From Flavobacteriales bacterium (GTDB taxonomy: Bacteria; Bacteroidota; Bacteroidia; Flavobacteriales_F; PHOS-HE28): 64,000 nt of DNA. The notes below the pieces were generated by a model that saw nothing but the letters and a program-made list of their open reading frames with translations, did no database searches and was not told the origin of the DNA. Both the position numbers and the translations under genes were made by a program. Within the stretch, counting starts at the first letter, position 1. Every line of letters begins with the position of its first letter. Below, in pieces: positions 1 through 64,000 of this stretch. Where the stretch lies: the NCBI GenBank assembly GCA_023957375.1, contig JAMLHB010000001.1, positions 124,001 through 188,000 of the forward strand. Direction: 5' to 3'.

Positions 1-1034
1 TCCATATAAGCAACCCAGCCCATGGCTAAGAAGGGCGCATCATCATCCCAGCCGGCGATGTATTTGCCGTTCGGTGAAATGGCGATCGCGGTGCCCATTC
101 GGCCGGTAGGGGCGTTGATGTCCACGCCATGGCTGAGCAGGATGTCCTTCAGCAGTACGGGTTGATCGCCCAAGATCGGGTGATAGACGATCGTTTCGCG
201 GATCAAGCTCCCGAAATCACCGAAGTCCTGTGCGTAGCCCACGGCAATGCCATTGTCGGAGATGTCGGTGAAGGTGGCACTGGTGTACCCCGCCGGGATC
301 CCGAAGGTGGTGAAGGAGTTCGTGGCCAGGTCGAAGAGGAAGGGCTGGCCGTTGAAATCGCCGACCATGAGGGATGATGCGTTGATGGCGTTCACGGCAT
401 TGGTGAGTTCGATGGGGAACGTGGGCGGTACTTGGACGATCTCCAGGTCCGGTGTGATGTACACCGGAATACGCCGGGTGCTGCCCGTGCCCTCGTCATC
501 GGCCCAGCCGCCGATGGTGCCATCGTCGGTGACGCAATAGCCCGCCACGGCCACGTAGTTCGCATCGAAGATGGCGGTGAGCTCCGAGGTGGCGGTGTTG
601 TAACGGAACGTACCGTAGTCGCAACAACCCATGGACATCTGGCCCGTGACCCACAGGCCGTTCGGGGAGATGTCATAAGTGGTGAAGGAAGATTCCTGCG
701 GATCGGATCCCGGGAACCAGCCGATCGGTTGCCATACACCGTTGATCCTCACCGCCGGCTGCATGATGTAGTTGGGCTCATCCAGGAACATCGACCCCGC
801 GACGTCGTCGGCATTGTTGATGGCATCCGTTGAAGTTGCTTCCGGTTCCATGTCCGTCCAGGTAAGCGAGGGGAAGTCGAAGTAGGCCCCGCCGCTCACG
901 GCCAGCCCGTTGTCGTTGATGTCGTTGAACCGGCTACCGAAGGTGGAGGCCCGGTAGAAATCCATCTGGGCCCATGTATACGTGGGCAGCAGGCAGGCCA
1001 CGGCAAGGGTGAAACGGGCGTTGAGGTGTTTCAT
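1..1034 (-). CDS. Secreted protein with HAF-like propeller repeats (C-terminus outside window)
   Basis: The frame is open from an ATG at 1034 to the window edge, giving 344 residues without a stop, so the protein is partial at its C-terminus. A hydrophobic N-terminal segment ending in TWAQ is a likely signal peptide. The body repeats short units of the type DINDNGLAVSG, DISPNGLWVTG, DISDNGIAVGYA and ISPNGKYIAGW. Such units are typical of extracellular HAF-repeat or beta-propeller proteins. A T9SS sorting domain would be expected at the missing end but cannot be seen. Substrate and role are unknown. The start is placed directly before the signal peptide. Confidence 0.75.
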   Translation of the reverse strand, partial: MKHLNARFTLAVACLLPTYTWAQMDFYRASTFGSRFNDINDNGLAVSGGAYFDFPSLTWTDMEPEATSTDAINNADDVAGSMFLDEPNYIMQPAVRINGVWQPIGWFPGSDPQESSFTTYDISPNGLWVTGQMSMGCCDYGTFRYNTATSELTAIFDANYVAVAGYCVTDDGTIGGWADDEGTGSTRRIPVYITPDLEIVQVPPTFPIELTNAVNAINASSLMVGDFNGQPFLFDLATNSFTTFGIPAGYTSATFTDISDNGIAVGYAQDFGDFGSLIRETIVYHPILGDQPVLLKDILLSHGVDINAPTGRMGTAIAISPNGKYIAGWDDDAPFLAMGWVAYM

Positions 1035-1137
1035 GTGGTTGGAGGGCTTTGTGATGGATCTTGCAATACGCGGAACGCGTGCCGGAACAAATCTACACGT
1101 TACCCCCTGCGTTGCCCCTGCATGGCCGTGCATATTG

Positions 1138-1221
1138 CCCGGGCGGTTGGTAGCGGTAATGTCCACCTGCCCCGTCGGCGGATCGAACCGCTCGCCCAGG
1201 CTTGCAGGTGCCTCCGCGCAG
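1138..1221 (-). pseudogene. Frameshifted fragment of the gene at 5076-5834
   Basis: Read on the minus strand, 1221-1207 gives LRGGT. After one extra base, 1202-1138 gives SLGERFDPPTGQVDITATN. The intact protein at 5076-5834 has LRGGTYSLGERFDPP followed by LGQVGITATN. The matching plus-strand stretch of the intact gene is about 5161-5250, in the same orientation. The fragment has no start, carries a +1 shift and stops soon after, so it is a remnant. It lies just beyond the distal end of the cassette-like array. Confidence 0.75.
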
Positions 1222-1253
1222 CAGGTCACCCGCCCGGTGCGTACCGCCCCTGA

Positions 1254-1422
1254 AACCCGGAATGTGCAGTAGCTTGACTACTACGACCCGGAAACGCTTT
1301 GCCACAGTGCGTTTCACGCATTTTCGTTCCTCACCGGGAACGTGGCCCCGCCTTCATCACGAAAATGCCTGTGGCTGTGCGTTTCCGGCTCTCGCTACGT
1401 CAGCTACTGCATAATCCGGGTT
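1254..1422. repeat. 169-nt imperfect palindrome
   Basis: Four arm pairs nest in order: 1254-1273 with 1403-1422 (18 of 20 positions complementary), CCGGAAACGC 1288-1297 with 1379-1388, GCCACAG 1301-1307 with 1369-1375, and GCATTTTCG 1318-1326 with 1360-1368. The outer ends carry AAC (1254-1256) and GTT (1420-1422), the same end triplets as the sites around the two cassette-like genes. It may be a long attC-like site or the scar of a lost cassette. No gene is evident in it. Confidence 0.7.
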
Positions 1423-1441
1423 AAAGCGGTGGTAATTCGGT

Positions 1442-1480
1442 GTTGAGCGCTGGCGCGCGAAGCGCGCGTTGGCGCTCAAC
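1442..1480. repeat. GC-rich hairpin with GTT/AAC ends
   Basis: GTTGAGCGC (1442-1450) and GCGCTCAAC (1472-1480) are perfect complements. The short interior (GGCGCGC, GAA, GCGCGCG) extends the pairing, so nearly the whole segment can fold. Its ends match the box pattern that bounds the adjacent cassette-like genes. It could be an ORF-less cassette or simply a stable hairpin. Confidence 0.6.
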
Positions 1481-1556
1481 GGTCCTGCACTAGGCAATGT
1501 GGCGCTTTCTCTTGAGTGTAATTGTTGCGCCATTTTGCTTAGTGCATGTTAGCTGC
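1472..1556. other. attC-like recombination site A
   Basis: Outer boxes are GCGCTCAAC (1472-1480) and GTTAGCTGC (1548-1556). Inside, 1487-1505 and 1527-1545 form an imperfect palindrome in which 16 of 19 positions are complementary, with a 21-base loop. The stop codon of the adjacent gene (1549-1551, minus strand) lies inside the right-hand box, as is common where a cassette ORF runs into its attC. Length and layout fit an attC site; activity is not shown. Confidence 0.5.
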
Positions 1557-2298
1557 TGATTTTTATTTGTCTTCCATCAAAAACATCAAACTCAATTGGG
1601 TCTTCACAATTATCAAGTTCTTTGAAATTCAAATCAGACATTAGTTTTAAAATTTTAATTTTCTCGTTTTGATTGTAAAATTCGAAATGCAAAACCCCGT
1701 ATTTACAAATTGATATAACTGTCTTGGATTTAGGGTATGATATGTAGAAATACGGAAGGCTTGCATTACATCTAATAAGCCAAAAAAGATGAGGAATAAA
1801 CTCAAGAATAGCTTCACCATTCAATAAAAAACCACCGTCAAAGTTCTTGTCAATTTTTTTACTTAAATAATTTAAAGCATTCTTGACAGGTAAATATTCA
1901 TTCTCTTGATAAAGCCAAGGTGTGTTTTGTACTCCCAATATCATTAAATTAGTTTCTCCTAATTCAAGTCGGATATTTTCTAAGGAGTTTGCTATATCAT
2001 TTAAGTATTCAGTTGTATTATCCTTAGAAGAGATTATTAAACGACTTTCAATAAACTGTAATGGTTTAGGATTTGTAAATGGGTTAGAATCTCTATTTTG
2101 TTCAAATTCTTGATTTTGTTCCTCGTTTAATTTATCTGCCAATTCTTTAGTTAAAACAGTCCCTTTATCATCGTTCATATCAAGAATTACACTTTCACCT
2201 TCTTCATAGGGCTCCGGTTTAAAACTCATCTGTAAATCCAAAATAAATTGTGTAAATACAGGATTTATTGATAATATTTCTTCTCTCGATTTAATCAT
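1549..2298 (-). CDS. Hypothetical protein, cassette gene 1
   Basis: This 249-residue protein starts MIKSREEILS. I do not recognise a family. It has no signal peptide or membrane segment and is rich in Asn, Lys, Ile and acidic residues, so it is probably cytosolic. The gene is far more AT-rich than its neighbours, indicating acquired DNA. It fills the space between boxes GCAGCTAAC (2307-2315) and GTTAGCTGC (1548-1556), and its TAA stop lies in the latter. The ATG at 2298 is 8 bases inside the cassette. It has no obvious promoter of its own and may depend on read-through from the recombinase side. Function unknown. Confidence 0.7.
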   Translation of the reverse strand: MIKSREEILSINPVFTQFILDLQMSFKPEPYEEGESVILDMNDDKGTVLTKELADKLNEEQNQEFEQNRDSNPFTNPKPLQFIESRLIISSKDNTTEYLNDIANSLENIRLELGETNLMILGVQNTPWLYQENEYLPVKNALNYLSKKIDKNFDGGFLLNGEAILEFIPHLFWLIRCNASLPYFYISYPKSKTVISICKYGVLHFEFYNQNEKIKILKLMSDLNFKELDNCEDPIEFDVFDGRQIKISS

Positions 2299-2306
2299 CT
2301 TTATTT

Positions 2307-2437
2307 GCAGCTAACGGTTTGGCTAAAGCTAGTGCGGCTTTCCGTAAATTCCTAAGGAACCGAGATCGTCATTGTCAACCGCGTCTGTGTCTTCCAAGAC
2401 GTAATGGCCGCATTAGCTTTAGGTGTTGTTGGTAGCC
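2307..2437. other. attC-like recombination site B
   Basis: The site separates the two AT-rich genes. Outer boxes are GCAGCTAAC (2307-2315) and GTTGGTAGCC (2428-2437). Inner arms CTAAAGCTAGTGCGGC (2323-2338) and GCCGCATTAGCTTTAG (2407-2422) are complementary at 15 of 16 positions around a 68-base central region. Spacing is similar on both sides (7 and 5 bases between box and arm). About 130 nt is within the size range of attC sites. Confidence 0.5.
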
Positions 2438-2452
2438 GTTTTTTCTTATTCT

Positions 2453-2809
2453 TTATTTCCATCCTGAATACATCAAATCAATCAGTCCAAAAGTCCCGAA
2501 AATAGGAAGCAAAATTGCCGTCAACAGCAAACTGTATGTCAGTATGTTTCTATGGTATATATCAACCTTTTTATAAACTCTTACAATGTCGGTCACAGAG
2601 TTTGAAATTAAAAGTCCAATGCACACTACAGCAAAACTTCCACCGACAAACAGCAGAGGCATTGTGAAGAATTCTGATTGGGCCCTTCCTCCTCCTGTCA
2701 ATTTTTGATTGTCTATAGATTCTGGTACCGCGGAAAGAATTAAAATAATGTCCGTCAAAACTGCTACTGAGGCAATGACCAAACTTGTTATTTTAAATCC
2801 TTTGTACAT
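2453..2809 (-). CDS. Small membrane protein, cassette gene 2
   Basis: This 118-residue protein has three hydrophobic segments: about residues 8-27, 48-69 and 88-112. The loop after the first carries a Gly-rich TGGGRAQ stretch. I do not recognise a family. The gene is AT-rich and lies between perfect complementary 10-mers GTTGGTAGCC (2428-2437) and GGCTACCAAC (2835-2844). It is the cassette nearest the recombinase gene and points the same way. The ATG at 2809 is 25 bases inside the cassette edge. Small membrane proteins are frequent among cassette genes, but no function can be assigned. Confidence 0.65.
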   Translation of the reverse strand: MYKGFKITSLVIASVAVLTDIILILSAVPESIDNQKLTGGGRAQSEFFTMPLLFVGGSFAVVCIGLLISNSVTDIVRVYKKVDIYHRNILTYSLLLTAILLPIFGTFGLIDLMYSGWK

Positions 2810-2834
2810 CCTGTCAAGGTTGTCGTTTTCAAAT

Positions 2835-2952
2835 GGCTACCAACGTAGGGTTGCCGCAGATCTTCGCCTATTTCGCAAGTGGTTGAATGGGGGTGATCCT
2901 CGCATATTCCGCCCCAAATGGACAAAAGGCGTAGGTTTTGGCTGAAAGCCCG
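2835..2952. other. Candidate attI-like insertion site
   Basis: This stretch joins the stop codon of the recombinase (2953-2955) to the first cassette-like gene. It contains GGCTACCAAC (2835-2844), which read on the minus strand gives the GTTGGTAGCC box that opens the cassette. Next to it is a small inverted motif CAAC-CCTAC-GTTG (minus strand). No long palindrome comparable with sites A and B is present, as expected for an insertion site as opposed to a cassette site. Only a weak pairing CGCCTATTT/AAAAGGCG remains. Confidence 0.35.
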
Positions 2953-4113
2953 TCACGAGAGGTCCAATGCATCCAGCGGGTTGACAATGCCTTGGAGGTA
3001 CCGGCTGCTGACATGGGTGTACACTTCCGTGGTTTTGCTGGATGCATGGCCGAGCAGGGTTTGAATGTAACGGAGGTCGGTGCCTTGTTCCAAGAGGTGG
3101 GTGGCGAAACTATGCCGCAAGGTATGCATGCTGGCGGGTTTTTGGATGCCGGCCTTGGCCAAGGCTGCCTGCATCACCAGTTGAAGGCTGCGTGCCGAAT
3201 ACATGCCGCCGTTTTGGCCTGCGAAGAGAAAGCCGCTCGGCTGATAGGCGGCCATGTATTTCTGCAACAGCTCCGCTATTGACCTGCCGAGCAAGGTGGT
3301 CCTGTCCTTGTTGCCCTTGGCTTGGCGCACACGGATCAATCCTTGGTCGAAGAGCAGGTCTTCGGGCCGGAGGGCGATCACCTCGCTTACCCGCAGGCCG
3401 GCGGAGTAGGCCAAGGAGAGCATGGTGCGGTGCTTTAGGTTGTCCGGGGCTTTGAGCACCGCTGCCACCTCGCTCTTGCTCAGCACGAACGGCAGTTTGG
3501 TTTCCTTGCGCGGCCGCTCAATGAAGGTGACCCGCTTCGCATCACCCACCACGTTCATGTAGTAGTACCGTACTGCGTTCACCACTTGGTTCAGGTGGCT
3601 GTTGCTCACCTTCCGTACGGTGGCCAAGTGGTGCTGGTACGCCTCGATATCCTCCGTGCGGATGTCGCCAGGGGGCTTGGTGGGGAAGTGCAGGAAAAGG
3701 TGCTTGGTGGCATTCAGGTACGCATCGATGGTGCGTGGGCTGTAGCGGGCGATCTCCAACTTGCGCTGCATGGCCGCCAAGGCTTCCTGCTGTTCAGCGT
3801 TCGGTGCGGCTTGCGCAGGCTTTGCTTGCTGCGCAGGTGCCTTCCCCGTAGCAGTGGACCCGGATGCGGTCTTGTTGATCAACGCCGTAGTGTCCACCCA
3901 AGCGAGGCCCTTGAAAGCCTGGAAGATGGTCCGCAAGTGCTCGGGCGTGTTGGGCGTGTACCAGCGCTTTTGGGTCTTGCTCCACTTGGCTTCGGCCTTT
4001 TTCGCTGCGGCTATCAGCTCCGTATTGTAGGGGAACGCGATGGCAATGCAGTGCTCGGTAGCATGCACCAAGTGTTCCAGGCGAACGGTGGTTTTGCCGG
4101 GTTTTTCGTCCAT
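2953..4113 (-). CDS. Tyrosine recombinase/integrase
   Basis: This 386-residue site-specific recombinase is of the XerC/D-like phage integrase family. Residues 10-80 form an N-terminal module with the motif WSKTQKRWYTPNT, common in Bacteroidota recombinases. About 110-195 is the SAM-like core-binding domain and 205-386 the catalytic domain. Catalytic residues are visible: R241 (SAGLRVSEV), K266 (QAKGNKD), H330 and R333 (HTLRHS), H356 (LLGH) and the nucleophile Y365 (TEVYTHV). The extra helix typical of IntI integrases between the second and third conserved patches is absent. I chose the ATG at 4113 because upstream codons translate the repeat at 4165-4310. Its 3' end faces the cassette-like genes, in the same orientation. 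Confidence 0.9.
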   Translation of the reverse strand: MDEKPGKTTVRLEHLVHATEHCIAIAFPYNTELIAAAKKAEAKWSKTQKRWYTPNTPEHLRTIFQAFKGLAWVDTTALINKTASGSTATGKAPAQQAKPAQAAPNAEQQEALAAMQRKLEIARYSPRTIDAYLNATKHLFLHFPTKPPGDIRTEDIEAYQHHLATVRKVSNSHLNQVVNAVRYYYMNVVGDAKRVTFIERPRKETKLPFVLSKSEVAAVLKAPDNLKHRTMLSLAYSAGLRVSEVIALRPEDLLFDQGLIRVRQAKGNKDRTTLLGRSIAELLQKYMAAYQPSGFLFAGQNGGMYSARSLQLVMQAALAKAGIQKPASMHTLRHSFATHLLEQGTDLRYIQTLLGHASSKTTEVYTHVSSRYLQGIVNPLDALDLS

Positions 4114-4164
4114 GGCCCACGGGCAATTTACGCCTGCTCGACGAACCGAAATAGGTGTGGCACA

Positions 4165-4310
4165 GGGCCATCGGGTCTCACGCGCCCTGCGGGCGCGGCT
4201 TCCAAAAGGTATTGAGACCACGGATGGACCCGCCTGCCGGCCGGCAGGTCCGTGGTTCAAGTCAGTGTGTGAATGCGCCGCTAAGCGCATGGATAAGACC
4301 CGATAGCCCT
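4165..4310. repeat. Dispersed palindromic repeat, copy R1
   Basis: The ends GGGCCATCGGGTC and GACCCGATAGCCC are near-perfect complements. Inside are a GCGCCCTGCGGGCGC hairpin, an ACCACGGAT/TCCGTGGT pair and a GCGCCGCTAAGCGC hairpin. The same order of elements is found at 4845-5063 and 50874-51070. It has no coding capacity and resembles a REP- or MITE-type element. It lies between the recombinase and the UPF0158 gene. Confidence 0.75.
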
Positions 4311-4354
4311 GATGTGTGGCAGGACCTGCGGGTATCCGGATACGTTCTTCTCCG

Positions 4355-4792
4355 TCATTCTTCAGTTCCCAGAAGAAACTCCAACTGCTTCTTTACTAAC
4401 TCCTGCTGCCTTGCCGCCTTGAAGTCGAACCACTGCTGCCGGTGCGGCCCACTGTTGTCGATCTTCCATTTGAACCCGCTGAAGGATTTCCGATTTCCCA
4501 AAGCATCGAATAGCTCTTTCTGCAAGCCAGGTGCATCGGTGAGCTGCTCGGCAAAAGCTTCCATGATCCTGAAGGCGTCAGGCGTGCTCCAATGCTCTAC
4601 CTCCACATATTGAGACGCTTCCTTCTCCAGGAAAACCTTGAACTCGTCGGCGAATTCCTTTTCAAGGCCCTCGTATTTCTCCGGGTCGATATAGCTGCGC
4701 AGCGCGCCGGTGGACTTGTGGACGAACACGCGAGAGCCCACCTCCAGCTCGCCGGCGATCTCAGCGATCAGGGCAAGTGGTGGTGTGAACAT
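4355..4792 (-). CDS. UPF0158 family protein
   Basis: This 145-residue protein resembles UPF0158. It has an N-terminal VFVHKSTGALRSYIDPEKY segment, a central acidic helix region, the motif RIMEAFAEQL, and a final block with FSGFKWKIDN. It is probably cytosolic and its function is unknown. It stands alone between two copies (R1 and R2) of the same palindromic repeat. A TACATTCG element lies at 4813-4820 (minus strand), 20 bases before the ATG, and fits the -7 consensus seen elsewhere in the window. Confidence 0.75.
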   Translation of the reverse strand: MFTPPLALIAEIAGELEVGSRVFVHKSTGALRSYIDPEKYEGLEKEFADEFKVFLEKEASQYVEVEHWSTPDAFRIMEAFAEQLTDAPGLQKELFDALGNRKSFSGFKWKIDNSGPHRQQWFDFKAARQQELVKKQLEFLLGTEE

Positions 4793-4844
4793 GGACGGGG
4801 TAATTCAACTTACGAATGTATGATCGGCCAACTGCTTTGCCCTA

Positions 4845-5063
4845 GGCTATCGCCTCTTGCGCGCCCTGCGGTCGCGGCTCTCCCGAATTCTTAACCACGG
4901 ATGAACGCTGATGCACACTGATAAATACGCGATGCGGAAAGTGGGCCACGCCTTTGCGTCCGATAAACGGAGACGTTCGCGATCCGTGTCCATCCGTGTG
5001 GATCCGTGGTTCGTCCAAGTGTTGGATATGCGCCGCTAAGCGCAGTATGTAGAGGCGATAGCC
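4845..5063. repeat. Dispersed palindromic repeat, copy R2
   Basis: GGCTATCGCCTCT (4845-4857) and AGAGGCGATAGCC (5051-5063) are perfect 13-base terminal inverted repeats. The interior repeats the GCGCCCTGCGG hairpin, the ACCACGGATGAACGC/GGATCCGTGGT arms and the GCGCCGCTAAGCGC hairpin found in R1 and R3. The terminal sequence differs from R1 and R3 (GCCTCT for GGGTC), yet both ends changed together, so pairing was kept. Confidence 0.75.
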
Positions 5064-5075
5064 CTACCGGAGGTA

Positions 5076-5834
5076 CTAGCGCCCCACGATCAAATACCAC
5101 CGCCGGTGCTCGGCATTCATCTGCACGCTGTCCACGCGCAGCACCTTGTATTTCGGCTTGCCCCGGCGGTTGGTTGCGGTAATGCCTACCTGCCCCAGCG
5201 GTGGGTCAAAGCGTTCGCCCAGGCTGTACGTACCGCCGCGCAACGTGTCGCCCTTCAGCAATGTGGCATCCATGTTCTTGGCCGCAGGGCTGGTCTGCTT
5301 GGGCCGCAGCTGAACGCGGCAGTTCTTCCGTGCCACCACGAAGTACTCGTTGGTGAACAGGCGCTGTTCCCTTACCGTCCTGGTTGGAGCGGCTGGCTTT
5401 GGCACAGTGCGTTCAGGCTTCACGATGCCCGGGTGCAGCGGGCCTTGATTGTCCCGGCCCTGTTCACTGAAGCCCGTCTGCACACCTTCGGTGTCGAAGG
5501 TGGTGGTGCTTTTGTACCATTGGATGCCGCCGTCGGGCATGGTGCTGTACTCGGCCCGGCTTACCGCGCCGTTGGGGTGGTAGCGGAAGTCCACGCTGGC
5601 ATGGCCGCCGATCCTGCGGGTTTGCCGGTCGAAGATCACCTTGCCCTGCCTATTGTACGCCCAGCTATGGCCCCAGCGGTCATCCGCGTCCATCCACGCC
5701 TTGGTGCTGATCTGGCCTGTGGTGAAATAGTGCAGCACCACGGTCCCGGTGTCGGTCTTTACGGGGCTTTCCTTGCCTTGGGCGGAAAGCAGGAGGGGAG
5801 CGGTACAGGCAAGGATGGCGAGGGCGATGCGCAT
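5076..5834 (-). CDS. Secreted hypothetical protein with MORN-like element
   Basis: This 252-residue protein has a signal peptide (MRIALAILACTAPLLLSAQ). A central stretch with FRYHPNGAVSRAEYS and GKVIFDRQTRR resembles MORN/YwqK-type antitoxin repeats. The C-terminal part has GTYSLGERFDPP and ITATNRRGKPKYK. It is probably periplasmic or outer-membrane associated; function unknown. A GATCTTTG element is present upstream. A frameshifted piece of its C-terminal coding region is found at 1138-1221 in the same orientation, so the recombinase region sits between the fragment and the intact copy. Confidence 0.7.
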   Translation of the reverse strand: MRIALAILACTAPLLLSAQGKESPVKTDTGTVVLHYFTTGQISTKAWMDADDRWGHSWAYNRQGKVIFDRQTRRIGGHASVDFRYHPNGAVSRAEYSTMPDGGIQWYKSTTTFDTEGVQTGFSEQGRDNQGPLHPGIVKPERTVPKPAAPTRTVREQRLFTNEYFVVARKNCRVQLRPKQTSPAAKNMDATLLKGDTLRGGTYSLGERFDPPLGQVGITATNRRGKPKYKVLRVDSVQMNAEHRRWYLIVGR

Positions 5835-5935
5835 GGTGGGGTGGAAGCCAAAGATCGGGCCAAAGCCGACCCATCCTCAGGCCCCACTTCGTGAAACCCT
5901 CCGGCACTCCATCAACTGCTCTTCTGAACGCTCGA

Positions 5936-8179
5936 TCACTCGCGCACGGCCTTCCGCTTCTCCATGAAGCTCCGGATCTTGGTTCCGTCGCCGACCAGCC
6001 AGAGGATATCATTGGCTTCCAGTACCCAGGTGCCGCCTGGGTTGGTGATGCGTTGGTCGCCGCGTTCCAGGCCGGCCACCATGGCCTTGGCCACGTCCTT
6101 CAGCCCGGTGTTGTGGATACGCATGCCCACCAAGGGCGATTGCGGCGTGATGCGGAAGCGTTTCAAGCGGATGTCCTCTTTGGAGGCTTCCGCGGAATTC
6201 GTCCCGGACTGCGGCACATCCAGCGTTTGCTGCACGGCGGTGAGCTGTTCGTCCGTGCCGATCACCAGGAGGTCGTCGCCGGGCAGTAGGCGGTGGTCGC
6301 GGCCGGGCGCCGAAATGGTGTGGCCGCTGGCGCGTTCGATCAGGGCGATGTTCACTCCGTGCTTCTCACGCAGGGCCAATTCTTGCAGGCTGCGGCCGGC
6401 GGCATCGGAGTCCGGCCGGACCTGAAGCTGCGCCAGGTGCATGTCCCACGGTGCCAGGTCGGTGCGCCGGCGGCTGAGCTCGCGCTGGTTGAGGTTCAGC
6501 AGGAAGCGTTCCTCCATGCGCACATAGAAGCCGTGCAGGCGCTGCCGGAACAGGAAGGCCACCAGCGCGGTAAGCAGCAGCAGGGCCAGCAGGGCCCATC
6601 CGGTGCTGAAGAACACGCTGACCAGGATGGCGAGCACCACCACCGCCGCGCCGAGGCGTACCAGTTCCAGGATCACCAGCGGGCCGCGCCATTGCCGCTT
6701 GTTCACCCAGAGCTGCCGGTAGGCCTTCAGGCTGATGCGCCGGATGGACATGGCCCAGATGAAGGGGAGTACCAGCAGGAAGGTGGCCACACCGGCCAGC
6801 AATTGGCCGTTCATCCCGAGGAAGGTTGCGCCAAAAAGCCCTTGGAGCATCGGGCCCACACCGATCACGATGGCCATGCTCAGCACCCCGAATATCGCAA
6901 GATTGGACAGGTATGCGCGCAGCAGCACCTGCCAGGCACTGCTCTCCTTCACCTGGTCGGTCTGCCTGGAGTAGCGGTCGATCGCGGCCAACCAGCTTTT
7001 GGGCAACACGTGTTCGATCCAATTGGCAAAGCGCGGCGATAGCTTGACGAGAAAAGGCGTGGTAAAGGTGGTGATGGCCGAGACCGCCACCGCGATGGGG
7101 TACAGGAACGGACTGGTGACGCCAAGGGTGACGCCCAACGTGGCGATGATGAAGGAGAACTCCCCGATCTGCGTAAGGCTCATGCCTGCCTGGACGGACC
7201 GTTTCAGGGGTTCGCCGGCCAGCAGCGCGCCCGTTCCCGTGGTGAGCAGCTTGCCCACCACGGTCACCACCGTGATCAGCAGAATGGGGAACCAGTGCAC
7301 CACCATCATGCGGGGGTCGATGAGCATGCCCACCGAAACGAAGAAGATGGCCGCGAACAGGTCCGTGACCGGGCGCACGAGGTGCTCGATGCGCTCGGCC
7401 TGCACGGTCTCCGCCAGCAAGGAACCCATGATGAAGGCGCCGAGCGCGGCGCTGAACCCGGCTTTCACCGCCAGCATCACCATGATCAGGCAAAGCCCCA
7501 CGGCGACGATCAGCAGGGTTTCATCGGTCATCCATCGGCGGGTCCTTCTGAGGAAGGTGGGGATGAGGAAGATGCCGCCCAGGAACCACAGCACCAGGAA
7601 GAAGCCCAGCTTGCCCATCTGCCAGAGCAGGTCGCTGCCGGAGAAGTTCTGGCTTACCGCCACGGTGCTCAGCAACACCAGGATCAGGATGGCTACCAGG
7701 TCCTCCACGATCAGCACCCCGAAGACCAGCACGGCGAACTTCTGAGTCTTCACGCCCAGCTCCTCAAAGGCACGTATGATGATGGTGGTGGAGGAGACCG
7801 AGAGCAGCGCGCCCAGGAAAATGCTGTCCATGGTGCTCCAGTCCAGCAGTCGGCCGGTGCCGTAGCCCAAGGCCGCCATGCCCACGGCCTCCACCATGGA
7901 GGTGATGCCTGCCGTGCCTCCCACGGAAGCCAGTTTCTTGAAGCTGAACTCAAGGCCCAGGCTGAAGAGCAGGAAGATCACGCCCAGCTCCGACCACACC
8001 TTGATGCTGGCCTCGTCCAGCACGGTGGGGAGCAGCGGCACATGCGGCCCCACCAGCATGCCCGCAATGATGTAGCCCAGCACCACCGGTTGCTTGATCC
8101 TCTTGAAGATCAATGTGGTGACCGCGGCCACTGAGAGGGTCAGGCCAAGGTCCGTGATGAGGGCGGGGAAATGCTCCAT
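5936..8179 (-). CDS. CPA2-family cation:proton antiporter with two RCK_C domains
   Basis: This 747-residue membrane protein exchanges monovalent cations for protons. Residues 1-400 are a Na+/H+ exchanger domain with many transmembrane helices (LGYIIAGMLVGPH, LFSLGLEFSFKKL, SLTQIGEFSFIIATLG). Further hydrophobic helices follow to about 560. The cytosolic end carries two TrkA_C/RCK_C-type regulatory modules, around LLPGDDLLVIGTDEQL and RITPQSPLVGMRI. No NAD-binding TrkA_N domain is seen, unlike KefB/KefC. The length and order equal those of the next gene upstream (8306-10549), so the pair is a tandem duplication. It is likely involved in pH or K+/Na+ homeostasis. Confidence 0.88.
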   Translation of the reverse strand: MEHFPALITDLGLTLSVAAVTTLIFKRIKQPVVLGYIIAGMLVGPHVPLLPTVLDEASIKVWSELGVIFLLFSLGLEFSFKKLASVGGTAGITSMVEAVGMAALGYGTGRLLDWSTMDSIFLGALLSVSSTTIIIRAFEELGVKTQKFAVLVFGVLIVEDLVAILILVLLSTVAVSQNFSGSDLLWQMGKLGFFLVLWFLGGIFLIPTFLRRTRRWMTDETLLIVAVGLCLIMVMLAVKAGFSAALGAFIMGSLLAETVQAERIEHLVRPVTDLFAAIFFVSVGMLIDPRMMVVHWFPILLITVVTVVGKLLTTGTGALLAGEPLKRSVQAGMSLTQIGEFSFIIATLGVTLGVTSPFLYPIAVAVSAITTFTTPFLVKLSPRFANWIEHVLPKSWLAAIDRYSRQTDQVKESSAWQVLLRAYLSNLAIFGVLSMAIVIGVGPMLQGLFGATFLGMNGQLLAGVATFLLVLPFIWAMSIRRISLKAYRQLWVNKRQWRGPLVILELVRLGAAVVVLAILVSVFFSTGWALLALLLLTALVAFLFRQRLHGFYVRMEERFLLNLNQRELSRRRTDLAPWDMHLAQLQVRPDSDAAGRSLQELALREKHGVNIALIERASGHTISAPGRDHRLLPGDDLLVIGTDEQLTAVQQTLDVPQSGTNSAEASKEDIRLKRFRITPQSPLVGMRIHNTGLKDVAKAMVAGLERGDQRITNPGGTWVLEANDILWLVGDGTKIRSFMEKRKAVRE

Positions 8180-8305
8180 GATTGTGCGTTGCCAATATGC
8201 TTATCCACGTGCAAGAGGGATCAACAGGACGGAAGGCACGGAGGGCGGTGAAATTCGGGAGGTGCTACGCAGCCACACGTTCCATACGATCTGCACATGA
8301 TCGGT

Positions 8306-10549
8306 TCACTCCCGCACCGCCTTCATGTCTTCCATGAATTTCCTGATCGCAGCGCCGTTGCCCACCAGCCAGAGCACATCGCGGGAAGCGAGCGGAAGGT
8401 GGCCCTTCGGGTTCATGATGCGCATGCCCGCCCGTTCGATCCCCGCGACCATGGCGCTGGCCTTCTCGCGCAGGCCGCTATCAACGATGGTCTTGCCCAC
8501 CAAGGGCGATTGGGGCGTGATGCGGTAGCGCCGCATGCGAATATCCTCCTTGGCTAAGCCCGGCCTGGTCAGCACGGGACGCGCCCGTGCAAGCTCACGA
8601 TGCAGTTCGGCCAGTTGGGCATCGGTGCCGATCACCATCAGGTTGTCACCGGGCAGCAAGCGGTCGTCCCGGCCTGGTGCGGGCACGGTGCTGCCGTCCA
8701 AACGCTCGATCAGCGCGACCTTCACCCCGAATCGTTCCCGAAGGCCCAATTCCGCCAAACTCTCACCGGCCGAGGCCGAATCCATCGCCAGGCGCACCTG
8801 GGCCACGTGCATGTCCCAGGGGGCCAGGTCCGTGCGCCGCTGGCTCAGTTCGCGCTGGTTCAGGTTCTTGAAGAAGCGGTCCTCCAGCTGAAGGTAGAAG
8901 CGGTGCAATCGTTGGCGGAACAGCATGGTGGCCACCACCATCAGCACCAGCAAGGCGAGCAGCGACCAGCCCGTGCTGAAGAAGACGCTCACCAGGATGG
9001 CCAGTACCACCACTGCGGCTCCCAGGCGCACCAGTTCCAGCACCACCAAGGGACCGCGCATCATCCATTGGTTCAGCCACAGTTGGCGGTAGGCGTTGCG
9101 GTTGATGCGCCGCAGGCTCATGGCCCAGAGGAAGGGCAGCACCAGCAGGAATGTTGCCACGCCGGCCCAGAAATGCCCGTTCAAGCTCCAGATCCCGTCT
9201 CCGAACAGCTCATTCAGCCAAGGGCCCACCACGAAGATCATGGCTAGGCAAAGCACGGCGAAGACCACCATATTGATCACATAGGCCTTCAGCAGGCTGC
9301 GCCATGCACTGGTCTCCTTCACGTGGTCCGTCTGATGGCCATATCGTTCCAATGCATGCTTCCACCCTGCAGGAAGCACGCGCTCCAACCACTGTGCAAA
9401 TGGCTCGGAAGCCTTGATCATGTAGGGGGTGGTGAAGATGGTGACGGCCGATACCCCCACCACGATCGGATACAGGAATTTGCCCGTGACGCCCAGGCTG
9501 AGACCAAGCGTGGCGATGATGAAGGAGAACTCCCCGATCTGCGAAAGGCTCATGCCGATGCGAACAGACCGTGACAGGGGCTCGCCTGAGATCAAGGAAC
9601 CCAGCGTGGCACTGAACGATTGACCGACCACCACCACCGCTGAAAGCAAAAGCACCTGCGGAAAATGTTCCACCAGCATCCGCGGGTCCAGGATCATGCC
9701 CACGGACACGAAGAAGATGGCACCGAAGAGGTCCTTCACGGGTTTCACCAGGTGTTCGATGCGCTCCGCCTGCACCGTTTCCGCCAGGAGCGCCCCCATG
9801 ATGAACGCGCCCAGTGCCGCGCTGAAGCCCGCATGCACGGCAAATGCCACCATGCTCAGGCACAACGCCACCGCCACGATCAGCAGCGTTTCATCGTTCA
9901 TCAATTTCCGGGTGCGCTGCAGCAGCGTGGGGATGAGATAGATGCCCACGGCAAACCACAGGATGAGGAAAAAACCCAACTTGCCCAGCTCCCACAACAT
10001 CTCCGAACCGGAAAAGTGCTGGCTCACCGCCAGGGTGCTAAGCAGCACCATCAGCAGCACCGCCACCACGTCCTCGATCACCAGCACGCCCACCACGATG
10101 GTGGAGAATACTTGGGTCTTCAATCCAAGTTCGTCCAAGGCCCGCGCGATGATGGTGGTGGACGACATGGAGATGATGCCACCCAGGAACAGACTGTCCA
10201 TGGTGCCCCAGCCCAGGGCCTGCCCCACGAACCAGCCGGCCGCGAACATGAAGCCCACGGTGACCAGCGCCGTGATGCCCGCGCTGCCGCCCACTTTGAT
10301 CACCTTTTTGAAGCTGAACTCCAAGCCCAGGCTGAACAGCAGAAACACCACGCCCAACTCCGACCACACCCCGATGCTGGCATCGTCCATCACCGTGGGC
10401 GTGAAGGGCATGTGCGGCCCTACCAGCACACCGGCAATGATGTACCCCAACACCAGCGGCTGCTTGATCTTCTTGAACACCAAGGTGGTGACGGCCGCAA
10501 CGGAAAGGATCAAGCCCAGATCGGCGATCAGTGCGGGCAAATGGTTCAT
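8306..10549 (-). CDS. CPA2-family cation:proton antiporter, tandem paralogue
   Basis: This 747-residue protein is collinear with the gene at 5936-8179. It has an N-terminal exchanger domain (LGYIIAGVLVGPHMP, LFSLGLEFSFKKV, SLSQIGEFSFIIATLG), extra hydrophobic helices and two C-terminal RCK_C modules (LLPGDNLMVIGTDAQL, RITPQSPLVGKTI). It is the first gene of the pair and is divergent from accC. A TAACTTGG element (minus strand, 10560-10567) lies 10 bases before the ATG. The two copies are clearly diverged over most of their length, so the duplication is old. Ion specificity cannot be read from the sequence. Confidence 0.88.
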   Translation of the reverse strand: MNHLPALIADLGLILSVAAVTTLVFKKIKQPLVLGYIIAGVLVGPHMPFTPTVMDDASIGVWSELGVVFLLFSLGLEFSFKKVIKVGGSAGITALVTVGFMFAAGWFVGQALGWGTMDSLFLGGIISMSSTTIIARALDELGLKTQVFSTIVVGVLVIEDVVAVLLMVLLSTLAVSQHFSGSEMLWELGKLGFFLILWFAVGIYLIPTLLQRTRKLMNDETLLIVAVALCLSMVAFAVHAGFSAALGAFIMGALLAETVQAERIEHLVKPVKDLFGAIFFVSVGMILDPRMLVEHFPQVLLLSAVVVVGQSFSATLGSLISGEPLSRSVRIGMSLSQIGEFSFIIATLGLSLGVTGKFLYPIVVGVSAVTIFTTPYMIKASEPFAQWLERVLPAGWKHALERYGHQTDHVKETSAWRSLLKAYVINMVVFAVLCLAMIFVVGPWLNELFGDGIWSLNGHFWAGVATFLLVLPFLWAMSLRRINRNAYRQLWLNQWMMRGPLVVLELVRLGAAVVVLAILVSVFFSTGWSLLALLVLMVVATMLFRQRLHRFYLQLEDRFFKNLNQRELSQRRTDLAPWDMHVAQVRLAMDSASAGESLAELGLRERFGVKVALIERLDGSTVPAPGRDDRLLPGDNLMVIGTDAQLAELHRELARARPVLTRPGLAKEDIRMRRYRITPQSPLVGKTIVDSGLREKASAMVAGIERAGMRIMNPKGHLPLASRDVLWLVGNGAAIRKFMEDMKAVRE

Positions 10550-10640
10550 TGGATCGCGGCCAAGTTAATTTCAGCATCCGACGATCGGGCAATTGTCACC
10601 TTGATCGTTGCATCTTCGTGCCCGATCAAGCACGGTACAC

Positions 10641-12137
10641 ATGAAGAAGCGGAACATCGGAAAGGTCCTTATCGCCAACCGGGGCGAGATCGCCCGCCGG
10701 GTCATGCGCTCGGCCAAGGAAATGGGCATCGCCACCGTGGCCGTTTATTCCGAAGCCGACCGCAACGCCCCGTTCGTGCGTGACGCGGATGAAGCCGTGT
10801 GCATCGGCCCGCCGCCCAGCAAGGAAAGTTACCTGGTGATCGACAAGGTCGTTCAGGTGTGCAAGGAACTGAAGGTGGATGCCGTGCACCCGGGCTACGG
10901 CTTTCTGAGCGAGAACGGCGATTTCGCCGATGCCTTGGAGAAGGCCGGGGTGATCTTCATCGGTCCCTCGCCCCATGCCATGCACGTGATGGGCGACAAA
11001 TTGGCGGCCAAGGAAGCGGTGCGGAAGCACGGCGTGCCCTTGGTGCCCGGAACGGATGGCGCGGTGAGCGGGCTGGAAGAGGCCGAAAAGGTGGCGCGGA
11101 CCATCAGTTTCCCCATCCTGATCAAGGCTGCGGCCGGGGGTGGGGGCAAGGGCATGCGCATCGTGGAGCAGGAGAGCGAATTGCGCGAAGGACTGGAACG
11201 CGCCATCAGTGAGGCACAGAATGCCTTCGGGGATGGCAGTGTGTTCATCGAAAAGTTCGTGAAGGGACCCCGCCACATCGAAGTGCAGGTGCTGGCCGAC
11301 ATGCACGGCAACACGGTATACGTGTTCGAGCGCGAGTGCAGCATCCAACGCCGCTACCAAAAGGTGATCGAGGAAGCGCCCAGTGCAGTACTGACGCCGC
11401 AGTTGCGCAAACGGATCGGCGAGGCCGCGGTGAACGTGGCCAAGAGCGTGGATTACGTGGGGGCAGGCACGGTGGAGTTTCTGCTCGATGCCAGCGGTGA
11501 GTTCTACTTCATGGAGATGAACACCCGCCTGCAGGTGGAGCATCCCGTCACCGAGATGATCAGCGGGCTGGACCTGGTGAAGGAACAGATCAAGGTGGCC
11601 CAGGGCGAGCAACTCTCTTTCAAGCAGGAGGACCTAAAGATCAACGGCCACGCCATCGAGGTGCGCGTGTACGCCGAAGACCCCACGAACAATTTTCTGC
11701 CCGACATCGGCACCCTCACCACCTACCGCCCGCCCCACGGGCCCGGCGTGCGCGTGGACGACGGGTTCGAGGAGGGCATGGCCATCCCCATTCATTACGA
11801 CCCCATGATCGCCAAGCTGATCGTGCACGGGGCCACGCGCGAAGAGGCCATTGCCCGTATGGAGCGCGCCATTGATGATTATGCGATCAGCGGCGTGGAG
11901 ACCACCTTGCCTTTCTGCCGTTTTGTGATGGGCCACCCTGCCTTTCGCTCCGGCAAGTACGACACGCTCTTCGTGCGCGACCACTTCAGGCCCGAGCTGC
12001 TGGAAGGCACCGATCACGGTGAAATGGCGGCAGCTGCCTTGGTGGCCGCCGCCGTGATGGAGGAGGACCTCCGCGTGCCTGCCGGGGGAATGACCAGAGG
12101 CGGCCAACCCTCGGCCTGGTGGCTGAAGCGGCGGTAA
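10641..12137 (+). CDS. accC: Biotin carboxylase subunit (acetyl/acyl-CoA carboxylase)
   Basis: This 498-residue ATP-grasp enzyme carboxylates biotin on the carrier protein, the first half-reaction of acetyl-CoA carboxylase in fatty-acid synthesis. The N-terminus has KVLIANRGEIARRV. The ATP-binding Gly-rich loop AAAGGGGKGMRIV is near residue 165, ECSIQRRYQKVIEEAP follows, and the catalytic EMNTRLQVEHPVTEM is near 290. The start is the ATG at 10641, giving MKKRNIGKVL; the codons upstream do not look coding. No accB lies beside it, so the carrier subunit must be elsewhere. An acyl-CoA (propionyl) carboxylase role is also possible. Confidence 0.92.
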   Translation: MKKRNIGKVLIANRGEIARRVMRSAKEMGIATVAVYSEADRNAPFVRDADEAVCIGPPPSKESYLVIDKVVQVCKELKVDAVHPGYGFLSENGDFADALEKAGVIFIGPSPHAMHVMGDKLAAKEAVRKHGVPLVPGTDGAVSGLEEAEKVARTISFPILIKAAAGGGGKGMRIVEQESELREGLERAISEAQNAFGDGSVFIEKFVKGPRHIEVQVLADMHGNTVYVFERECSIQRRYQKVIEEAPSAVLTPQLRKRIGEAAVNVAKSVDYVGAGTVEFLLDASGEFYFMEMNTRLQVEHPVTEMISGLDLVKEQIKVAQGEQLSFKQEDLKINGHAIEVRVYAEDPTNNFLPDIGTLTTYRPPHGPGVRVDDGFEEGMAIPIHYDPMIAKLIVHGATREEAIARMERAIDDYAISGVETTLPFCRFVMGHPAFRSGKYDTLFVRDHFRPELLEGTDHGEMAAAALVAAAVMEEDLRVPAGGMTRGGQPSAWWLKRR

Positions 12138-12300
12138 CTCCGGTTGCTGGATGCCTTGGCCAGCGGACCGGCCATCCTGCGAAACGGTGGCGTTCAGCGG
12201 CTGAGAAACCATGTCGGTGGACGCAGGTCGAACGTCTGTCGATAAGTGGAACCACTTGCATGTTCCCGCGTTCCATGGGTACCTTCGTGGCTCACTAACA

Positions 12301-12993
12301 ATGAAACGCACTGCAGCTTGCCTTGGCCTGATGGCCATCGTGCTTGCCCCGATGGCCATGGCGCAATCAGGCGAAAGCACGGTGCGTGTGGTGGTGGAGG
12401 GCACGGACACCATACCGGTGTACTACTTGGCGCCGGTGAAGGTGGAAGCCATGCTCAGCGGCAAGGCCAGGCGGAACATGGCCCGGGCGGACCGCTTGAC
12501 CAGGTACGTGCAGAAGGTGTATCCCTATGCGCAGATCACCGCCAAGCTGTTGGACCAATATGACCACGACCTGGCCAACATCCACAAGGAAAACGACCGC
12601 GAGTTGTACCTGAAGTTGGCCGAGGTGGAGCTCAAGGCGGAGTTTGAACAGGAGGTCAAGGAGATGACCATGACCCAGGGCCGCATCTTGGTGAAGCTGA
12701 TCGATCGTGAGACCGGGCATACGAGCTACGATCTGGTGAAGCAACTGCGCGGCTCGTTCCAAGCGTGGATGTGGCAGGGCATCGCCAAGCTCTTCGGGCA
12801 GGACCTGAAGGGTGAATACGACCCGCAGGGTGACGACAAGCTGGTGGAAGCCATTGTGCGCCGGATCGAGAATGGTGAACTGGCCGTTACTCCGCGTGCC
12901 GCACGGACGGACAGGGCCTTGGCCCGCTTGGAAAAGCGCAAGGCCCGCCTGTTCCGCAAATACGGCATGGATGCAGCGGTGACGTTCAACTGA
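12301..12993 (+). CDS. DUF4294 family secreted protein
   Basis: This 230-residue protein starts with a signal peptide (MKRTAACLGLMAIVLAPMAMAQ). It then has RYVQKVYPYAQITAKLLDQY, a charged helical region and GRILVKLIDRETGHTSYD, all typical of DUF4294, a Bacteroidota family of unknown function. It is likely periplasmic or surface associated. A TACCTTCG element at 12280-12287 lies 13 bases before the ATG. The ATG at 12301 is chosen because it begins the signal peptide; frames upstream are unrelated. Confidence 0.8.
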   Translation: MKRTAACLGLMAIVLAPMAMAQSGESTVRVVVEGTDTIPVYYLAPVKVEAMLSGKARRNMARADRLTRYVQKVYPYAQITAKLLDQYDHDLANIHKENDRELYLKLAEVELKAEFEQEVKEMTMTQGRILVKLIDRETGHTSYDLVKQLRGSFQAWMWQGIAKLFGQDLKGEYDPQGDDKLVEAIVRRIENGELAVTPRAARTDRALARLEKRKARLFRKYGMDAAVTFN

Positions 12994-13068
12994 TCCCAAA
13001 CGGAACCGGCCTGTGCCTGCCTTCCGATCGATGCGGGCGGGAAACTTCTCTTCCGTTCTGAAAATCCG

Positions 13069-13290
13069 TCAAGAGGCACACGGCCCACAACCACCCGCGT
13101 GCATTTGCATCGGTGGGCACTTCACGGTGCCATAGCTGCAAAACACACAACAATCCCCAGGTTTTGGCCTGATCAACCGCCTGCATTGGCTGCACTCGTA
13201 GAAGTACTGGCATGCATCGGTGGGCATTTCCTCCTCATGCCTGTGCCCGCAATGCGGGCATGTGATCACGGAATGCCGGATTGGATCCAT
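13069..13290 (-). CDS. Small Cys-rich GDCCVFCSYG protein, probable metal binder
   Basis: This 73-residue protein has a CPHCGHRHEEEMP zinc-ribbon-like half, a second CSQC pair, and the signature GDCCVFCSYGTVKCPP. It ends in a Cys/His-rich tail (MHAGGCGPC). Small proteins with this signature are widespread; their function is not established to my knowledge, but Zn or another soft metal is the likely ligand. I chose the ATG at 13290 because related proteins begin close to the first CPHC motif. It has no close operon partner. Confidence 0.7.
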   Translation of the reverse strand: MDPIRHSVITCPHCGHRHEEEMPTDACQYFYECSQCRRLIRPKPGDCCVFCSYGTVKCPPMQMHAGGCGPCAS

Positions 13291-13355
13291 CCCTTGTTTG
13301 GCGATTCGTGCCGCTTTTGCACGATGAACAACAAAGTACCCGCAAGGGTTGGCCA

Positions 13356-13419
13356 TGCAACAGGCCGCGCCGGTTGTCGGGGCTTGGTTCGCCCTTCCTC
13401 CCGAGCGCGGCCTGTTGCA
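13356..13419. repeat. 15-bp perfect inverted repeat
   Basis: TGCAACAGGCCGCGC (13356-13370) and GCGCGGCCTGTTGCA (13405-13419) are perfect complements separated by 34 bases. It lies between two minus-strand genes, downstream of 13441-13947. No T-run follows on either strand, so it is not a canonical intrinsic terminator. It could be a processing or protein-binding site, or a small RNA hairpin. Confidence 0.65.
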
Positions 13420-13440
13420 CCGCTTGCAGTTCGCTTCTTC

Positions 13441-13947
13441 TTAGAACACCACGGTCTGCTGCCGTACCGGCACCAGGCGCTGGTCTTGAGCGATCACCAT
13501 GTTGCCGCTCACCTCGTCAAAGGTGATCGAGCCCACCGGGCCGGCGTATGCCAAACCGCCCTTGTCACCAGCCGGCTCCAGCTTTACCCCAAAGGAAATG
13601 GCTGGCTGCTTGCTGCGGGTGGCGGATTCCGGCAGGTTGTGCGTGTCCACCGATACGGTCTTGGTCAGGTGTCCGGGCTTGCGGAAGTGGATCAAGGCCA
13701 CGGCGCCGGAAGGCAGCAGCAGGTCTACCCGGCCTTCCAGGTCGGGACGGCTCCAGTCCTTGGTGCCGTTCACGTTCACTTCCACGATGATGTCGTTGGA
13801 ATAGGCTCCGTCCAGCCCCATCCAGGCGGTCAACGCCACAAGGCCTTCGGGCGCTGCCGGGGGCAGGGCGGCCGCAGGGTTGCTGAACAGAAGGCCTGCG
13901 ATGATGGCCAAGCAGAAGGTTGCAGTGTTCCGGATGTAGTTTGTCAT
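13441..13947 (-). CDS. Secreted hypothetical protein
   Basis: This 168-residue protein has an N-terminal signal peptide (MTNYIRNTATFCLAIIAGL). After that it looks like a compact beta-rich domain with EVNVNGTKDWSRPDLEGRVD and HLTKTVSVDTHNLPES. I do not recognise a family. The ATG at 13947 is preferred because it opens the signal peptide; the 54 codons upstream are not convincing. It is separated from mqo by a gap of about 250 bases (13948-14193) in which I see no gene. Confidence 0.55.
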   Translation of the reverse strand: MTNYIRNTATFCLAIIAGLLFSNPAAALPPAAPEGLVALTAWMGLDGAYSNDIIVEVNVNGTKDWSRPDLEGRVDLLLPSGAVALIHFRKPGHLTKTVSVDTHNLPESATRSKQPAISFGVKLEPAGDKGGLAYAGPVGSITFDEVSGNMVIAQDQRLVPVRQQTVVF

Positions 13948-14193
13948 GGTTGTTGGCGATGGTCCGATTGCCTCAACGCCCCTTGCTCGAAGGGGTTCGG
14001 GAAATTCGTCCAAGTTGTTGGGAGGTTCGTTGGAGAGTGGTTTTTCGGGCGGCAAACTTATCTGCGAAAGCGGCCCACCCTTCATCGGCCCACATCGCGA
14101 TATCAACAACCTTGGACACCCAAGGCCCGCCTATTGCGCGAAGGCACTTTCCACCGGCACCCGATCGGCCGGGGAATGCCACGGCTGATCGTG

Positions 14194-15705
14194 CTACACC
14201 CGTTCAGCCGCCCGCACAGGAGGCATCAGTCCCAGGGCTTTGTGGCTTCGCTCGCGAATTTCACGGATCAGGCCGGGGTCCGCGGCGAGTTGCTTGCCAT
14301 GGGTGGCCACCATGCGCCCGAGGCCTGTTTTCCATTCCTTGCTGGCCATTTGTTCCTTGAAACAGCGCTCCAGCAAGCCCAGCATGATGGATACCGACGT
14401 GCTGGCACCGGGAGAGGCGCCCAGCAGTGCGGCCAAGCTCCCATCCGCAGAGGCCACCAGCTCGGTACCGAACTCCAGAATACCGCCTTCCTTGGGGTCC
14501 TTCTTGATCACCTGCACCCGTTGGCCTGCAATGGCGAGCTCCCAATCCTTCATTTCGGCACTGGGCATGAACTCCTTCAGCTGTTCCAACCGTTCTTCGG
14601 GTTTCAAGCGCACCTGCTCGATCAGGTATTTCGTCAGGTCCAAGTTCTTCCAGCCGGCCTCCACCATGGGGATCAGGTTGCCCCATTCCAGTGAACTGGG
14701 CAGGTCCAACCAGCTGCCGTGCTTCAGGAACTTGGTGGAAAAGCCTGCAAAGGGGCCGAATAACAAGGCCTGTTCCCGGCCAATGGTACGCCGGTCCAAG
14801 TGGGGGACGCTCATGGGCGGGCTGCCGCTCTTGGCCTTGCCATACACTTTGGCATGGTGCTGCTTGATGATCGCTGGGTTCAGGCAGCGCAGCCATTCAC
14901 CGCTCACCGGGAAGCCGCCGTAGCCCTTGGCTTCGGGTATGTCGCTCTTTTCCAACAAAGGCAGGGCACCGCCGCCCGCACCGATGAAGACAAATCCCGT
15001 TTGGAACGCCGTTTCAACCCCGCTCTTCAGTTCCTTCACTTCCACCCGCCAACGGCTATTGTCCATGCGGTGCAGGTCGCGCACTTCATGGCCCATGTGA
15101 AGCACCACGCCTTGCTTTCCGGAGAGGTCCGCGAACAGCAGCCGCGTCAGGGCCCCGTAGTTGACGTCAGTGCCCAACATGGAGCGCGTGGCCGACCAAG
15201 TGCCGTCATCGTGCCGGTCCTTCATCAGCAGGGGGGCCCATTGCGCGATCACGCTGCGGTCCGCGCCGAACTCCATGCCGTGGAAGAGCGGGTGTGCATC
15301 CATGGCGGCATGGCGCTTACGCAGGAATTCGCGGTTTGCCGCTCCTTCCACGAAGCTCATGTGGGGCAGGCTATGGATGAATGCCTGAGGGTCGATGCGG
15401 CCTTGCGCCGCCAACCAGCTCCAGAACTGCTTGCTCTGCTCGAACTCTTCGTCCACCCGGATCGCCTTGGACAGGTCGATGCTGCCATCAGGGCGTTCAG
15501 GCGTATAGTTCAGCTCGCACAACCCCGCGTGGCCCGTTCCGGCGTTGTTCCACGCATCTGAGCTTTCACCTGCAATTTCATCCAATCGTTCGAACACATG
15601 GACGCTCAGTTTTGGTGAGAGTTCCTTGAGCAGCACGCCCAACGTGCCACTCATGATGCCGCAACCAATCAACACCACGTCTGCATTCCTTTGTTCCCTT
15701 GCCAT
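14194..15705 (-). CDS. mqo: Malate:quinone oxidoreductase
   Basis: This 503-residue FAD-dependent membrane-associated enzyme oxidises malate to oxaloacetate and passes electrons to quinone. The FAD-binding loop VVLIGCGIMSGTLGVLL is at the N-terminus. MQO-typical blocks include ESSDAWNNAGTGHAG, LFGPFAGFSTKFLKHGSW, GASPGASTSVSIML and RVQVIKKDPKEGGILEFGTE. The length is normal for the family. The ATG at 15705 gives MAREQRNADV, placing the FAD loop at the usual position. It is downstream of a lipoprotein gene and hbd on the same strand, probably one transcript. Confidence 0.93.
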   Translation of the reverse strand: MAREQRNADVVLIGCGIMSGTLGVLLKELSPKLSVHVFERLDEIAGESSDAWNNAGTGHAGLCELNYTPERPDGSIDLSKAIRVDEEFEQSKQFWSWLAAQGRIDPQAFIHSLPHMSFVEGAANREFLRKRHAAMDAHPLFHGMEFGADRSVIAQWAPLLMKDRHDDGTWSATRSMLGTDVNYGALTRLLFADLSGKQGVVLHMGHEVRDLHRMDNSRWRVEVKELKSGVETAFQTGFVFIGAGGGALPLLEKSDIPEAKGYGGFPVSGEWLRCLNPAIIKQHHAKVYGKAKSGSPPMSVPHLDRRTIGREQALLFGPFAGFSTKFLKHGSWLDLPSSLEWGNLIPMVEAGWKNLDLTKYLIEQVRLKPEERLEQLKEFMPSAEMKDWELAIAGQRVQVIKKDPKEGGILEFGTELVASADGSLAALLGASPGASTSVSIMLGLLERCFKEQMASKEWKTGLGRMVATHGKQLAADPGLIREIRERSHKALGLMPPVRAAERV

Positions 15706-15795
15706 CCCGCTGATTTGAAGGTCAACAACCGGAGCCGCCGAATTGATCGCTTGCAGGCCATGGGGCATTGAGCCTGGATGCCCCACGCGGCTGCT

Positions 15796-16278
15796 TTATT
15801 CCCTGCATGCCACTTCCGGGGCATAGCGCCCGAAATGCACTTGGCCGCGGTTCTTGAACAGGAGAATGCCTTCGGTGAGCAATTGGTCGCCTTCCGCCAT
15901 GCGGAGTCCACCCTCTTCCGGGCGCAACAGCACCTCCTGCTTCAGGATGCGGCCGTCAGCCGTGCTTCCGGAGTACAGCGCGGTGATCACCCCGTCCTCC
16001 AGGGCCCCGGTGAAGGTGCCCTGCCGGTGCCATGGCCGGGCAGGATGGTGCCGCACCATGCCATTGGCCAATTCGCCCAGCAGGTCCAGCCGAATGAGCA
16101 GCGTGTCTTCGGGGCCCACGAGCGTGTCGGCGCCGATCACCAACGGCCGGTCCGTGCCCGCAAGCATGTAACAACGGGTGTCGTGGCCGCTGTTGTCTTT
16201 GGACGGAGTGGTATCCGGGCTGCCGCAGGCGCCCAGCAACAGCAAGGCGATGCCTGTGCAGGCAGGCCCGGTGCGCAT
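15796..16278 (-). CDS. Predicted lipoprotein
   Basis: This 160-residue protein has a short hydrophobic N-terminus ending in the lipobox LLGAC. The mature part contains DTRCYMLAGTDRPL and GILLFKNRGQVHFG, reminiscent of small Bacteroidota lipoproteins of unknown function. The gene starts 2 bases after the hbd stop codon and is therefore cotranscribed with it, with mqo downstream. I do not recognise the family. Confidence 0.65.
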   Translation of the reverse strand: MRTGPACTGIALLLLGACGSPDTTPSKDNSGHDTRCYMLAGTDRPLVIGADTLVGPEDTLLIRLDLLGELANGMVRHHPARPWHRQGTFTGALEDGVITALYSGSTADGRILKQEVLLRPEEGGLRMAEGDQLLTEGILLFKNRGQVHFGRYAPEVACRE

Positions 16279-16280
16279 GG

Positions 16281-17168
16281 CTAACGGGCAAACGCGGGGG
16301 CCACCACCAAGTCCTTGCTGCCCGGCGTGTAGCGGTAAAAGCCCTCGCCGCTCTTCACGCCCAACTTGCCGGCGGTGACCATTTGCACCAGCAGGGGGCA
16401 GGGTGCATATTTGGGCTGCTGAAATCCTTCATGCAGCACGCGCAGGATGGCCAAGCAGGTGTCCAGCCCGATGAAGTCCGCCAATTGCAACGGACCCATG
16501 AGATGGGCCATGCCGAGCTTCATCACGGTGTCGATCTCCTCCACGCCGCCCACGCCTTGGAACAGGGTTTCGATCGCTTCGTTGATCATGGGCATCAAGA
16601 TCCGGTTGGCCACGAACCCGGGCAGGTCGTTGACTTCCACGGGCACCTTGCCAATGGACCGGGACAGTTCCATGACGGCTCCGGTCACGGCATCGGAGGT
16701 ATCGTAGCCCCGGATCACCTCCACGAGCTTCATCACCGGTACGGGGTTCATGAAGTGCATGCCGATCACCTGGGCAGGGCGCTTGGTGGCCGCCGCGATG
16801 CGGGTGATGCTGATGCTGCTGGTGTTGGTTGCCAGGATGCCATGCGGCGGGGCGTGTGCATCGATGTCCTTAAAGATCTTCAGCTTCAGGTCCACGTTCT
16901 CGGTGGCGGCCTCCACCACCAAGTCGGCATGCTTCACGCCTTCGGCCGTGGAAGTGCCCGTGGTGATGCGTCCCAATGCCGACACCTTGTCGGCTTCGGT
17001 CAGGGTGCCCTTGGCTACCTGCCGGTCCATGTTCTTCGCAATGGTGGCCAGGGCCTTGTCCAGGCTGGCTTGGGCAATGTCGATCAGGGTGATATCGTGG
17101 CCGCCTTGGGCGAACACGTGAGCGATGCCGTTGCCCATTTGGCCTGCGCCGATAACGGAGATCTTCAT
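16281..17168 (-). CDS. 3-hydroxyacyl-CoA (3-hydroxybutyryl-CoA) dehydrogenase
   Basis: This 295-residue NAD(P)-dependent dehydrogenase acts on 3-hydroxyacyl-CoA in beta-oxidation or butanoyl-CoA metabolism. The Rossmann motif is VIGAGQMGNGIAHVFA at residues 4-19. The catalytic His is in GMHFMNPVPVMKLVEVI (about 136-152), followed by NDLPGFVANRILMPM and a C-terminal dimerisation domain. The short length, without an enoyl-CoA hydratase part, matches Hbd/PaaH. The element TACATTCG (17173-17180) ends 4 bases before the ATG, implying a leaderless mRNA. It heads a run with the lipoprotein and mqo. Confidence 0.92.
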   Translation of the reverse strand: MKISVIGAGQMGNGIAHVFAQGGHDITLIDIAQASLDKALATIAKNMDRQVAKGTLTEADKVSALGRITTGTSTAEGVKHADLVVEAATENVDLKLKIFKDIDAHAPPHGILATNTSSISITRIAAATKRPAQVIGMHFMNPVPVMKLVEVIRGYDTSDAVTGAVMELSRSIGKVPVEVNDLPGFVANRILMPMINEAIETLFQGVGGVEEIDTVMKLGMAHLMGPLQLADFIGLDTCLAILRVLHEGFQQPKYAPCPLLVQMVTAGKLGVKSGEGFYRYTPGSKDLVVAPAFAR

Positions 17169-17172
17169 GCGG

Positions 17173-17180
17173 CGAATGTA
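17173..17180 (-). promoter_or_regulatory. -7 element TACATTCG, leaderless layout
   Basis: Only 4 bases separate this TAnnTTTG-like element from the ATG of the dehydrogenase gene. Scaled on the SRP RNA promoter in this window, transcription would begin at or within the start codon. Confidence 0.45.
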
Positions 17181-17214
17181 ACGTGCGGCGGCAGGCAGGG
17201 GAATAACCCCGGCC

Positions 17215-18633
17215 TTACTTCCCGTCGCCCCGCAGGATGATCAACACGGTATAGGCCAAGATCTTCAGGTCCACGCCCAAGCTCATGTTCTCAATGTACA
17301 GGATGTCGTACTTCAGGCGGCGGACCATCTGCTCCACATTCTCGGCGTAGCCGAACTTCACCTGCCCCCAGCTGGTAATGCCGGGCCTCACCTTGTGCAG
17401 GTGCCGGTAGTGGGGGGCCACTTGCAGGATGGCGTCGATGAAGAATTGGCGCTCGGGCCGGGGGCCTACCAGGCTCATGTCGCCGATCAGCACGTTCCAG
17501 AACTGGGGCAGCTCATCCATGCGGGTGCGCCGCAGCCAGCGGCCCGCGCGGGTGATGCGCGTGTCGGTGCTGCTGCTGAGCTGCGGGCCGTTCATTTCGG
17601 CGCCCTGGTACATGGAGCGGAACTTGTAGATGCGGAACGGCCTGCCGAATTTGCCGATGCGCTCCTGGCTGAAGAACACCGGCCCCGGGCTGGAGAACTT
17701 TACCATCAGGGCGATCACCAGGAACACGGGGGAAAGCAGCACCAAGGCCAAGGCGCTGAACACGATGTCGAAGGCCCGCTTGAGGGAGAACTGCCAGGCC
17801 GGCATGATCTGCGGGTTCACCTCGATCAGCGGTGCACCGAAGATGCTGGTCATCTTCACGCTGCCGGCCAGGATGTCGTACATGTCCGGAATGATCTTGA
17901 TCCGCACGGGGGTGGCGTCCAGCTCGTTGAGGATCTTGCTGATGTGGCCGTGCTCGCTGCTTTCCACGGCAATGATGGCCTCCTCCACCCCGTAGCGGGG
18001 GATCAATGCGCGCAGTTCGTTCCATTTGCCCAGGAGCGGCAAGCCGGATTCCACTAAGTGCTGGTCGCACCCGTTGATGCTCACGAAGCCCACGAAGCGG
18101 TTGCCGGGCGAGCGCGGCAGGCCCTCGATCTCCTGGTGAATGGCGATGGCCCGCTCGTTGCCGCCCACCAGCAGGGTGTTGAACCCGATCGTGCGGTCAT
18201 GCACGCGCTTCACCGTGCGGCTGGTGAGCAGGAAGCGGAAGGTGAACAACAGCAGGAAGTTCAGCCCGAAGAGCACCCCGAAGGAATAGTAGTAGTAGCT
18301 GGGGCCCGCCACCACATCGTCCAGCAGCAAGGCGAAGAAAATGACGATGCTGCCGATGAAGCTCACCAGCAGGGTTTGCTCGAGCTCCTTGGTGCGGAAG
18401 CGGCGGAAAATATCGGTGTAGCCCCCCGTGGCGGTGAAGAGCAGCACCCAGAACAGGGGGACCAGCACCAAACCCAGCCAGAAGCGGGTACCGAACTCCA
18501 ACGGCACGGGGTGATCGTATTTCAAGGGTTCCAGGTAGAGCTTGCGGAACAGGAAGAACAAGGTCCATGCGGCCGCCGATGCCAACAGGTCGGCGGCGAT
18601 GTAGCGCATGGCCTGTGCCTTCCGGTTCATCAT
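17215..18633 (-). CDS. Exopolysaccharide polyprenyl-glycosylphosphotransferase
   Basis: This 472-residue membrane enzyme moves a sugar-1-phosphate to undecaprenyl phosphate, starting repeat-unit synthesis of a surface polysaccharide. The N-terminal third has four to five transmembrane helices. The middle resembles a CoA-binding-like domain. The C-terminal bacterial sugar transferase domain shows KRAFDIVFSALALVLLSP, SSPGPVFFSQERIGKFGRPF, KFRSMYQGAE and MDELPQFWNVLIGDMSLVG with GPRPE. The ATG at 18633 overlaps the TGA of the upstream lipoprotein gene by one base (TGATG), so translation is probably coupled. Confidence 0.9.
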   Translation of the reverse strand: MMNRKAQAMRYIAADLLASAAAWTLFFLFRKLYLEPLKYDHPVPLEFGTRFWLGLVLVPLFWVLLFTATGGYTDIFRRFRTKELEQTLLVSFIGSIVIFFALLLDDVVAGPSYYYYSFGVLFGLNFLLLFTFRFLLTSRTVKRVHDRTIGFNTLLVGGNERAIAIHQEIEGLPRSPGNRFVGFVSINGCDQHLVESGLPLLGKWNELRALIPRYGVEEAIIAVESSEHGHISKILNELDATPVRIKIIPDMYDILAGSVKMTSIFGAPLIEVNPQIMPAWQFSLKRAFDIVFSALALVLLSPVFLVIALMVKFSSPGPVFFSQERIGKFGRPFRIYKFRSMYQGAEMNGPQLSSSTDTRITRAGRWLRRTRMDELPQFWNVLIGDMSLVGPRPERQFFIDAILQVAPHYRHLHKVRPGITSWGQVKFGYAENVEQMVRRLKYDILYIENMSLGVDLKILAYTVLIILRGDGK

Positions 18634-19478
18634 CACGGGCGTACCACCTTGATGTTGTCCACCTCGATCACGCCGCTGGTGGCACCGCCTTCAAGCTCAG
18701 CCTTGAGGTAGAAGCGCTTGTCCAGTGCACCGCCTGCCCTCCATGGCTCGCCAAGGTCGATGTACAGCTTGTTCCAAGGCATGGTGCCATCGGCCTTCCG
18801 GGTGGGCAGGGCATACACATAGGCCACTTCGTATTGCACGCCGCTCTGGGTGTAGCGCACCCCCACCAGCAGGCGCGTGTCACTGCGGTAGTCCATCTCC
18901 AGGAAGGCCCCGTCGGTCCCGGTGAAGGCGTCCCCGCTGCTTACCCCGCGGTAGCTGGCGTGCCCGAGGTCCAGATCGATCCGGCCGTTTTGTTGGCCTT
19001 GGCCGATCAAGGTGCTGTCCGAAGGCACCAATTGCATTACCGCCGTGCAGTTCACCGTATCAAAGCGCTGGCCCGTATTGAAGTCGGCCAACCAGGTGTC
19101 CAGTCCGTTGTAATAGCGGAACTGGGGTGCTATCGTGGCGGTTTGCCCGGGCACCAGGTCCACCGTTTGTTCCCAATTGGCATAGAAGGGGTACTGGATG
19201 CGGTTGTCGGTGATGCCATTGCGCCTTACGCCGGCCATGACCATCAGCTTGGTGCCACCGCTGGAGAGGATGGGGATCGGCTTGCCCGGTTCCCAAACGC
19301 CCACGGGCTCATGATCGGCGTACACCCACAGGTCGGTGATCTTGGAGGAGATGCCTTGGCCGCCGGCATCCACCACGGTGGGGGAGGATACCTGCAGATA
19401 GGCGGGGGTGGTACCCTCCTTTTTGCAGGCGGCGGACAACAACAGGAGAAAACCTACCAAGGGCAGGGCGCGGGTCAT
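18633..19478 (-). CDS. Lipoprotein linked to exopolysaccharide glycosyltransferase
   Basis: This 281-residue protein has the signal sequence MTRALPLVGFLLLLSAAC with a lipobox Cys followed by KK. The body is beta-rich (KITDLWVYADHEPVGVWEPG, YPFYANWEQTVDLVPG, IDLDLGHASYRGV). Similar proteins often precede sugar transferases in Bacteroidota, but their function is not known to me. An ATG at 19502 (MRYPHRNTM) is an alternative start. It lies between a Gfo/Idh/MocA oxidoreductase and the glycosyltransferase with tight spacing. Confidence 0.7.
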   Translation of the reverse strand: MTRALPLVGFLLLLSAACKKEGTTPAYLQVSSPTVVDAGGQGISSKITDLWVYADHEPVGVWEPGKPIPILSSGGTKLMVMAGVRRNGITDNRIQYPFYANWEQTVDLVPGQTATIAPQFRYYNGLDTWLADFNTGQRFDTVNCTAVMQLVPSDSTLIGQGQQNGRIDLDLGHASYRGVSSGDAFTGTDGAFLEMDYRSDTRLLVGVRYTQSGVQYEVAYVYALPTRKADGTMPWNKLYIDLGEPWRAGGALDKRFYLKAELEGGATSGVIEVDNIKVVRP

Positions 19479-19525
19479 GGTGTTCCTGTGCGGGTAACGC
19501 ATCAAATGGCCGATCAGTATGGGCT

Positions 19526-20509
19526 TCAGGCGGTGCGGACCTGCATGGCGGCCAATACCCGGTGGGCCAGCTCCAGTGCGGCCAGGCCGTCCCGGGCGGG
19601 TACCACCGTGGGCTTCCCGCTGCGGATGGCGTAGGCAAATGCACGCAGTTCCTCGCGGATGGCATTGGTGGCCGGTATTTCCGGCTTTTCGAAGGTGATC
19701 TCCCGGTGGCCCTTGCCCGGCCCCAGGTCCAGGGTCACGGCGAATGGGTCGGGCTCTTCCACGGTGCGCATGCGCATGATCTCGGTCTCCTTCTTGAGCA
19801 TGTCCACGGCGATGTAGGCATCCTTTTGGAAGAAGCGGCTCTTCCTCATTTTCTTCATGCTGATGCGGCTTGCGGTGAGGTTGGCCACGCACCCGTTGGC
19901 GAACGCAATGCGGGCATTGGCGATGTCGGGCGTGTCGCTCACCACGGCCACCCCGCTGGCATGCACTTCGGCAATGGGGTGGCCCACCACGTGCAGGATG
20001 ATGTCCAGGTCATGGATCATCAGGTCCAGTACCACGCTCACATCGGTGCCGCGCGGATCGAACTGGGCCAAGCGGTGGGTTTCAATGAACATGGGCTGCC
20101 GCAGCGTCCCATGTGCCGCCAAAAAGGCCGGGTTGAAGCGTTCCACATGCCCCACCTGCACCTTGCAGCCGGTGGCCTCCGCGTGGGCCACCAATTCCCG
20201 TGCCTGGCCCAAGGTGTGGGCGATCGGCTTCTCAATGAACACATGCCGCCCTGCGGCCAAGGCCTCCAAGGTGCATGCGTGGTGGGCAATGGTCGGCGTC
20301 ACCACGTCCACCACGTCGCAGGCAGCGATCAGTTCGGCCGGGCTGGTGCTCACCGGTGCATTGAACTCAACCTGTAGCCGGGCCGCCTTTTCCGGATGGA
20401 TGTCATATACCCCGGCCAATTCAAATTCCGGGAGCTCGGCGATCTGCTGCACATGGATCCGCCCCAAGTGCCCGGCACCCATCACGCCAATGCGAAGCGG
20501 CTTTTCCAT
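19526..20509 (-). CDS. Gfo/Idh/MocA family oxidoreductase
   Basis: This 327-residue NAD(P)-dependent oxidoreductase probably acts on a sugar or UDP-sugar. The Rossmann fold begins IGVMGAGHLGRIHVQQIAE. The family motif EKP occurs in VFIEKPIAHTLGQ near residue 90. A C-terminal alpha/beta domain begins near KVQVGHVERFNPAF. The ATG at 20509 gives MEKPLRIGVMG; upstream codons overlap the divergent pcm promoter region. It is first in a likely operon with the lipoprotein and the glycosyltransferase. Confidence 0.88.
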   Translation of the reverse strand: MEKPLRIGVMGAGHLGRIHVQQIAELPEFELAGVYDIHPEKAARLQVEFNAPVSTSPAELIAACDVVDVVTPTIAHHACTLEALAAGRHVFIEKPIAHTLGQARELVAHAEATGCKVQVGHVERFNPAFLAAHGTLRQPMFIETHRLAQFDPRGTDVSVVLDLMIHDLDIILHVVGHPIAEVHASGVAVVSDTPDIANARIAFANGCVANLTASRISMKKMRKSRFFQKDAYIAVDMLKKETEIMRMRTVEEPDPFAVTLDLGPGKGHREITFEKPEIPATNAIREELRAFAYAIRSGKPTVVPARDGLAALELAHRVLAAMQVRTA

Positions 20510-20602
20510 CCAGGCCGGCAAAAGTAGCCCAAGGGTGGTTGCCCCTGCCAAGCGGCCTGGACAGGGCGGACGGAAGAGGGACTTAGCTTTGCCGCCGAAG
20601 CC

Positions 20603-21250
20603 ATGCAGATCGACGATTTTCGCCACCAGGGCCAACGGCGCAAGCTGGTGGGGGAGCTGGAAAAGAAGGGCATTGCCGACCCAAGGGTATTGGCCGCCAT
20701 TGGCAAGGTGCCGCGCCACCAGTTCATAGACGATAGCGCTTTCGACCGCTTTGCATACGTGGACCAAGCCTTTCCCATCGGGTGCGGACAAACGATCTCG
20801 CAGCCATACACCGTGGCCGTGCAAAGCGAATTGCTCCAAGTGAAGCCGGGCGACCAAGTGTTGGAGATCGGCACCGGGTGCGGCTACCAAACGGCCATTC
20901 TGTGCGAGTTGGGCGCCAAGGTGCACAGCATCGAACGGCACCGACCCCTGTACCTGGCCACCAAGGCCCGCCTGCTCCGAATGGGCTACCGCGCCCACTT
21001 GGTGCACGGTGACGGGTACAAGGGCCTGCCTCTGCACGCGCCTTTTGACAAGGTGATCGTGACCTGCGGGGCGCCCGATGTGCCCCAAGCCCTAGTGGAC
21101 CAATTGAAGGTGGGGGGCACCCTGGTAATCCCCGTGGGTGGGGGCGGGGTGCAGCGGATGCATACCGTGACCCGCACATCCAAGGGCGTTGAGCATGCCG
21201 ACCATGGGGCATTCAGCTTTGTGCCCATGCTGGAAAACAGGGTGGGATAA
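20603..21250 (+). CDS. pcm: Protein-L-isoaspartate O-methyltransferase
   Basis: This 215-residue AdoMet-dependent enzyme methylates isoaspartyl residues to allow protein repair. Family motifs are IGKVPRHQFIDDSAFDRFAY, GCGQTISQPYTVA, LEIGTGCGYQTAILCEL (AdoMet loop, near residue 86) and VGGTLVIPVG near the end. It has no signal peptide, so it is cytosolic. A TAGCTTTG element (20584-20591) lies 11 bases before the ATG. The gene is divergent from the oxidoreductase at 19526-20509. Confidence 0.93.
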   Translation: MQIDDFRHQGQRRKLVGELEKKGIADPRVLAAIGKVPRHQFIDDSAFDRFAYVDQAFPIGCGQTISQPYTVAVQSELLQVKPGDQVLEIGTGCGYQTAILCELGAKVHSIERHRPLYLATKARLLRMGYRAHLVHGDGYKGLPLHAPFDKVIVTCGAPDVPQALVDQLKVGGTLVIPVGGGGVQRMHTVTRTSKGVEHADHGAFSFVPMLENRVG

Positions 21251-21365
21251 AGGTCACTACGGGATTTCACGGACTGTGCTACATTCGCCCCCGAGTTTAG
21301 AGCATATGGCTACCCCTTTGGCAGCGACGAAAACAGATGCAAGGTCGACGATCAACAAAAAATAG

Positions 21366-21396
21366 TTGAAATGTCAGCCGAATGTGTATAAGTTTG
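21366..21396 (+). promoter_or_regulatory. Bacteroidota-type promoter of the outer-membrane protein gene
   Basis: TTG (21366-21368) and TAAGTTTG (21389-21396) are separated by 20 bases, matching the TTG-N17-23-TAnnTTTG consensus of the major Bacteroidota sigma factor. A second possible -7 element, TAGCTTTG, lies at 21411-21418. The leader before the ATG at 21471 would be about 50-70 bases. Confidence 0.5.
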
Positions 21397-21470
21397 CCGC
21401 CGCGTTCGGGTAGCTTTGATCAGCAAAGCAAAACCAACCACAAACCAAAGCACACGAAAAACCAACAACC

Positions 21471-22340
21471 ATGAAGAAGATAGTACTGTTCGCTGCAGCG
21501 CTCTTCGCCGTATCGGCGGTTAGCGCCCAAACCGGTGAGATCACCAGCAACCGTGGAGAGAACTGGCTGTCCCAGGACGGCGACTGGGCCATCACCTTTG
21601 ATGCCGCCCCCCTGCTGAACTACGCAGGCAACCTGTTCAACAACGGGAACAACTCGAACGTGATGGCCATGAACAACATGATCGCCAGCCGCGGGTACCA
21701 ATACTCGGACGATGGCGCCGGCCGTGCGCTGAATGTGGGTGGTGTGGTGATCGGTGGCAAGAAGCTCATCGATGCCAACACGGCTTACCGTGGCCAGGTG
21801 CGCCTCGGCTTCGGCAGCCACAAGGAGACCGACCTGGTTTTCACGATTCCGGCCACCGATCCCGTTAGCTTTGTGGACAATGTGAAGAAGTTCAACTTCA
21901 TGGGCATTGACCTGGGCGTGGGCTTGGAGAAGCGCGTGGGCAGCACCCGCGTGGTGGGTGTGTACGGCGCCATGTTCGACATCGGCTTTGGCAGCGCCAA
22001 GACCACCTATGAGTACGGCAACGCACTCTCCAATAACAACCCCGACGGCACCCACCGCCCCACTGAGGAGAAGCTGGGTTCCACCATGGGCCTTGGCCTG
22101 CGTGCCTTCGCCGGAATCGAGTGGTTCTGCGCCCCGAAGATCTCCCTGAGCGCCGAGTACTCCTGGGGTGTTAGCATGAGCAGCAAGGGCCACACCACCA
22201 CCTCCACCGAATGGTGGGATCCCGCCAACGGCGGCAGCGTGAAGACCGAGAGCACCGACGGCGGCACCAAGGAGAACGACTTTGGTATCGACACCGGCAT
22301 CAGCGGTGCCAGCATCGGCGTGAATTTCTACTTCCAATAA
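21471..22340 (+). CDS. Outer-membrane beta-barrel protein
   Basis: This 289-residue protein has a signal peptide (MKKIVLFAAALFAVSAVSAQ). It then alternates short polar turns with amphipathic beta strands (NTAYRGQVRLGFGS, FNFMGIDLGVGLEKRVG, GLGLRAFAGIEWFCAPK) and ends with Phe (GASIGVNFYFQ). This is the pattern of porin-like outer-membrane proteins. It has a convincing promoter upstream and a strong terminator 27 bases after the stop, so it is transcribed alone and probably highly. Ligand or partner unknown. Confidence 0.82.
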   Translation: MKKIVLFAAALFAVSAVSAQTGEITSNRGENWLSQDGDWAITFDAAPLLNYAGNLFNNGNNSNVMAMNNMIASRGYQYSDDGAGRALNVGGVVIGGKKLIDANTAYRGQVRLGFGSHKETDLVFTIPATDPVSFVDNVKKFNFMGIDLGVGLEKRVGSTRVVGVYGAMFDIGFGSAKTTYEYGNALSNNNPDGTHRPTEEKLGSTMGLGLRAFAGIEWFCAPKISLSAEYSWGVSMSSKGHTTTSTEWWDPANGGSVKTESTDGGTKENDFGIDTGISGASIGVNFYFQ

Positions 22341-22366
22341 GAGGAATAATTCCTTGCTTTGGTCTT

Positions 22367-22396
22367 GAAAGCCCCCGGAAACGGGGGCTTTCTTGT
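22367..22396 (+). terminator. Intrinsic terminator
   Basis: GAAAGCCCCCGG and the complementary CGGGGGCTTTC pair around AAA, followed by a T-rich CTTGTT tail. It lies just after the outer-membrane protein gene. Confidence 0.8.
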
Positions 22397-22500
22397 TGAT
22401 GAGGCCTCCGGTTTCCGGACGGCGGCACGGTAGATGGACGTTGATGGACGCGAAACCGCGTCCACCAAGGTCCATTTTGCTTGCCAGCCTCGTCCGCAGG

Positions 22501-22508
22501 TACCTTCG
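22501..22508 (+). promoter_or_regulatory. -7 element TACCTTCG, near-leaderless layout
   Basis: This element ends 5 bases before the ATG of nnr, as for the dehydrogenase, acyltransferase, hisS and mntA genes. Confidence 0.4.
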
Positions 22509-22513
22509 CAGCT

Positions 22514-24052
22514 ATGCTGCCCATCCTTTCAGCAGAACAAATCCGCCAGGCCGATGCCTTTACCATCGCCCATGAGCCCATCAGCTCCATCGACCTGATG
22601 GAGCGGGCGGCGGTGAATTGCGCGAACCGGCTGATGGAGACCTTGAACTACGACGTGCCGGTGGTGGTGCTGGCCGGCATGGGCAACAATGGTGGTGACG
22701 GCTTGGCCATGGCCAGGATCCTTAACATGGCCGGTCAACGGGAAGTCCGCGCCGTAGTGCCGCAGTACAAGGCGGAAGGCAGCCCGGAATTCGAAGCCAA
22801 TTTGGGCCGGTTGCGCCAAGGAGGCGTGGCCGTGGCCCTGCTGCATGAAGGTGAGCCGCTGCCATCCTTTCCCCCGGAGGCATTGGTGATCGATGCGCTT
22901 TTCGGCACCGGCTTGCAACGTCCGCTTACCGGCTGGCTGAAAGATCTGGTGGGGCAGCTCAACAACAGGGCCAATCACGTATTGGCCATCGATCTGCCTT
23001 CCGGCCTGTTCGCCGACAGCAACAAGGATAATGACCCAACAGCGATCGTGCAGGCAGACCGCACGTTCACCCTGGAGCTGCCCAAGCGGGCCCTGCTGAT
23101 GCCGGACCAAGGCCGTTTTGCAGGCGAATGGGAGGTGGTGCCGATTGGCTTGAACCGGTCCCAAATTGCTTCGTTGGATCCATGGGCCTTGGTTTTGGAG
23201 GAGGTGGACCTGGTCCCGATGTTGCCTATGCGCCGAAGAACAGCGCACAAAGGGGACTTTGGCCATGCTTGGCTGCTGGCCGGAGGGCCTGGTAAAATGG
23301 GCGCTGCCTTGTTGGCGGCAAAGGCGGCCCTGCGTTCCGGTTGCGGGCTGCTCTCCGTGCATGTTCCCGCAGGGCAGCAAGCGGTGATGCACGGAACTGT
23401 GCCGGAGGCCATGGTGTCACCGGATCCGGGCGATCGACTTTCCGAGCTGCCCAAGTTCACCAAGGTTTCCGCCATCGGCCTGGGGCCGGGCATCGGCACG
23501 GAAGCGGAAACCGGTAGGCTGCTGAAGTTGCTGATCCAGCAAGCGCCCGCTCCATTGGTGCTCGATGCGGATGCGCTCAACATCCTCGCGCGAAACAAGA
23601 CCTGGTTGGCCTACTTGCCGGCTGGCACGGTTCTTACTCCGCACCCGGTGGAATTTGACCGGATGGTCGGCAAAGCGTCAAACAGCGAGGAGCGCCTCCA
23701 GTTGGCCCGGGGACTGGCCATGAAGCAGAAGGTGGTGGTGGTGCTGAAGGGGGCCTACACGGCCATATGCGCCCCCGACGGGAGGATCTTCTTCAATGGC
23801 ACCGGTAACCCCGGCCTGGCGAAGGGGGGCAGCGGCGATGCACTTACCGGCATCCTGACCAGCTTGCGTGCCCAAGGAATGGATGCACTTTCCACCGCAT
23901 TGGTCGGGGTGTATGCCCACGGCAGGGCCGGGGATCTGGCTGCGGAAGCCTTGGGCATGGACGGCATGCTTCCCAGCGACTTGATCGATCGGTTGCCCCA
24001 GGTGTGGAAGGCAATGCGTGGTGTGCCCTCCAGCGACCACCTGTTGGGGTGA
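22514..24052 (+). CDS. nnr: Bifunctional NAD(P)HX epimerase/dehydratase
   Basis: This 512-residue two-domain enzyme repairs hydrated NADH and NADPH. The N-terminal YjeF_N epimerase domain has GMGNNGGDGLAMARIL near residue 55. The C-terminal ADP/ATP-dependent dehydratase has GGPGKMGAALLAAKAALRSG and GNPGLAKGGSGDALTGIL near residue 430. The ATG at 22514 gives MLPILSAEQIRQAD, the usual start for this family; an upstream in-frame ATG at 22481 would only add junk. The stop is 3 bases from that of the convergent gene at 24056. Confidence 0.93.
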   Translation: MLPILSAEQIRQADAFTIAHEPISSIDLMERAAVNCANRLMETLNYDVPVVVLAGMGNNGGDGLAMARILNMAGQREVRAVVPQYKAEGSPEFEANLGRLRQGGVAVALLHEGEPLPSFPPEALVIDALFGTGLQRPLTGWLKDLVGQLNNRANHVLAIDLPSGLFADSNKDNDPTAIVQADRTFTLELPKRALLMPDQGRFAGEWEVVPIGLNRSQIASLDPWALVLEEVDLVPMLPMRRRTAHKGDFGHAWLLAGGPGKMGAALLAAKAALRSGCGLLSVHVPAGQQAVMHGTVPEAMVSPDPGDRLSELPKFTKVSAIGLGPGIGTEAETGRLLKLLIQQAPAPLVLDADALNILARNKTWLAYLPAGTVLTPHPVEFDRMVGKASNSEERLQLARGLAMKQKVVVVLKGAYTAICAPDGRIFFNGTGNPGLAKGGSGDALTGILTSLRAQGMDALSTALVGVYAHGRAGDLAAEALGMDGMLPSDLIDRLPQVWKAMRGVPSSDHLLG

Positions 24053-24055
24053 CTC

Positions 24056-24676
24056 CTACAGCAGGCCGTCCACTGGTCCTTTGCCTTCACGCAGCACCGT
24101 GGGCTGCCCGCTGGTCAGATCAATCACCGTGGAACCTTCCAGCCCGCCGATGCCGCCGTCGATCACCAATTCCACCTGGTGGCCTACACGCTGGTGGATC
24201 AGTTCCGGGTCCGTGGTGTATTCCAGCAGGTCATCCTCATCGTGTACGCTGGTCACCACCAACGCGTGGCCCAGTTCCTCCACCAAGGCCAAGGGGATCG
24301 GGTGGTCCGGCACGCGAATGCCCACGGTGTGTTTCTTGTTTTTGAACAGGGTGGGGATCTGGCTGCTGGCGGGCACGATGAACGTGTAGGGGCCGGGCAG
24401 GGCCTTCTTCATCACCCGGAAGCTGGGCGTGTCGATGGCTCTTGCATAGGCGCTCAATTGGCTGAGGTCCTTGCAGATCAGGGAAAGGTTGGTCTTGTGG
24501 GCCTTCGTTCCCTTCAGCCGGGCGATGGCTTCAATGGCGCGGGCATGGTGGGCACTGCAGGCAAAGGCATACACCGTGTCCGTGGGGCACACCACCACGG
24601 CACCTTCATTCAGCCGCTGCACCACGTCGTGGACCTTGCGCGGTTCCGGGTTTTTCGGATGGACCGCCAGCAGCAT
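24056..24676 (-). CDS. YciO/Sua5/YrdC family protein (L-threonylcarbamoyladenylate synthase-like)
   Basis: This 206-residue protein has a YrdC fold. Visible motifs are GAVVVCPTDTVYAFACS, the basic LKGTKAHKTNLSLICKD, LPGPYTFIVPAS and KKHTVGIRVPDHPIP. The last is typical of the YciO branch, less so of the TsaC branch, so a role in tRNA t6A synthesis is uncertain. The start at 24676 follows the stop of the transaldolase gene after one base, so the two are cotranscribed and probably coupled. Confidence 0.85.
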   Translation of the reverse strand: MLLAVHPKNPEPRKVHDVVQRLNEGAVVVCPTDTVYAFACSAHHARAIEAIARLKGTKAHKTNLSLICKDLSQLSAYARAIDTPSFRVMKKALPGPYTFIVPASSQIPTLFKNKKHTVGIRVPDHPIPLALVEELGHALVVTSVHDEDDLLEYTTDPELIHQRVGHQVELVIDGGIGGLEGSTVIDLTSGQPTVLREGKGPVDGLL

Positions 24677-24677
24677 G

Positions 24678-25352
24678 CTACTTCGCCGACGCCTCGGTGT
24701 GGGCCGCCTTCTTGTGGTCCGCAAGGAATTTCTCCAGCCCGATGGTGGTGAGCGGGTGCTCGAACAAGGCCAGGATGGCGCTTAATGGGCAGGTGGCCAC
24801 GTCGGCGCCGATCTCCGCGCACTGGATGATGTGCATGGGGTGGCGCACGCTGGCGGCCAGGATCTGCGTGTTGTACCCGTAGTTGTCGTAGATGGTGCGG
24901 ATCTGCTCAATGAGCTGCACCCCGTCGGTGCTGATGTCGTCCAAGCGGCCGATGAAGGGGGAGACGTAGGTGGCACCGGCCTTGGCCGCCAGCAGGGCCT
25001 GCCCCGCGCTGAACACCAGGGTGCAGTTGGTTTTAATACCCTTGCCGTGGAAGTATTTGATGGCCTTGACCCCGTCACGCGTCATGGGCAACTTTACAGT
25101 GATGTTCGGGTGCAGCGCCGCCAGATCTTCGCCTTCATGCACCATGCCCTCGAAGTCGGTGGCGATCACCTCGGCGCTCACGTCGCCGTTCACGATGTTG
25201 CAGATGTCCACGTAATGCTTCATCACCCGGTTGGTGCCGGTGATGCCTTCCTTGGCCATCAATGACGGATTGGTTGTCACGCCGTCCAGGATGCCGAGGT
25301 CCTGTGCTTCCTTGATCTGGGCCAAACTGGCCGTGTCGATGAAGAATTTCAT
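24678..25352 (-). CDS. Transaldolase, short (TalC/Fsa-like) type
   Basis: This 224-residue Schiff-base aldolase belongs to the non-oxidative pentose phosphate pathway. It starts [20 protein letters not shown], followed by [13 protein letters not shown]. The catalytic Lys is K87 in [27 protein letters not shown] and [11 protein letters not shown] follow. The short length separates it from TalB; fructose-6-phosphate aldolase activity is an alternative. TACCTTTG at 25391-25398 (minus strand) is a -7 candidate 38 bases before the ATG. Confidence 0.92.
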
Positions 25353-25465
25353 ACTTGTGGTGCCCGGCGAATGATTTCCACCGGGAACTGCAAAGGTACG
25401 GCCCGCTGCGTGCAAGGCATTTTCAAGAACCCTTGCGTTCCGGCTTTTCGGGGACAGCTCGGGGC

Positions 25466-27130
25466 CTACTGTTTCACCCAACGCACGGTTGCCGGACTTT
25501 CATTGCCGGTAATGCGGATGGTATAGAGCCCCTCTGCAAGGCCGGAAACGGGCAACGTGACCTTGCTGGCAGCTGGAAGTTGGGCGGTGTAGGCTAGCCG
25601 GCCTTGTGCGTCAAACACCTGTACCTCCGCGTTTCCACGGTATTCCGGTGCCATAAGCAGTACCGGCGCCGACGAAGGATTCTGTTCCAAGCGGGCCAAG
25701 TTGGATCTTCCCGGAAGCGCGGCCATGACGGTAGGGATGTCCAAACCATCGATGGGCTGTGCGTAGATGCCATCGGGGCTGCGCTCATCCTTCCAGACGG
25801 CCACCATTTGCCCGTCCTCCTCTTCGGTTAGCCGCATGTCATCCTTATTGCTGTTCACGGTGCAGATGTCCTTTTGTGCCGGGTTCCAAACGGTGGATCC
25901 GTTCAAGGCTACGCGGGTAGCCGCAAGGTGTACCTGCCCAAAACCGCCGGATGCATGCAGGATCACTGCGCCATCATCCGTGGCGGAAGCGTCCCATAGT
26001 TGAAGAGCTTGGGCACTGATGGGGATCACATTCACCGCCAGGTCGCCCAATTGGCGCACCCCGGCCGTATCCAAGCGCTGCACGGCCACGCCGGATTGGT
26101 TTTGGCCGCCGTCAGTCACCTGCATGGCCACCATCATACCCTGGTCATCATCCACCAAGGCCAATCCTTTGCCCCCCACGAATTTTTGGATGGTACTGCT
26201 GATGTCCGCACGGGTGCCGTCCGTGGACCAAAGGCTTCCGTTTCCCCGGACATGTTGAACAAATACATCCGTGTACCCGGCGTTGTCCGGATTGCCGGAA
26301 TTAAAGGCTACGTAATAGCCGTCCTCCCCATCCTCCACGGGGTGAGGAACGAAAAAGATGGGCACCGACTTGCTGGATACTTGGACCGGAGCGGGCCAAA
26401 CGGTGTTGCCAGCCGCATCGTAGCGCTGTGCAGTAAGTACCCAGGGTGGCAGGCCAAAACCTCCGGCGCTGATGCCGTATTGCAGGATGAAACCTCCATC
26501 ATCCGTAGCGATCGGAGTGGGGATGCTCACGTTGGTGCTGGCCGTGATCACGATGGGGGCGGCAAGCAAAACGTTGCCGGTGGGGCCCACCAATTGCATG
26601 GCTACACCCCTGGGCGTGCCGGTGGTGCCCCAGGCGATCACCGTGTTGCCATTGGAAAGCGGAGCCACGGTGGGGCCCATTCCGGTAGTGCCGGGTGTGG
26701 GCAGTTGCACACCGTCCGGCCCCCAGAGGAAGGAACCATCGGGTGCGATCTTGTAGGCCACGATGTCCAGCGCTCCCGTGCGTTCGTCCTGGAAGGCCAC
26801 TATGGCATTGTCGTCATCATCATTCTTCAGGTCGTAGCTGAAGATGGCGCTGTTCTGCGGGTGGTCGCTGACCACCAGCCCGGTATCGGGCCAAAGCCTG
26901 TTTCCTCCTGCATCGAGGCGTTGCATGCGCAACTGATATTCGCCCCCTTCATTTTCAAACCAGGCTACATACGTGCTGCCATCAGGTCCCTCGGCCGTCA
27001 ACGGCGTGGTAGCTTCTCCGGCGGCAACCGCACGCACGGTGGTGTTCACGGAGACATCGCTGGTCCATTGCGCTTGTGTGGCAAGCGTGGCAAGGAGTGC
27101 GAAGGTGGTAGTGATCAATGGGTGCTTCAT
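25466..27130 (-). CDS. Secreted T9SS cargo protein
   Basis: This 554-residue protein has an N-terminal signal peptide ([20 protein letters not shown]). The middle is built of beta-propeller-like units with [39 protein letters not shown] and [12 protein letters not shown], each near Trp-containing turns. The last 75 residues form a type A sorting domain ([30 protein letters not shown], ending RWVKQ). It is therefore expected to cross the outer membrane by the type IX system and be anchored or released. Biological role unknown. The ATG at 27130 opens the signal peptide. Confidence 0.82.
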
Positions 27131-27226
27131 CTGGTCGGATGGATGGGTGACAGGCAAGATAGCCGTGCTAGCAACACGCAACCCTGGGAGAAAGTTCGCT
27201 GGTGCGGTTTCACGCCTTCAGGCCCT

Positions 27227-28036
27227 CTATTTGTATTCCTGCATCATCAGCCGCTGGAAGAACCGGCCGGGCAGCAATTTCTTCAGTAGCACCGCGAGCC
27301 GTTGCTTGCCATGGGCGGCGTAATACACCGTGCGGGGCCTCGGGTCGGCCATGATGCGCTCCACTAAGCGGGCCACCTCATTGGGGTCGCGGCTGTAGTG
27401 CAGGCTTCCGCCCAGGAGTTCCATGGCCCTGTTATAGCCGGCTTTGTAAGGCTCACTGGTTTGAGCCGGCCGGATCCGGTTGGCCCCGATGTTGGTCTTG
27501 TATTCGCCGGGTTGCAGGCTGGCCACGCGGATGCCGAAGGGCTTCACCTCCATGCTGAGCGTTTCCGTATAGCGCTCCAAGGCGGCCTTGCTGGCACTGT
27601 AAAAGCCGCGGTAGGGCAGGCCGAAGTTGGCTGCCAAGCTGGTGATGTTGATGATGAGCCCGCTGCCTTGCTTGCGCATCTGCGGCAATACCGCCCGCAC
27701 CACCCGGTGTGCGCCCATCACGTTGGTGTCGAACAGGGCCGTGGCTTGCCCAGGTGTCAGGTCTTCCGTGGCGCCCTGGATGCCTAAGCCCGCGTTGTTC
27801 ACCACCGCATCAATGCGGTTCGAATTGGCCAGTACTTCCGCTACCGCTTGGTTCACGGAGGCTTCATCAGCAAGGTCCATGGCGATCAGTTGATAGCCTT
27901 CCGCCTGCCCGGCAGGCTTTCGGGAAGTGCCATAAACAGTGTGGCCTTGGGCGGCCAAGTACGCGCAGACGGCCTTGCCGATGCCACTGGAGCCTCCTGT
28001 TACCAGGACCACTTGCGGGGTGTTGGGCTTGGGCAT
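27227..28036 (-). CDS. Short-chain dehydrogenase/reductase (SDR)
   Basis: This 269-residue classical SDR has the cofactor motif VTGGSSGIGKAV, the NNAG motif in DAVVNNAGLGIQG, the catalytic Ser in INITSLAANFG and the Tyr/Lys pair in YRGFYSASKAALERY. The C-terminal region resembles retinol dehydrogenase-like SDRs acting on lipids. The ATG at 28036 is preferred over a TTG 6 bases upstream. The gene starts just after the SRP RNA 3' end on the same strand. Substrate unknown. Confidence 0.9.
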   Translation of the reverse strand: MPKPNTPQVVLVTGGSSGIGKAVCAYLAAQGHTVYGTSRKPAGQAEGYQLIAMDLADEASVNQAVAEVLANSNRIDAVVNNAGLGIQGATEDLTPGQATALFDTNVMGAHRVVRAVLPQMRKQGSGLIINITSLAANFGLPYRGFYSASKAALERYTETLSMEVKPFGIRVASLQPGEYKTNIGANRIRPAQTSEPYKAGYNRAMELLGGSLHYSRDPNEVARLVERIMADPRPRTVYYAAHGKQRLAVLLKKLLPGRFFQRLMMQEYK

Positions 28037-28040
28037 GGGC

Positions 28041-28147
28041 AAAAAAAGAGGGGCAAGCTCCTCGCATCGCTCCGCTACAACCGCCTACCCTTGCTGCCTT
28101 CCGGCCCTGGGGGATTCAGCAGGAGCTGGACGTACAAGACTTGCCCC
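28041..28147 (-). ncRNA. ffs: Small signal recognition particle RNA (4.5S-like)
   Basis: On the minus strand the RNA begins GGGGCAAGTC and ends GAGCTTGCCCC plus a T-run, closing one long hairpin. The apical Ffh-binding region is recognisable: CCCAGGGCCGGAAGGCAGCA, with GGGTAGGCGG following. The length of about 107 nt fits the small bacterial type. It is preceded by a perfect TAnnTTTG element, and its T-run lies directly before the SDR start codon. Confidence 0.93.
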
Positions 28148-28153
28148 AAGGAG

Positions 28154-28161
28154 CAAAGGTA
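28154..28161 (-). promoter_or_regulatory. -7 promoter element of the SRP RNA
   Basis: TACCTTTG matches TAnnTTTG exactly. The first base of the SRP RNA (28147) is the 7th base after it, giving an internal estimate of element-to-start distance in this genome. No clear TTG is found at the ideal -33 spacing. Confidence 0.65.
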
Positions 28162-28186
28162 TTCTTTCCGGCGGATCTCCGGCAGA

Positions 28187-30355
28187 TCAACGCACAAACC
28201 TGCCCCAGTAAACCGTCAGGCCATGGGTGATGCGCACCGTCCATACGCCCGTGGCCAAATGGCGGGCGTCCAGCATCACTTCCTGCCCCGTCCGGGCGTA
28301 CGCTGGCAGGGGTATGGCACGTCCGGCCTGGTCGATCAATTCCAGGGCGGTGCCCAGACCAGGGACAAAGGGCAGCGTGATGTGGACCGGACCGGTGGTC
28401 GGGTTGGGCCAGACTGAAAGCTGGTTGCGGCCTTGCAGATCGGGCGGGCAGGCAATGCCTGTAGCGGTTCCGTCGCGCGCATCGTTCAATCCGGCCGTCA
28501 CGCCCGGACACTCGAACACATTTATCGTAAGGTGGGCCGAGTACGTCATGCCGCTGGCGTCGGCAACGGTGTATGTGTAGACGCCGGCCACGTCACTGGC
28601 GGGGTTGAACATACCGTCCACTTGCGGATTGGCGGGATTGGTCCACGTTCCACCCGGGCATGGGCTGCCACCCAGGAAATCGAACATCGCAAAGGCCGGG
28701 TCCTGCAAGCAAACGGTGATGGTGCTGTCGGTGCCCGCATCACAAGGGGGAGGGCAGTCTTCCACGGTGATCGTGGCGCCCAGGACGTCCAGTCCTGCGC
28801 AGTGGTTGCCACCACCTTGCACCAGCAGGTCGTGCAGCTCAATTACGGTGGTAACGCCCCATTCCAAACCAAGGTCGGCAAGCGTCGCCGGGTCATAAAC
28901 GAAGGCGTGGATATGGAACACATCCGGATCGTTCACGGTGAACACCGGCACATTGGCGAGCGCCATCAACACAAGGCCAGGCCCTTGGGAGAGCAGATAA
29001 CCCATGGCAAAGCCTGGGGGCACCAAGGTATCCCCGAAGGAAATGGCCGTGATCGTGGCCGCGCCCCCTTGCAGGCAGGCAAAAGGATTGGTGTCCAGCA
29101 TGCTACCGGCATCGGCCGTGCAGTCCGGCGTGCAATCCACCACTTGGAAGGCGGTGCCCACCAGGTCAAGACTGGCGCAAATCGAGCCGCCACCTTGCAA
29201 CAGCATGGCATGGAGGTCGGCCAAGCCATCCCAGCCCAGTTGGATGGAAGCAGCGGGATCGAAGGTGCCCGGGTTGTACACAAATGCATGGATGTCGTAT
29301 TCGCCAGGCACCTCCACGGTGAATTGGGGGCTGTCCGAAAAAGCTTGGATCACTGCGCTGTTGCCCGAGGTGAGCACGTATGCCAGGGTGAAGCCCGCCG
29401 GAACGATGGCACTGCCATCCGGCGTGGCAGTAAGTTGGGCCTGGCCTTCGGCAAGGCACAGATCGGGTTGGTCCGTACCGGTGGTACCGGCACTTGCGAT
29501 GCAGTCGGGGCCGCATTCCCCTGTTTTCACGAAGGCTGCATCCAGCAGCAAACTTGCGCAAAGGGCACCGCCGCCCTGCAACAATTGCGGGTTCAGGTCA
29601 TAAATGGAGCTGCTCCCAAGCGTGATGGACCCTATATCGAAGGTGGACGGGTCGTACACGAACGAGTGGATGCGCCACACGTCCACGCTGTTCACGATGA
29701 ACGTGGGAGAGGTGGATATCTGCTCCAGGATCAGGCCGTTGGTGCGGCTCAGCAGGTAGCGCAGTTCGAAGCCGGGGGGTACGATGCCCGGTCCGTCCAC
29801 CACGGCCGACAGGGTGGCTTCGCCATTGCCTATGCAGATCAGGGTGGAATCCATGGACAAGTGCGGGGCAAAGGCCGTGCACGGTTCCTCGCACTCCATG
29901 GTCTTGGAGCCGCCCACGTAGAAGCTGAGGCTCGCACAGATGTCGCCCCCGCCCTGTACCAACTGCCCGTGCAGGTCAAAGGCCGTGGTGGTGCCTAATT
30001 GCACGGTGGAAAAGTCAAAGGTGTTGGGGTTATAGACCAAGGTGTGGATGCGCCATACATCGGCGGTGACTACATCAAAGGAGGGGGAGTTTCCCACCTG
30101 TTCCAGGATGAGCCCGTTCGTGCGACTTAGCACGTAAGCAGTAACGAAACCTGGTGGCACCACGGCATCCCCTTGCGGGGTTCCGGTAATGGTGGCATGG
30201 CCCCCGGAAAGGCAAATGGGCCCGTAGTCCATATAGGTGCTGCCGGCCTGCGCAATGCATTCCCCGCCTGCCCGTGCGGCAGTGGGCAGCATGGCCAGTA
30301 AAAGGAAGGCAAGGGCGGAATGGAGGATCGACCGGAAGGTGGATAAACGGATCAT
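28187..30355 (-). CDS. T9SS cargo protein with four tandem 125-residue repeats
   Basis: This 722-residue secreted protein has a signal peptide at residues 1-29. Four homologous units of about 125 residues follow, roughly 33-158, 159-283, 284-410 and 411-536. Each has a first Cys (CIAQAG, CTAFAP, CIASAG, CTADAG), VPPGF or VPAGF, an IHxFVY-like core and QGGGxxCASL or CAGL, and ends at a Cys followed by acidic or Pro residues. A further domain has DAGTDSTITVCLQDP and GVYTYTVADASG. A type A sorting domain (LSVWPNPTTGPVHITLP, ending YWGRFVR) closes the protein. It is likely a surface adhesin or structural protein; role unknown. The ATG at 30355 opens the signal peptide. Confidence 0.85.
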   Translation of the reverse strand: MIRLSTFRSILHSALAFLLLAMLPTAARAGGECIAQAGSTYMDYGPICLSGGHATITGTPQGDAVVPPGFVTAYVLSRTNGLILEQVGNSPSFDVVTADVWRIHTLVYNPNTFDFSTVQLGTTTAFDLHGQLVQGGGDICASLSFYVGGSKTMECEEPCTAFAPHLSMDSTLICIGNGEATLSAVVDGPGIVPPGFELRYLLSRTNGLILEQISTSPTFIVNSVDVWRIHSFVYDPSTFDIGSITLGSSSIYDLNPQLLQGGGALCASLLLDAAFVKTGECGPDCIASAGTTGTDQPDLCLAEGQAQLTATPDGSAIVPAGFTLAYVLTSGNSAVIQAFSDSPQFTVEVPGEYDIHAFVYNPGTFDPAASIQLGWDGLADLHAMLLQGGGSICASLDLVGTAFQVVDCTPDCTADAGSMLDTNPFACLQGGAATITAISFGDTLVPPGFAMGYLLSQGPGLVLMALANVPVFTVNDPDVFHIHAFVYDPATLADLGLEWGVTTVIELHDLLVQGGGNHCAGLDVLGATITVEDCPPPCDAGTDSTITVCLQDPAFAMFDFLGGSPCPGGTWTNPANPQVDGMFNPASDVAGVYTYTVADASGMTYSAHLTINVFECPGVTAGLNDARDGTATGIACPPDLQGRNQLSVWPNPTTGPVHITLPFVPGLGTALELIDQAGRAIPLPAYARTGQEVMLDARHLATGVWTVRITHGLTVYWGRFVR

Positions 30356-30536
30356 GTTCACTCGGGTAGGGAAGGCTAAAGTATTAAAGTGGAAGGAAAC
30401 GGGTGCGCCAGCGGCAATTGGGCCGCACAAAGCGGCTGGTTGTGGCAGCACGCTCGATCAACTTCTTTGCCGATACGCGATCGTGCATGCCGGGGCCGGG
30501 TGTGTGATCCGTGGATCGATGGCACCAAGGAGCAGG

Positions 30537-31043
30537 TCACGCGATCGCAACCACTTGGACCAGTTGCTTTCCACCACCGGCCGGGAATTCCACTTGGTCC
30601 CCACTTGATCGCCCCAGCAGGGCCTGGGCCAGCGGGGAGGTGAAGGCGATCCTTCCTTCAGCCACCTTGGCCTCGTCCACGCCCACCAAGGTGAAGGTGT
30701 GCCCGGTACCTTGCTTAGGACCGGAAATGAACCGGTAGGTGACCGTGCTGCCGAAGCGGACCTCCGTCCCGGGGCGACTGAAAGGCTCCACCACGCGGGC
30801 CGTGGCGATCCGTTCCGCCAACAAGGCCAAGCGGCCGTTGATCTCCGCCAATTCCCGCCTGCGTGCCGGCCCCTCGGCGGCGACCACTTGGGAGCGGCTT
30901 GCTTCCAAGGCGGACCGTTCCTCTTGCAACAGCCGCAGTCCGCGCGGCGTCACCAAGTTTTCAAAGCCCGAAGGCAGGGGTGCACGGGGCGGCACGAACA
31001 CCGGTTCCTCCTGGTCGCCTTCGCGCACAAATCCACGGCTCAT
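30537..31043 (-). CDS. GreA/GreB family elongation factor
   Basis: This 168-residue cytosolic protein resembles GreB-type factors, which rescue backtracked RNA polymerase. An N-terminal region FENLVTPRGLRLLQEER leads into a coiled coil with RRELAEINGRLALLAERI. The C-terminal FKBP-like domain has FGSTVTYRFISGPKQG, YAVG-like FTLVGVDEA, and SPLAQALLGRSSGDQVEF. The ATG at 31043 gives MSRGFVREGDQEEP, usual for the Bacteroidota GreB-like branch. It is monocistronic as far as can be seen. Confidence 0.88.
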   Translation of the reverse strand: MSRGFVREGDQEEPVFVPPRAPLPSGFENLVTPRGLRLLQEERSALEASRSQVVAAEGPARRRELAEINGRLALLAERIATARVVEPFSRPGTEVRFGSTVTYRFISGPKQGTGHTFTLVGVDEAKVAEGRIAFTSPLAQALLGRSSGDQVEFPAGGGKQLVQVVAIA

Positions 31044-31163
31044 GCGGACAAGATAACCCCGGGCGCGCAGTGTGCCAGGGCATTCGCAGGCTATTTGCCC
31101 AGTGGCCCCCTCGTTTCCATGTTGCTGTTCCTTGCCTCCAGGCAGGGCGGGCACCGTGCATGC

Positions 31164-33161
31164 TCACTCTTTCACGAACTTCCCGGAAAGCACGCCGAAA
31201 GGCCCTTCGATCTTCAGCATGTAAAGGCCGCCGGCGAGGTGTGACACATCGATGGTGCCGCGCACCTGATCGGGCATGGCCACCACTTTCCCGGTGGCAT
31301 CGGAGAGGGTGATGCGCGCCCCGGTGAAATCGTGGCGGCTGGTGATATGAAGCTTGTCGACGGCCGGGGAAGGGTAGAGGCTGAACTGCGCCGGAGGGCG
31401 GCTGGTGATGCCCGTGGTGGTGCTTGTCTCACCTTCCACCACGGTAAGCGTGGTGTTGATGGCCGGGTTGGCGATGGTGTCCACAATGCCCGATGGCCAG
31501 CGGACCAGCACTTGGTTCACCTGGGTGCCGGTGCCCAATCCGAAGTGCGCGGTGAGGCTGCTCATGTACCGGAACCCGTCGCCGCTGACGATGTCCTGCA
31601 CCTGCGTGCCCCAAGGCGTGGTGACCTGCACCCGCGCACCGATGCCGTTCACATTGCTCACCGTGCCTTTGGTGATCACCTTCAGCCAGTTGTTCGTGTT
31701 GCCGGCGTTCATGTAAATGATGTTGCCGTTTTGCACATCGATGAAGCCGTCGTTGTTCAGGTCGCCGGTGGGGCCGTTGATGAAGGGCACGCTCACCGGG
31801 TTGAAGGTCATGTTGCCGTTGTTCTTCATCAGCATGCCGCCTCCGAGCACGTCCACATAGCCATCGTTGTCGAAGTCGCGGGCGATGAATTCGATATTGG
31901 TGCCATTGTACAGATCGAAGCCCGAGCCGGTGGTGATGTTGGTGAACATGCCGTTATCGTTGCGGTACAGCTTGTGGCCCCCACCGCTGAAGGAACTGGC
32001 GCCGATCATCACGTCCAAGTCGCCGTCGTTGTCGAAATCGGCCCAGGCGGCCGACCAGCTCTGCTGGTAGTCGGCCATGTCGCCCATCAGCGGGGCCACG
32101 TCGGTGAAGGTGCCGTCGCCGTTGTTGCGCCAAAGTTGGTCGATGCTAGCCGGTGCCCCGGCGCCGCGGCATTTGGCCAGGAACAGGTCGAGGTGCCCGT
32201 CGTTGTCGTAGTCGATCCAGTTGGAGCCGTAGTTACCCCCGTCAGGCGTGTCGCCCAATCCGCCGGAGTGCCAGGTCCAAGAGGTATTGTTGTTGTTCAG
32301 GTAGTATACGTTCGGTGCTACGTCATGGCAACTGAAGGCATCCAGGAGCCCATCGTTGTTGATGTCCACCAGGTTGGAGCGCTGGCAGAAAATGTATTCG
32401 GGCTGGTTGATCACCGTGTATCCCGTGCCGGTGGCGTTGGCCATCATGAAGGTGAGGCCGCTGCCGGCATACACCAGGTCATTGTATCCGTTGGCGTCCA
32501 GGTCTCCGGCGCAGATGCTCCAATTGGGCAGGTTGGCTGCCGTGGCCGTGTTGTGCGTTACGGTGTTGAACCCTCCCCCGGCCTGTTGGTAATTGATGGT
32601 GATGGTGTTGGCGGTCACCGATACCGCGTCATCCAGCCCGTCGTTGTTCATATCCACCACGCAGTAGGCGCTGCCGTTGGTGGGCACGAACAGCGAGGAG
32701 AAGCCGTTGACCACCGGCCCCGGCCCGGCGTATTGGACCACAAAGGTGAATCCGTTGGCCGTCCAGCGGTCGTCGAAGGCGATGTAATAGGTGGTGCCAG
32801 CCTCTATCGGGAAGGTGGTGAAGGAGGTATAGCCCGATCCGGAATCATCGTCACCGGCATGGCAGACCAGGTTGCCACAAGTGCCCGTGTACACCTGGAC
32901 GCGGGTGTCGGTGCCGTTGTTCTGGGGCAGGTCCGTGGTGATCACGAGGGTGGTATCCTCGGTGGCGGTGTATTTGTACCAACGCCCTTTGCTGCCCACC
33001 ATGGCCCCGCCGGTGCAGATCAAGGTGGGTGGCTCCGGACCGTCGATCTGCGCCACATGGTAGGAGGCATTGACCACCGGAATGGCGGTGGCGCAAGTGC
33101 CTTGTGCCTGTGCTTGCCAGGCGGTGAGGGCGATGGCGGGGAGTAACAGTGCGCGTTTCAT
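31164..33161 (-). CDS. FG-GAP/VCBS and ASPIC-UnbV protein with T9SS domain
   Basis: This 665-residue protein has a signal peptide and a pre-peptidase-like N-terminal domain (CATAIPVVNASYHV, ATEDTTLVITTDLP). Calcium-binding FG-GAP/VCBS repeats follow, with DMNNDGLDDAV, DINNDGLLDAF, DYDNDGHLDLF, DFDNDGDLDVM, DFDNDGYVDVL and DLNNDGFIDVQ. An ASPIC/UnbV domain spans about 495-580 (GIGARVQVTTPWG, VLVRWPSGIVDTI). The end is a type A sorting domain (FSLYPSPAVDKLHITS, ending LSGKFVKE). It is expected on the cell surface. Biological target unknown. Confidence 0.88.
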   Translation of the reverse strand: MKRALLLPAIALTAWQAQAQGTCATAIPVVNASYHVAQIDGPEPPTLICTGGAMVGSKGRWYKYTATEDTTLVITTDLPQNNGTDTRVQVYTGTCGNLVCHAGDDDSGSGYTSFTTFPIEAGTTYYIAFDDRWTANGFTFVVQYAGPGPVVNGFSSLFVPTNGSAYCVVDMNNDGLDDAVSVTANTITINYQQAGGGFNTVTHNTATAANLPNWSICAGDLDANGYNDLVYAGSGLTFMMANATGTGYTVINQPEYIFCQRSNLVDINNDGLLDAFSCHDVAPNVYYLNNNNTSWTWHSGGLGDTPDGGNYGSNWIDYDNDGHLDLFLAKCRGAGAPASIDQLWRNNGDGTFTDVAPLMGDMADYQQSWSAAWADFDNDGDLDVMIGASSFSGGGHKLYRNDNGMFTNITTGSGFDLYNGTNIEFIARDFDNDGYVDVLGGGMLMKNNGNMTFNPVSVPFINGPTGDLNNDGFIDVQNGNIIYMNAGNTNNWLKVITKGTVSNVNGIGARVQVTTPWGTQVQDIVSGDGFRYMSSLTAHFGLGTGTQVNQVLVRWPSGIVDTIANPAINTTLTVVEGETSTTTGITSRPPAQFSLYPSPAVDKLHITSRHDFTGARITLSDATGKVVAMPDQVRGTIDVSHLAGGLYMLKIEGPFGVLSGKFVKE

Positions 33162-33188
33162 GTGGGCGGATGTTGGTTGTAGCGGGCG

Positions 33189-34289
33189 TTATTGGCAGGT
33201 GTCCGGCATGGCATTGATCCATTGGGCGATCAGCTGGACGGCTTCTTCGTGGAGCACGGTGCGCTCCAGCAGTGGCATGCGCACGGCCTCGTCCGTGGAA
33301 TTCATGCGGTAGTACAGCATGGAACGCTGGGCATTGCCGGCATGCACGATGTAGTCCACACCGGGGGCGAACGGGTCTTGGGGCGGCACGCAGATGCCCA
33401 AGTTCACCGGGTCGCTGGTCTTGTTCCACGCAAAGCGCATGGGCCGGTAGCTGCAGAACCCGCCGTCGAAATGGCAATGTGCGCAGTTCATGTCCAAGTA
33501 GGCACGCACCCGCCGGTCCAAGGATTCGTCCGGGTCATCCCACTTGGCCACCGTCTCAATGTCTGCCGGGTAGCCGCTTGCGAGGTACCCTTGGGCCGCC
33601 CACTTGGCCAACTGGTTCATCGGGCCCTCGGCATAATTGAACACACTGTTCAGGTTCTGCGGCTTGGTGCTGATCGGTGTCCGCTCCAGATGGTCCATGT
33701 GGCATGCCTTGCATTCCCCCAAGCTGGGGATCCGGAACACCTCATCGTGGGCCTGCCCGTCATCGTCCACCCAGGTCAGGGGCACGTTCACACCGTCCAG
33801 GTTCAGGTAGGCTTCGGTCTGATCCTCGTTCCACACGTATTCGGCGAATTCCCAAGTGCCATTTTTGCGGATCATCAGCCGGGTGTCGAGGATGCGCCTG
33901 CCCATGCCGGGAAGCACCCGTTGGTAGTAGGGGCTTTTGATCAAGATGGTGCCCTCGGGGAAATCCAGTGCCTTGCCGTCCGCCACGTAGGACGCCGTAC
34001 GCCCGGTCGGCATCCACACAAAGCGCACTTTGTCCGAATAATCGCCGAAGGCGGGGGTGATCGGGGCGAAGGGCAATACGCCCGCCACCGGTAGCAGACT
34101 GTTCATAGGCTCGTGGAACAGGTGGTAGTCCGAGAGCTTGGGGTAGGGCATTTCATCCAAGTTGAACACCACTGGTGATACGGTTCCATGTGCCGTGTCC
34201 GGCGGTAGTGCCGCATCCTTGCGGCAGGCCATGCTCCCCGCCAGGACAGTGCACAGCCCAAGCCATGCGAAGTTCCTGCCATGCCTCAT
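33189..34289 (-). CDS. SO2930-family dihaem c-type cytochrome lipoprotein
   Basis: This 366-residue exported protein has an N-terminal lipobox-like LAGSMAC (Cys22) and two haem c motifs: C193-K-A-C196-H197 and C269-A-H-C272-H273. Other family features are DYHLFHEPMNSLLPV near residue 55 and FPEGTILIKSPYYQ. It is probably anchored in the periplasm and takes part in electron transfer; partner unknown. TACATTCG (34298-34305, minus strand) lies 8 bases before the ATG. It shares orientation with the T9SS gene downstream, with a gap of 27 bases. Confidence 0.85.
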   Translation of the reverse strand: MRHGRNFAWLGLCTVLAGSMACRKDAALPPDTAHGTVSPVVFNLDEMPYPKLSDYHLFHEPMNSLLPVAGVLPFAPITPAFGDYSDKVRFVWMPTGRTASYVADGKALDFPEGTILIKSPYYQRVLPGMGRRILDTRLMIRKNGTWEFAEYVWNEDQTEAYLNLDGVNVPLTWVDDDGQAHDEVFRIPSLGECKACHMDHLERTPISTKPQNLNSVFNYAEGPMNQLAKWAAQGYLASGYPADIETVAKWDDPDESLDRRVRAYLDMNCAHCHFDGGFCSYRPMRFAWNKTSDPVNLGICVPPQDPFAPGVDYIVHAGNAQRSMLYYRMNSTDEAVRMPLLERTVLHEEAVQLIAQWINAMPDTCQ

Positions 34290-34365
34290 TGGTGGAACGA
34301 ATGTAATCCGGGCTTCCCCTGCATTGTTACATGGACGGCCAGGCCGTTCGTTGCGTTGCCCGGTT

Positions 34366-35820
34366 TCAGCCTTTCACGGCTTGCAATGGTTGCCGCGCGG
34401 CCCACAGCCCAAGCATGGTAAGCCCAGCCACTACCAACAGCACTTCGAAGCCCATGCGATAACCGAAGAACAGTTCCTCGGAATAGAGCCTCAGGAAATA
34501 GGTGATCACGGGTGCGGCCACGCATACCCACGGCACCAACTTTTCCTGTGGCCGGGCCTTGAAAAAGATGCCGAAGGCGAACAACCCCAGCAGGGGCCCG
34601 TAGGTGAAGCCCGCGATATCGAAAAGGGTCTTGATCACCGTGGGCGTGGCCAACCAGTGGAAATAGAGGATGAACAGCAGGAACAATACGGCCATGCCGA
34701 GGTGTACGCGCTGGCGCACCCGTTTCTGGCGGGTCTCGTCCCAACCGCGGTCGCGGATGCCGATCAGGTCGATGCAGGTGCTGGCGGTGAGCGCGGTGAG
34801 GGCACCGTCGGCACTGGGGAAAAGCGCGCTGATCAGGCCGATGATGAACAGCAGGCCCAGCCAAGGCGGGAAGTATTGCAGCGCCAAGGTGGGGAACACA
34901 TCGTCCGAATGGGCAGGCATGGCAATGGCCTGGTTGCGCAGGTACAGGAAAAGCAATGACCCCAGCAGGAGGAACAACAGGTTCACCCCGAGCAGGATCA
35001 CGCTGAAGGTGCGCATGTTCTTCTTGCTGCCTTCCACCGTGGATACGCTGAGGTTCTTCTGCATCATTTCCTGGTCCAGCCCGGTCATGGCAATGGTGAT
35101 GAAGATGCCCGCCAGCACTTGCTTCAGGAAGAAACTGTCGCTGCGCCAATCCAGGTCCAAAATGCGCGTGCTGCCACTGGCCTGGATGGCGGAGTACCAG
35201 TCCTCCATGCCCGGCTGCCGGGCAATGTAAACCACGGTGCCGATCAAGGCGCCCAGCATGAAGAGCGTTTGCAGGGTGTCCGTCCACACAATGGTCTTCA
35301 CCCCGCCCTTCAAGGTGTACAGCACGATCATCACCATCACCGCAAGGGCAGTCACCTCGAAAGGGATGCCCATGGCATCGAGCACGAAGAGCTGGATCAC
35401 GTTCAGTACCACGAAGATGCGGATGGTGGCCCCGGCCAGGCGGCTGAGGATGAAGAAGCTGGCGCCCGTGCGGTAGCTGTGCAACCCAAAGCGCTCGCGC
35501 AGGTAGCCGTAGATGCTGGTGAGCTGCATGCGGTAGTACAGCGGCAGCAGTACGCCCGCCACGATCCAGTAGCCGATGGCGAAGCCGAACACCAACTGGA
35601 AGTAGGTCCATGCCTTGGCGTCCACATAGCCCGGCACGCTGATGAAGGTGACCCCGCTGAGCGAAGTGCCGATCATGCCGAAGGCCACCACGTACCACAG
35701 GCTTTTCCGGTCGCCGCTGTAGAAACTGTGTTCGCCCGCCCCGCGCGAGGTGTACCACGCAATGCCCAACAGCACCAGGAAGTAGCCGAAGACGATGGTG
35801 AGGAGGAGGGTGGGGCTCAT
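34366..35820 (-). CDS. Sodium:solute symporter (SSS family)
   Basis: This 484-residue inner-membrane transporter has about 13 hydrophobic helices. SSS-type motifs are visible: YTSRGAGEHSFYSGDRKSLW, GMIGTSLSGVTFISVPG, YLRERFGLHSYRTGASFF and the LYTLKGGVKTIVWTDTLQ block. It imports an organic solute with Na+; the substrate cannot be deduced. The ATG at 35820 (MSPTLLLTIVFGYF) starts the first helix; a GTG further upstream is less likely. Confidence 0.9.
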   Translation of the reverse strand: MSPTLLLTIVFGYFLVLLGIAWYTSRGAGEHSFYSGDRKSLWYVVAFGMIGTSLSGVTFISVPGYVDAKAWTYFQLVFGFAIGYWIVAGVLLPLYYRMQLTSIYGYLRERFGLHSYRTGASFFILSRLAGATIRIFVVLNVIQLFVLDAMGIPFEVTALAVMVMIVLYTLKGGVKTIVWTDTLQTLFMLGALIGTVVYIARQPGMEDWYSAIQASGSTRILDLDWRSDSFFLKQVLAGIFITIAMTGLDQEMMQKNLSVSTVEGSKKNMRTFSVILLGVNLLFLLLGSLLFLYLRNQAIAMPAHSDDVFPTLALQYFPPWLGLLFIIGLISALFPSADGALTALTASTCIDLIGIRDRGWDETRQKRVRQRVHLGMAVLFLLFILYFHWLATPTVIKTLFDIAGFTYGPLLGLFAFGIFFKARPQEKLVPWVCVAAPVITYFLRLYSEELFFGYRMGFEVLLVVAGLTMLGLWAARQPLQAVKG

Positions 35821-35922
35821 GGGCGCAGGAATGCGGCGCAAGTTGGAATGCACTTCCAGCGGGCCGATGGCGGCCCCACGGTAGTTTTCAACGGATGAAA
35901 GGCCAATGGCCCGGCTTCCCGG

Positions 35923-37170
35923 TCATTCCACTTTCAACAGGCGCAGGCCATAATGCCCGGACGGCAGGTCCGCTTGTAACCAGTACACCCCATCGGGCAA
36001 CACGCCAAGGTCCATCGGTTCGCCCGTGAACTTCCCGTTGCGCACGGTGCGGCCATACGCATCTTGCAAGGTGTAGAAAGTGCCGGGTCGGAGGTCGGTA
36101 TGCACTAGGCCGTTCGTGGGATTCGGGTACACGGCGAACCTGCCGGCCACGGGGTCGGGAGGCAGTGCCGTGGTGGTGGTGCAAAACAGGTCGCGCATCC
36201 AGCCGGATGCTTCCAGCAGGATGCCCGCCGGGTCGTCCAGGTCGTGCTCATTGCCACTGAACGGGTGGAACAGGTAGCGGCCCGGTGCGGGGCCTAAGTG
36301 CTGCATGCGCACATCGATGGCGCATGAGCCGTACAAGTACGGGAAATTGTCCGGAATGCCTAAGCCAATGCCCCAGTATGGCCGGTTGTGGCCGCAGGCC
36401 ACGATGGGGTCGCCGGTTTGGTGGTAGGTGTAAAGGGCCGGGCCGTCCAAAGTGATCCAGGAGGTGTCCGCAATGGCGCCGAAAATGCTCACCACCCCCA
36501 CTATGCCGGCACTATGGCCGTTCTGGTTCAGGCTGCCGTCCACATCGCCGAGGTCCGGCCGGGGGTAGAAGTTGAAGAAGTGCTGCACTTGGCCAATGGC
36601 TCCGCATACGTCGGGTTTTTGCGCGGGTGCGGTCATGTACCCGGCCTGCAGGGCCGTGATGGCCCCAGCGCTGAAACCCACCAGAAATACGTTGGTGGTG
36701 CTGGTGCTGTCCTGTTCATGCCTGCCCTTCAGGAAGCGGACGGCACCCTTGGTATCCTGCATGGCACGGTATATCGCACGATGAATCTCCGCCGGGTCGT
36801 ATGCATAGGGCGGTCCCACTATGCCATTGCCGTAGAACCCCAACCGGTAGCTGATGGTGGCCGCTGCCCAGCCGCTGGATGCCAGCCCATGGCATAGCTC
36901 GTTCATCTCGTTCCGGTTTCCCTCGTAAAAGCCGCCGCCGTGCACCACCACCGCCAGCGGGCGCTCCGTTTGCCCGTCGCCTACCGGCTTGTAGATGTTC
37001 ATGGCCAACTCCACCGTGCTGCCGTTGTATTGCACGGCACTGCCGTACACCACATTGGAGTCCACCTGCACTTGGAACAGCGGTAGGGTGAATGGGATGG
37101 AGCAGTCCTGCGCTGCCACGCCCAACGACAAGGCGGTGATCAGCAGGGTGGCCGGGCGCTTCAATTTCAT
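35923..37170 (-). CDS. Secreted carboxylesterase-like hydrolase with T9SS domain
   Basis: This 415-residue protein has a signal peptide (MKLKRPATLLITALSLGVAA). The alpha/beta-hydrolase domain has PLAVVVHGGGF (oxyanion HGGG) and the nucleophile Ser in VGFSAGAIT. ISYRLGFYG and the late His in NEHD resemble carboxylesterase/BD-FAE-type esterases. The final 75 residues form a type A sorting domain (FAVYPNPTNGLVHTDL, LPDGVYWLQADLPSG). TAATTTTG (37183-37190, minus strand) is a good -7 element 12 bases before the ATG, with TTG 22 bases further up. It is divergent from the SDR at 37313. Confidence 0.87.
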   Translation of the reverse strand: MKLKRPATLLITALSLGVAAQDCSIPFTLPLFQVQVDSNVVYGSAVQYNGSTVELAMNIYKPVGDGQTERPLAVVVHGGGFYEGNRNEMNELCHGLASSGWAAATISYRLGFYGNGIVGPPYAYDPAEIHRAIYRAMQDTKGAVRFLKGRHEQDSTSTTNVFLVGFSAGAITALQAGYMTAPAQKPDVCGAIGQVQHFFNFYPRPDLGDVDGSLNQNGHSAGIVGVVSIFGAIADTSWITLDGPALYTYHQTGDPIVACGHNRPYWGIGLGIPDNFPYLYGSCAIDVRMQHLGPAPGRYLFHPFSGNEHDLDDPAGILLEASGWMRDLFCTTTTALPPDPVAGRFAVYPNPTNGLVHTDLRPGTFYTLQDAYGRTVRNGKFTGEPMDLGVLPDGVYWLQADLPSGHYGLRLLKVE

Positions 37171-37312
37171 GGTGTGCATGTCCAAAATTATGTGGGGCAG
37201 GCGGATGTTTTGCAAGGGCAGCTGGCGATCGTCAGTTTGAAAGGTGATGAACCGCACCGAACCAGCAACCAAGCTCCGGTAGCTTTACCCAAGCCATAAA
37301 CACAGAACGAGC

Positions 37313-38113
37313 ATGAACAAGGGAACGATCGTGATCACCGGCGGGGCGGGGGGCTTGGGAGCAAGCTGTGCCCGCACGCTCAAGGACCATAAGCTGGTCA
37401 TCACCGACTACTCCAAGGATGCCGTGGATCGCACGGTGGCCGAATTGAAGGCCGCAGGTATCGATGCCGTGGGCCACGCCTGCGACATCACCGACCCCAA
37501 AGCCGTGCATGGACTGAAGGAGTTTGCACGTGCGCAGGGCAACCTCAAGGGCTTGGTGCACACGGCCGGGGTGAGCGGCACCGTGGGCGACCCGAAAAAA
37601 GTGTTCGACATCAACCTGAAGGCCACTGCCTTGGTGGTGGAGGAATTCCATGCCTTGGCGGGCGAAGGTTCTGCCTTCGTGCTCTTTTCTTCCATGATGG
37701 GCCACAGTGTGCCGCCAGATCCGCGCTATGACGGCGCCCTGCGCGACCCGCTCAAGGACGGGGCCTACGAGGCCGTGGAACCCTTTGTGCAAGGCAGCGC
37801 CGATACCATGTACAACTTCACCAAGCGAGGGGTGATGCTCCTTTGCAAGGACAACGCCATGCGCTACGGGAAAATGGGTGCTCGCATCGTCACCGTTTCA
37901 CCCGGGGTGATCATGACGGCCATGGCCAAGAAGGCACTGGAGGAGCACCCCGCCGTGATGAAGCAAACACTGGACATGACCCCCATTGGCCGCTATGGAC
38001 AGCCCGAGGATGTGGCCAACGTGGTGAAATTCCTGCTCAGTGATCAGGCTGGCTTCATCACCGGTACCGACGTGGCTGTGGACGGGGGCGTGCTGTCCCA
38101 GATTTTGAAGTAG
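37313..38113 (+). CDS. Short-chain dehydrogenase/reductase (SDR)
   Basis: This 266-residue NAD(P)-binding protein starts GTIVITGGAGGLGASCARTL. It has a VHTAGVSG segment in place of NNAG, FSSMMGHSVPP, a Tyr/Lys pair in MYNFTKRGVMLLC, and GFITGTDVAVDGGVL at the end. The C-terminus is that of the classical 3-alpha-hydroxysteroid dehydrogenase/carbonyl reductase-like SDRs. Substrate unknown. A TAGCTTTA element lies about 27 bases upstream. Confidence 0.88.
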   Translation: MNKGTIVITGGAGGLGASCARTLKDHKLVITDYSKDAVDRTVAELKAAGIDAVGHACDITDPKAVHGLKEFARAQGNLKGLVHTAGVSGTVGDPKKVFDINLKATALVVEEFHALAGEGSAFVLFSSMMGHSVPPDPRYDGALRDPLKDGAYEAVEPFVQGSADTMYNFTKRGVMLLCKDNAMRYGKMGARIVTVSPGVIMTAMAKKALEEHPAVMKQTLDMTPIGRYGQPEDVANVVKFLLSDQAGFITGTDVAVDGGVLSQILK

Positions 38114-38236
38114 GCCGGGGCAGCAGCCAGCAATGGGCACGGGGAGCTCCAAGTGCCGCGCTGCCCCATTGGCGGAGGCAATGTCCTTCAGTTAGGGGAA
38201 CATGGGTCCATGGATTTGTACCCGAAGGCAACCGGG

Positions 38237-38290
38237 ACTGCGGGTCAGGCCCGCAGTGACGTACAAGTCATGGCGGGCTTGACCCGCCAT
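38237..38290. repeat. Twin hairpins
   Basis: ACTGCGGG-TCAGG-CCCGCAGT (38237-38257) and ATGGCGGG-CTTGA-CCCGCCAT (38270-38290) each have perfect 8-base stems and 5-base loops. They are the only structure I see in the 277-base gap 38114-38390. They resemble dispersed REP-like hairpins and lack a T-run. Confidence 0.65.
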
Positions 38291-38390
38291 CCCGGCGAAG
38301 TGGGCAACACATGCTCAACTGGCGCGGGGGGGCCGCCCACGCCCCCACGCACCCTTGCACCCCTCGTACCTTCACCGCAACATTTCAGCA

Positions 38391-39431
38391 ATGGCCGTGT
38401 CAACGAATTTCGAATTTGGACTGGACACCTTTGGCGACATCACCGTGGACACCACCGGGAAACTGCTGAAGCACGATGAGGTGTTGCGCAACATCGTGAC
38501 CGAGGCGGAACTGGCCGATCAACTCGGGCTCGATTTCTTCGGTGTGGGCGAGCACCACCGGCCGGATTTCGCGGTCTCTGCGCCGGAAGTGGTGTTGGCC
38601 GCGATCGCCTCACGCACCAAACGCATCCACCTGGGCTCGGTGGTCACCGTGCTCAGCTCCGACGACCCTGTGCGCGTGTATGAGCGCTTCGCCACGCTGG
38701 ACGCCCTTTCGAACGGGCGCGCCGAAGTGGTGGTGGGCCGCGGCTCCTTTACGGAATCGTTCCCGCTCTTCGGCTTCAAACTGGAACAGTACGAACAACT
38801 GTTCAATGAGCGGCTGGAATTGTTCGCCGAACTACTGAAGGAAAAGCCGGTGACCTGGAGCGGCGAAACGCGCGCAGCACTGAAGGACCAACGGGTTTAC
38901 CCGCCTTCCATGCACGGGCGGATCAAGACCTGGGTGGCCGTGGGCGGCACGCCGCAAAGTGTGATGCGCGCCGCGCATTACGGGCTGCCGCTCATGCTGG
39001 CTATCATCGGCGGCGACCCGGCCAACTTCAAGCCGCTCACGGACCTGTACCGGCGCGCATTGGCCGAGTTTGGCAAGGAGCCGCTGCCCATCGGCGTACA
39101 CTCACCGGGCCACATCGCCGAAACCGATGAGCAGGCGAGGGAGGAGCTTTATCCGCACTATGCCGCCATGCACACGCAGATCGGCCGCGAACGCGGCTGG
39201 CCGCCCTTGACGCGCGCAGGCTTCGAGCAACTCGCCGGACCCAATGGTGCCATGTGCGTGGGTGCACCGGAGACCGTGGCCTGGAAAATTGCCCATACCG
39301 CCAAGCTCCTCGGCCTTTCCCGCTTCGACCTGAAGTACAGTTCCGGAACCCTGCCCCATGAAACCATGCTGCGCAGCATCGAGCTATTTGCCACCCAAGT
39401 GGCGCCCCGCGTGCGCGAGTTGTTGGCTTAG
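38391..39431 (+). CDS. LLM-class (luciferase-like) flavin-dependent oxidoreductase
   Basis: This 346-residue TIM-barrel flavoprotein has FFGVGEHHRPDFAVSAPEVV, TKRIHLGSVVTVLSSDDPVR, FATLDALSNGRAEVVVGRG and a final block ETVAWKIAHTAKLLGLSRFD. It probably uses FMNH2 or F420-like chemistry on an unknown substrate. The ATG at 38391 gives MAVSTNFEFGLDTFGD; a longer upstream reading is not convincing. TACCTTCA lies 16 bases before the ATG. Confidence 0.9.
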   Translation: MAVSTNFEFGLDTFGDITVDTTGKLLKHDEVLRNIVTEAELADQLGLDFFGVGEHHRPDFAVSAPEVVLAAIASRTKRIHLGSVVTVLSSDDPVRVYERFATLDALSNGRAEVVVGRGSFTESFPLFGFKLEQYEQLFNERLELFAELLKEKPVTWSGETRAALKDQRVYPPSMHGRIKTWVAVGGTPQSVMRAAHYGLPLMLAIIGGDPANFKPLTDLYRRALAEFGKEPLPIGVHSPGHIAETDEQAREELYPHYAAMHTQIGRERGWPPLTRAGFEQLAGPNGAMCVGAPETVAWKIAHTAKLLGLSRFDLKYSSGTLPHETMLRSIELFATQVAPRVRELLA

Positions 39432-39452
39432 CCCCGGAACCCGCACCCGGCA

Positions 39453-39460
39453 TAGCTTCG
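39453..39460 (+). promoter_or_regulatory. -7 element TAGCTTCG, near-leaderless layout
   Basis: This element ends 4 bases before the ATG of the acyltransferase gene and lies 21 bases after the preceding stop codon, so the gene may have its own leaderless promoter. Confidence 0.4.
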
Positions 39461-39464
39461 CCGC

Positions 39465-40589
39465 ATGCTCACGCCTGCTACCCGCTTCCCCAACCTGGAC
39501 GGGCTCAGGTTCATTGCGGCCAGTTTGGTGATCGTCCATCATGCGGAAAATTGCAAAGCCTTGTTGGGGTTGCCCTATACGGCCCATCTTGAACAATGGG
39601 ACCAGCTCGGCCACCTTGGCGTACTGCTCTTTTTCGTCATCAGCGGCTTCCTCATCACGTACCTGCTCTTAAAGGAGGAACAGGCAAATGGGCGATACAG
39701 CATCCGGCACTTCCAGATGCGCCGCATCCTGCGCATCTGGCCGCTGTATTTCCTGATGGTCCTACTTGCTTTGTTCGTGCTGCCGTTCATCGGACTGCTG
39801 CACCTGCCGGACACCCATGCCGTCGAAGTGCTCAGCAATTGGCCGGGGAAGCTCGGCCTGTTCATGGCCTTTCTGCCCTCTTGGGTTACGGCCATGGCGG
39901 GGCCCGTGCCTGATGCCATGCACCTGTGGTCCATTGGTACCGAGGAACACTTTTACATCGTCTGGCCCTTTCTGCTCCTGCTCTTCAAGCGCTTCAGACC
40001 CGCGCTGATGATCGCTGTTTTCCTCGGTTATGCCATGGTGTACCGCTTGCTGGCACCGGGCTTTGAGGCTCACGGAACGGTGCAGTGGTACCTATTCAAG
40101 TACTGGTTGAACTTCAACATCGACACCATGGCGGTGGGTGCCTTCATGGCCCTGCTCTTTCTTCGGCAAAGCCCGTTGCTGAAGTTGCTGGTGGACACGC
40201 GCATCTTCATTGCAGTGCTCCTGATCACCGTGGTTACCATGGCCATTGATCCCAAGGAGTTGGTGGGCTACCGCGTCTATTCGCTCCTCTTTGGGCTGCT
40301 GGTGATCAATCTGGCCGTAAATCCGCGTTTGGCGCGCGTGTTGGAGTATCCCGCGCTACGCTACTTGGGCCGGATCTCCTACGGGATCTATGTATACCAC
40401 ATTGCCATCACCATGCTGGTGCTGCAACTTTTCATGCAATGGCAGCTCCCCACGGGACTGCTGCCGTATCCCTTCATCTTCTTGCTTTCCATTGCCGTGT
40501 CATGGGCTTCGCACCGGTATTTCGAGTCGTGGTTCCTGCGGAAACGCAGTCGTTTCAGGCCCCATCCTGCCGTCCGTGCCGCATCATAG
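39465..40589 (+). CDS. Acyltransferase family 3 (OafA/YrhL-like) membrane protein
   Basis: This 374-residue inner-membrane O-acyltransferase has about ten hydrophobic helices. Family features are [19 protein letters not shown] at the start, [34 protein letters not shown] and [20 protein letters not shown]. It probably acylates a surface glycan or lipid. The gene sits between the luciferase-like oxidoreductase and hisS on the same strand. Confidence 0.9.
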
Positions 40590-40598
40590 CGGTGGCTG

Positions 40599-40606
40599 TA
40601 CTTTCG
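40599..40606 (+). promoter_or_regulatory. -7 element TACTTTCG, near-leaderless layout
   Basis: This element ends 6 bases before the hisS ATG, inside the 23-base gap after the acyltransferase gene. Confidence 0.4.
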
Positions 40607-40612
40607 CCGCCC

Positions 40613-42022
40613 ATGGCCAACACGCCTTCCATCCCCAAGGGAACCCGCGATTTCTCGCCGGTGGAAATGCTCCGCCGCAAGTACATTTTCGGCACCATTG
40701 AAAAGGTGTTTCAGAAGTATGGTTTTCTTCCGTTGGAAACGCCCGCGATGGAGAACCTCAGCACCCTTACGGGCAAGTACGGCGAGGAGGGTGATCGCTT
40801 GATTTTCAAGGTGCTCAACAGCGGGGATGCATGGAAGGGCGTAAGTGAAGAAGTGAAGGAGCAATTGGCGAAAGGGGAGGAGGTACACCCTGGAAAACTG
40901 GCCGGCGAGCTTTCCGACAAAGCCCTGCGCTACGACCTCACCGTGCCCTTCGCCCGTTACGTGGTGCAGCACCGCAATGAGCTTGCCTTTCCCTTCAAGC
41001 GCTACCAGATCCAGCCCGTGTGGCGCGCCGACCGCCCGCAGAAAGGCCGCTACCGCGAGTTTTATCAATGCGATGCCGACGTGATCGGCAGCAAGAGCTT
41101 GCTGAACGAGGTGGAGTTGGTGGAGCTGACCGCTGAAGTATTTGCCGCGCTGGACCTGCAGGTGGTGATCAAGGTGAACAACCGCAAGGTGCTCAGCGGC
41201 ATCGCCGAGATCAGCGGCCAGCCGGAGAAAGTAGTGGACATGGTGACCGCCATCGACAAGCTGGACAAGATCGGGCGTGCCAAGGTGGAGGAGGAGATGC
41301 GCTCCAAGGGCATCACCGATGAGGCCATCACCCGCATCGCGCCACTTTTCGAACTGAAAGGCACCTGGGCCGAACAGCGTCCATTGTTGGAAAATTGGCT
41401 GGCTGATTCCGCTATCGCACAAGAGGGCTTGAAGAACCTGTCCATGGTGTTTAAAACAGCGGGAGATCGCTTCGTTCCTCGCGATGACGTTCACGGAAGG
41501 GCCACGCTGGAATTCGATCCCACCTTGGCCCGCGGCTTGGACTACTACACCGGCGCCATCTTCGAGGTGAAGGCCAACGAAGGCAGCCTGCAAAGCAGCA
41601 TCTGCGGTGGCGGGCGCTACGACGACCTCACCGGCATCTTCGGCCTCAAGGACATGAGCGGCGTGGGCATCAGCTTCGGCGCGGACCGCATCTATGACGT
41701 GTTGTTGGAACTCGGCAAATTCCCGGAGGAATTGGGTAGCAGCACCCGTGTGCTCTTCGCCAACTTCGGTGAGAACGAAGCCCTGCACTGCCTGAAGCTC
41801 CTGCGCCAAGTGCGCGAGGCGGCCATCGCCGCCGAGCTCTACCCCGATGCCGTGAAAATGGCCAAGCAATTCAAATACGCCGACGACAAGGGCATCCCTT
41901 TCGTGGCCATCATCGGCGAGAATGAAATGAAACAGGGCATCGTGACCGTGAAGGACATGAAGACGGGGGAGCAGAAGGCGGTGAAGGAAGGGGAATTGTT
42001 GACGCAACTTGGGCAAGGTTGA
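40613..42022 (+). CDS. hisS: Histidine--tRNA ligase
   Basis: This 469-residue class II aminoacyl-tRNA synthetase starts [19 protein letters not shown] (motif 1 region KGTRDF). Motif 2 is [20 protein letters not shown]. The histidine-binding [13 protein letters not shown] lies near residue 306, and [11 protein letters not shown] follows. A C-terminal anticodon-binding domain ends the protein. The start at 40613 fits the family. About 200 bases spanning its 3' end and downstream flank (41891-42090) are repeated at 46012-46212. Confidence 0.95.
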
Positions 42023-42090
42023 AAGTTGGCGGTTGCCGGTTGCCAGGCTGCCGACCCATCATCAATGAACTGCTGGCAACTTGGATAGAT
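41891..42090 (+). repeat. Direct repeat, left copy (hisS 3' end and flank)
   Basis: This segment holds the last 44 codons of hisS plus about 68 bases of flank, including GAAAGTTG-CGGTTG and CTGGCAACTTGGA. It is matched base for base with scattered substitutions by 46012-46212 in the same orientation. Between the copies lie two T9SS cargo genes. Confidence 0.8.
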
Positions 42091-42315
42091 TGATCCTCGC
42101 GCAGGGTCTCGCCAACCTGAATCTCCGACCCATAGCGGACCCTGCGTCCAGATGGCATGACTTATCAACCATCCATGTTTTCCATATAAAATCCGTTACA
42201 TTCGTTCTATCATGAACGCGCAATTCCACAGGAACATCGTGCTTGGCTTACGCGTTTTACCAACCGGCGCCCTGAGGCACTCAAAAGACGGCCAGGCTTT
42301 GGGGGCCTCAGCCTT

Positions 42316-42371
42316 CAGGCCAACAGGCCAACAGGCCAACAGGCCAACAGGCCAACAGGCCAACAGGCCAC
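42316..42371. repeat. 8-bp tandem repeat (CAGGCCAA), seven units
   Basis: Six perfect units and a seventh ending CAC run without interruption. The unit length is not a multiple of three, so copy-number change would shift any reading frame across it. A 61-codon reading frame from an ATG at 42212 spans it, with TACATTCG (42197-42204) 7 bases upstream, but there is no other support for a protein. The rest of the gap 42091-42630 holds only a hairpin at 42426-42451. Confidence 0.85.
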
Positions 42372-42425
42372 ACAATTTTCAAAAGCCCACAAGGTAACAC
42401 GGCATGGTGTTGCCCCAACGATAAA

Positions 42426-42451
42426 GCCCCCGGTGCGCTAACACCGAGGGC
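42426..42451. terminator. Possible terminator hairpin
   Basis: GCCCCCGGTG and CACCGAGGGC pair with one mismatch around CGCTAA. On the minus strand it is followed by TTTAT, and on the plus strand by CTTGG, so it would work better on the minus strand, where no gene is evident upstream. Its role is uncertain. Confidence 0.35.
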
Positions 42452-42630
42452 CTTGGTCGCTCATGTCCCACCAACTCGCGAAAGAAGATGAACAAAAGCT
42501 GAGCAAAGGTACCGACCCCGCCCGGAACAAGCTGCGTGCCGGGCGGGGCGGTGAGCACCCGGTACTGCAAGCGGGCCGGAAGCGGGAGTTAAACTTCCAA
42601 GTGCCGAAGATGTGGCGAACAAGAATGGAG

Positions 42631-43635
42631 ATGAACAACATGCTCAACGCACTCCTTTCTTCCTTGACAAACACTACCGCCCGCGCCATCCCCTTGGCCG
42701 TGGCGGCAGCCCTCGCCGCGATGGCGACGGCACAGAACCTGGTGCCCAACCCCAGCTTTGAAGACACGGTGGATTGTAGCACCCCGACCCAATGCACCTT
42801 GCTGAAGGCCACCCAGTGGTATAATCCCACAATATCAACGCCGGACGTATGGGATGCGGATACCGCCCGCCTATGCGGGTACGATGTTCGTACTCAAGGA
42901 GTGGGCCAGATGCAGCCGCAGGATGGTGATCGGATGGCCGGTGGCTTTTTCTGGGATGGCCCTTCCAATGGACCTACTCGGGAATACATGCTTACACGCT
43001 TGACCGATGAGTTGGCCCCGGAAGCTGCCTACCAAGTATCACTTTGGTACGTGCGTAATGCTGCTTTCGGGTCGGCGGTGGACCATATCGGAGTATGGCT
43101 GGGGAATGACAGCATACATGAGCCCACATGGGGCCCCATGGATCTCATGCCCCAGGTCAGGTTGCGCGATCCCAACTCAGAATACCTCACCAACGGGACA
43201 CAATGGACACAACTGGTGGACACGTTCACGGCGATGGGGGGCGAACGTTGGCTGATCATCGGCAATTTCGACCCGCAAGATTCGATACAAGCCATCGTTG
43301 CAGACCCCGCTGCGCCATATTCCAACTGCTACTATTACATGGACCATGTAGCGGTGGAAGCCCTTCATGAAGCGGGCATCCAGGAATTTGTGCATGCTGC
43401 TGCTTATTGGGATGGCCGGAACCTGGTGCTGCATACGGAAGGTTTTTCCGGGACCGTGACGGTGGATGTCCTGGACGGATTGGGCCGTCACGTGTGCCAT
43501 TCCGAAGCAGGGCTCACCGAGGGGCAGGCCGCAATTCCGATGGATCAGTATCCATGCGGATTATATGTGGTCCGCATGCGCTGTGCGCAACGGGAGGCCG
43601 TGGTGAAATTCGTCAAGGGGGAAGGAGGGCAATGA
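42631..43635 (+). CDS. Secreted T9SS cargo protein
   Basis: This protein of about 334 residues has a signal peptide (IPLAVAAALAAMATAQ). A jelly-roll-like domain opens with NLVPNPSFEDTVDCSTPTQC, common at the start of Bacteroidota surface proteins, and contains YQVSLWYVRNAAFGSAVDHI. A sorting domain (GTVTVDVLDGLGRHV, YPCGLYVVRMRCAQREAV, ending VKFVKGEGGQ) closes it. Start codons at 42610, 42625 and 42631 are all possible; I chose the last as closest to the hydrophobic core. The next T9SS gene begins 18 bases after the stop, so the two form an operon. Confidence 0.75.
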   Translation: MNNMLNALLSSLTNTTARAIPLAVAAALAAMATAQNLVPNPSFEDTVDCSTPTQCTLLKATQWYNPTISTPDVWDADTARLCGYDVRTQGVGQMQPQDGDRMAGGFFWDGPSNGPTREYMLTRLTDELAPEAAYQVSLWYVRNAAFGSAVDHIGVWLGNDSIHEPTWGPMDLMPQVRLRDPNSEYLTNGTQWTQLVDTFTAMGGERWLIIGNFDPQDSIQAIVADPAAPYSNCYYYMDHVAVEALHEAGIQEFVHAAAYWDGRNLVLHTEGFSGTVTVDVLDGLGRHVCHSEAGLTEGQAAIPMDQYPCGLYVVRMRCAQREAVVKFVKGEGGQ

Positions 43636-43653
43636 GCACAAACCCCGAAGAAG

Positions 43654-45819
43654 ATGAGAAAGTACTTGATGCTGGTGGCATTCGCTGCCGCAGCGCTGAA
43701 TAGCAACGCACAGTTCTGGAATGACACCGGAAATCCGGGTGTCATTCCCGGAACGAATTTCCTTGGAAGCATCAACCCTGCGCCGTTGGACTTCCGCACA
43801 GCAAACCGGTTCAGGGCAAGGATCAATGAAGCGGTCACCTATCCCTCGCTGAACACCTTCACGAACATCCCAGCGGACGGCTTCACGCTGATCACCCCGG
43901 ACAACGGCTTCCTGGGCCAAGCGCCGCGAGGCCCCTTCAGCCGCTTGCACCTGGCGGAAAGAGGCACCACGGGAAATGCGGAGCAATGGGGCTACCGGCC
44001 TTGGCAACGTAATGGCATCACCTTCACCGGCAACACGGACCAAGGCTACATTGGCCAAAAGTACCGGGATGGGGATGACGGCAGTACGGACATGGTGATC
44101 CAATGGAGCGACAACCCCGGCAATTGGAAAGGGGACCGGTTGCGGTTCCTGTTCACCAGCAGCTATAACAGCACGGCCACTACCGGCATGAACTCCAGGG
44201 AAGGCCTTGAGGGCATGCGCCTTTACCCTGATGAGCGCGATTTCATCAACGTGGGCATCGGCGACTTCTTCGCGGGCGGCGATGACCCCACCGAACGGCT
44301 GGATGTGCGCACGGGCAGAGTACGCATCCGGCAATTGCCCAATGATCCCGAAGCCCCGGAGCTGCTGAAGTTCCTGGTGGTGGATGATACGCCGTCGCCC
44401 AGCGGTGAACGCGGCGTGGTGAAATGGCGCTATCTGCCTCCTTCGTCCACCACTTGCGATTGGGAACTGAATACCGGCGGACATTTGCTAACTACGGCTT
44501 GGCGTGTGCCGGGCACGAACGGCAACTGCCCGGATAGAAGGTGGTTGGTGGGTATCGGGAAACAGGTGCCGCAGTACAAATTGGATATCCGCCATTCCCA
44601 GTTGGACGGCCCGACCCTGGGCGGATTGCGCATGGAACTCAGGACCAATGGCGCGGGCTGGACCAATGGGATGTACAGCTATGTGATACCCGATCCCGGC
44701 AGTGGATCGGAACTGAAATACGCCAACGCGGTATGGGGAAGGGTGGACAATGCAGGGAAGGCGCAACCGGGCCCGCCCGATGACGAGCTCTCCCGCGGCA
44801 TATATGGATTGAGCAGTACCAGCCAGAACCTCTACCTGAAGGCCAGCCAGGGTGTGGCGGGGGCGGCATCTGCAACAAGTGGACATGTGACCTTTTTGTA
44901 TGGCGGCACATTCATGGGTTTGAACAATGGGGCTGACGTGGCACAGGCGTACGGCGTGAACGCCGAAGCGAAGAACGGGGCGGTGAATTACGGGGTAAGG
45001 GCGATGGCCTCGGGTGGTTTGATCAACTACGGCGTGTTCGGTTCCGCCACGGTGGATACGAACAGCTGGGCAGGATATTTCCAAGGGAAGGTGCGTGCCA
45101 CGAACTACATGATGGCGGCCCAGTACTACACTTATTCGGATGCCTCCATCAAGACCGGTGTGGGAAGCTTGCAGGATGTTGATGTGCTGGCCAAGCTCGA
45201 AGCATTGGTCCCAAGGCGATACCAATACAGCCCGGCGGCGCGGCAGCGCTTTGGCCTGCCCGCGGGTGAACAATTCGGCTTCGTTGCGCAGGAAGTGGAG
45301 GCCACGCTCCCTGAGTTGGTGGTGGCCTCCATCATGCCTGCTGAACTGGACTCCACCGGTGAGGTGGTTTATCCGGAAATGGACATCAAGGCGGTGAACT
45401 ACCAGGGCCTGATCCCCTTGCTGGTCGCTGGTTTCCAAGCACAACAGCAGCAGATCGCAGCCCTTCAGGCACAAGTGGCCCAATGCTGCGCCTCCAATCC
45501 GGGCATGGCACCGGAAGGCAGCGGCGGTGTGAAGAACACACCGGCAACCGGTGAACTGCGGGAGCAACACCTGCTCATCATCCCCAACCCGGTGGCGGAC
45601 CTTACCACGCTGGAGTACTACGTGCCGCAGGCCGGCAAGGTGAGCCTTTCCATAACCACCAGCGATGGCAAGCCCATGGGCACGTTGCGCGAGGAGCAGG
45701 CGGAGCCAGGCGCGTACACCTACCAATGGAACACCACCAAGCTGGCCAGCGGCACCTACTTCTGCACCTACCTGCTGGATGGTGCGGTGGTGGTGAAACG
45801 GGCCGTTAAGGTGCAGTGA
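43654..45819 (+). CDS. S74-chaperone (tail-fibre type) protein with T9SS domain
   Basis: This 721-residue secreted protein has a signal peptide (MRKYLMLVAFAAAALNSNA). A long beta-rich body with GGTFMGLNNGADVAQAYG and GVRAMASGGLINYGVFGS units resembles trimeric tail-fibre shafts. A peptidase S74/endosialidase chaperone domain lies at about 494-590 (SDASIKTGVGSLQDVD, QFGFVAQEVEATLPELV). A short coiled coil (AQQQQIAALQAQVAQ) follows, then a type A sorting domain (LLIIPNPVADLTTLEYYVP, ending VVKRAVKVQ). It is likely a trimeric surface fibre. It follows the other T9SS gene closely. Confidence 0.85.
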   Translation: MRKYLMLVAFAAAALNSNAQFWNDTGNPGVIPGTNFLGSINPAPLDFRTANRFRARINEAVTYPSLNTFTNIPADGFTLITPDNGFLGQAPRGPFSRLHLAERGTTGNAEQWGYRPWQRNGITFTGNTDQGYIGQKYRDGDDGSTDMVIQWSDNPGNWKGDRLRFLFTSSYNSTATTGMNSREGLEGMRLYPDERDFINVGIGDFFAGGDDPTERLDVRTGRVRIRQLPNDPEAPELLKFLVVDDTPSPSGERGVVKWRYLPPSSTTCDWELNTGGHLLTTAWRVPGTNGNCPDRRWLVGIGKQVPQYKLDIRHSQLDGPTLGGLRMELRTNGAGWTNGMYSYVIPDPGSGSELKYANAVWGRVDNAGKAQPGPPDDELSRGIYGLSSTSQNLYLKASQGVAGAASATSGHVTFLYGGTFMGLNNGADVAQAYGVNAEAKNGAVNYGVRAMASGGLINYGVFGSATVDTNSWAGYFQGKVRATNYMMAAQYYTYSDASIKTGVGSLQDVDVLAKLEALVPRRYQYSPAARQRFGLPAGEQFGFVAQEVEATLPELVVASIMPAELDSTGEVVYPEMDIKAVNYQGLIPLLVAGFQAQQQQIAALQAQVAQCCASNPGMAPEGSGGVKNTPATGELREQHLLIIPNPVADLTTLEYYVPQAGKVSLSITTSDGKPMGTLREEQAEPGAYTYQWNTTKLASGTYFCTYLLDGAVVVKRAVKVQ

Positions 45820-45833
45820 CCACGCCCGAAATT

Positions 45834-45868
45834 GAAGGGGCCTTTCCTAATGGGAGGGCCCTTTCGGT
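45834..45868 (+). terminator. Probable intrinsic terminator
   Basis: GAAGGGGCCTTTCC and GGGAGGGCCCTTTC pair imperfectly around TAAT and are followed by GGTTT. It lies 15 bases after the stop of the S74 gene. Confidence 0.5.
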
Positions 45869-46011
45869 TTCCCCGGTTTCGCGTGACTTGCCCTGGCGCC
45901 CAGTCCAGCCACTCAGCCACAGTGGCCTTACCTGTCCGCCATGGGCATGCGCTATGAATTGGCTGTGGACCTGCCAAAGGCACGAACGCAGGATGCGCGC
46001 GCCGGCCGGAC

Positions 46012-46143
46012 GGCACCCCCTTCGCCACCATCATCGGCGAGAACGAAATGAAGCAGGGCATCGTGACCGTGAAGGACATGAAGAGCGGGGAGCAGAAGGC
46101 GGTGAAGGAGGGGGAGCTATTGATGCTGCTGGGGCTAAGTTGA
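46012..46143 (+). pseudogene. Duplicated 3' end of hisS
   Basis: The reading frame gives [20 protein letters not shown] followed by [20 protein letters not shown] and a stop. This matches the last 44 residues of HisS with few changes. There is no start codon or upstream homology to hisS. Similarity continues past the stop to about 46212. It is the right copy of the direct repeat with 41891-42090. Confidence 0.85.
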
Positions 46144-46212
46144 AAGTTGTCGGTTGTCGGTTGCCAGGCTGCCGACCGACCATCAATGAACTTCTGGCAA
46201 CTTGGACAGATC

Positions 46213-46401
46213 ATGGCTATCAAGCAGATCAGGAACGAGGAGGAGCACCAACGCGCCATAGCGCGGCTGGAGCAGATCTTTGATGCTCGAAATGGATCCA
46301 AGGAAGGAGAAGAACTTGAAGCACTGGCCTCGCTTATTCTGGGATATGAGGATGCACAATACCCCGTCGATGTGCACGATCGTAATGCAGAGGGCCGATA
46401 G
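46213..46401 (+). pseudogene. Truncated HigA-like antitoxin
   Basis: The reading frame from ATG 46213 gives 62 residues. The first 50 (IKQIRNEEEHQRAIARLEQI and EGEELEALASLILGYEDAQY) resemble the N-terminal region of HigA-type antitoxins. The helix-turn-helix domain that should follow is missing, and the frame ends in unrelated sequence. No HigB toxin is next to it. It begins exactly where the hisS repeat ends. Confidence 0.55.
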
Positions 46402-46462
46402 GAAAGCCTACAGAGTATCCGTAAAGGCGGATCGTGATCCCCTCTCATTAAGCACATATACA

Positions 46463-46540
46463 ATGAGCCGTCCCATCGGCCTCGATCTCGCCGAACTCGA
46501 CCACATCCTTTCCACGCGCGATGTGGTCCCGTTGGGCTGA
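46463..46540 (+). pseudogene. Duplicated 5' fragment of hutH
   Basis: ATG at 46463 starts MSRPIGLDLAELDHILSTRD, then a stop after 25 residues. Complete HutH begins MKPHPIGTIGLELAELDHIL followed by STRS. The nucleotide stretch around CTCGCCGAACTCGACCACATC-like sequence is nearly identical in both. The fragment and hutH are in the same orientation and bracket the MntA-HepT pair. Confidence 0.75.
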
Positions 46541-46563
46541 ATGCCCGACTTGTGGGCACTCAC

Positions 46564-46571
46564 TACCTTCG
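46564..46571 (+). promoter_or_regulatory. -7 element TACCTTCG, near-leaderless layout
   Basis: This element ends 4 bases before the ATG of the antitoxin gene and follows the hutH fragment. It suggests that the toxin-antitoxin pair has its own promoter. Confidence 0.4.
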
Positions 46572-46575
46572 CTGC

Positions 46576-46890
46576 ATGCCAGTTGTAGAGAATAGAGCGC
46601 AACTCTTGCGGGTCCTTCAGGAAGGCGCAGCGTCCATTCGGGCCTTTGGTGTGCTGAAGTTGGGCGTTTTTGGCTCTTTTGCACGCGACACTCCGACACC
46701 ACAAAGTGATGTGGACCTGTTCGTGGAGTTCATCCCTGGGGAGAAGACGCTGAAGAACCTTTTGGGCCTTTCGCGGTTCCTGGAAGCCTTGTTGGGCCGG
46801 AAGGTGGAGCTGGTGACCCGCGGGGCACTCAATCCCTATACGGGCAAGTACATTCTTGAAGAGGTCCAGTATGTCTCCCTCGCTGCTTGA
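46576..46890 (+). CDS. mntA: MntA-like nucleotidyltransferase antitoxin
   Basis: This 104-residue minimal nucleotidyltransferase has the motif G33-S34 and D45-x-D47 in VFGSFARDTPTPQSDVDLFV. In type VII toxin-antitoxin systems such proteins attach AMP to a Tyr of the HEPN toxin and silence it. The ATG at 46576 gives MPVVENRAQL. It overlaps the toxin gene by 20 bases, so expression is coupled. The pair lies between a hutH fragment and complete hutH, an obvious insertion. Confidence 0.88.
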   Translation: MPVVENRAQLLRVLQEGAASIRAFGVLKLGVFGSFARDTPTPQSDVDLFVEFIPGEKTLKNLLGLSRFLEALLGRKVELVTRGALNPYTGKYILEEVQYVSLAA

Positions 46891-47215
46891 TTTTTTGCGC
46901 CACATTGCGCACGAGTGCGAGTACCTTATGCAACTGAAGGAAGGTCGCGGCCGGGCTGATCTGTTGGATGACCCCACAAATAGCCGGGCTATCGTGCGCA
47001 GTTTGGAGGTGATAGGCGAGGCTGTGAAAAAACTGCCATCGGAGGTCCGGTCCAAATACCCGCAGGTGGAATGGGCGGATATGGCGGGCATGCGGGATGT
47101 GTTGATTCATCATTACTTCGGCATTGATTTCGATATTGTTTGGGGTGTTCTCCAGAAGGAAATACCGGAACTTCATCATGAACTCCAAGGAATTATTGCT
47201 ACGGAAGGTGAATAA
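46871..47215 (+). CDS. hepT: HepT-like HEPN toxin (RNase)
   Basis: This 114-residue all-alpha HEPN-domain protein (DUF86 type) has the active-site motif RX4HXY: R75, H80 and Y82 in MRDVLIHHYFGID. The Tyr is the known AMP acceptor in HepT-MntA systems, and Arg/His form the RNase site. The ATG at 46871 lies inside the end of mntA. Family knowledge suggests a role in phage defence or stress response; not shown here. hutH follows after 92 bases. Confidence 0.88.
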   Translation: MSPSLLDFLRHIAHECEYLMQLKEGRGRADLLDDPTNSRAIVRSLEVIGEAVKKLPSEVRSKYPQVEWADMAGMRDVLIHHYFGIDFDIVWGVLQKEIPELHHELQGIIATEGE

Positions 47216-47307
47216 TGCCGCTGCCACGCATCCTGCGCCGAAGCTTTAGCGAAGGGGTAGGTAGATCACTTGTACCGTCGACCCATGGGGTCGACAAAAC
47301 CAATACC

Positions 47308-48822
47308 ATGAAACCCCATCCCATCGGCACCATCGGCCTCGAACTCGCCGAACTCGACCACATCTTGTCCACCCGCAGCCCCATTGCGCTGGGCAAGGAT
47401 GCTGTGGTGGCCATCAAGCGCAGCCATGCCTACCTGCGCGATCGCCTGAAGCAAAGCGATGCACCGATCTACGGCGTGAACACCGGTTTCGGTGCCTTGG
47501 CCGATACGAGCATCCCCAAGAACAAGCTCGCGCAGCTGCAGAAGAACTTGGTGATGAGCCACGCCTGCGGCACCGGTGATCCGGTGCCTGCGGAGATCGT
47601 CCGCGCCATGCTGGTGCTGAAGGTGCAGAACATGGCTTTCGGGCATAGCGCCGTGGCCTTGGCGACCGCGCAACGCTACGTGGACATGTACAATGCGGAC
47701 CTGCTGCCCGTGGTGTACGAGCGCGGATCGCTCGGGGCCTCCGGCGATCTGGCACCGCTTGCGCATTTGGCCCTTCCGCTGCTGGGCTTGGGCGAAGTGG
47801 TGTTGAAAGGAAAGCGCATGGCATCCGCAAAAGCGCTGAAGCAATTGGGCTGGGCGCCGATCGAGCTCGGCCCCAAGGAAGGTCTGGCCTTACTGAACGG
47901 CACGCAGTTCATGTGCGCGTATGCCGCGCTGCTCACGCTGAAAGCAAACCGCATTGCCCGCATGGCGGATGTGGTCGCGGCGCTTTCGCTCGATGCCTTT
48001 GATGGCCGCATGGAGCCCTTCCATCCCTCGGTGCATGCGGTGCGGCCCCATCCGGGGCAAGCAGCGGTGGCAGGCCATATCCGCGAACTGCTCAAGGGCA
48101 GCGCCATCGCCAAGCGTGTGAAGAAGCACGTGCAAGATCCGTATTCCTTCCGCTGCGTGCCGCAGGTGCATGGCGCCAGCCGCGATGCCATCGCCTACGT
48201 GCAGCGCGTGGTGGAGCGCGAGCTGGAATCCGTTACCGATAACCCGACCGTCTTTGATGACGAGGACCTGATCGTAAGCGCGGGCAACTTCCACGGACAG
48301 CCGCTCGCGCTGGCACTGGATTTCTTAGCCATCGCCTTAGCCGAGTTCGGCAGCATCAGCGAGCGGCGCACCTACAAACTGCTCAGCGGCCAGCGCGGCC
48401 TGCCCGCGTTCTTAGTGGCGCACCCCGGCCTGAACAGCGGATTCATGATCCCGCAGTATGCTTCGGCGGCTTTGGTGAGCGCCAACAAGCAGCGCTGCAT
48501 GCCCAACAGCGTGGACACCATCGATAGCAGCAACGGCCAGGAGGACCACGTGAGCATGGGGGCCGCCGCCGCGCTGAAGACCTGGGCCGTGGCCGAGGAC
48601 GTGGAACGAATCCTGGCCATCGAGCTGTTCACCGCCGCGCAGGCGTTGGATTTCCGCAGGCCGCTGAAATCTTCCAAGGCCATTGAAAGCCTTCATACCG
48701 CGTTGCGAAAACACGTGCCTTTCGTGGAGGAGGATGTGGTGATGCACGAGCTGATGGAAAAGGCGCTGGACGTCCTGCAATCATCCTTTCTTGCCTCAGG
48801 GTCCCCTTCGGGAGACCGCTGA
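47308..48822 (+). CDS. hutH: Histidine ammonia-lyase
   Basis: This 504-residue enzyme deaminates histidine to urocanate, the first step of histidine breakdown. The Ala144-Ser145-Gly146 triad that forms the MIO cofactor is present in GSLGASGDLAPL. Other motifs are YGVNTGFGALAD and SVDTIDSSNGQEDHVSMG. The ATG at 47308 gives MKPHPIGTIG. The last ten codons and the stop lie in the first hairpin of the array at 48794-49092, so the natural C-terminus may have been replaced. No other hut genes are in view. Confidence 0.93.
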   Translation: MKPHPIGTIGLELAELDHILSTRSPIALGKDAVVAIKRSHAYLRDRLKQSDAPIYGVNTGFGALADTSIPKNKLAQLQKNLVMSHACGTGDPVPAEIVRAMLVLKVQNMAFGHSAVALATAQRYVDMYNADLLPVVYERGSLGASGDLAPLAHLALPLLGLGEVVLKGKRMASAKALKQLGWAPIELGPKEGLALLNGTQFMCAYAALLTLKANRIARMADVVAALSLDAFDGRMEPFHPSVHAVRPHPGQAAVAGHIRELLKGSAIAKRVKKHVQDPYSFRCVPQVHGASRDAIAYVQRVVERELESVTDNPTVFDDEDLIVSAGNFHGQPLALALDFLAIALAEFGSISERRTYKLLSGQRGLPAFLVAHPGLNSGFMIPQYASAALVSANKQRCMPNSVDTIDSSNGQEDHVSMGAAAALKTWAVAEDVERILAIELFTAAQALDFRRPLKSSKAIESLHTALRKHVPFVEEDVVMHELMEKALDVLQSSFLASGSPSGDR

Positions 48823-49092
48823 GGGAGCCTTAGGAGGGGTTTGCCTCAGGATCCCCTACGGGAGACCGCTGAGGGAGCCATGCGATCGGTCATTTCTTGC
48901 CTCAGGGTCCCCTTCGGGAGACCGCTGAGGGAGCCTTAGGAGGGGATTGCCTCAGGGTCCCCTTCGGGAGACCGCTGAGGGAGTCTTAGGAGGGGATTGC
49001 CTCAGGGGTCCCCTTCGGAAGACCGCTGAGGGAGCCATGTGATTGGTTATTTCTTTCCTCAGGGTCTCCTTCGGGAGGCCACTGAGGGAGCC
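48794..49092. repeat. Array of six UNCG-tetraloop hairpins
   Basis: Copies start at 48794, 48844, 48900, 48950, 49000 and 49057. Each is 36-37 bases: CCTCAGGGTCCCC, a TTCG loop (TACG in copy 2), then GGGAGACCGCTGAGGGAGCC. Spacers are of two kinds only: a 14-base TTAGGAGGGGRTTG and a 20-base ATGYGATYGG type. The array fills the space between convergent hutH and the glutamate synthase-like gene and includes the hutH stop codon. It may act as a bidirectional terminator or be a BIME/REP-like element. Confidence 0.9.
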
Positions 49093-49119
49093 TTAGGAGG
49101 GAATCGTCTTATTTTCTGA

Positions 49120-50793
49120 TCATCTGTTCGGATCAAATCCCGACCATTCGATCCCCGCCAGCTCGGCCAATTCCTTGTGCCAGCTGGAAATATCGTCCTT
49201 GTTGAACTGGCTGAGTTGATCATGCCCGCAGGCCCTGGCCATCACCTGCATCAGATGAACGCTCACCTCGAAGAAGTTGAACAGGCGAGTGGCGCCTTTG
49301 GCGACGTTGAGCCGCTTGCGCAGTTCGGGATCCTGGGTGGTGATGCCGGTTGGGCAGCGGTTGGTGTTGCAGATGCGCGCGGAGATGCAGCCCACCGCTT
49401 GCATGGCGGAGTTGGCCAGGGCGATGCCGTCTGCGCCCAAGGCCATGGCCTTGATGAAGTCCATGTGGGTGCGCAGCCCGCCGGTGATGATCAAGGTGAT
49501 CTTGCCGCTGAGCCCCTGCTTGTCCAAGTGGTGGCGCGCCCGGGCCAGTGCAGGAATGGTGGGCACGGAGATGTGGTCGCGGAACATGGCCGGTGCATCG
49601 CCGGTGCCGCCGCCACGCCCGTCCAGGATGATGTAGTCAGCACCTGATGCAATGGCGAAGTCCATGTCCTTCTCGATGTGCTGCGCGCTCATCTTGAAGC
49701 CCACGGGAATGCCGCCGGTAAGCTGGCGCACGTGATCGGCCATCTGCGCAAAGTCCTTCACCGTGTGCAGGTCCTTGAAGGTGGGCGGCGAGTCGGCGTT
49801 GGTGCCGGGCTTCAGCTTGCGGATCTCGGAGATGCGCCCCACGTTCTTGATGCCCGGCAAGTGCCCGCCGGTACCGGTCTTGGCGCTTTGGCCACACTTG
49901 AAGTGGAAGGCCTGGATCTTCGGTAGCAGCTCGTCGGTGTAGCCGAATTTGGCGGAGGCGTATTCCAGCATGTAGCGCTTGTTGGCCGCCTGGGATTCGG
50001 GCAGCATGCCCCCTTCACCGGAGGCGATGGCCGTGCCGGCGCGCTGTGCGCCCATGGCCAGGGAGAGCTTGGCTTCCTGCGACAGGGAGCCGAAGCTCAT
50101 GTCGCTCACGAAGAGGGGGATGTCCAGCACGAGCGGCTTCTTCGCCTGTGGGCCGATTACCAACTTGGTGCCCACGGCCACATCTTCCATCAGTGGCTGC
50201 TTCGCGATCTGTGCGGTCATGATCTGGATGTCGTTCCAGTCGGGCAGGTCCTTGCGTGGCACGCCCATGGCCACCATTTCGCCGTAGTCGCCCATGCCCT
50301 TCAGCCCGAGCTGGGCCAGCTTGTGGATGTAGGCCACGGTGGGCTCGATCGGCGTGGGCACCGCCTCCGGCATGTGCTCCTCGCGGGTCATGGGGTCCTC
50401 ATCCGCCGCCGCTGCCTTTGTTGCTGCCGCCTTTTCCTTTGTCGCAGCCGCTTGCTTGTCGGCCGCAGAGAGGTTGCGTGTGGCATACTTGTACTCGTAG
50501 TCAGGTAATGCGAACTCCTGTCCCACTTTGTCAGTGGGCACCTGTTCATGGTGGCCGTCGCAGTAGGGTGCATCGTGCGATTGTTTGCAGCGGCAGAGCC
50601 ACACCTCGCCGGTTTCCTTGGCCTTGAAGTGCAGTGGCTCGAACGGCGTATGCGCGCACGAATCGTCGCAATACGGCTGTGCGGCGGAGCGCCCGCAACT
50701 GCACCAGCGGTATTCCTTGCCCGTTTCCACGTTCACGTTGATCGGGTTGTTCATCGCCACGATCGGTTTGCTCTTTTGTCCCTTATCAGTCAT
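49120..50793 (-). CDS. CDGSH iron-sulfur / FMN-binding glutamate synthase fusion
   Basis: This 557-residue protein has two CDGSH-type Fe-S modules. Residues 31-46 hold C31, C33 and C42 but Cys46 where His is expected (CDDSC). Residues 67-82 hold C67, C69, C78 and H82. An Ala/Lys-rich linker follows. From about 200 on it is a glutamate synthase alpha-like TIM barrel (FVSDMSFGSLSQEAKLSLAM, SGEGGMLPESQ, ILDGRGGGTGDAP) with a 3Fe-4S Cys set in CISARICNTNRCPTG. There is no glutaminase domain. The ATG at 50793 gives MTDKGQKSKP. Physiological reaction unknown; it may be a redox enzyme related to GltS. Confidence 0.88.
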   Translation of the reverse strand: MTDKGQKSKPIVAMNNPINVNVETGKEYRWCSCGRSAAQPYCDDSCAHTPFEPLHFKAKETGEVWLCRCKQSHDAPYCDGHHEQVPTDKVGQEFALPDYEYKYATRNLSAADKQAAATKEKAAATKAAAADEDPMTREEHMPEAVPTPIEPTVAYIHKLAQLGLKGMGDYGEMVAMGVPRKDLPDWNDIQIMTAQIAKQPLMEDVAVGTKLVIGPQAKKPLVLDIPLFVSDMSFGSLSQEAKLSLAMGAQRAGTAIASGEGGMLPESQAANKRYMLEYASAKFGYTDELLPKIQAFHFKCGQSAKTGTGGHLPGIKNVGRISEIRKLKPGTNADSPPTFKDLHTVKDFAQMADHVRQLTGGIPVGFKMSAQHIEKDMDFAIASGADYIILDGRGGGTGDAPAMFRDHISVPTIPALARARHHLDKQGLSGKITLIITGGLRTHMDFIKAMALGADGIALANSAMQAVGCISARICNTNRCPTGITTQDPELRKRLNVAKGATRLFNFFEVSVHLMQVMARACGHDQLSQFNKDDISSWHKELAELAGIEWSGFDPNR

Positions 50794-50873
50794 TGGATGT
50801 TTTGTCGGATTGAAAATGAATGTTGTTCCGCACAAGGTAAGGATGTGACTTCGGTTGCCGAGGTGATGTACCA

Positions 50874-51070
50874 GGGCCATCGGGCCTAATGCGCCCTGCG
50901 GGCGCGGCTTCCAATAGAATTCAAACCACGGATGGACACCGATGAACACGGATCATGGACCTACCTGCCAAGCAAACCAACCCTTCCTATCCGTGTGGAT
51001 CCGTGTGGATCCGTGGTTCAAGACAGTGCGTGAATGCGCCGCCAGGCGCATGGATAAGACCCGATAGCCC
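50874..51070. repeat. Dispersed palindromic repeat, copy R3
   Basis: It has the same order as R1: GGGCCATCGGGCC-like left end, GCGCCCTGCGGGCGC hairpin, ACCACGGATGGACACC, GGATCCGTGGTTCAAG, GCGCCGCCAGGCGC hairpin and CCCGATAGCCC right end. It is longer than R1 in the middle. It occupies most of the 406-base gap between 50794 and 51199, in which I see no gene. Confidence 0.75.
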
Positions 51071-51199
51071 CGTATGATGTACCAACGGGGCTATCAAGAA
51101 GTGGTTGGAACGACGGTGTGTCCCTGGTGTCAACCAATTTCGGCAATGAAATGCGGAGTGTGCGATGCCAGGCACGCGTGACGCCTCCGATCTCGGACT

Positions 51200-52672
51200 T
51201 CAGAACCGGAACCGCAAAAAGCCCATGCTGAGGGACAGCGTGGGGTTGCGCTGGGTGAAGAAAGTGACCACGTCGCGCGAAGCGACACCGGCCTCCCATG
51301 TGCCGTTGCCTATGCTGAAGGTGATGCCCACGGGCACTTTGAAGCCATAACCGCCGCCGGTGCTGATGCCCGTGCCCAGCACCAACCAGTTGAACGGCCG
51401 TAGGTCCATGCCTAAACCGAAAGCCGTGCTTTGCAGGTTGCCCGGCTCTTGGTTCAACGGGGCTACCACCTCGCCCCCGAGTTCCAAGTGCTTCCCGGCC
51501 ACCCAACCAATGCCGAACCGGGCGGTGGAGGGCAGGGCACGGCGGGTGCGGAGGCCGGATTCCCAGTGCAGCGCACCGCTGTTGGTGACGAAATCCTCCA
51601 GGCCGTTGATCAGGTCGTAGTTCTCCAGGCCGTTGGTGGCCAGGTCGATCAGGCTGCCGTCGCCGGCGGTATAAACATCCCCGTTCCAGTTGATCGAGCC
51701 AATGTTGCACACCGAGGCGCCGATCTTCCACTTCTTGTCGAGTATCACGCTCAAGCCCAAGTCCACGCCGAAGCCGTTGCCCGCAGGCGTGGGGGAGAGG
51801 ATGGAGCGACCAATGGAGGGGGCGTCCGCCCGCCGCTCGCCGCTCTCCACATCAAATCCCAAGCTGGAGGTGATCGCCGTGAATCCCGAGGCCTTGCCAT
51901 CCGCTGCGCTGATGTCCACCACCCCGATGCCCAACAAGTATTTCAAGCCGATGCCAGCATCGATCTCCAGGTCATCGTTGCGTACCAGGTGGCGCCCGTA
52001 CGAGAAGCTGAATTCCCGATACCAGCTGGCCTGCAGGTGCGAGCCGTCCAGCACTTTGGAAAGCAATTGCGGTTGGCTGGCGATGCCCAAGGCGATCAAG
52101 GCGATGGAATCGGGCGACAGGTTCTCGTAGTTGGGGATCGTATCACCCGTGACCAGCACCAGCAGGTTGAAGTAATCCGACCGGAAGCCGAGGAACGCTA
52201 ATTCCGCCGTTAGCGGGCCGAAGCGCGAGGACACTTGCATGCGGTCGCGAACCTGGAAAGCGAAGCCGCCCGCCTGTTCGGAAGTGACGGCCGCGCCGAA
52301 CAACATCAGGTCCACGTTGCCCAGTACGCCCGCGTCGGCAAATTGCCTGCCGGCCTCCACCTTCTGTTCCTCGGTGAAGCGGAAGTCGGTGTTCAGCATC
52401 CGGTGGCGGATGTCGTCCCGCGTCAACGCATTCGAGTTCACGCTGTAGCTGCCTTCGGCAAATCCGATCGCTACGTGTTTGCCCTCATTGCGCCACTGCC
52501 AGCCCAGGTTGGCCGGGTTGATGCCCACTGCCTGGTAGTCCGTGACGAACGTGGTGGAAGCGGCGCGGCCCGTGGTGGTGAACACGCTCATGTCCGCTTG
52601 CCCATGCACAAGAAAAGCAGATGCAATGAATGCACCGATGAACGGGGAACGCAATTGGAATCTGGAGGGCAT
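51200..52672 (-). CDS. DUF5723-like outer-membrane beta-barrel protein
   Basis: This 490-residue protein has a signal peptide (SPFIGAFIASAFLVHG). Near the start it carries YQAVGINPANLGWQ, the NPA-type motif of PorV/FadL-like barrels. Amphipathic strands ending SLSMGFLRFRF complete the barrel. The family is Bacteroidota-specific and may be linked to surface secretion or gliding, but its role is unknown. The ATG at 52672 (MPSRFQLRSP) is chosen; the codon 18 bases upstream is TTG. Confidence 0.68.
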   Translation of the reverse strand: MPSRFQLRSPFIGAFIASAFLVHGQADMSVFTTTGRAASTTFVTDYQAVGINPANLGWQWRNEGKHVAIGFAEGSYSVNSNALTRDDIRHRMLNTDFRFTEEQKVEAGRQFADAGVLGNVDLMLFGAAVTSEQAGGFAFQVRDRMQVSSRFGPLTAELAFLGFRSDYFNLLVLVTGDTIPNYENLSPDSIALIALGIASQPQLLSKVLDGSHLQASWYREFSFSYGRHLVRNDDLEIDAGIGLKYLLGIGVVDISAADGKASGFTAITSSLGFDVESGERRADAPSIGRSILSPTPAGNGFGVDLGLSVILDKKWKIGASVCNIGSINWNGDVYTAGDGSLIDLATNGLENYDLINGLEDFVTNSGALHWESGLRTRRALPSTARFGIGWVAGKHLELGGEVVAPLNQEPGNLQSTAFGLGMDLRPFNWLVLGTGISTGGGYGFKVPVGITFSIGNGTWEAGVASRDVVTFFTQRNPTLSLSMGFLRFRF

Positions 52673-52750
52673 GGTACGAAATAAATACAATGCAGCCCTT
52701 CATACGAATGGTTCCCCCGAATAGGTGACACGGGCCGCAACTTTGCCGGC

Positions 52751-53389
52751 ATGATCCTGTACCTCTTGCCCGGTGTGGGCTGCGATCGCCGGCTGTTCTC
52801 CCGTCTACAACTGCCGGGCATGGAGGTGAACGTACTGGAGTGGCCGGCTTTTCCCCCGGGGTGCACGATCGGGGATCTGGCGGAAGTGATGCAGGAAGGT
52901 GTGGACAAGGCCCGGCCACACGTCTTGGCGGGCGTGAGCCTGGGCGGCATGGTTGCCCAAGAGTTGGCGCTGCTCACCAGGCCCGAAAAAGTGCTCCTGA
53001 TCTCCACGTGGACCGGCCCGCGGGAATGGCCGCCACGGGTGCGGCTGGCCCATGCACTCGGACTTCCGGCCCTGATCCGGCCGGCCACCATGTGCGTGAC
53101 CTGGCCGGTGAAGCGCATCCTCGGGCCACGCCCGCGCGACATTGACAAGCTGCTGTGGGACATGGCCGTGGACCAAGGCGCCCATCAGATCCGCCGGGGC
53201 GTGGAGGCTGTGCTGCGCTGGAAGGGCTCAACCTGGAAGGGGCCGGTGTACCGCATTCATGGTGATAACGACCACGTGATCCCTTTGCGGTTTGCCGCTG
53301 ATCGCATTGTGCCTGATGGCGGGCACATCATGGTGCTCACAAAGGCGGATGAAGTCTCGCAAGCGTTGGTGGAGGCAGTAGGCGGCTGA
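52751..53389 (+). CDS. Alpha/beta hydrolase
   Basis: This 212-residue hydrolase fold protein has the oxyanion turn at LPGVGCDRRLF, the nucleophile elbow GVSLGGMVAQ, an acid in IHGDNDHVIP and a His in DGGHIMV. It has no signal peptide, so it is cytosolic. Its short lid suggests a small esterase or thioesterase-like enzyme. Substrate unknown. CAACTTTG, near the -7 consensus, lies 4 bases before the ATG. It is convergent with the DUF4159 gene. Confidence 0.85.
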   Translation: MILYLLPGVGCDRRLFSRLQLPGMEVNVLEWPAFPPGCTIGDLAEVMQEGVDKARPHVLAGVSLGGMVAQELALLTRPEKVLLISTWTGPREWPPRVRLAHALGLPALIRPATMCVTWPVKRILGPRPRDIDKLLWDMAVDQGAHQIRRGVEAVLRWKGSTWKGPVYRIHGDNDHVIPLRFAADRIVPDGGHIMVLTKADEVSQALVEAVGG

Positions 53390-53397
53390 CCACCCGC

Positions 53398-54054
53398 TCA
53401 CTCCGCGCCCCCGAACACATACTGCACCATGTTGGCGCCCATCTGCAGGGCCTTGCGGTGCAGTTCAGGCGGGTCGTTGTGCACCTCGGGGTCCTCCCAA
53501 CCGTCGCCAAGGTCGCATTCGTAATCGTAGAAGCACACCAACCGGCCTTCCCAGATCAGGCCGAAGCCCTGTGCGGGCTTGCCGTCGTGCTCGTGGATCT
53601 TGGGCAGGCCGCGCGGGAAGTCGTACTTCTGGTGATAGATGGGGTGCGCGAAGGGAAGCTCCACCAGGTCGAGCTCGGGGAACACGAGCTTGAGGGCGGG
53701 CCGAATGAACTGGTCGATGCCATAGTTGTCGCTCACATGCAGGAAGCCACCACCGATGAGGTAGTTGCGCAGGTTCTGTGCCTCTTGCGGGCTGAAGGTG
53801 ATGTTGCCGTGCCCGGTAACGTCCAACCATGGGTAGTTGAAGATGTCCGGGCTGCCCACGTCCACGTTGGGCACCTCGGGGTTGATGTTCATGCCCAGCT
53901 GGCCATTGCAGAACTTCACCAAATTCGGCACGGCCGTGGGGTTGGCATACCAGTCGCCACCTCCGTTGTACTTCAACACGGCCAGTTGGTAGGTGCCTTG
54001 GGCGGTTGCGCACAGACCGGTGAGAAGTGCGAGGGACAGTAGGAGGGCGCGCAT
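53398..54054 (-). CDS. DUF4159 domain secreted protein
   Basis: This 218-residue protein has a signal peptide (MRALLLSLALLTGLCATAQ). The DUF4159 domain has LKYNGGGDWYANPTAVPNL, YPWLDVTGHGNITFS, GGFLHVSDNYGIDQFIRP and GLIWEGRLVCFYDYECDLGD. Function is unknown; the fold is glutamine-amidotransferase-like in related proteins. GATCTTTG (54060-54067, minus strand) ends 5 bases before the ATG. It is the last gene of the exporter/rsmE run, after a 63-base gap. Confidence 0.85.
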   Translation of the reverse strand: MRALLLSLALLTGLCATAQGTYQLAVLKYNGGGDWYANPTAVPNLVKFCNGQLGMNINPEVPNVDVGSPDIFNYPWLDVTGHGNITFSPQEAQNLRNYLIGGGFLHVSDNYGIDQFIRPALKLVFPELDLVELPFAHPIYHQKYDFPRGLPKIHEHDGKPAQGFGLIWEGRLVCFYDYECDLGDGWEDPEVHNDPPELHRKALQMGANMVQYVFGGAE

Positions 54055-54117
54055 GTGGGCAAAGATCGGGGAGGTTGGCTTTGGTCAATTTGCCAATTGA
54101 ACAATTTGCCAAAGCGT

Positions 54118-54816
54118 TCACCGCTGTTGTGCGAAGTTCATCCACGTGCAGGCCGCGATGGCGGCGGTCTCGGTGCGCAGGCGGGCGTTGCCAAGGCTGA
54201 TTGCCGTAAAGCCGTGCGCAATGAGCAGTTCGGCCTCCTCCGCGGTAAAGTCGCCTTCCGGCCCGATCAACATCAGCGCATCCCGTGCGGGGTCGTAAAC
54301 GGAGGTGAGGTCGGCATGGCTGCCTTCGCACCAGCCGAAGAATTTCTGCGCGGTGGGGAAGGAGGCCAGGCTGTCCACCGTTCTCAGCTCATCCAACTGC
54401 GGCAGCCACCGTCGTTGGCTTTGCTTCATGGCGCCAACCAGCACCTTCTCCATGCGCTCGTGGCGCAACTTGCTGCGTTCCGTGCGGTGCGTATGCAGGG
54501 GCGTGATGCGGTCCACGCCGATCTCGGTGGCCTTCTCCAGGAACCACTCGAAGCGTTCCATCTGCTTGGTGGGTGCCACGGCCAAATGGATCTTGGACCT
54601 GCGCTCCGGGGTGGCGCGGTTCATGGTCAGCACATGGACCGTGCAGGTCTTTTTGCCCGTGGCCGTGATCTCGGCTTCCGCAAAACCACCTTTCCCGTCA
54701 AGCAGTCCGATCACTGCGCCTGGGGAGAGCCGCAGGACATGCACGGCATGATGGGCTTCCTCCTCCGGAAGTGCTTCCGTGGGGAGGCCAAGCTCAGGAC
54801 AGTGGAACAGGTGCAT
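54118..54816 (-). CDS. rsmE: 16S rRNA (uracil-1498-N3)-methyltransferase
   Basis: This 232-residue SPOUT methyltransferase modifies U1498 of 16S rRNA. An N-terminal PUA-like part (HHAVHVLRLSPGAVIGLLDG) precedes the knotted domain with KIHLAVAPTKQMERFEWFLE, LIGPEGDFTAEEAE and the AdoMet signature SLGNARLRTETAAI. The gene starts 17 bases after the adaptor protein gene and is probably cotranscribed with the ABC exporter. A 7-base stem (GCTTTGG/CCAAAGC) lies downstream. Confidence 0.92.
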   Translation of the reverse strand: MHLFHCPELGLPTEALPEEEAHHAVHVLRLSPGAVIGLLDGKGGFAEAEITATGKKTCTVHVLTMNRATPERRSKIHLAVAPTKQMERFEWFLEKATEIGVDRITPLHTHRTERSKLRHERMEKVLVGAMKQSQRRWLPQLDELRTVDSLASFPTAQKFFGWCEGSHADLTSVYDPARDALMLIGPEGDFTAEEAELLIAHGFTAISLGNARLRTETAAIAACTWMNFAQQR

Positions 54817-54833
54817 GGATCGCGCGGGATGGC

Positions 54834-55952
54834 TTACATCGGCGGGCGCTGGTTCCCCTCCTCCATCACTTTCATCGCGCCTTTCAATGTGGTCGTGTCG
54901 CCGATCCCGCCCAGCACCTCGATGTTCACCCCGTCGCTGAGGCCGGTTTTCACGTAGGTTTTCTTCCAGTCCTTGCCGTTCTTCACTTCCACGAATGCAC
55001 TGTCGCCGCTGCCGTTGAAGGTAATCACGCTTTCGGGTATGGCCCGTACGCTGTCGCGGCGGGCGAGCACGATGTCCGCATTGGCGCTGTACCCCGCACG
55101 CAGGGTTTGGCCTTCCTTCACCTTCACGGCTGCGCGGATCTCAAACTGGATGGCGCCGTTGTTTTCCACGCCTTTCGGGGCGATGTATTCCAGCTCCGCA
55201 TCCCATGAGGCACTGTCGATGGCGCCCACGGTGATCACCACGGGCATGCCTAACCGCACCTTGCCGATCTCGCTTTCATCCACGTTGCCCTTGAAGATCA
55301 GGTCGTTCATGTCGGCCACCGTGGCGATCGTGGTGCCTTCGTTGAAGTTGTTGCGCTCGATCACGCTGCTGCCCACCTTGACGGGTACGTCGAGCACCAT
55401 GCCGTCGATGGTGCTGCGCACGATGGTGTTACTGGCGCTGCCGGTGCTTTTGCTGATGCCATCGCGCACCAGTTGGAGCGCATCCTGTGCGGCCTCCTGC
55501 TCCTGCATGGCGTTGCGCAGGGCGATGTCGTAGGTCTGCATCTCGCTGGCGCTGATCACGCCTTTGTCCGCCAAGGGCTTGTTGCGGTCATAGTTCATCC
55601 GGGCATTGCTTACCGCGATGGCGGCGCTGTTCACGCGGCTTTCCGCCTGGCTCAGCGAGAGCATGTCCGGCACGATCTGGACCGCGGCTAATTGATCGCC
55701 CTTTTTCACCTTCTGTCCCGCTTCCACGAAGAGTTGGCGGATCACGCCGCTCACCACCGGCTTGATGTCGATCTCCTGCCTGGGCTCAATGGTGCCGTTG
55801 GCCACCGTCTTTTGCACGATGGTGGCCACCTTGGGCTTCACCAGGTTGAACACCGGTGGCTTGGAAACGCTCTTTTGGTACAGGAACCAGAGCGTCCAGA
55901 TGAACAGGAAGGCCAGCAGGAAGAGCAGGGCGTACTTGATGATGCGTTTCAT
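54834..55952 (-). CDS. Periplasmic adaptor (HlyD/MacA-type) of ABC exporter
   Basis: This 372-residue membrane-fusion protein has one N-terminal transmembrane anchor (YALLFLLAFLFIWTLWFLY). A biotinyl-lipoyl-like domain (IEPRQEIDIKPVVSGVIRQL, EAGQKVKKGDQL), a coiled-coil hairpin region and beta-barrel segments follow. It couples the inner-membrane ABC parts to an outer-membrane channel, which is not encoded nearby. It is downstream of two permease genes with a 25-base gap. Confidence 0.9.
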   Translation of the reverse strand: MKRIIKYALLFLLAFLFIWTLWFLYQKSVSKPPVFNLVKPKVATIVQKTVANGTIEPRQEIDIKPVVSGVIRQLFVEAGQKVKKGDQLAAVQIVPDMLSLSQAESRVNSAAIAVSNARMNYDRNKPLADKGVISASEMQTYDIALRNAMQEQEAAQDALQLVRDGISKSTGSASNTIVRSTIDGMVLDVPVKVGSSVIERNNFNEGTTIATVADMNDLIFKGNVDESEIGKVRLGMPVVITVGAIDSASWDAELEYIAPKGVENNGAIQFEIRAAVKVKEGQTLRAGYSANADIVLARRDSVRAIPESVITFNGSGDSAFVEVKNGKDWKKTYVKTGLSDGVNIEVLGGIGDTTTLKGAMKVMEEGNQRPPM

Positions 55953-55977
55953 GCGTGTTGCGTTTCTAGCGGAATGG

Positions 55978-57222
55978 TCATTCGGCGCGCAGGGCGTCCA
56001 CGGGTTTAATGCTCAGTGCACGGCGTGCAGGGATCCAGCCGGCGATCAGGCCGCTGATGACCAGGATCACTAACGCCACGACCGCTACATTGAACTGTAC
56101 TTCGGGGTTCTTGAAGAAGCCCCCCTGGATGCCGATGGCGTTGATGCCCTCCATGCTGAGGATGCCAGTCAGCAGGCCTAAGTAACCAGCTATGAAGGTG
56201 AGGGTAAGGGCTTCCTGCATCACCTGCCCGGTGATGTTGGCCGGCCGTGCACCGAGGCTGCGCCGAATGCCGATCTCCTTGGTGCGCTCCTTGATGATCA
56301 CCAGCATGATGTTGCTGATGCCGATGATGCCGGCCACTAAGGTGAGAATGCCCACGAACCAGCTTAGGGCGGTGATCGCCGTAAAGAGCATGCTCATCCG
56401 CTGGAACATGTCCTGCAGGTTGAAACCGCCGAAGGCCAGCGGATCGTTGGGGTCCACCCGGTGGCGCTTGGCCAACATCCGCTTTACGGATGCCTCAAGG
56501 TCGCTCACCTGCACACCCGGTTTCGCACTGATGCTGAACCAGTGCACGATGTTCATGCTGTTGAAGGCTTTCTGGAAGGTGCTGAACGGAATGTAGATGG
56601 TGCTTGTTTGGCCGTCGTCCCGCATGGCGGAGGCCTTGGGCACATGCAGCCCCACCACTTGGAAGTACACGCCTTGGATCCGGATGTACCTGCCCAAGGG
56701 GTCTTCCTTTCCAAAGAGCGTTTCAACCACCTTGGGCCCGATCACGCACACCTTGCGTTCGTCCCGCATGTCCTTTTCGTTGAGGAAGCGGCCTTCGGTG
56801 ATGGTGGAGGCCTGGAAGTGGAGGATCTCGGGCGTGTCGCCGTTCACGCTGAACCCGCCGTTCTTGTCCTTGTAGTTTACGTTGTTGGCACCTCTGTATC
56901 CGCCGAGCTGCAGCCGGGGGGCTACATGATCCACCCCGGGCACGGCCTTGATGGCGGCGATGTCGCCGTTGTCGAAGTCGAACTGGCGCCCCCGCTTGAA
57001 ACCGGCGTAGGGCAGGGAAGTGCTTTGGGTCCACATGAAGCAGCTGTTGGTGGCCCAACCGGAGAAACCGCCCATCACCCCGTTGCTGAGGCCCCGGCCC
57101 ATGCCCAACATGATCACCAGCATGAAGATGCCCCAGAACACGCCGAACATGGTGAGCCCGCTGCGCAGCTTGTTGCGGCTTAGCGTCATCCATATTTCGT
57201 TCCAGCGTTCCTTGTCAAACAT
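55978..57222 (-). CDS. ABC transporter permease (MacB/FtsX type), second copy
   Basis: This 414-residue permease has one N-terminal helix (LTMFGVFWGIFMLVIMLGMG), a large MacB-type periplasmic domain (residues 45-280) and three C-terminal helices. The FtsX motif IKERTKEIGIRRSLGARP is clear, and it ends with PARRALSIKPVDALRAE. It is paralogous to 57403-58647 and of equal length. Both precede the adaptor gene, so the transporter may be a heterodimer. Confidence 0.9.
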   Translation of the reverse strand: MFDKERWNEIWMTLSRNKLRSGLTMFGVFWGIFMLVIMLGMGRGLSNGVMGGFSGWATNSCFMWTQSTSLPYAGFKRGRQFDFDNGDIAAIKAVPGVDHVAPRLQLGGYRGANNVNYKDKNGGFSVNGDTPEILHFQASTITEGRFLNEKDMRDERKVCVIGPKVVETLFGKEDPLGRYIRIQGVYFQVVGLHVPKASAMRDDGQTSTIYIPFSTFQKAFNSMNIVHWFSISAKPGVQVSDLEASVKRMLAKRHRVDPNDPLAFGGFNLQDMFQRMSMLFTAITALSWFVGILTLVAGIIGISNIMLVIIKERTKEIGIRRSLGARPANITGQVMQEALTLTFIAGYLGLLTGILSMEGINAIGIQGGFFKNPEVQFNVAVVALVILVISGLIAGWIPARRALSIKPVDALRAE

Positions 57223-57248
57223 GGATGGTTGGTAATGCCTTGTGGTTG

Positions 57249-57337
57249 GTTGTCAGTTGTTAGTTGTCTGTTGTTCGGTTGTCACGCGTCTGGTGAACGG
57301 TAGCGCCAGGGTCAACTGTCAACCAACAACTGACAAC
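57249..57337. repeat. 13-bp inverted repeat in permease spacer
   Basis: GTTGTCAGTTGTT (57249-57261) and AACAACTGACAAC (57325-57337) are perfect complements with 63 bases between. They lie in the 180-base gap between two permease genes. Similar GTTGTCGGTTG wording occurs after hisS and its duplicate. Confidence 0.6.
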
Positions 57338-57353
57338 TTCCTTTCCTCATTCC

Positions 57354-57395
57354 ACTTTCCTCTTTCCTCTTTCCTCTTTCCTCTTTCCTCTTTCC
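57354..57395. repeat. 7-bp tandem repeat (TCTTTCC)
   Basis: Five perfect TCTTTCC units (57361-57395) follow an ACTTTCC unit. The run ends 8 bases before the stop codon of the upstream permease (57403, minus strand). It is purine-rich (GGAAAGA) in the mRNA. No gene is seen in the spacer. Confidence 0.8.
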
Positions 57396-57402
57396 TGTTT
57401 TC

Positions 57403-58647
57403 CTACTCGTCTCGCAACGCTTCGATAGGCCGGATGGAGGCCGCTTTCCGTGCCGGGATCAACCCTGCCAGTGCACCGGCCACCACCAGCACGGCCGTGG
57501 CGGTGAGCGCAGTGCCCAGGTCCACCGTGGGGTTGCGGAACATGTCGCTGCCCGGCACATGCCCGGCCACGTACTCCAACAGCCCCACACCGCATACCAG
57601 CCCTAGGTAACCCGCCATGGCGCTTACGAACACCGCTTCCATGATCACCTGCCCCACCACGTTGGCAGGCGTGGCCCCCAAGGCTTTGCGGATGCCGATC
57701 TCCTTGGTGCGTTCCTTCACGGTGATCAGCATGATGTTGCTCACTCCCACGATGCCTGCCACGATGGTCCCGATGCCGATGATCCATAAAAAGGCATTGA
57801 TGCCCGCGAAGATGCTGTTGAAGTTGGCCGCGTTCTCCACATTGTTGTTCACGTACACCGCGCGGTCGTCGGTGGGGTCGAACCGGTGCCTGGAGGCAAG
57901 CACCGCCACCGCCCGTTGGGCCGCCATTTGCGCACCCGCCAGGCTGCCGTCGAGAAAGCTGAACATGATCCGGTCCACTGTCTGTTGGGCATTGAACACC
58001 CGCTGCGCCACGCTCAAGGGGATGAACACTTGGCTGCTCTGGTTCATGCCCTGGCCGCCCGCTTCGAAGCGGTAAACGCCCACCACCTGGAAGGGGATGT
58101 TGTTCACCCGCACCCACTGGTTGATCGGGTCCTCGCCCTTGAACAGCGCATCGCGCGAATCTTCCGCCAGCACGATCACTTTCCGGGTCTCTAGTTGGTC
58201 CGCTTGGTTGATGAAGCGCCCCTGGATGATCTCCTGCTGTTGCAAATGGGCGATGTCGGGCGTCACCCCGCTGATGCTGAAGTTCCCGTAGTGCTTGCCC
58301 CGGGCCAGGTTGCTGTTGCCGCGCCACACGCGCAAGTTGCCGCTGATGTGTTCCAGCCCGGGCACCGCCGTGCGTAGCGCCTCCACGTCGCGCGTGTCCA
58401 ACTGGATCGGCCGCTGGGTGGCCAGGCCCTGCCACGGCTTGGTGGTTTCCCCTCCGTACAACGTGATGGTGTTCTTGGCCGTGTTCCTGAAATTGTAGGA
58501 GAAGCCGTTCTGCAGGCCTGCCCCGGTGCCCAGCAGGATGATGAGCATGAAGATGCCCCAGAACACGCTAAAGCCGGTGAGCACCGTCCGCAGTTTGTTC
58601 TTGCCGATGGTGTCGAAGATCTCCGCCCACTTTTCACCGTCGAACAT
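57403..58647 (-). CDS. ABC transporter permease (MacB/FtsX type), first copy
   Basis: This 414-residue permease has the same architecture as 55978-57222: N-terminal helix (GFSVFWGIFMLIILLGTGAG), periplasmic MacB_PCD domain, three C-terminal helices with VKERTKEIGIRKALGATP, and end PARKAASIRPIEALRDE. Its start overlaps the end of the ATPase gene by 14 bases, so the two are coupled. It exports an unknown substrate with the ATPase and adaptor. Confidence 0.9.
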   Translation of the reverse strand: MFDGEKWAEIFDTIGKNKLRTVLTGFSVFWGIFMLIILLGTGAGLQNGFSYNFRNTAKNTITLYGGETTKPWQGLATQRPIQLDTRDVEALRTAVPGLEHISGNLRVWRGNSNLARGKHYGNFSISGVTPDIAHLQQQEIIQGRFINQADQLETRKVIVLAEDSRDALFKGEDPINQWVRVNNIPFQVVGVYRFEAGGQGMNQSSQVFIPLSVAQRVFNAQQTVDRIMFSFLDGSLAGAQMAAQRAVAVLASRHRFDPTDDRAVYVNNNVENAANFNSIFAGINAFLWIIGIGTIVAGIVGVSNIMLITVKERTKEIGIRKALGATPANVVGQVIMEAVFVSAMAGYLGLVCGVGLLEYVAGHVPGSDMFRNPTVDLGTALTATAVLVVAGALAGLIPARKAASIRPIEALRDE

Positions 58648-59341
58648 GCGCGTGCTCGATCAGGGGTTCGCCATCGTGGCTCTCGATCTCTCCGTCCTTC
58701 AGGCGGATGATCCGGTCGGTGAGCGCCCCCACGTTGGGTTCGTGGGTTACGATCACCATGGTGATGCCCAGGTCCTTGTTCACGCCCCGCAGCAATTCCA
58801 TCACTTCACTGCTGGTGGTGCTGTCCAGTGCCCCCGTGGGCTCGTCCGCCAGGATCACCTTGGGGTTGGCGATCAGCGCACGCGCAATGGCCACCCGTTG
58901 CTTCTGTCCGCCGCTCATCTCGTTGGGCATGTGGTGCGCCCATTCGCGCAGGCCCACTTTCCCCAGCATCTCCACGGCCAGTTCATTGCGCTTGCGGCCC
59001 GATACGCCCTGGTAATACAGCGGCAGTGCCACATTCTCCATGGCGTTCTTGAAGCTGATCAGGTTGAAGCTCTGGAACACGAAACCGATGTATTGGCTGC
59101 GCAGCTCCGCTGCCCGTGTCTCGCTCAGATCCTTGATCGCCATGCCGTCCAGCAAGTACTCGCCGCTGTCTGCGTTGTCCAGTAGGCCAATGATGTTCAG
59201 CAAGGTGCTCTTGCCCGAGCCGGAGGAGCCCATGACGCTGACCATTTCACCCTTCCTGATATGCAGGTCGATGCCTTTCAACACCTCCAAGGTGTTGCTC
59301 CCCATGTGGTAGGCCTTGCGGATGTGCTTGAGTTGGATCAT
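58634..59341 (-). CDS. ABC transporter ATP-binding protein (MacB/LolD type)
   Basis: This 235-residue ATPase has Walker A GSSGSGKST (K44), Q-loop FVFQSFNLISF, signature MSGGQKQRVAIARA, Walker B VILADEPTGALDS and the switch His in VIVTHEPN. The start ATG at 59341 gives MIQLKHIRKAYHMG. TACTTTCG (59359-59366, minus strand) lies 17 bases upstream, so this is probably the first gene of the exporter operon (ATPase, permease, permease, adaptor, rsmE, DUF4159). Confidence 0.92.
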   Translation of the reverse strand: MIQLKHIRKAYHMGSNTLEVLKGIDLHIRKGEMVSVMGSSGSGKSTLLNIIGLLDNADSGEYLLDGMAIKDLSETRAAELRSQYIGFVFQSFNLISFKNAMENVALPLYYQGVSGRKRNELAVEMLGKVGLREWAHHMPNEMSGGQKQRVAIARALIANPKVILADEPTGALDSTTSSEVMELLRGVNKDLGITMVIVTHEPNVGALTDRIIRLKDGEIESHDGEPLIEHAHVRR

Positions 59342-59550
59342 GTGCCGGAGGGCAGGCACGAAAGTACCCCGCAGGACCGGCCGCCCGGTGGGCGATACAT
59401 GAGCGGTCGCTGGATCGGCCGTACGGCTGCAGCGCTCCCGGTGAAATCCCGTGACGCGGGAAGACCGCCCCGGACATGAAGATCGGATTTTGGCACACCC
59501 CTTGCCAGTAGTTGGGCCACATTACATTCGCAAACCCAAACCACGAACAG

Positions 59551-60504
59551 ATGAAACGATTTTCCACTTTGATGTTGGCCATGAGCCTGGCGGCTGCGGG
59601 CTTGTTTGCGCAAACCAGCGACCTCGTCGTCTTCTCCGAAGCAGGGGACAAGTTCACCTTGATCGTGGACGGTGAGGTGAAGAACGCAACACCGGCCGCC
59701 CGCGTGGTGGCACAGGGAATACGCAATGAAACACCCCTGTTGGTGGTCCGCTTTGCGGATGCCGGCATGGCGGAACTTCGGCAGAACGGATGGCTGGAAT
59801 TCGGAAAGGAATACACCATCCGGGTAACGACCAATAAAAAAGGCGAACGGGTGCTGCGTATGCAGGGAGTGGCCGAATTGGGCACCACCAAGGCACCGAC
59901 GGAAAAGCCGGCGCCCGCACAATTTGTTGAGGATGCTCCTGCACAAACCGGTGCAGTGGGCACGGATCCCACCGGTACCGTCAAGTCCACCACCACCATT
60001 ACCACCACGGACGGCATGCCGGACCACAACATCAATATGAACATCGGGGTGAACGGAGTGGGCCTTACCATGTCGGTGAACGACGGCATGGGCGGAACCA
60101 CCACCACCACCACTACCACCACTACCACCACCACTTCATCCAACAGCTCCACATCCGTTACCAACAACCCCACCACCGGGCCGGATGTGGCTACCCCCGT
60201 TGCCGCAGGATGCGGCGCACCCATGCCCACGGCGGACTTCAACGAGGCCGTGGCCAGCATCAACGACAAGGGTTTTGATGAAACCAAGCTTACCCTGGCC
60301 AAGCAGATCGGAAGCAGCAATTGCCTTTCCACCGGGCAGGTGAAGACCATCATGGGGCTCTTCGGCTTTGAGGACAGCAAGCTGGATTTCGCCAAGTTCG
60401 CCTACGACCACGTGAGCGACCGGAACAACTACTACAAGGTGAACGATGCGTTCGGCTTCTCCAGCTCGGTGGATGAGCTGAACAAGTACATCCAAGGCCG
60501 CTGA
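59551..60504 (+). CDS. DUF4476 domain secreted protein
   Basis: This 317-residue protein has a signal peptide (MKRFSTLMLAMSLAAAGLFA). A beta-rich N-terminal domain (DLVVFSEAGDKFTLIVDGE) and a linker with a run of 13 Thr follow. The C-terminal DUF4476 domain has FNEAVASINDKGFDETKLTL, QVKTIMGLFGFEDSKLDFAK and ending VDELNKYIQGR. Role unknown; exported. TACATTCG (59523-59530) lies 20 bases before the ATG with TTG 18 bases further up. Confidence 0.83.
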   Translation: MKRFSTLMLAMSLAAAGLFAQTSDLVVFSEAGDKFTLIVDGEVKNATPAARVVAQGIRNETPLLVVRFADAGMAELRQNGWLEFGKEYTIRVTTNKKGERVLRMQGVAELGTTKAPTEKPAPAQFVEDAPAQTGAVGTDPTGTVKSTTTITTTDGMPDHNINMNIGVNGVGLTMSVNDGMGGTTTTTTTTTTTTTSSNSSTSVTNNPTTGPDVATPVAAGCGAPMPTADFNEAVASINDKGFDETKLTLAKQIGSSNCLSTGQVKTIMGLFGFEDSKLDFAKFAYDHVSDRNNYYKVNDAFGFSSSVDELNKYIQGR

Positions 60505-60538
60505 CCTTGTTGGGCGCAGCACCTTAGCGATCGTCCCG

Positions 60539-61912
60539 ATGAAAACGTACGCCGCCATCATTGCCGCCCTGCTGCTCGGCGCTTCGGGTTGCACCGGCTC
60601 CAAGCCCCTTTCCAAGAAAGCGGCCAAATTGGACGCGGGCGGCATGTACGCCGAGGCAGCGGAGATGTATTTCCAGAGCGCCCAGCGCAATGCCAATAAC
60701 GTGGATGCCAAGATCGGCCTGAAGAAAACGGGCCAGATGCTCTTGAACGACAAACTCAGCACCTTCTTCAAGGCATTTGCAACGGGCGACAGCAAGGAGG
60801 CGGCCGTGAACGCCTTCCTGGATGCCCAGTCCTATCGCCAGCGGGTGGGCCGTGCGGGTGTGGTCCTGGAAATACCGGACAGTTATGCCAAGGACTTCGA
60901 CCAAGTGAAAGGGGAATACCTGGTGGACCTGTACAGCCAGGGCAATGACCTCATGGCCAAGGACGACTATACCGGTGCCGAAGCCCTATTTGCCAAGATC
61001 GGTAAGCTGGAGCCGGGATACAAGGATTCCAAAACCCTGCAGGACATCGCTTTCCTGGAACCGCTGTACCGCTCGGGGAAAACGGCCTTGGCCGCAGGAC
61101 AATACCGCAATGCGTACAACGACCTTGCACGCGTCACTGGGCGCAATGCGCAATACAAGGACGCCGCCGCGCTGAAGCAGGAATGCGTGGAGAAGGGCCG
61201 TTACCCCATTGCCGTGCTGCCCTTCAGCACCGCCGGCGGGGTGCCAGCCGCCCAGGCCGCCAGCTTGCAGGCGCATGTTACGGCTGCCCTTACCAACATG
61301 AACGACCCCTTCATCAGCGTGGTGGACCGGGACAACATCCAGAAAATTCTCGATGAGCAAAAGCTGGGGATGAGCGGCATGGTGGATGAAACCTCGGCCG
61401 TGAGCGCCGGGAAGCTGATGGGCGCACAGGCCGTGGTGATGGGCACGGTGATCGCGTTCAGTGAAACACCCGGACGCGTGCGCCAGAGCACCAAGGAAGG
61501 CTATGAGAGCTACCAGGTCAAGGAGCTCAATGCCGAAACAAACGCCTATGCCTACGTCACCCGGTACAAGCCCGTGAAATACACCGAACTATACAAGGAG
61601 AACAAGGCCAACCTCTCGTTCAGCTTCAAGTTGGTTTCGCTGGAAACCGGGCAAGTGCTGATGAGCAAGGTGGTGGAACGCGAAGCCAACGACCATGCCT
61701 GGTATGCCAGTTACGACGGGAACACGCAGGCGCTGTATCCCGTGCTGAACGGCCAGGTGGACACGCGGAACAGTGCGCGCCGTGAACTGGGTGCGCTGTT
61801 GGCTGCGCCGCGCACAGTGAAGTCCACGGCGGAGCTGGTGAACGAACTGCTGCGCACCACGTCCATGCAAGTGGCCGGAGGCGTGGAACAAACCCTTGCC
61901 GGAAAGCCCTGA
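60539..61912 (+). CDS. CsgG-like lipoprotein with TPR-type N-terminus
   Basis: This 457-residue lipoprotein has the lipobox LLLGASGC. An alpha-helical TPR-like region (AAKLDAGGMYAEAAEMYFQS, GNDLMAKDDYTGAEALFAKI) spans about 25-215. The following CsgG/HfaB-type domain has YPIAVLPFSTAGG, FISVVDRDNIQKILDEQKLG, LMGAQAVVMGTVIAFSE and VSLETGQVLMSKVVE. CsgG-type proteins form outer-membrane secretion pores or assembly factors. Its stop overlaps the next gene's start (TGATG), so the two are coupled. Confidence 0.85.
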   Translation: MKTYAAIIAALLLGASGCTGSKPLSKKAAKLDAGGMYAEAAEMYFQSAQRNANNVDAKIGLKKTGQMLLNDKLSTFFKAFATGDSKEAAVNAFLDAQSYRQRVGRAGVVLEIPDSYAKDFDQVKGEYLVDLYSQGNDLMAKDDYTGAEALFAKIGKLEPGYKDSKTLQDIAFLEPLYRSGKTALAAGQYRNAYNDLARVTGRNAQYKDAAALKQECVEKGRYPIAVLPFSTAGGVPAAQAASLQAHVTAALTNMNDPFISVVDRDNIQKILDEQKLGMSGMVDETSAVSAGKLMGAQAVVMGTVIAFSETPGRVRQSTKEGYESYQVKELNAETNAYAYVTRYKPVKYTELYKENKANLSFSFKLVSLETGQVLMSKVVEREANDHAWYASYDGNTQALYPVLNGQVDTRNSARRELGALLAAPRTVKSTAELVNELLRTTSMQVAGGVEQTLAGKP

Positions 61913-63348
61913 TGACCCGGACCCCGGACAAACGGCTCGCGCCGCCCACCGTGCATGCCGCCACCACGCTTGCCGCCATGGTGTTGGTCGTCGCTGCCTT
62001 GGCCGCATGCAAGGCCAAGCAACCCATGGCCCCTGCGGAAACCGCAGTGAACCAGGAAGCAGCCAAGCCCGAATGGGTGCGCAGCAGGCCGCTGAGCACC
62101 GCGGACTACATCGGCATAGGCACCGCGCCTACAAACCGCGCCGACTACCAGGAAGCCGCCAAGAAGAACGCCTTGAACGACCTGGCCAGCGAGATCAGCG
62201 TCACCGTGGAAGGAAACAGCCTGCTGTACACGCTCGACCGCAAGTACAAGTTCGACGAGGAGTACACCAGTACCATCACCACCCGCACCAAGGAACAGTT
62301 GGAGGGCTATGAACTGGTCGGCAGCTACGCCGATGCGGCCAACTACTGGGTGTACTACCGCTTGGGGAAGGCGGAATACGCGCGCATCAAGGCCCGGCGC
62401 AAGCAACAAGCCATCGATCAGGCCAGTGACTTTTACAGCCGCGCACAAACCAGCCTGAAGGACGGCGACCTGCGGAGCGCCTTCGACCTGGACCTGCGCG
62501 GCTTGGTGGCCATGCGTGACTATTGGGGTGAAAACGACCAGGTGCAGGTAAACGGCAAAGACGTCGCCCTGGCCAATGAGCTGTTTAACGACCTGCAACG
62601 CATGGCCAGCGGCGTGCGCATAAGCGTGTTGCCGGAGCGTTGCGCTCTGGATTGGCGCAACCACTTCAAGCGTGAACTGCTCATCACCGCCACATTCGCC
62701 CCCGGGGGAAAGGCGCTGGCACAGCTGCCGGTCACCATCAGCTTCCCCGGGCAGGCGGGAAATGTCTCCGAAAGCCGCAATACCGATGCCGAGGGCCGGG
62801 CGCGCACCACCATCCAACGGGTGGACCTGTCCACGGCCGCAGCCGAAGTGCTGGTGCGGTTGGACCTGGGCGGACTGGTGGCCAAGGACATCGACCCCGC
62901 TTTCACCAAGCCGCTTCTGGGCAGCCTCACCGCCCCGGAGGCACACGTGCCCATTGACCGCACCATGCCCAGGGTGCTGGTGAAAGGCAGCGAGCACAAC
63001 TTGGGCCAACCGATGGGGAATGCCCCGTTGGCCTTGGCCCTGAAGGAAGAGCTCACCACACGCGGGTTTCGCGCGGTGGACCGGGCTGCTGACGCCGACC
63101 TGATCGTGGACCTGACCGCGGACACCCGCGAAATGGGGGAGAGCAACGGCTTTTATACGGCAGCGCTCAATACCTCCGTGAAGGTAACCGACCAGCGCAC
63201 CGGGGAAGTGGTGCATGAGGGTGGCAAGCAAGGCCTGAAAGGGATCCAGCTCAGCTATGCCAAAGCCGGCCTCGATGCGTACAAGAAAGCCGCCGTGGAC
63301 CTGAGGAACGAGCTTGTACCCAACCTGATCGGCACCATCTTCCAATGA
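61912..63348 (+). CDS. LPP20-like lipoprotein
   Basis: This 478-residue protein has a signal segment with the lipobox AALAAC. An LPP20-like domain follows (EWVRSRPLSTADYIGIGTAP, YQEAAKKNALNDLASEISVT), then a helical region, a beta-rich Ig-like part and a late domain with LKEELTTRGFRAVDRAADAD. It is probably anchored in the outer membrane and acts with the CsgG-like partner, since the genes overlap by one base. Function unknown. Confidence 0.8.
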   Translation: MTRTPDKRLAPPTVHAATTLAAMVLVVAALAACKAKQPMAPAETAVNQEAAKPEWVRSRPLSTADYIGIGTAPTNRADYQEAAKKNALNDLASEISVTVEGNSLLYTLDRKYKFDEEYTSTITTRTKEQLEGYELVGSYADAANYWVYYRLGKAEYARIKARRKQQAIDQASDFYSRAQTSLKDGDLRSAFDLDLRGLVAMRDYWGENDQVQVNGKDVALANELFNDLQRMASGVRISVLPERCALDWRNHFKRELLITATFAPGGKALAQLPVTISFPGQAGNVSESRNTDAEGRARTTIQRVDLSTAAAEVLVRLDLGGLVAKDIDPAFTKPLLGSLTAPEAHVPIDRTMPRVLVKGSEHNLGQPMGNAPLALALKEELTTRGFRAVDRAADADLIVDLTADTREMGESNGFYTAALNTSVKVTDQRTGEVVHEGGKQGLKGIQLSYAKAGLDAYKKAAVDLRNELVPNLIGTIFQ

Positions 63349-63423
63349 GGCGCGGCGCATTTTGGCACGCCATTGGAATAGACGAACAACCAGACCACCG
63401 ATAAACACCAAAAACCGAAGACC

Positions 63424-64000
63424 ATGTTAAGCACTACATCGAAGTTCGCATCCTACGCCTTGATGGCCATGATGCTCATGGGCGGGCTCGCCGCCTGCAA
63501 AAGCAAGAAGAAGGCCGCCGAAGCCGCTGCCAAGCCGCCCAGCGGTGAAACCGAAGTGAAGGTGCTCTGCTCGGGCCCCGAATTCTTCACCGATGAAAAG
63601 AACTTCCGCGCCAACAACCTCGGTGAGAGCATGGACCAGGCCACGGCCAAGAAGAAGGCCCTCTCCAACGCCCGCGCCGACATGGCCAGCGCCATCAACA
63701 CGCAGGTGAAAGCCGTGATCGACAACTACGTCAACAGCCGCGAGATGAACAACAAGGAGGAAGTGGCCGAGCGCTACGAAAGCCTTGCCCGCGAGGTGGT
63801 GGACCAAAAGCTCACCGGCACGCGAACCATCTGCGAGAAGATGATGAAGGTGGACGCCACCGGCAATTACAAGTGCTATGTGGCCATCGAGCTCAGTGCA
63901 CAGGACCTGCTGGCCGCGTACAATGAGCGCCTTAGCAAGGACGATAAGTTGAAGATCGACTACGACTACGAGAAGTTCAAGGAAACCTTCGACAAGGAGA
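63424..64000 (+). CDS. Lipoprotein, LPP20-cluster member (C-terminus outside window)
   Basis: The reading frame is open to the window edge (192 residues). A lipobox MGGLAAC is followed by KSKKKAAEAAAK. The mature part has FRANNLGESMDQATAKKKAL, then NARADMASAINTQVKAVIDN and YKCYVAIELSAQDLLAAYNE, a helical pattern shared with LPP20-like proteins. It is the third consecutive envelope lipoprotein after the CsgG-like and LPP20-like genes, and probably functions with them. Confidence 0.78.
   Translation, partial: MLSTTSKFASYALMAMMLMGGLAACKSKKKAAEAAAKPPSGETEVKVLCSGPEFFTDEKNFRANNLGESMDQATAKKKALSNARADMASAINTQVKAVIDNYVNSREMNNKEEVAERYESLAREVVDQKLTGTRTICEKMMKVDATGNYKCYVAIELSAQDLLAAYNERLSKDDKLKIDYDYEKFKETFDKE

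Follow-up and report, generated by a model that had tools for sequence, protein, structure and literature searches.

Organization of the locus

The window, the whole 64-kb (64,000-nucleotide) stretch of Flavobacteriales DNA analyzed here, contains a tyrosine recombinase gene immediately followed on its 3′ side by an attI-like site, along with a pair of AT-rich cassettes, each with an attC-like site, and a hairpin that ends the array (Table 1). The cassette genes have G+C contents of 37% and 29%, versus 60% in the window and in the recombinase gene, in agreement with the earlier note, which had described them as AT rich. Each is framed by a box and its complement, GTTGGTAGCC (2428-2437) with GGCTACCAAC (2835-2844) and GTTAGCTGC (1548-1556) with GCAGCTAAC (2307-2315), exactly at the positions first reported. 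Complementarity in the first pair extends further than had been noted, with 10 bp, an A·C mismatch at position 11, and 3 bp more (GTTGGTAGCCATTT/AAACGGCTACCAAC). Under a matching definition (GTT, at least 6/7, A·C, at least 2/3, within 3 kb), the window holds three such pairs on the minus strand, two of them the pairs of these cassettes, and none on the plus strand. The imperfect palindromes described at sites A and B are likewise present and fit the covariance model R1 over the intervals given in Table 1. R1 was built from 21 sites of the same survey, including site B, whose match is therefore not independent. Rfam searches at the window sites returned no family, only subthreshold chance matches. 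What the earlier note had observed is thus confirmed.

Table 1. Features of the array, in window coordinates
Feature	Position	Strand	Remarks
Array-terminal hairpin, GTTGAGCGCCA...CAGCGCTCAAC	1442..1480	-	R-box pair with A·C mismatch, without insert
Site A, attC-like, cassette 2	1470..1558	-	R1 55.9 bits, E 3.0e-10 (whole genome); hairpin with A·C mismatch
Cassette 2	1480..2314	-	835 bp, assuming a cut at G^TT; 31% G+C; box pair and attC-like site
Cassette 2 gene	1549..2298	-	249 aa; no family match
Site B, attC-like, cassette 1	2305..2438	-	R1 64 bits, E 2.8e-12 (whole genome); hairpin
Cassette 1	2315..2843	-	529 bp, assuming a cut at G^TT; 40% G+C; box pair and attC-like site
R box at cassette 1 end	2428..2441	-	AAA C GGCTACCAAC
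Cassette 1 gene	2453..2809	-	118 aa; hydrophobic; no family match
R box at cassette 1 start	2831..2844	-	GTTGGTAGCC A TTT
attI-like site, recombinase stop to first cassette	2845..2952	-	Insertion point after G2844
Tyrosine recombinase	2953..4113	-	386 aa; non-IntI type; branches as sister to IntI in our tree
Extra N-terminal domain of the recombinase, residues 1-82	3868..4113	-	Function unknown; weak HARP-like motif; separate and well predicted in the full-length model

Several features had escaped the first reading: the A·C mismatches, the attI-like stretch, the terminal hairpin (1442-1480), and two further copies of the same arrangement that the genome holds besides the window array. Terminal hairpins of 39 to 48 nt directly follow the last detected attC-like site in 11 arrays of the genus, the window's included. 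Among loci with an identified first box, that box lies 48 to 254 nt 3′ of the recombinase stop. A dispersed repeat is found near the array (window 1255-1421).

The recombinase is related to, but distinct from, IntI

The recombinase matches PF00589 and PF13495 in Pfam, and the catalytic set listed in the earlier note (R241, K266, H330, R333, H356, and Y365) is nearly invariant among its homologues. The reported lack of the IntI-specific insertion also holds, since IntI residues 183-246 (PDB 2A3V) correspond to 21 residues in the window protein. The integron integrase model TIGR02249 aligns in two pieces, skipping positions 180-239, and scores 211.7 bits, below its cut-off of 265. The cut-offs for XerC (177.9 versus 335) and XerD (176.8 versus 329.6) are not met, and that for XerA (NF040815) is narrowly missed (218.5 bits versus 220). 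No IntI above the cut-off was found in the whole genome. An AlphaFold2 model of the protein (pLDDT 89) has the integron integrase 2A3V as its top Foldseek match.

In our tree, eight IntI sequences form their own clade with support of 100/100, which contains none of the 27 recombinases of this kind. The latter join IntI apart from Xer with support of 99/98, although few Xer sequences were sampled, and the window family is separate from these. A clade uniting IntI with part of these recombinases was not rejected (p-AU 0.36). An alignment of 19 recombinases from several subfamilies was too diverse for scanning the collection; a narrower alignment served instead.

The identity of the N-terminal domain is uncertain. 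Three of 36 homologues gave a Pfam HARP match (best E 0.0023), and comparison with the HARP domain of SMARCAL1 among PDB sequences reached only chance level (E 1.3). Modelled alone from a single sequence, the domain was poorly predicted (pLDDT 52). Given this weak support, we make no claim that it is a HARP domain.

A site type marked by A·C mismatches

The R boxes of this system read GTTRNNNNNNA and CNNNNNNNYAAC; they are 10-bp boxes with conserved A·C mismatches, pair within one cassette, and vary between cassettes. Classical attC sites, by comparison, have the R box GTTRRRY and extrahelical (bulged) stem bases. Here the unpaired stem position is an A·C mismatch, without a bulge. Classical sites entered this comparison only through model R1. 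Of 79 non-redundant sites, 71 carry the mismatch in the L arm; among 131 box pairs found without requiring it, 102 have it at R-box position 11. The hairpin stem covaries: both sides changed in 18 of 19 pairs, with a score of 0.858 versus 0.19 after shuffling and at most 0.17 after sliding. The A·C rule distinguished the box-pair signal from chance. A search for exact boxes without the mismatch rule was discarded, as it gave no excess over shuffles in GC-rich flanks.

Distribution among Bacteroidota

The earlier note had proposed looking 3′ of homologous recombinases for AT-rich genes with matching end boxes. These recur: where at least 700 nt of 3′ sequence was available, 40 of 47 homologous loci showed a box pair or a match to the attC model there, and a first refuting outcome, homologues without arrays, did not materialize. 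Overall, 98 box pairs were observed in 266 kb of 3′ flanks, versus 4 in 231 kb of 5′ flanks and 6.3 in shuffles. The second refuting outcome, conserved synteny without the recombinase, was not seen either: the array does not belong to a conserved block, and the gene next to it occurs in nine relatives on contigs lacking a recombinase of this family.

R1 sites were detected across the phylum, in 129 of 247 Bacteroidota genomes: 73 of the 81 with the recombinase versus 56 of the remaining 166 (odds ratio 17.9, p 5e-18). Eight genomes have a recombinase and no detected site, and 56 have sites without a strict recombinase match, which may represent orphan arrays, diverged recombinases, or assembly gaps. 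Many of the surveyed loci come from metagenome assemblies. The main open reading frame is oriented as the recombinase in 92 of 102 cassettes, and in most families the array lies 3′ of the recombinase in the same direction. This layout is not universal, since one related recombinase clade carries a divergent array on its 5′ side. Arrays may be very large: on Persicobacter plasmid pPP2, 73 sites lie on a single strand over 100 kb reaching to the recombinase, and in its last 35 kb all 30 annotated genes are on the site strand. Any given recombinase is assigned to its array on the basis of neighbourhood only.

Sequence evidence for cassette exchange with exact edges

Whole cassettes are common to unrelated contexts at 95 to 100% identity, with edges exactly at GTT. 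Namely, one is shared between the source genome and another species (99.9% over 1,304 bp), one with a genome of another class (99.8%), one between two loci within the source genome (100% over 1,108 bp), and one between a relative and Flavobacterium denitrificans (95.4%). Related genomes gain or lose cassettes exactly at GTT, a comparison also suggested, between strains, in the earlier note. Exchange at attI is visible in two genome pairs, in which the recombinase (99.8 to 100% identical) and attI are followed by unrelated sequence straight after GTT. The window's own cassettes had no matching plasmid in the plasmid collection searched.

Alternative explanations

The locus might be a classical integron with a diverged IntI and ordinary attC sites, which would account for the shared anatomy (integrase, attI, one-gene cassettes, hairpin sites, and G^TT edge), the closest structure being 2A3V, the grouping with IntI over the few Xer sequences, and the p-AU value above. 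We consider this very unlikely: the IntI-specific insertion is missing, TIGR02249 remains below its cut-off, IntI forms a separate clade, and the boxes often depart from GTTRRRY and carry A·C mismatches. Moreover, R1 detected nothing in the 112 kb surrounding seven Bacteroidota IntI loci and a class 1 integron of four cassettes, and of 61 listed genomes of this class a single one has an IntI above the cut-off. Of the features that define an integron, an attI beside the integrase with insertion at G^TT is present, with divergence exactly after GTT, as are tandem mobile cassettes, each with a gene and an attC; attC sites with a GTTRRRY R box and bulged bases are not, the sites here having GTTRNNNNNNA and an A·C mismatch.

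Xer modules have dif-like sites and are moved by XerC and XerD from the host. If chromosomal XerC/XerD moved the present cassettes at such sites, the adjacent recombinase would be a bystander; modules of this type are known from Acinetobacter plasmids (PMC12907356), and annotations of tet(X3) neighbourhoods include a “xerD” (PMC7494873). Yet the cassette edges found here are R boxes with long covarying hairpins, site presence follows this recombinase, no R1 site was found near XerC/D genes, and the insertion edge adjoins the recombinase gene, which leaves this explanation hardly tenable. We see next to no chance that other mobile elements delivered the AT-rich genes and that the palindromes belong to terminators or to dispersed repeats, even though operon ends carry terminator-like hairpins and a dispersed repeat lies close by, because boxes are complementary inside each cassette and differ between cassettes, GTT stands at both ends of shared units, the arms covary around a fixed mismatch position, as many as 73 sites occupy a single strand, and the matched-box statistics (98 in 3′ versus 4 in 5′ flanks) already contradict it.

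A proposed cassette-capture mechanism

We conclude that the locus is very probably an integron-like gene-cassette capture system with a recombinase and a site type particular to it, for which biochemical or genetic proof of recombination is lacking. The non-classical cassette-capture reading put forward in the earlier note is thereby supported at the level of sequence, while catalysis (cassette circles and strand exchange) remains unproven. In the mechanism that we infer, cassettes in the form of free circles would be inserted by the recombinase, with a cut at G^TT, into the attI-like site that immediately follows the recombinase gene. A cassette would consist of one gene, sometimes several, plus one attC-like site. 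In the putative excised circle, the two R boxes would meet and flank the covarying hairpin, with a conserved A·C mismatch in each of the R and L arms. As A·C on one strand is a G·T wobble on the other, these mismatches mark the strands, and they probably choose which strand folds and recombines. The sequences themselves establish the anatomy, the complementarity of the boxes, the covariation, the exact edges of cassettes, the exchange at attI, and the occurrence throughout the phylum. Catalysis by this recombinase, the circular intermediate, single-strand recombination, and the strand used are all inferences. Covariation and strand asymmetry are compatible with recombination of a folded single-stranded attC; catalysis needs a bench assay. 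With the array 3′ of the recombinase and in its direction in most families, transcription of cassettes may start at the recombinase promoter or at promoters of their own.

tet(X) genes and the cassette system

Integrons collect antibiotic-resistance genes, and tet(X2) belongs to this recombinase system as an intact cassette. In Acinetobacter, the “xerD” next to tet(X3) belongs to the same recombinase family (49.5% identity) but is truncated; an attI-like sequence and then tet(X3) with the end boxes of the system follow it. This context, described as xerD-tet(X3)-res-orf1-ISVsa3 (PMC7494873), is a remnant, as the recombinase is truncated and the attC is cut off by res. Others saw neither an integron nor another mobile element where “xerD” adjoins tet(X) and proposed XerD for testing (PMC7473080), and Flavobacteriaceae tet(X) contexts could not be aligned with those of Acinetobacter (PMC7494873). 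Our results offer a possible reason why “xerD” so often adjoins tet(X), which the resistance field has yet to explain. If this is right, tet(X2) is a cassette, and tet(X3) left Bacteroidota carrying a piece of the recombinase and attI.

Comparison with known systems

For Bacteroidetes proper, a 2022 survey of complete genomes (PMC9024848) counted a single complete integron, and integrons have been thought nearly absent from the best-known members of Bacteroidota; a differing cassette machinery is now found in about half of the sampled genomes. Likely, Bacteroidota, chiefly Bacteroidia, have an integron class of their own, with an IntI-sister recombinase, mismatch-marked attC sites, arrays of superintegron size, presence in about half of the sampled genomes, and a role as the source of tet(X) and other resistance cassettes that have spread into other bacteria. 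It would have been overlooked because integron searches require IntI. We found no account of this system in the open-access literature on integron-like systems in Bacteroidota; an earlier description cannot be excluded, as preprints and most subscription papers lay outside the search. Integron evolution would gain a sister group and a second way of marking the strand of a folded site, and a single covariance model could, if this is right, catalogue the cassette pool of the phylum.

With IntI integrons the system shares a tyrosine integrase, an adjacent insertion site, one-direction arrays of mostly one-gene cassettes up to superintegron size, and imperfect hairpin sites with matching R boxes and a G^TT edge. 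It differs in its recombinase clade, which lacks the IntI insertion and mostly has an extra N-terminal domain, in its 10-bp R boxes and A·C mismatches in the R and L arms, and in an array that is usually 3′. Bulged bases do in classical attC the strand-choice job proposed here for the mismatches, and R1 does not find classical sites. In Treponema integrons, as here, the array lies on the 3′ side of the integrase gene, but the enzymes of such spirochaete integrons are IntIs, unlike those studied here. Reverse-oriented integrons of Spirochaetota have been mentioned (PMC9668308). Finally, the Xer (dif) modules of Acinetobacter plasmids (PMC12907356) also comprise resistance-gene modules moved by tyrosine recombinases; they differ in having dif-like sites, host XerC/XerD, and no dedicated recombinase gene.

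Architecture of the array and complementarity of the cassette ends

The array occupies window 1442-4113 on the minus strand, and its cassettes differ in composition from their surroundings (40% and 31% G+C, versus 60% for the window). Neither the 118-aa nor the 249-aa cassette gene matched any Pfam, NCBIfam, or PADLOC family. The earlier note had framed each cassette with complementary R boxes, beginning GTT or ending AAC. Those positions proved exact, and the complementarity is longer than it gave: 10 bp inward from GTT, then an A opposite a C, then 3 more bp.

The same rule emerges from the 3' flanks of homologous recombinases, where position 11 of the box pairs is A.C 69 times versus 13 to 28 times for each other combination. 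When the outer 3 bp were demanded and A.C was not, 102 of 131 pairs still had it. In the new set of 80 homologous loci used for flank counts, the 3' flanks (266 kb) held 98 A.C-type pairs and the 5' flanks (231 kb) held 4; the shuffle expectation was 6.3. The check that the earlier note had proposed, a search of these 3' flanks for matching boxes, turned out in its favor: a box pair or a match to R1, our covariance model of the attC-like sites, was present in 40 of the 47 loci with enough 3' sequence. In 33 of the 80 loci the contig ends less than 700 nt past the recombinase, a sign that assembly may fail at arrays; counts from draft genomes are therefore lower bounds.

The window array and those of the same genus end in a 39- to 48-nt hairpin that resembles an R-box pair with the A.C mismatch and no insert and was not observed in the other families scanned. 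It may be either an end site or a terminator. Separately, a dispersed repeat of about 167 bp lies at window 1255-1421; it recurs at 96% identity three more times in contig 1, and the genomes of relatives also contain it.

Coordinates of the array parts and related loci (L handles denote individual loci from other contigs, genomes, or plasmids)
Feature	Location	Strand	Remarks
Tyrosine recombinase, 386 aa	window 4113-2953	-	first element in array order
108-nt stretch after recombinase	window 2952-2845	-	
Cassette with 118-aa gene	window 2843-2315	-	40% G+C
Cassette with 249-aa gene	window 2314-1480	-	31% G+C
Terminal hairpin	window 1480-1442	-	last element in array order
Other same-genus arrays with terminal hairpin	L019, L052, L054, L057, L062, L063, L064, L065, L072, L076		
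Second and third recombinase copies	L019 6500-8700; L020 10180-10420		IS66-like insertion (L019)
Sul-type cassette loci	L066 (3' flank 105-1407), L220, L222		
pPP2 array	NZ_AP025294.1 303368-404592	one strand	73 sites; genes almost only hypothetical
tet(X2)/tet(X3) loci	L088 2369-3838; L089 2210-3845; L086 8034-10110		

Structure of the attC-like sites

The stretches between cassettes are 46 to 125 nt long and fold as one hairpin. Aligning 21 sites, the set from which R1 was built, revealed changes on both sides in 18 of 19 stem pairs and a covariation score of 0.858, versus 0.19 for shuffled alignments and at most 0.17 with the partner slid. Among 79 non-redundant sites from many Bacteroidota families, the stem has a single mismatched position, usually 15 nt past AAC; in 71 sites the 5' base there is A and the 3' base is C. 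On the opposite strand the A.C mismatch becomes a G.T wobble, so the two strands are unequal; the hairpin of that opposite strand is the more stable in 72 of the 79 sites. Classical attC sites distinguish their strands through bulged bases. By analogy, we infer that the A.C mismatch could take over this strand-marking role.

Sequence traces of insertion beside the recombinase and of cassette exchange

In every locus where it was identified, the first box lies 48 to 254 nt downstream of the recombinase stop codon. In two genome pairs the recombinase genes are identical or nearly so (99.8% and 100% over 900 nt); their attI regions are identical or differ once, and unrelated sequence begins right after GTT. 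Such divergence is the trace that different cassettes inserted at G^TT beside the recombinase would leave.

Complete cassettes, from GTT to GTT, recur amid unrelated surroundings. Shared examples reach 99.9% identity over 1,304 bp between an array of the window's genome and a second species, 99.8% with a genome from a different class, 100% over 1,108 bp for two loci within the window's genome, and 95.4% over 1,441 bp between Flavobacterium denitrificans DSM 15936 and a relative. Tandem duplicate cassettes occur in two arrays, and the main ORF is co-directional with the recombinase in 92 of 102 cassettes. The 1,304-bp cassette encodes a dihydropteroate synthase with 60% identity to Sul3 and 49 to 50% to Sul1 and Sul2, frameshifted in the window's genome; the cassette shared with F. 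denitrificans encodes a MerTP mercuric transporter. Near-identical Sul-type cassettes occur in three genomes, one of another class, and sulfonamide resistance has not been shown. A cassette at another locus (L073, 3' flank 5321-6674) itself codes for a diverged protein that resembles tyrosine recombinases and is extended at its C terminus.

Distribution of sites and recombinases

The window's genome holds two more copies of the recombinase family, one on contig 2, broken by an IS66-like element, and a degenerate one on contig 3. Downstream of both lie AT-rich cassettes whose matching boxes differ in sequence from those in the window. The genome's 3.83 Mb contain nine R1 sites: the three recombinase loci account for five, and the other four belong to two arrays that lack a recombinase. 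No IntI scores over its cut-off there.

Across the phylum, R1 sites occur in 129 of 247 genomes and the recombinase, at a strict cut-off, in 81. Sites are present in 73 of these 81 versus 56 of the 166 others (odds ratio 17.9, p 5e-18, uncorrected for genome relatedness). Classical IntI was found in 70 genomes, nearly all outside the window's class, in which 1 of the 61 genomes listed carries it. It does not raise the chance of an R1 site: among recombinase-negative genomes, sites occur in 11 of 49 with IntI versus 45 of 117 without. R1 found no site in the 112 kb surrounding seven IntI loci of Bacteroidota and a four-cassette class 1 integron, nor any beside XerC/D genes.

The run of sites on Persicobacter psychrovividus plasmid pPP2 extends over 100 kb and ends beside a recombinase gene, matched at the end of the record; all 30 annotated genes in its last 35 kb lie on the strand of the sites. 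This array has the dimensions of a superintegron, and its host is a culture-collection strain. Recombinase homologues also appear on contigs labeled Nitrospirae, Rhodobacteraceae, Neomarinimicrobiota, and Cloacimonadota (L109, L127, L142, and L161). Either the family has been transferred out of the phylum or these contigs were misbinned.

Cassette features around tet(X2) and tet(X3)

The recombinase's match on an Acinetobacter plasmid is the "xerD" adjoining tet(X3), truncated and with 49.5% identity. After it come an attI-like stretch, GTTATGTGCCATTT, tet(X3), AAACGGCTACTAAC, the first part of a site, and then res. Of the 7 inner positions of the tet(X3) boxes only 4 agree, in addition to A.C and the outer TTT; this copy is therefore decayed or composite. 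In Sphingobacterium faecium pWB8, tet(X2) is intact (GTTATGTGCCATTT, gene, AAACGGCACATAAC) and flanked on either side by R1 sites (95.9 and 95.3 bits). Homology between tet(X3) and this tet(X2) starts exactly at GTT. Bacteroides fragilis has the pWB8 cassette at 99.7% from GTT to GTT, followed by erm(F) versus an exonuclease-domain gene in S. faecium. On sequence grounds, tet(X2) is an intact cassette in two plasmids that differ in the gene downstream of it, and Acinetobacter tet(X3) carries remnants of recombinase, attI, and attC. Earlier papers on tet(X) contexts noted the recombinase but saw no integron (PMC7494873, PMC7473080, PMC11194056).

Relationship to classical integrons

The recombinase scores just below the cut-off of NF040815 and well below that of TIGR02249. 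Its alignment with the IntI of PDB 2A3V breaks where 64 IntI residues face 21, and 2A3V is the closest structure to its AlphaFold2 model (pLDDT 89). The tree, of 38 proteins, places IntI in one clade (100/100) and groups the new recombinases, among them a small set whose array is divergent and on the 5' side, at 93/76. Together the two stand apart from the Xer proteins (99/98), thinly sampled with only three. A topology joining IntI closer to part of the new recombinases was not rejected (p-AU 0.36). In most of the family, about 80 additional residues form an N-terminal domain whose sequence is faintly like the HARP motif of SMARCAL1-type annealing helicases, a lead rather than a finding.

Judged by its anatomy and the traces of exchange, both read from sequence, the system appears to work like an integron. 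These results support the original reading, namely an integron-like system distinct from classical integrons; our claim of novelty rests on open-access literature only. Four related recombinases (L213, L214, L215, and L216) lack the N-terminal domain and have the same type of array, divergent, on their 5' side, a layout they have in common with classical integrons. The window system fails those integrase and site criteria for membership among IntI integrons that were tested.
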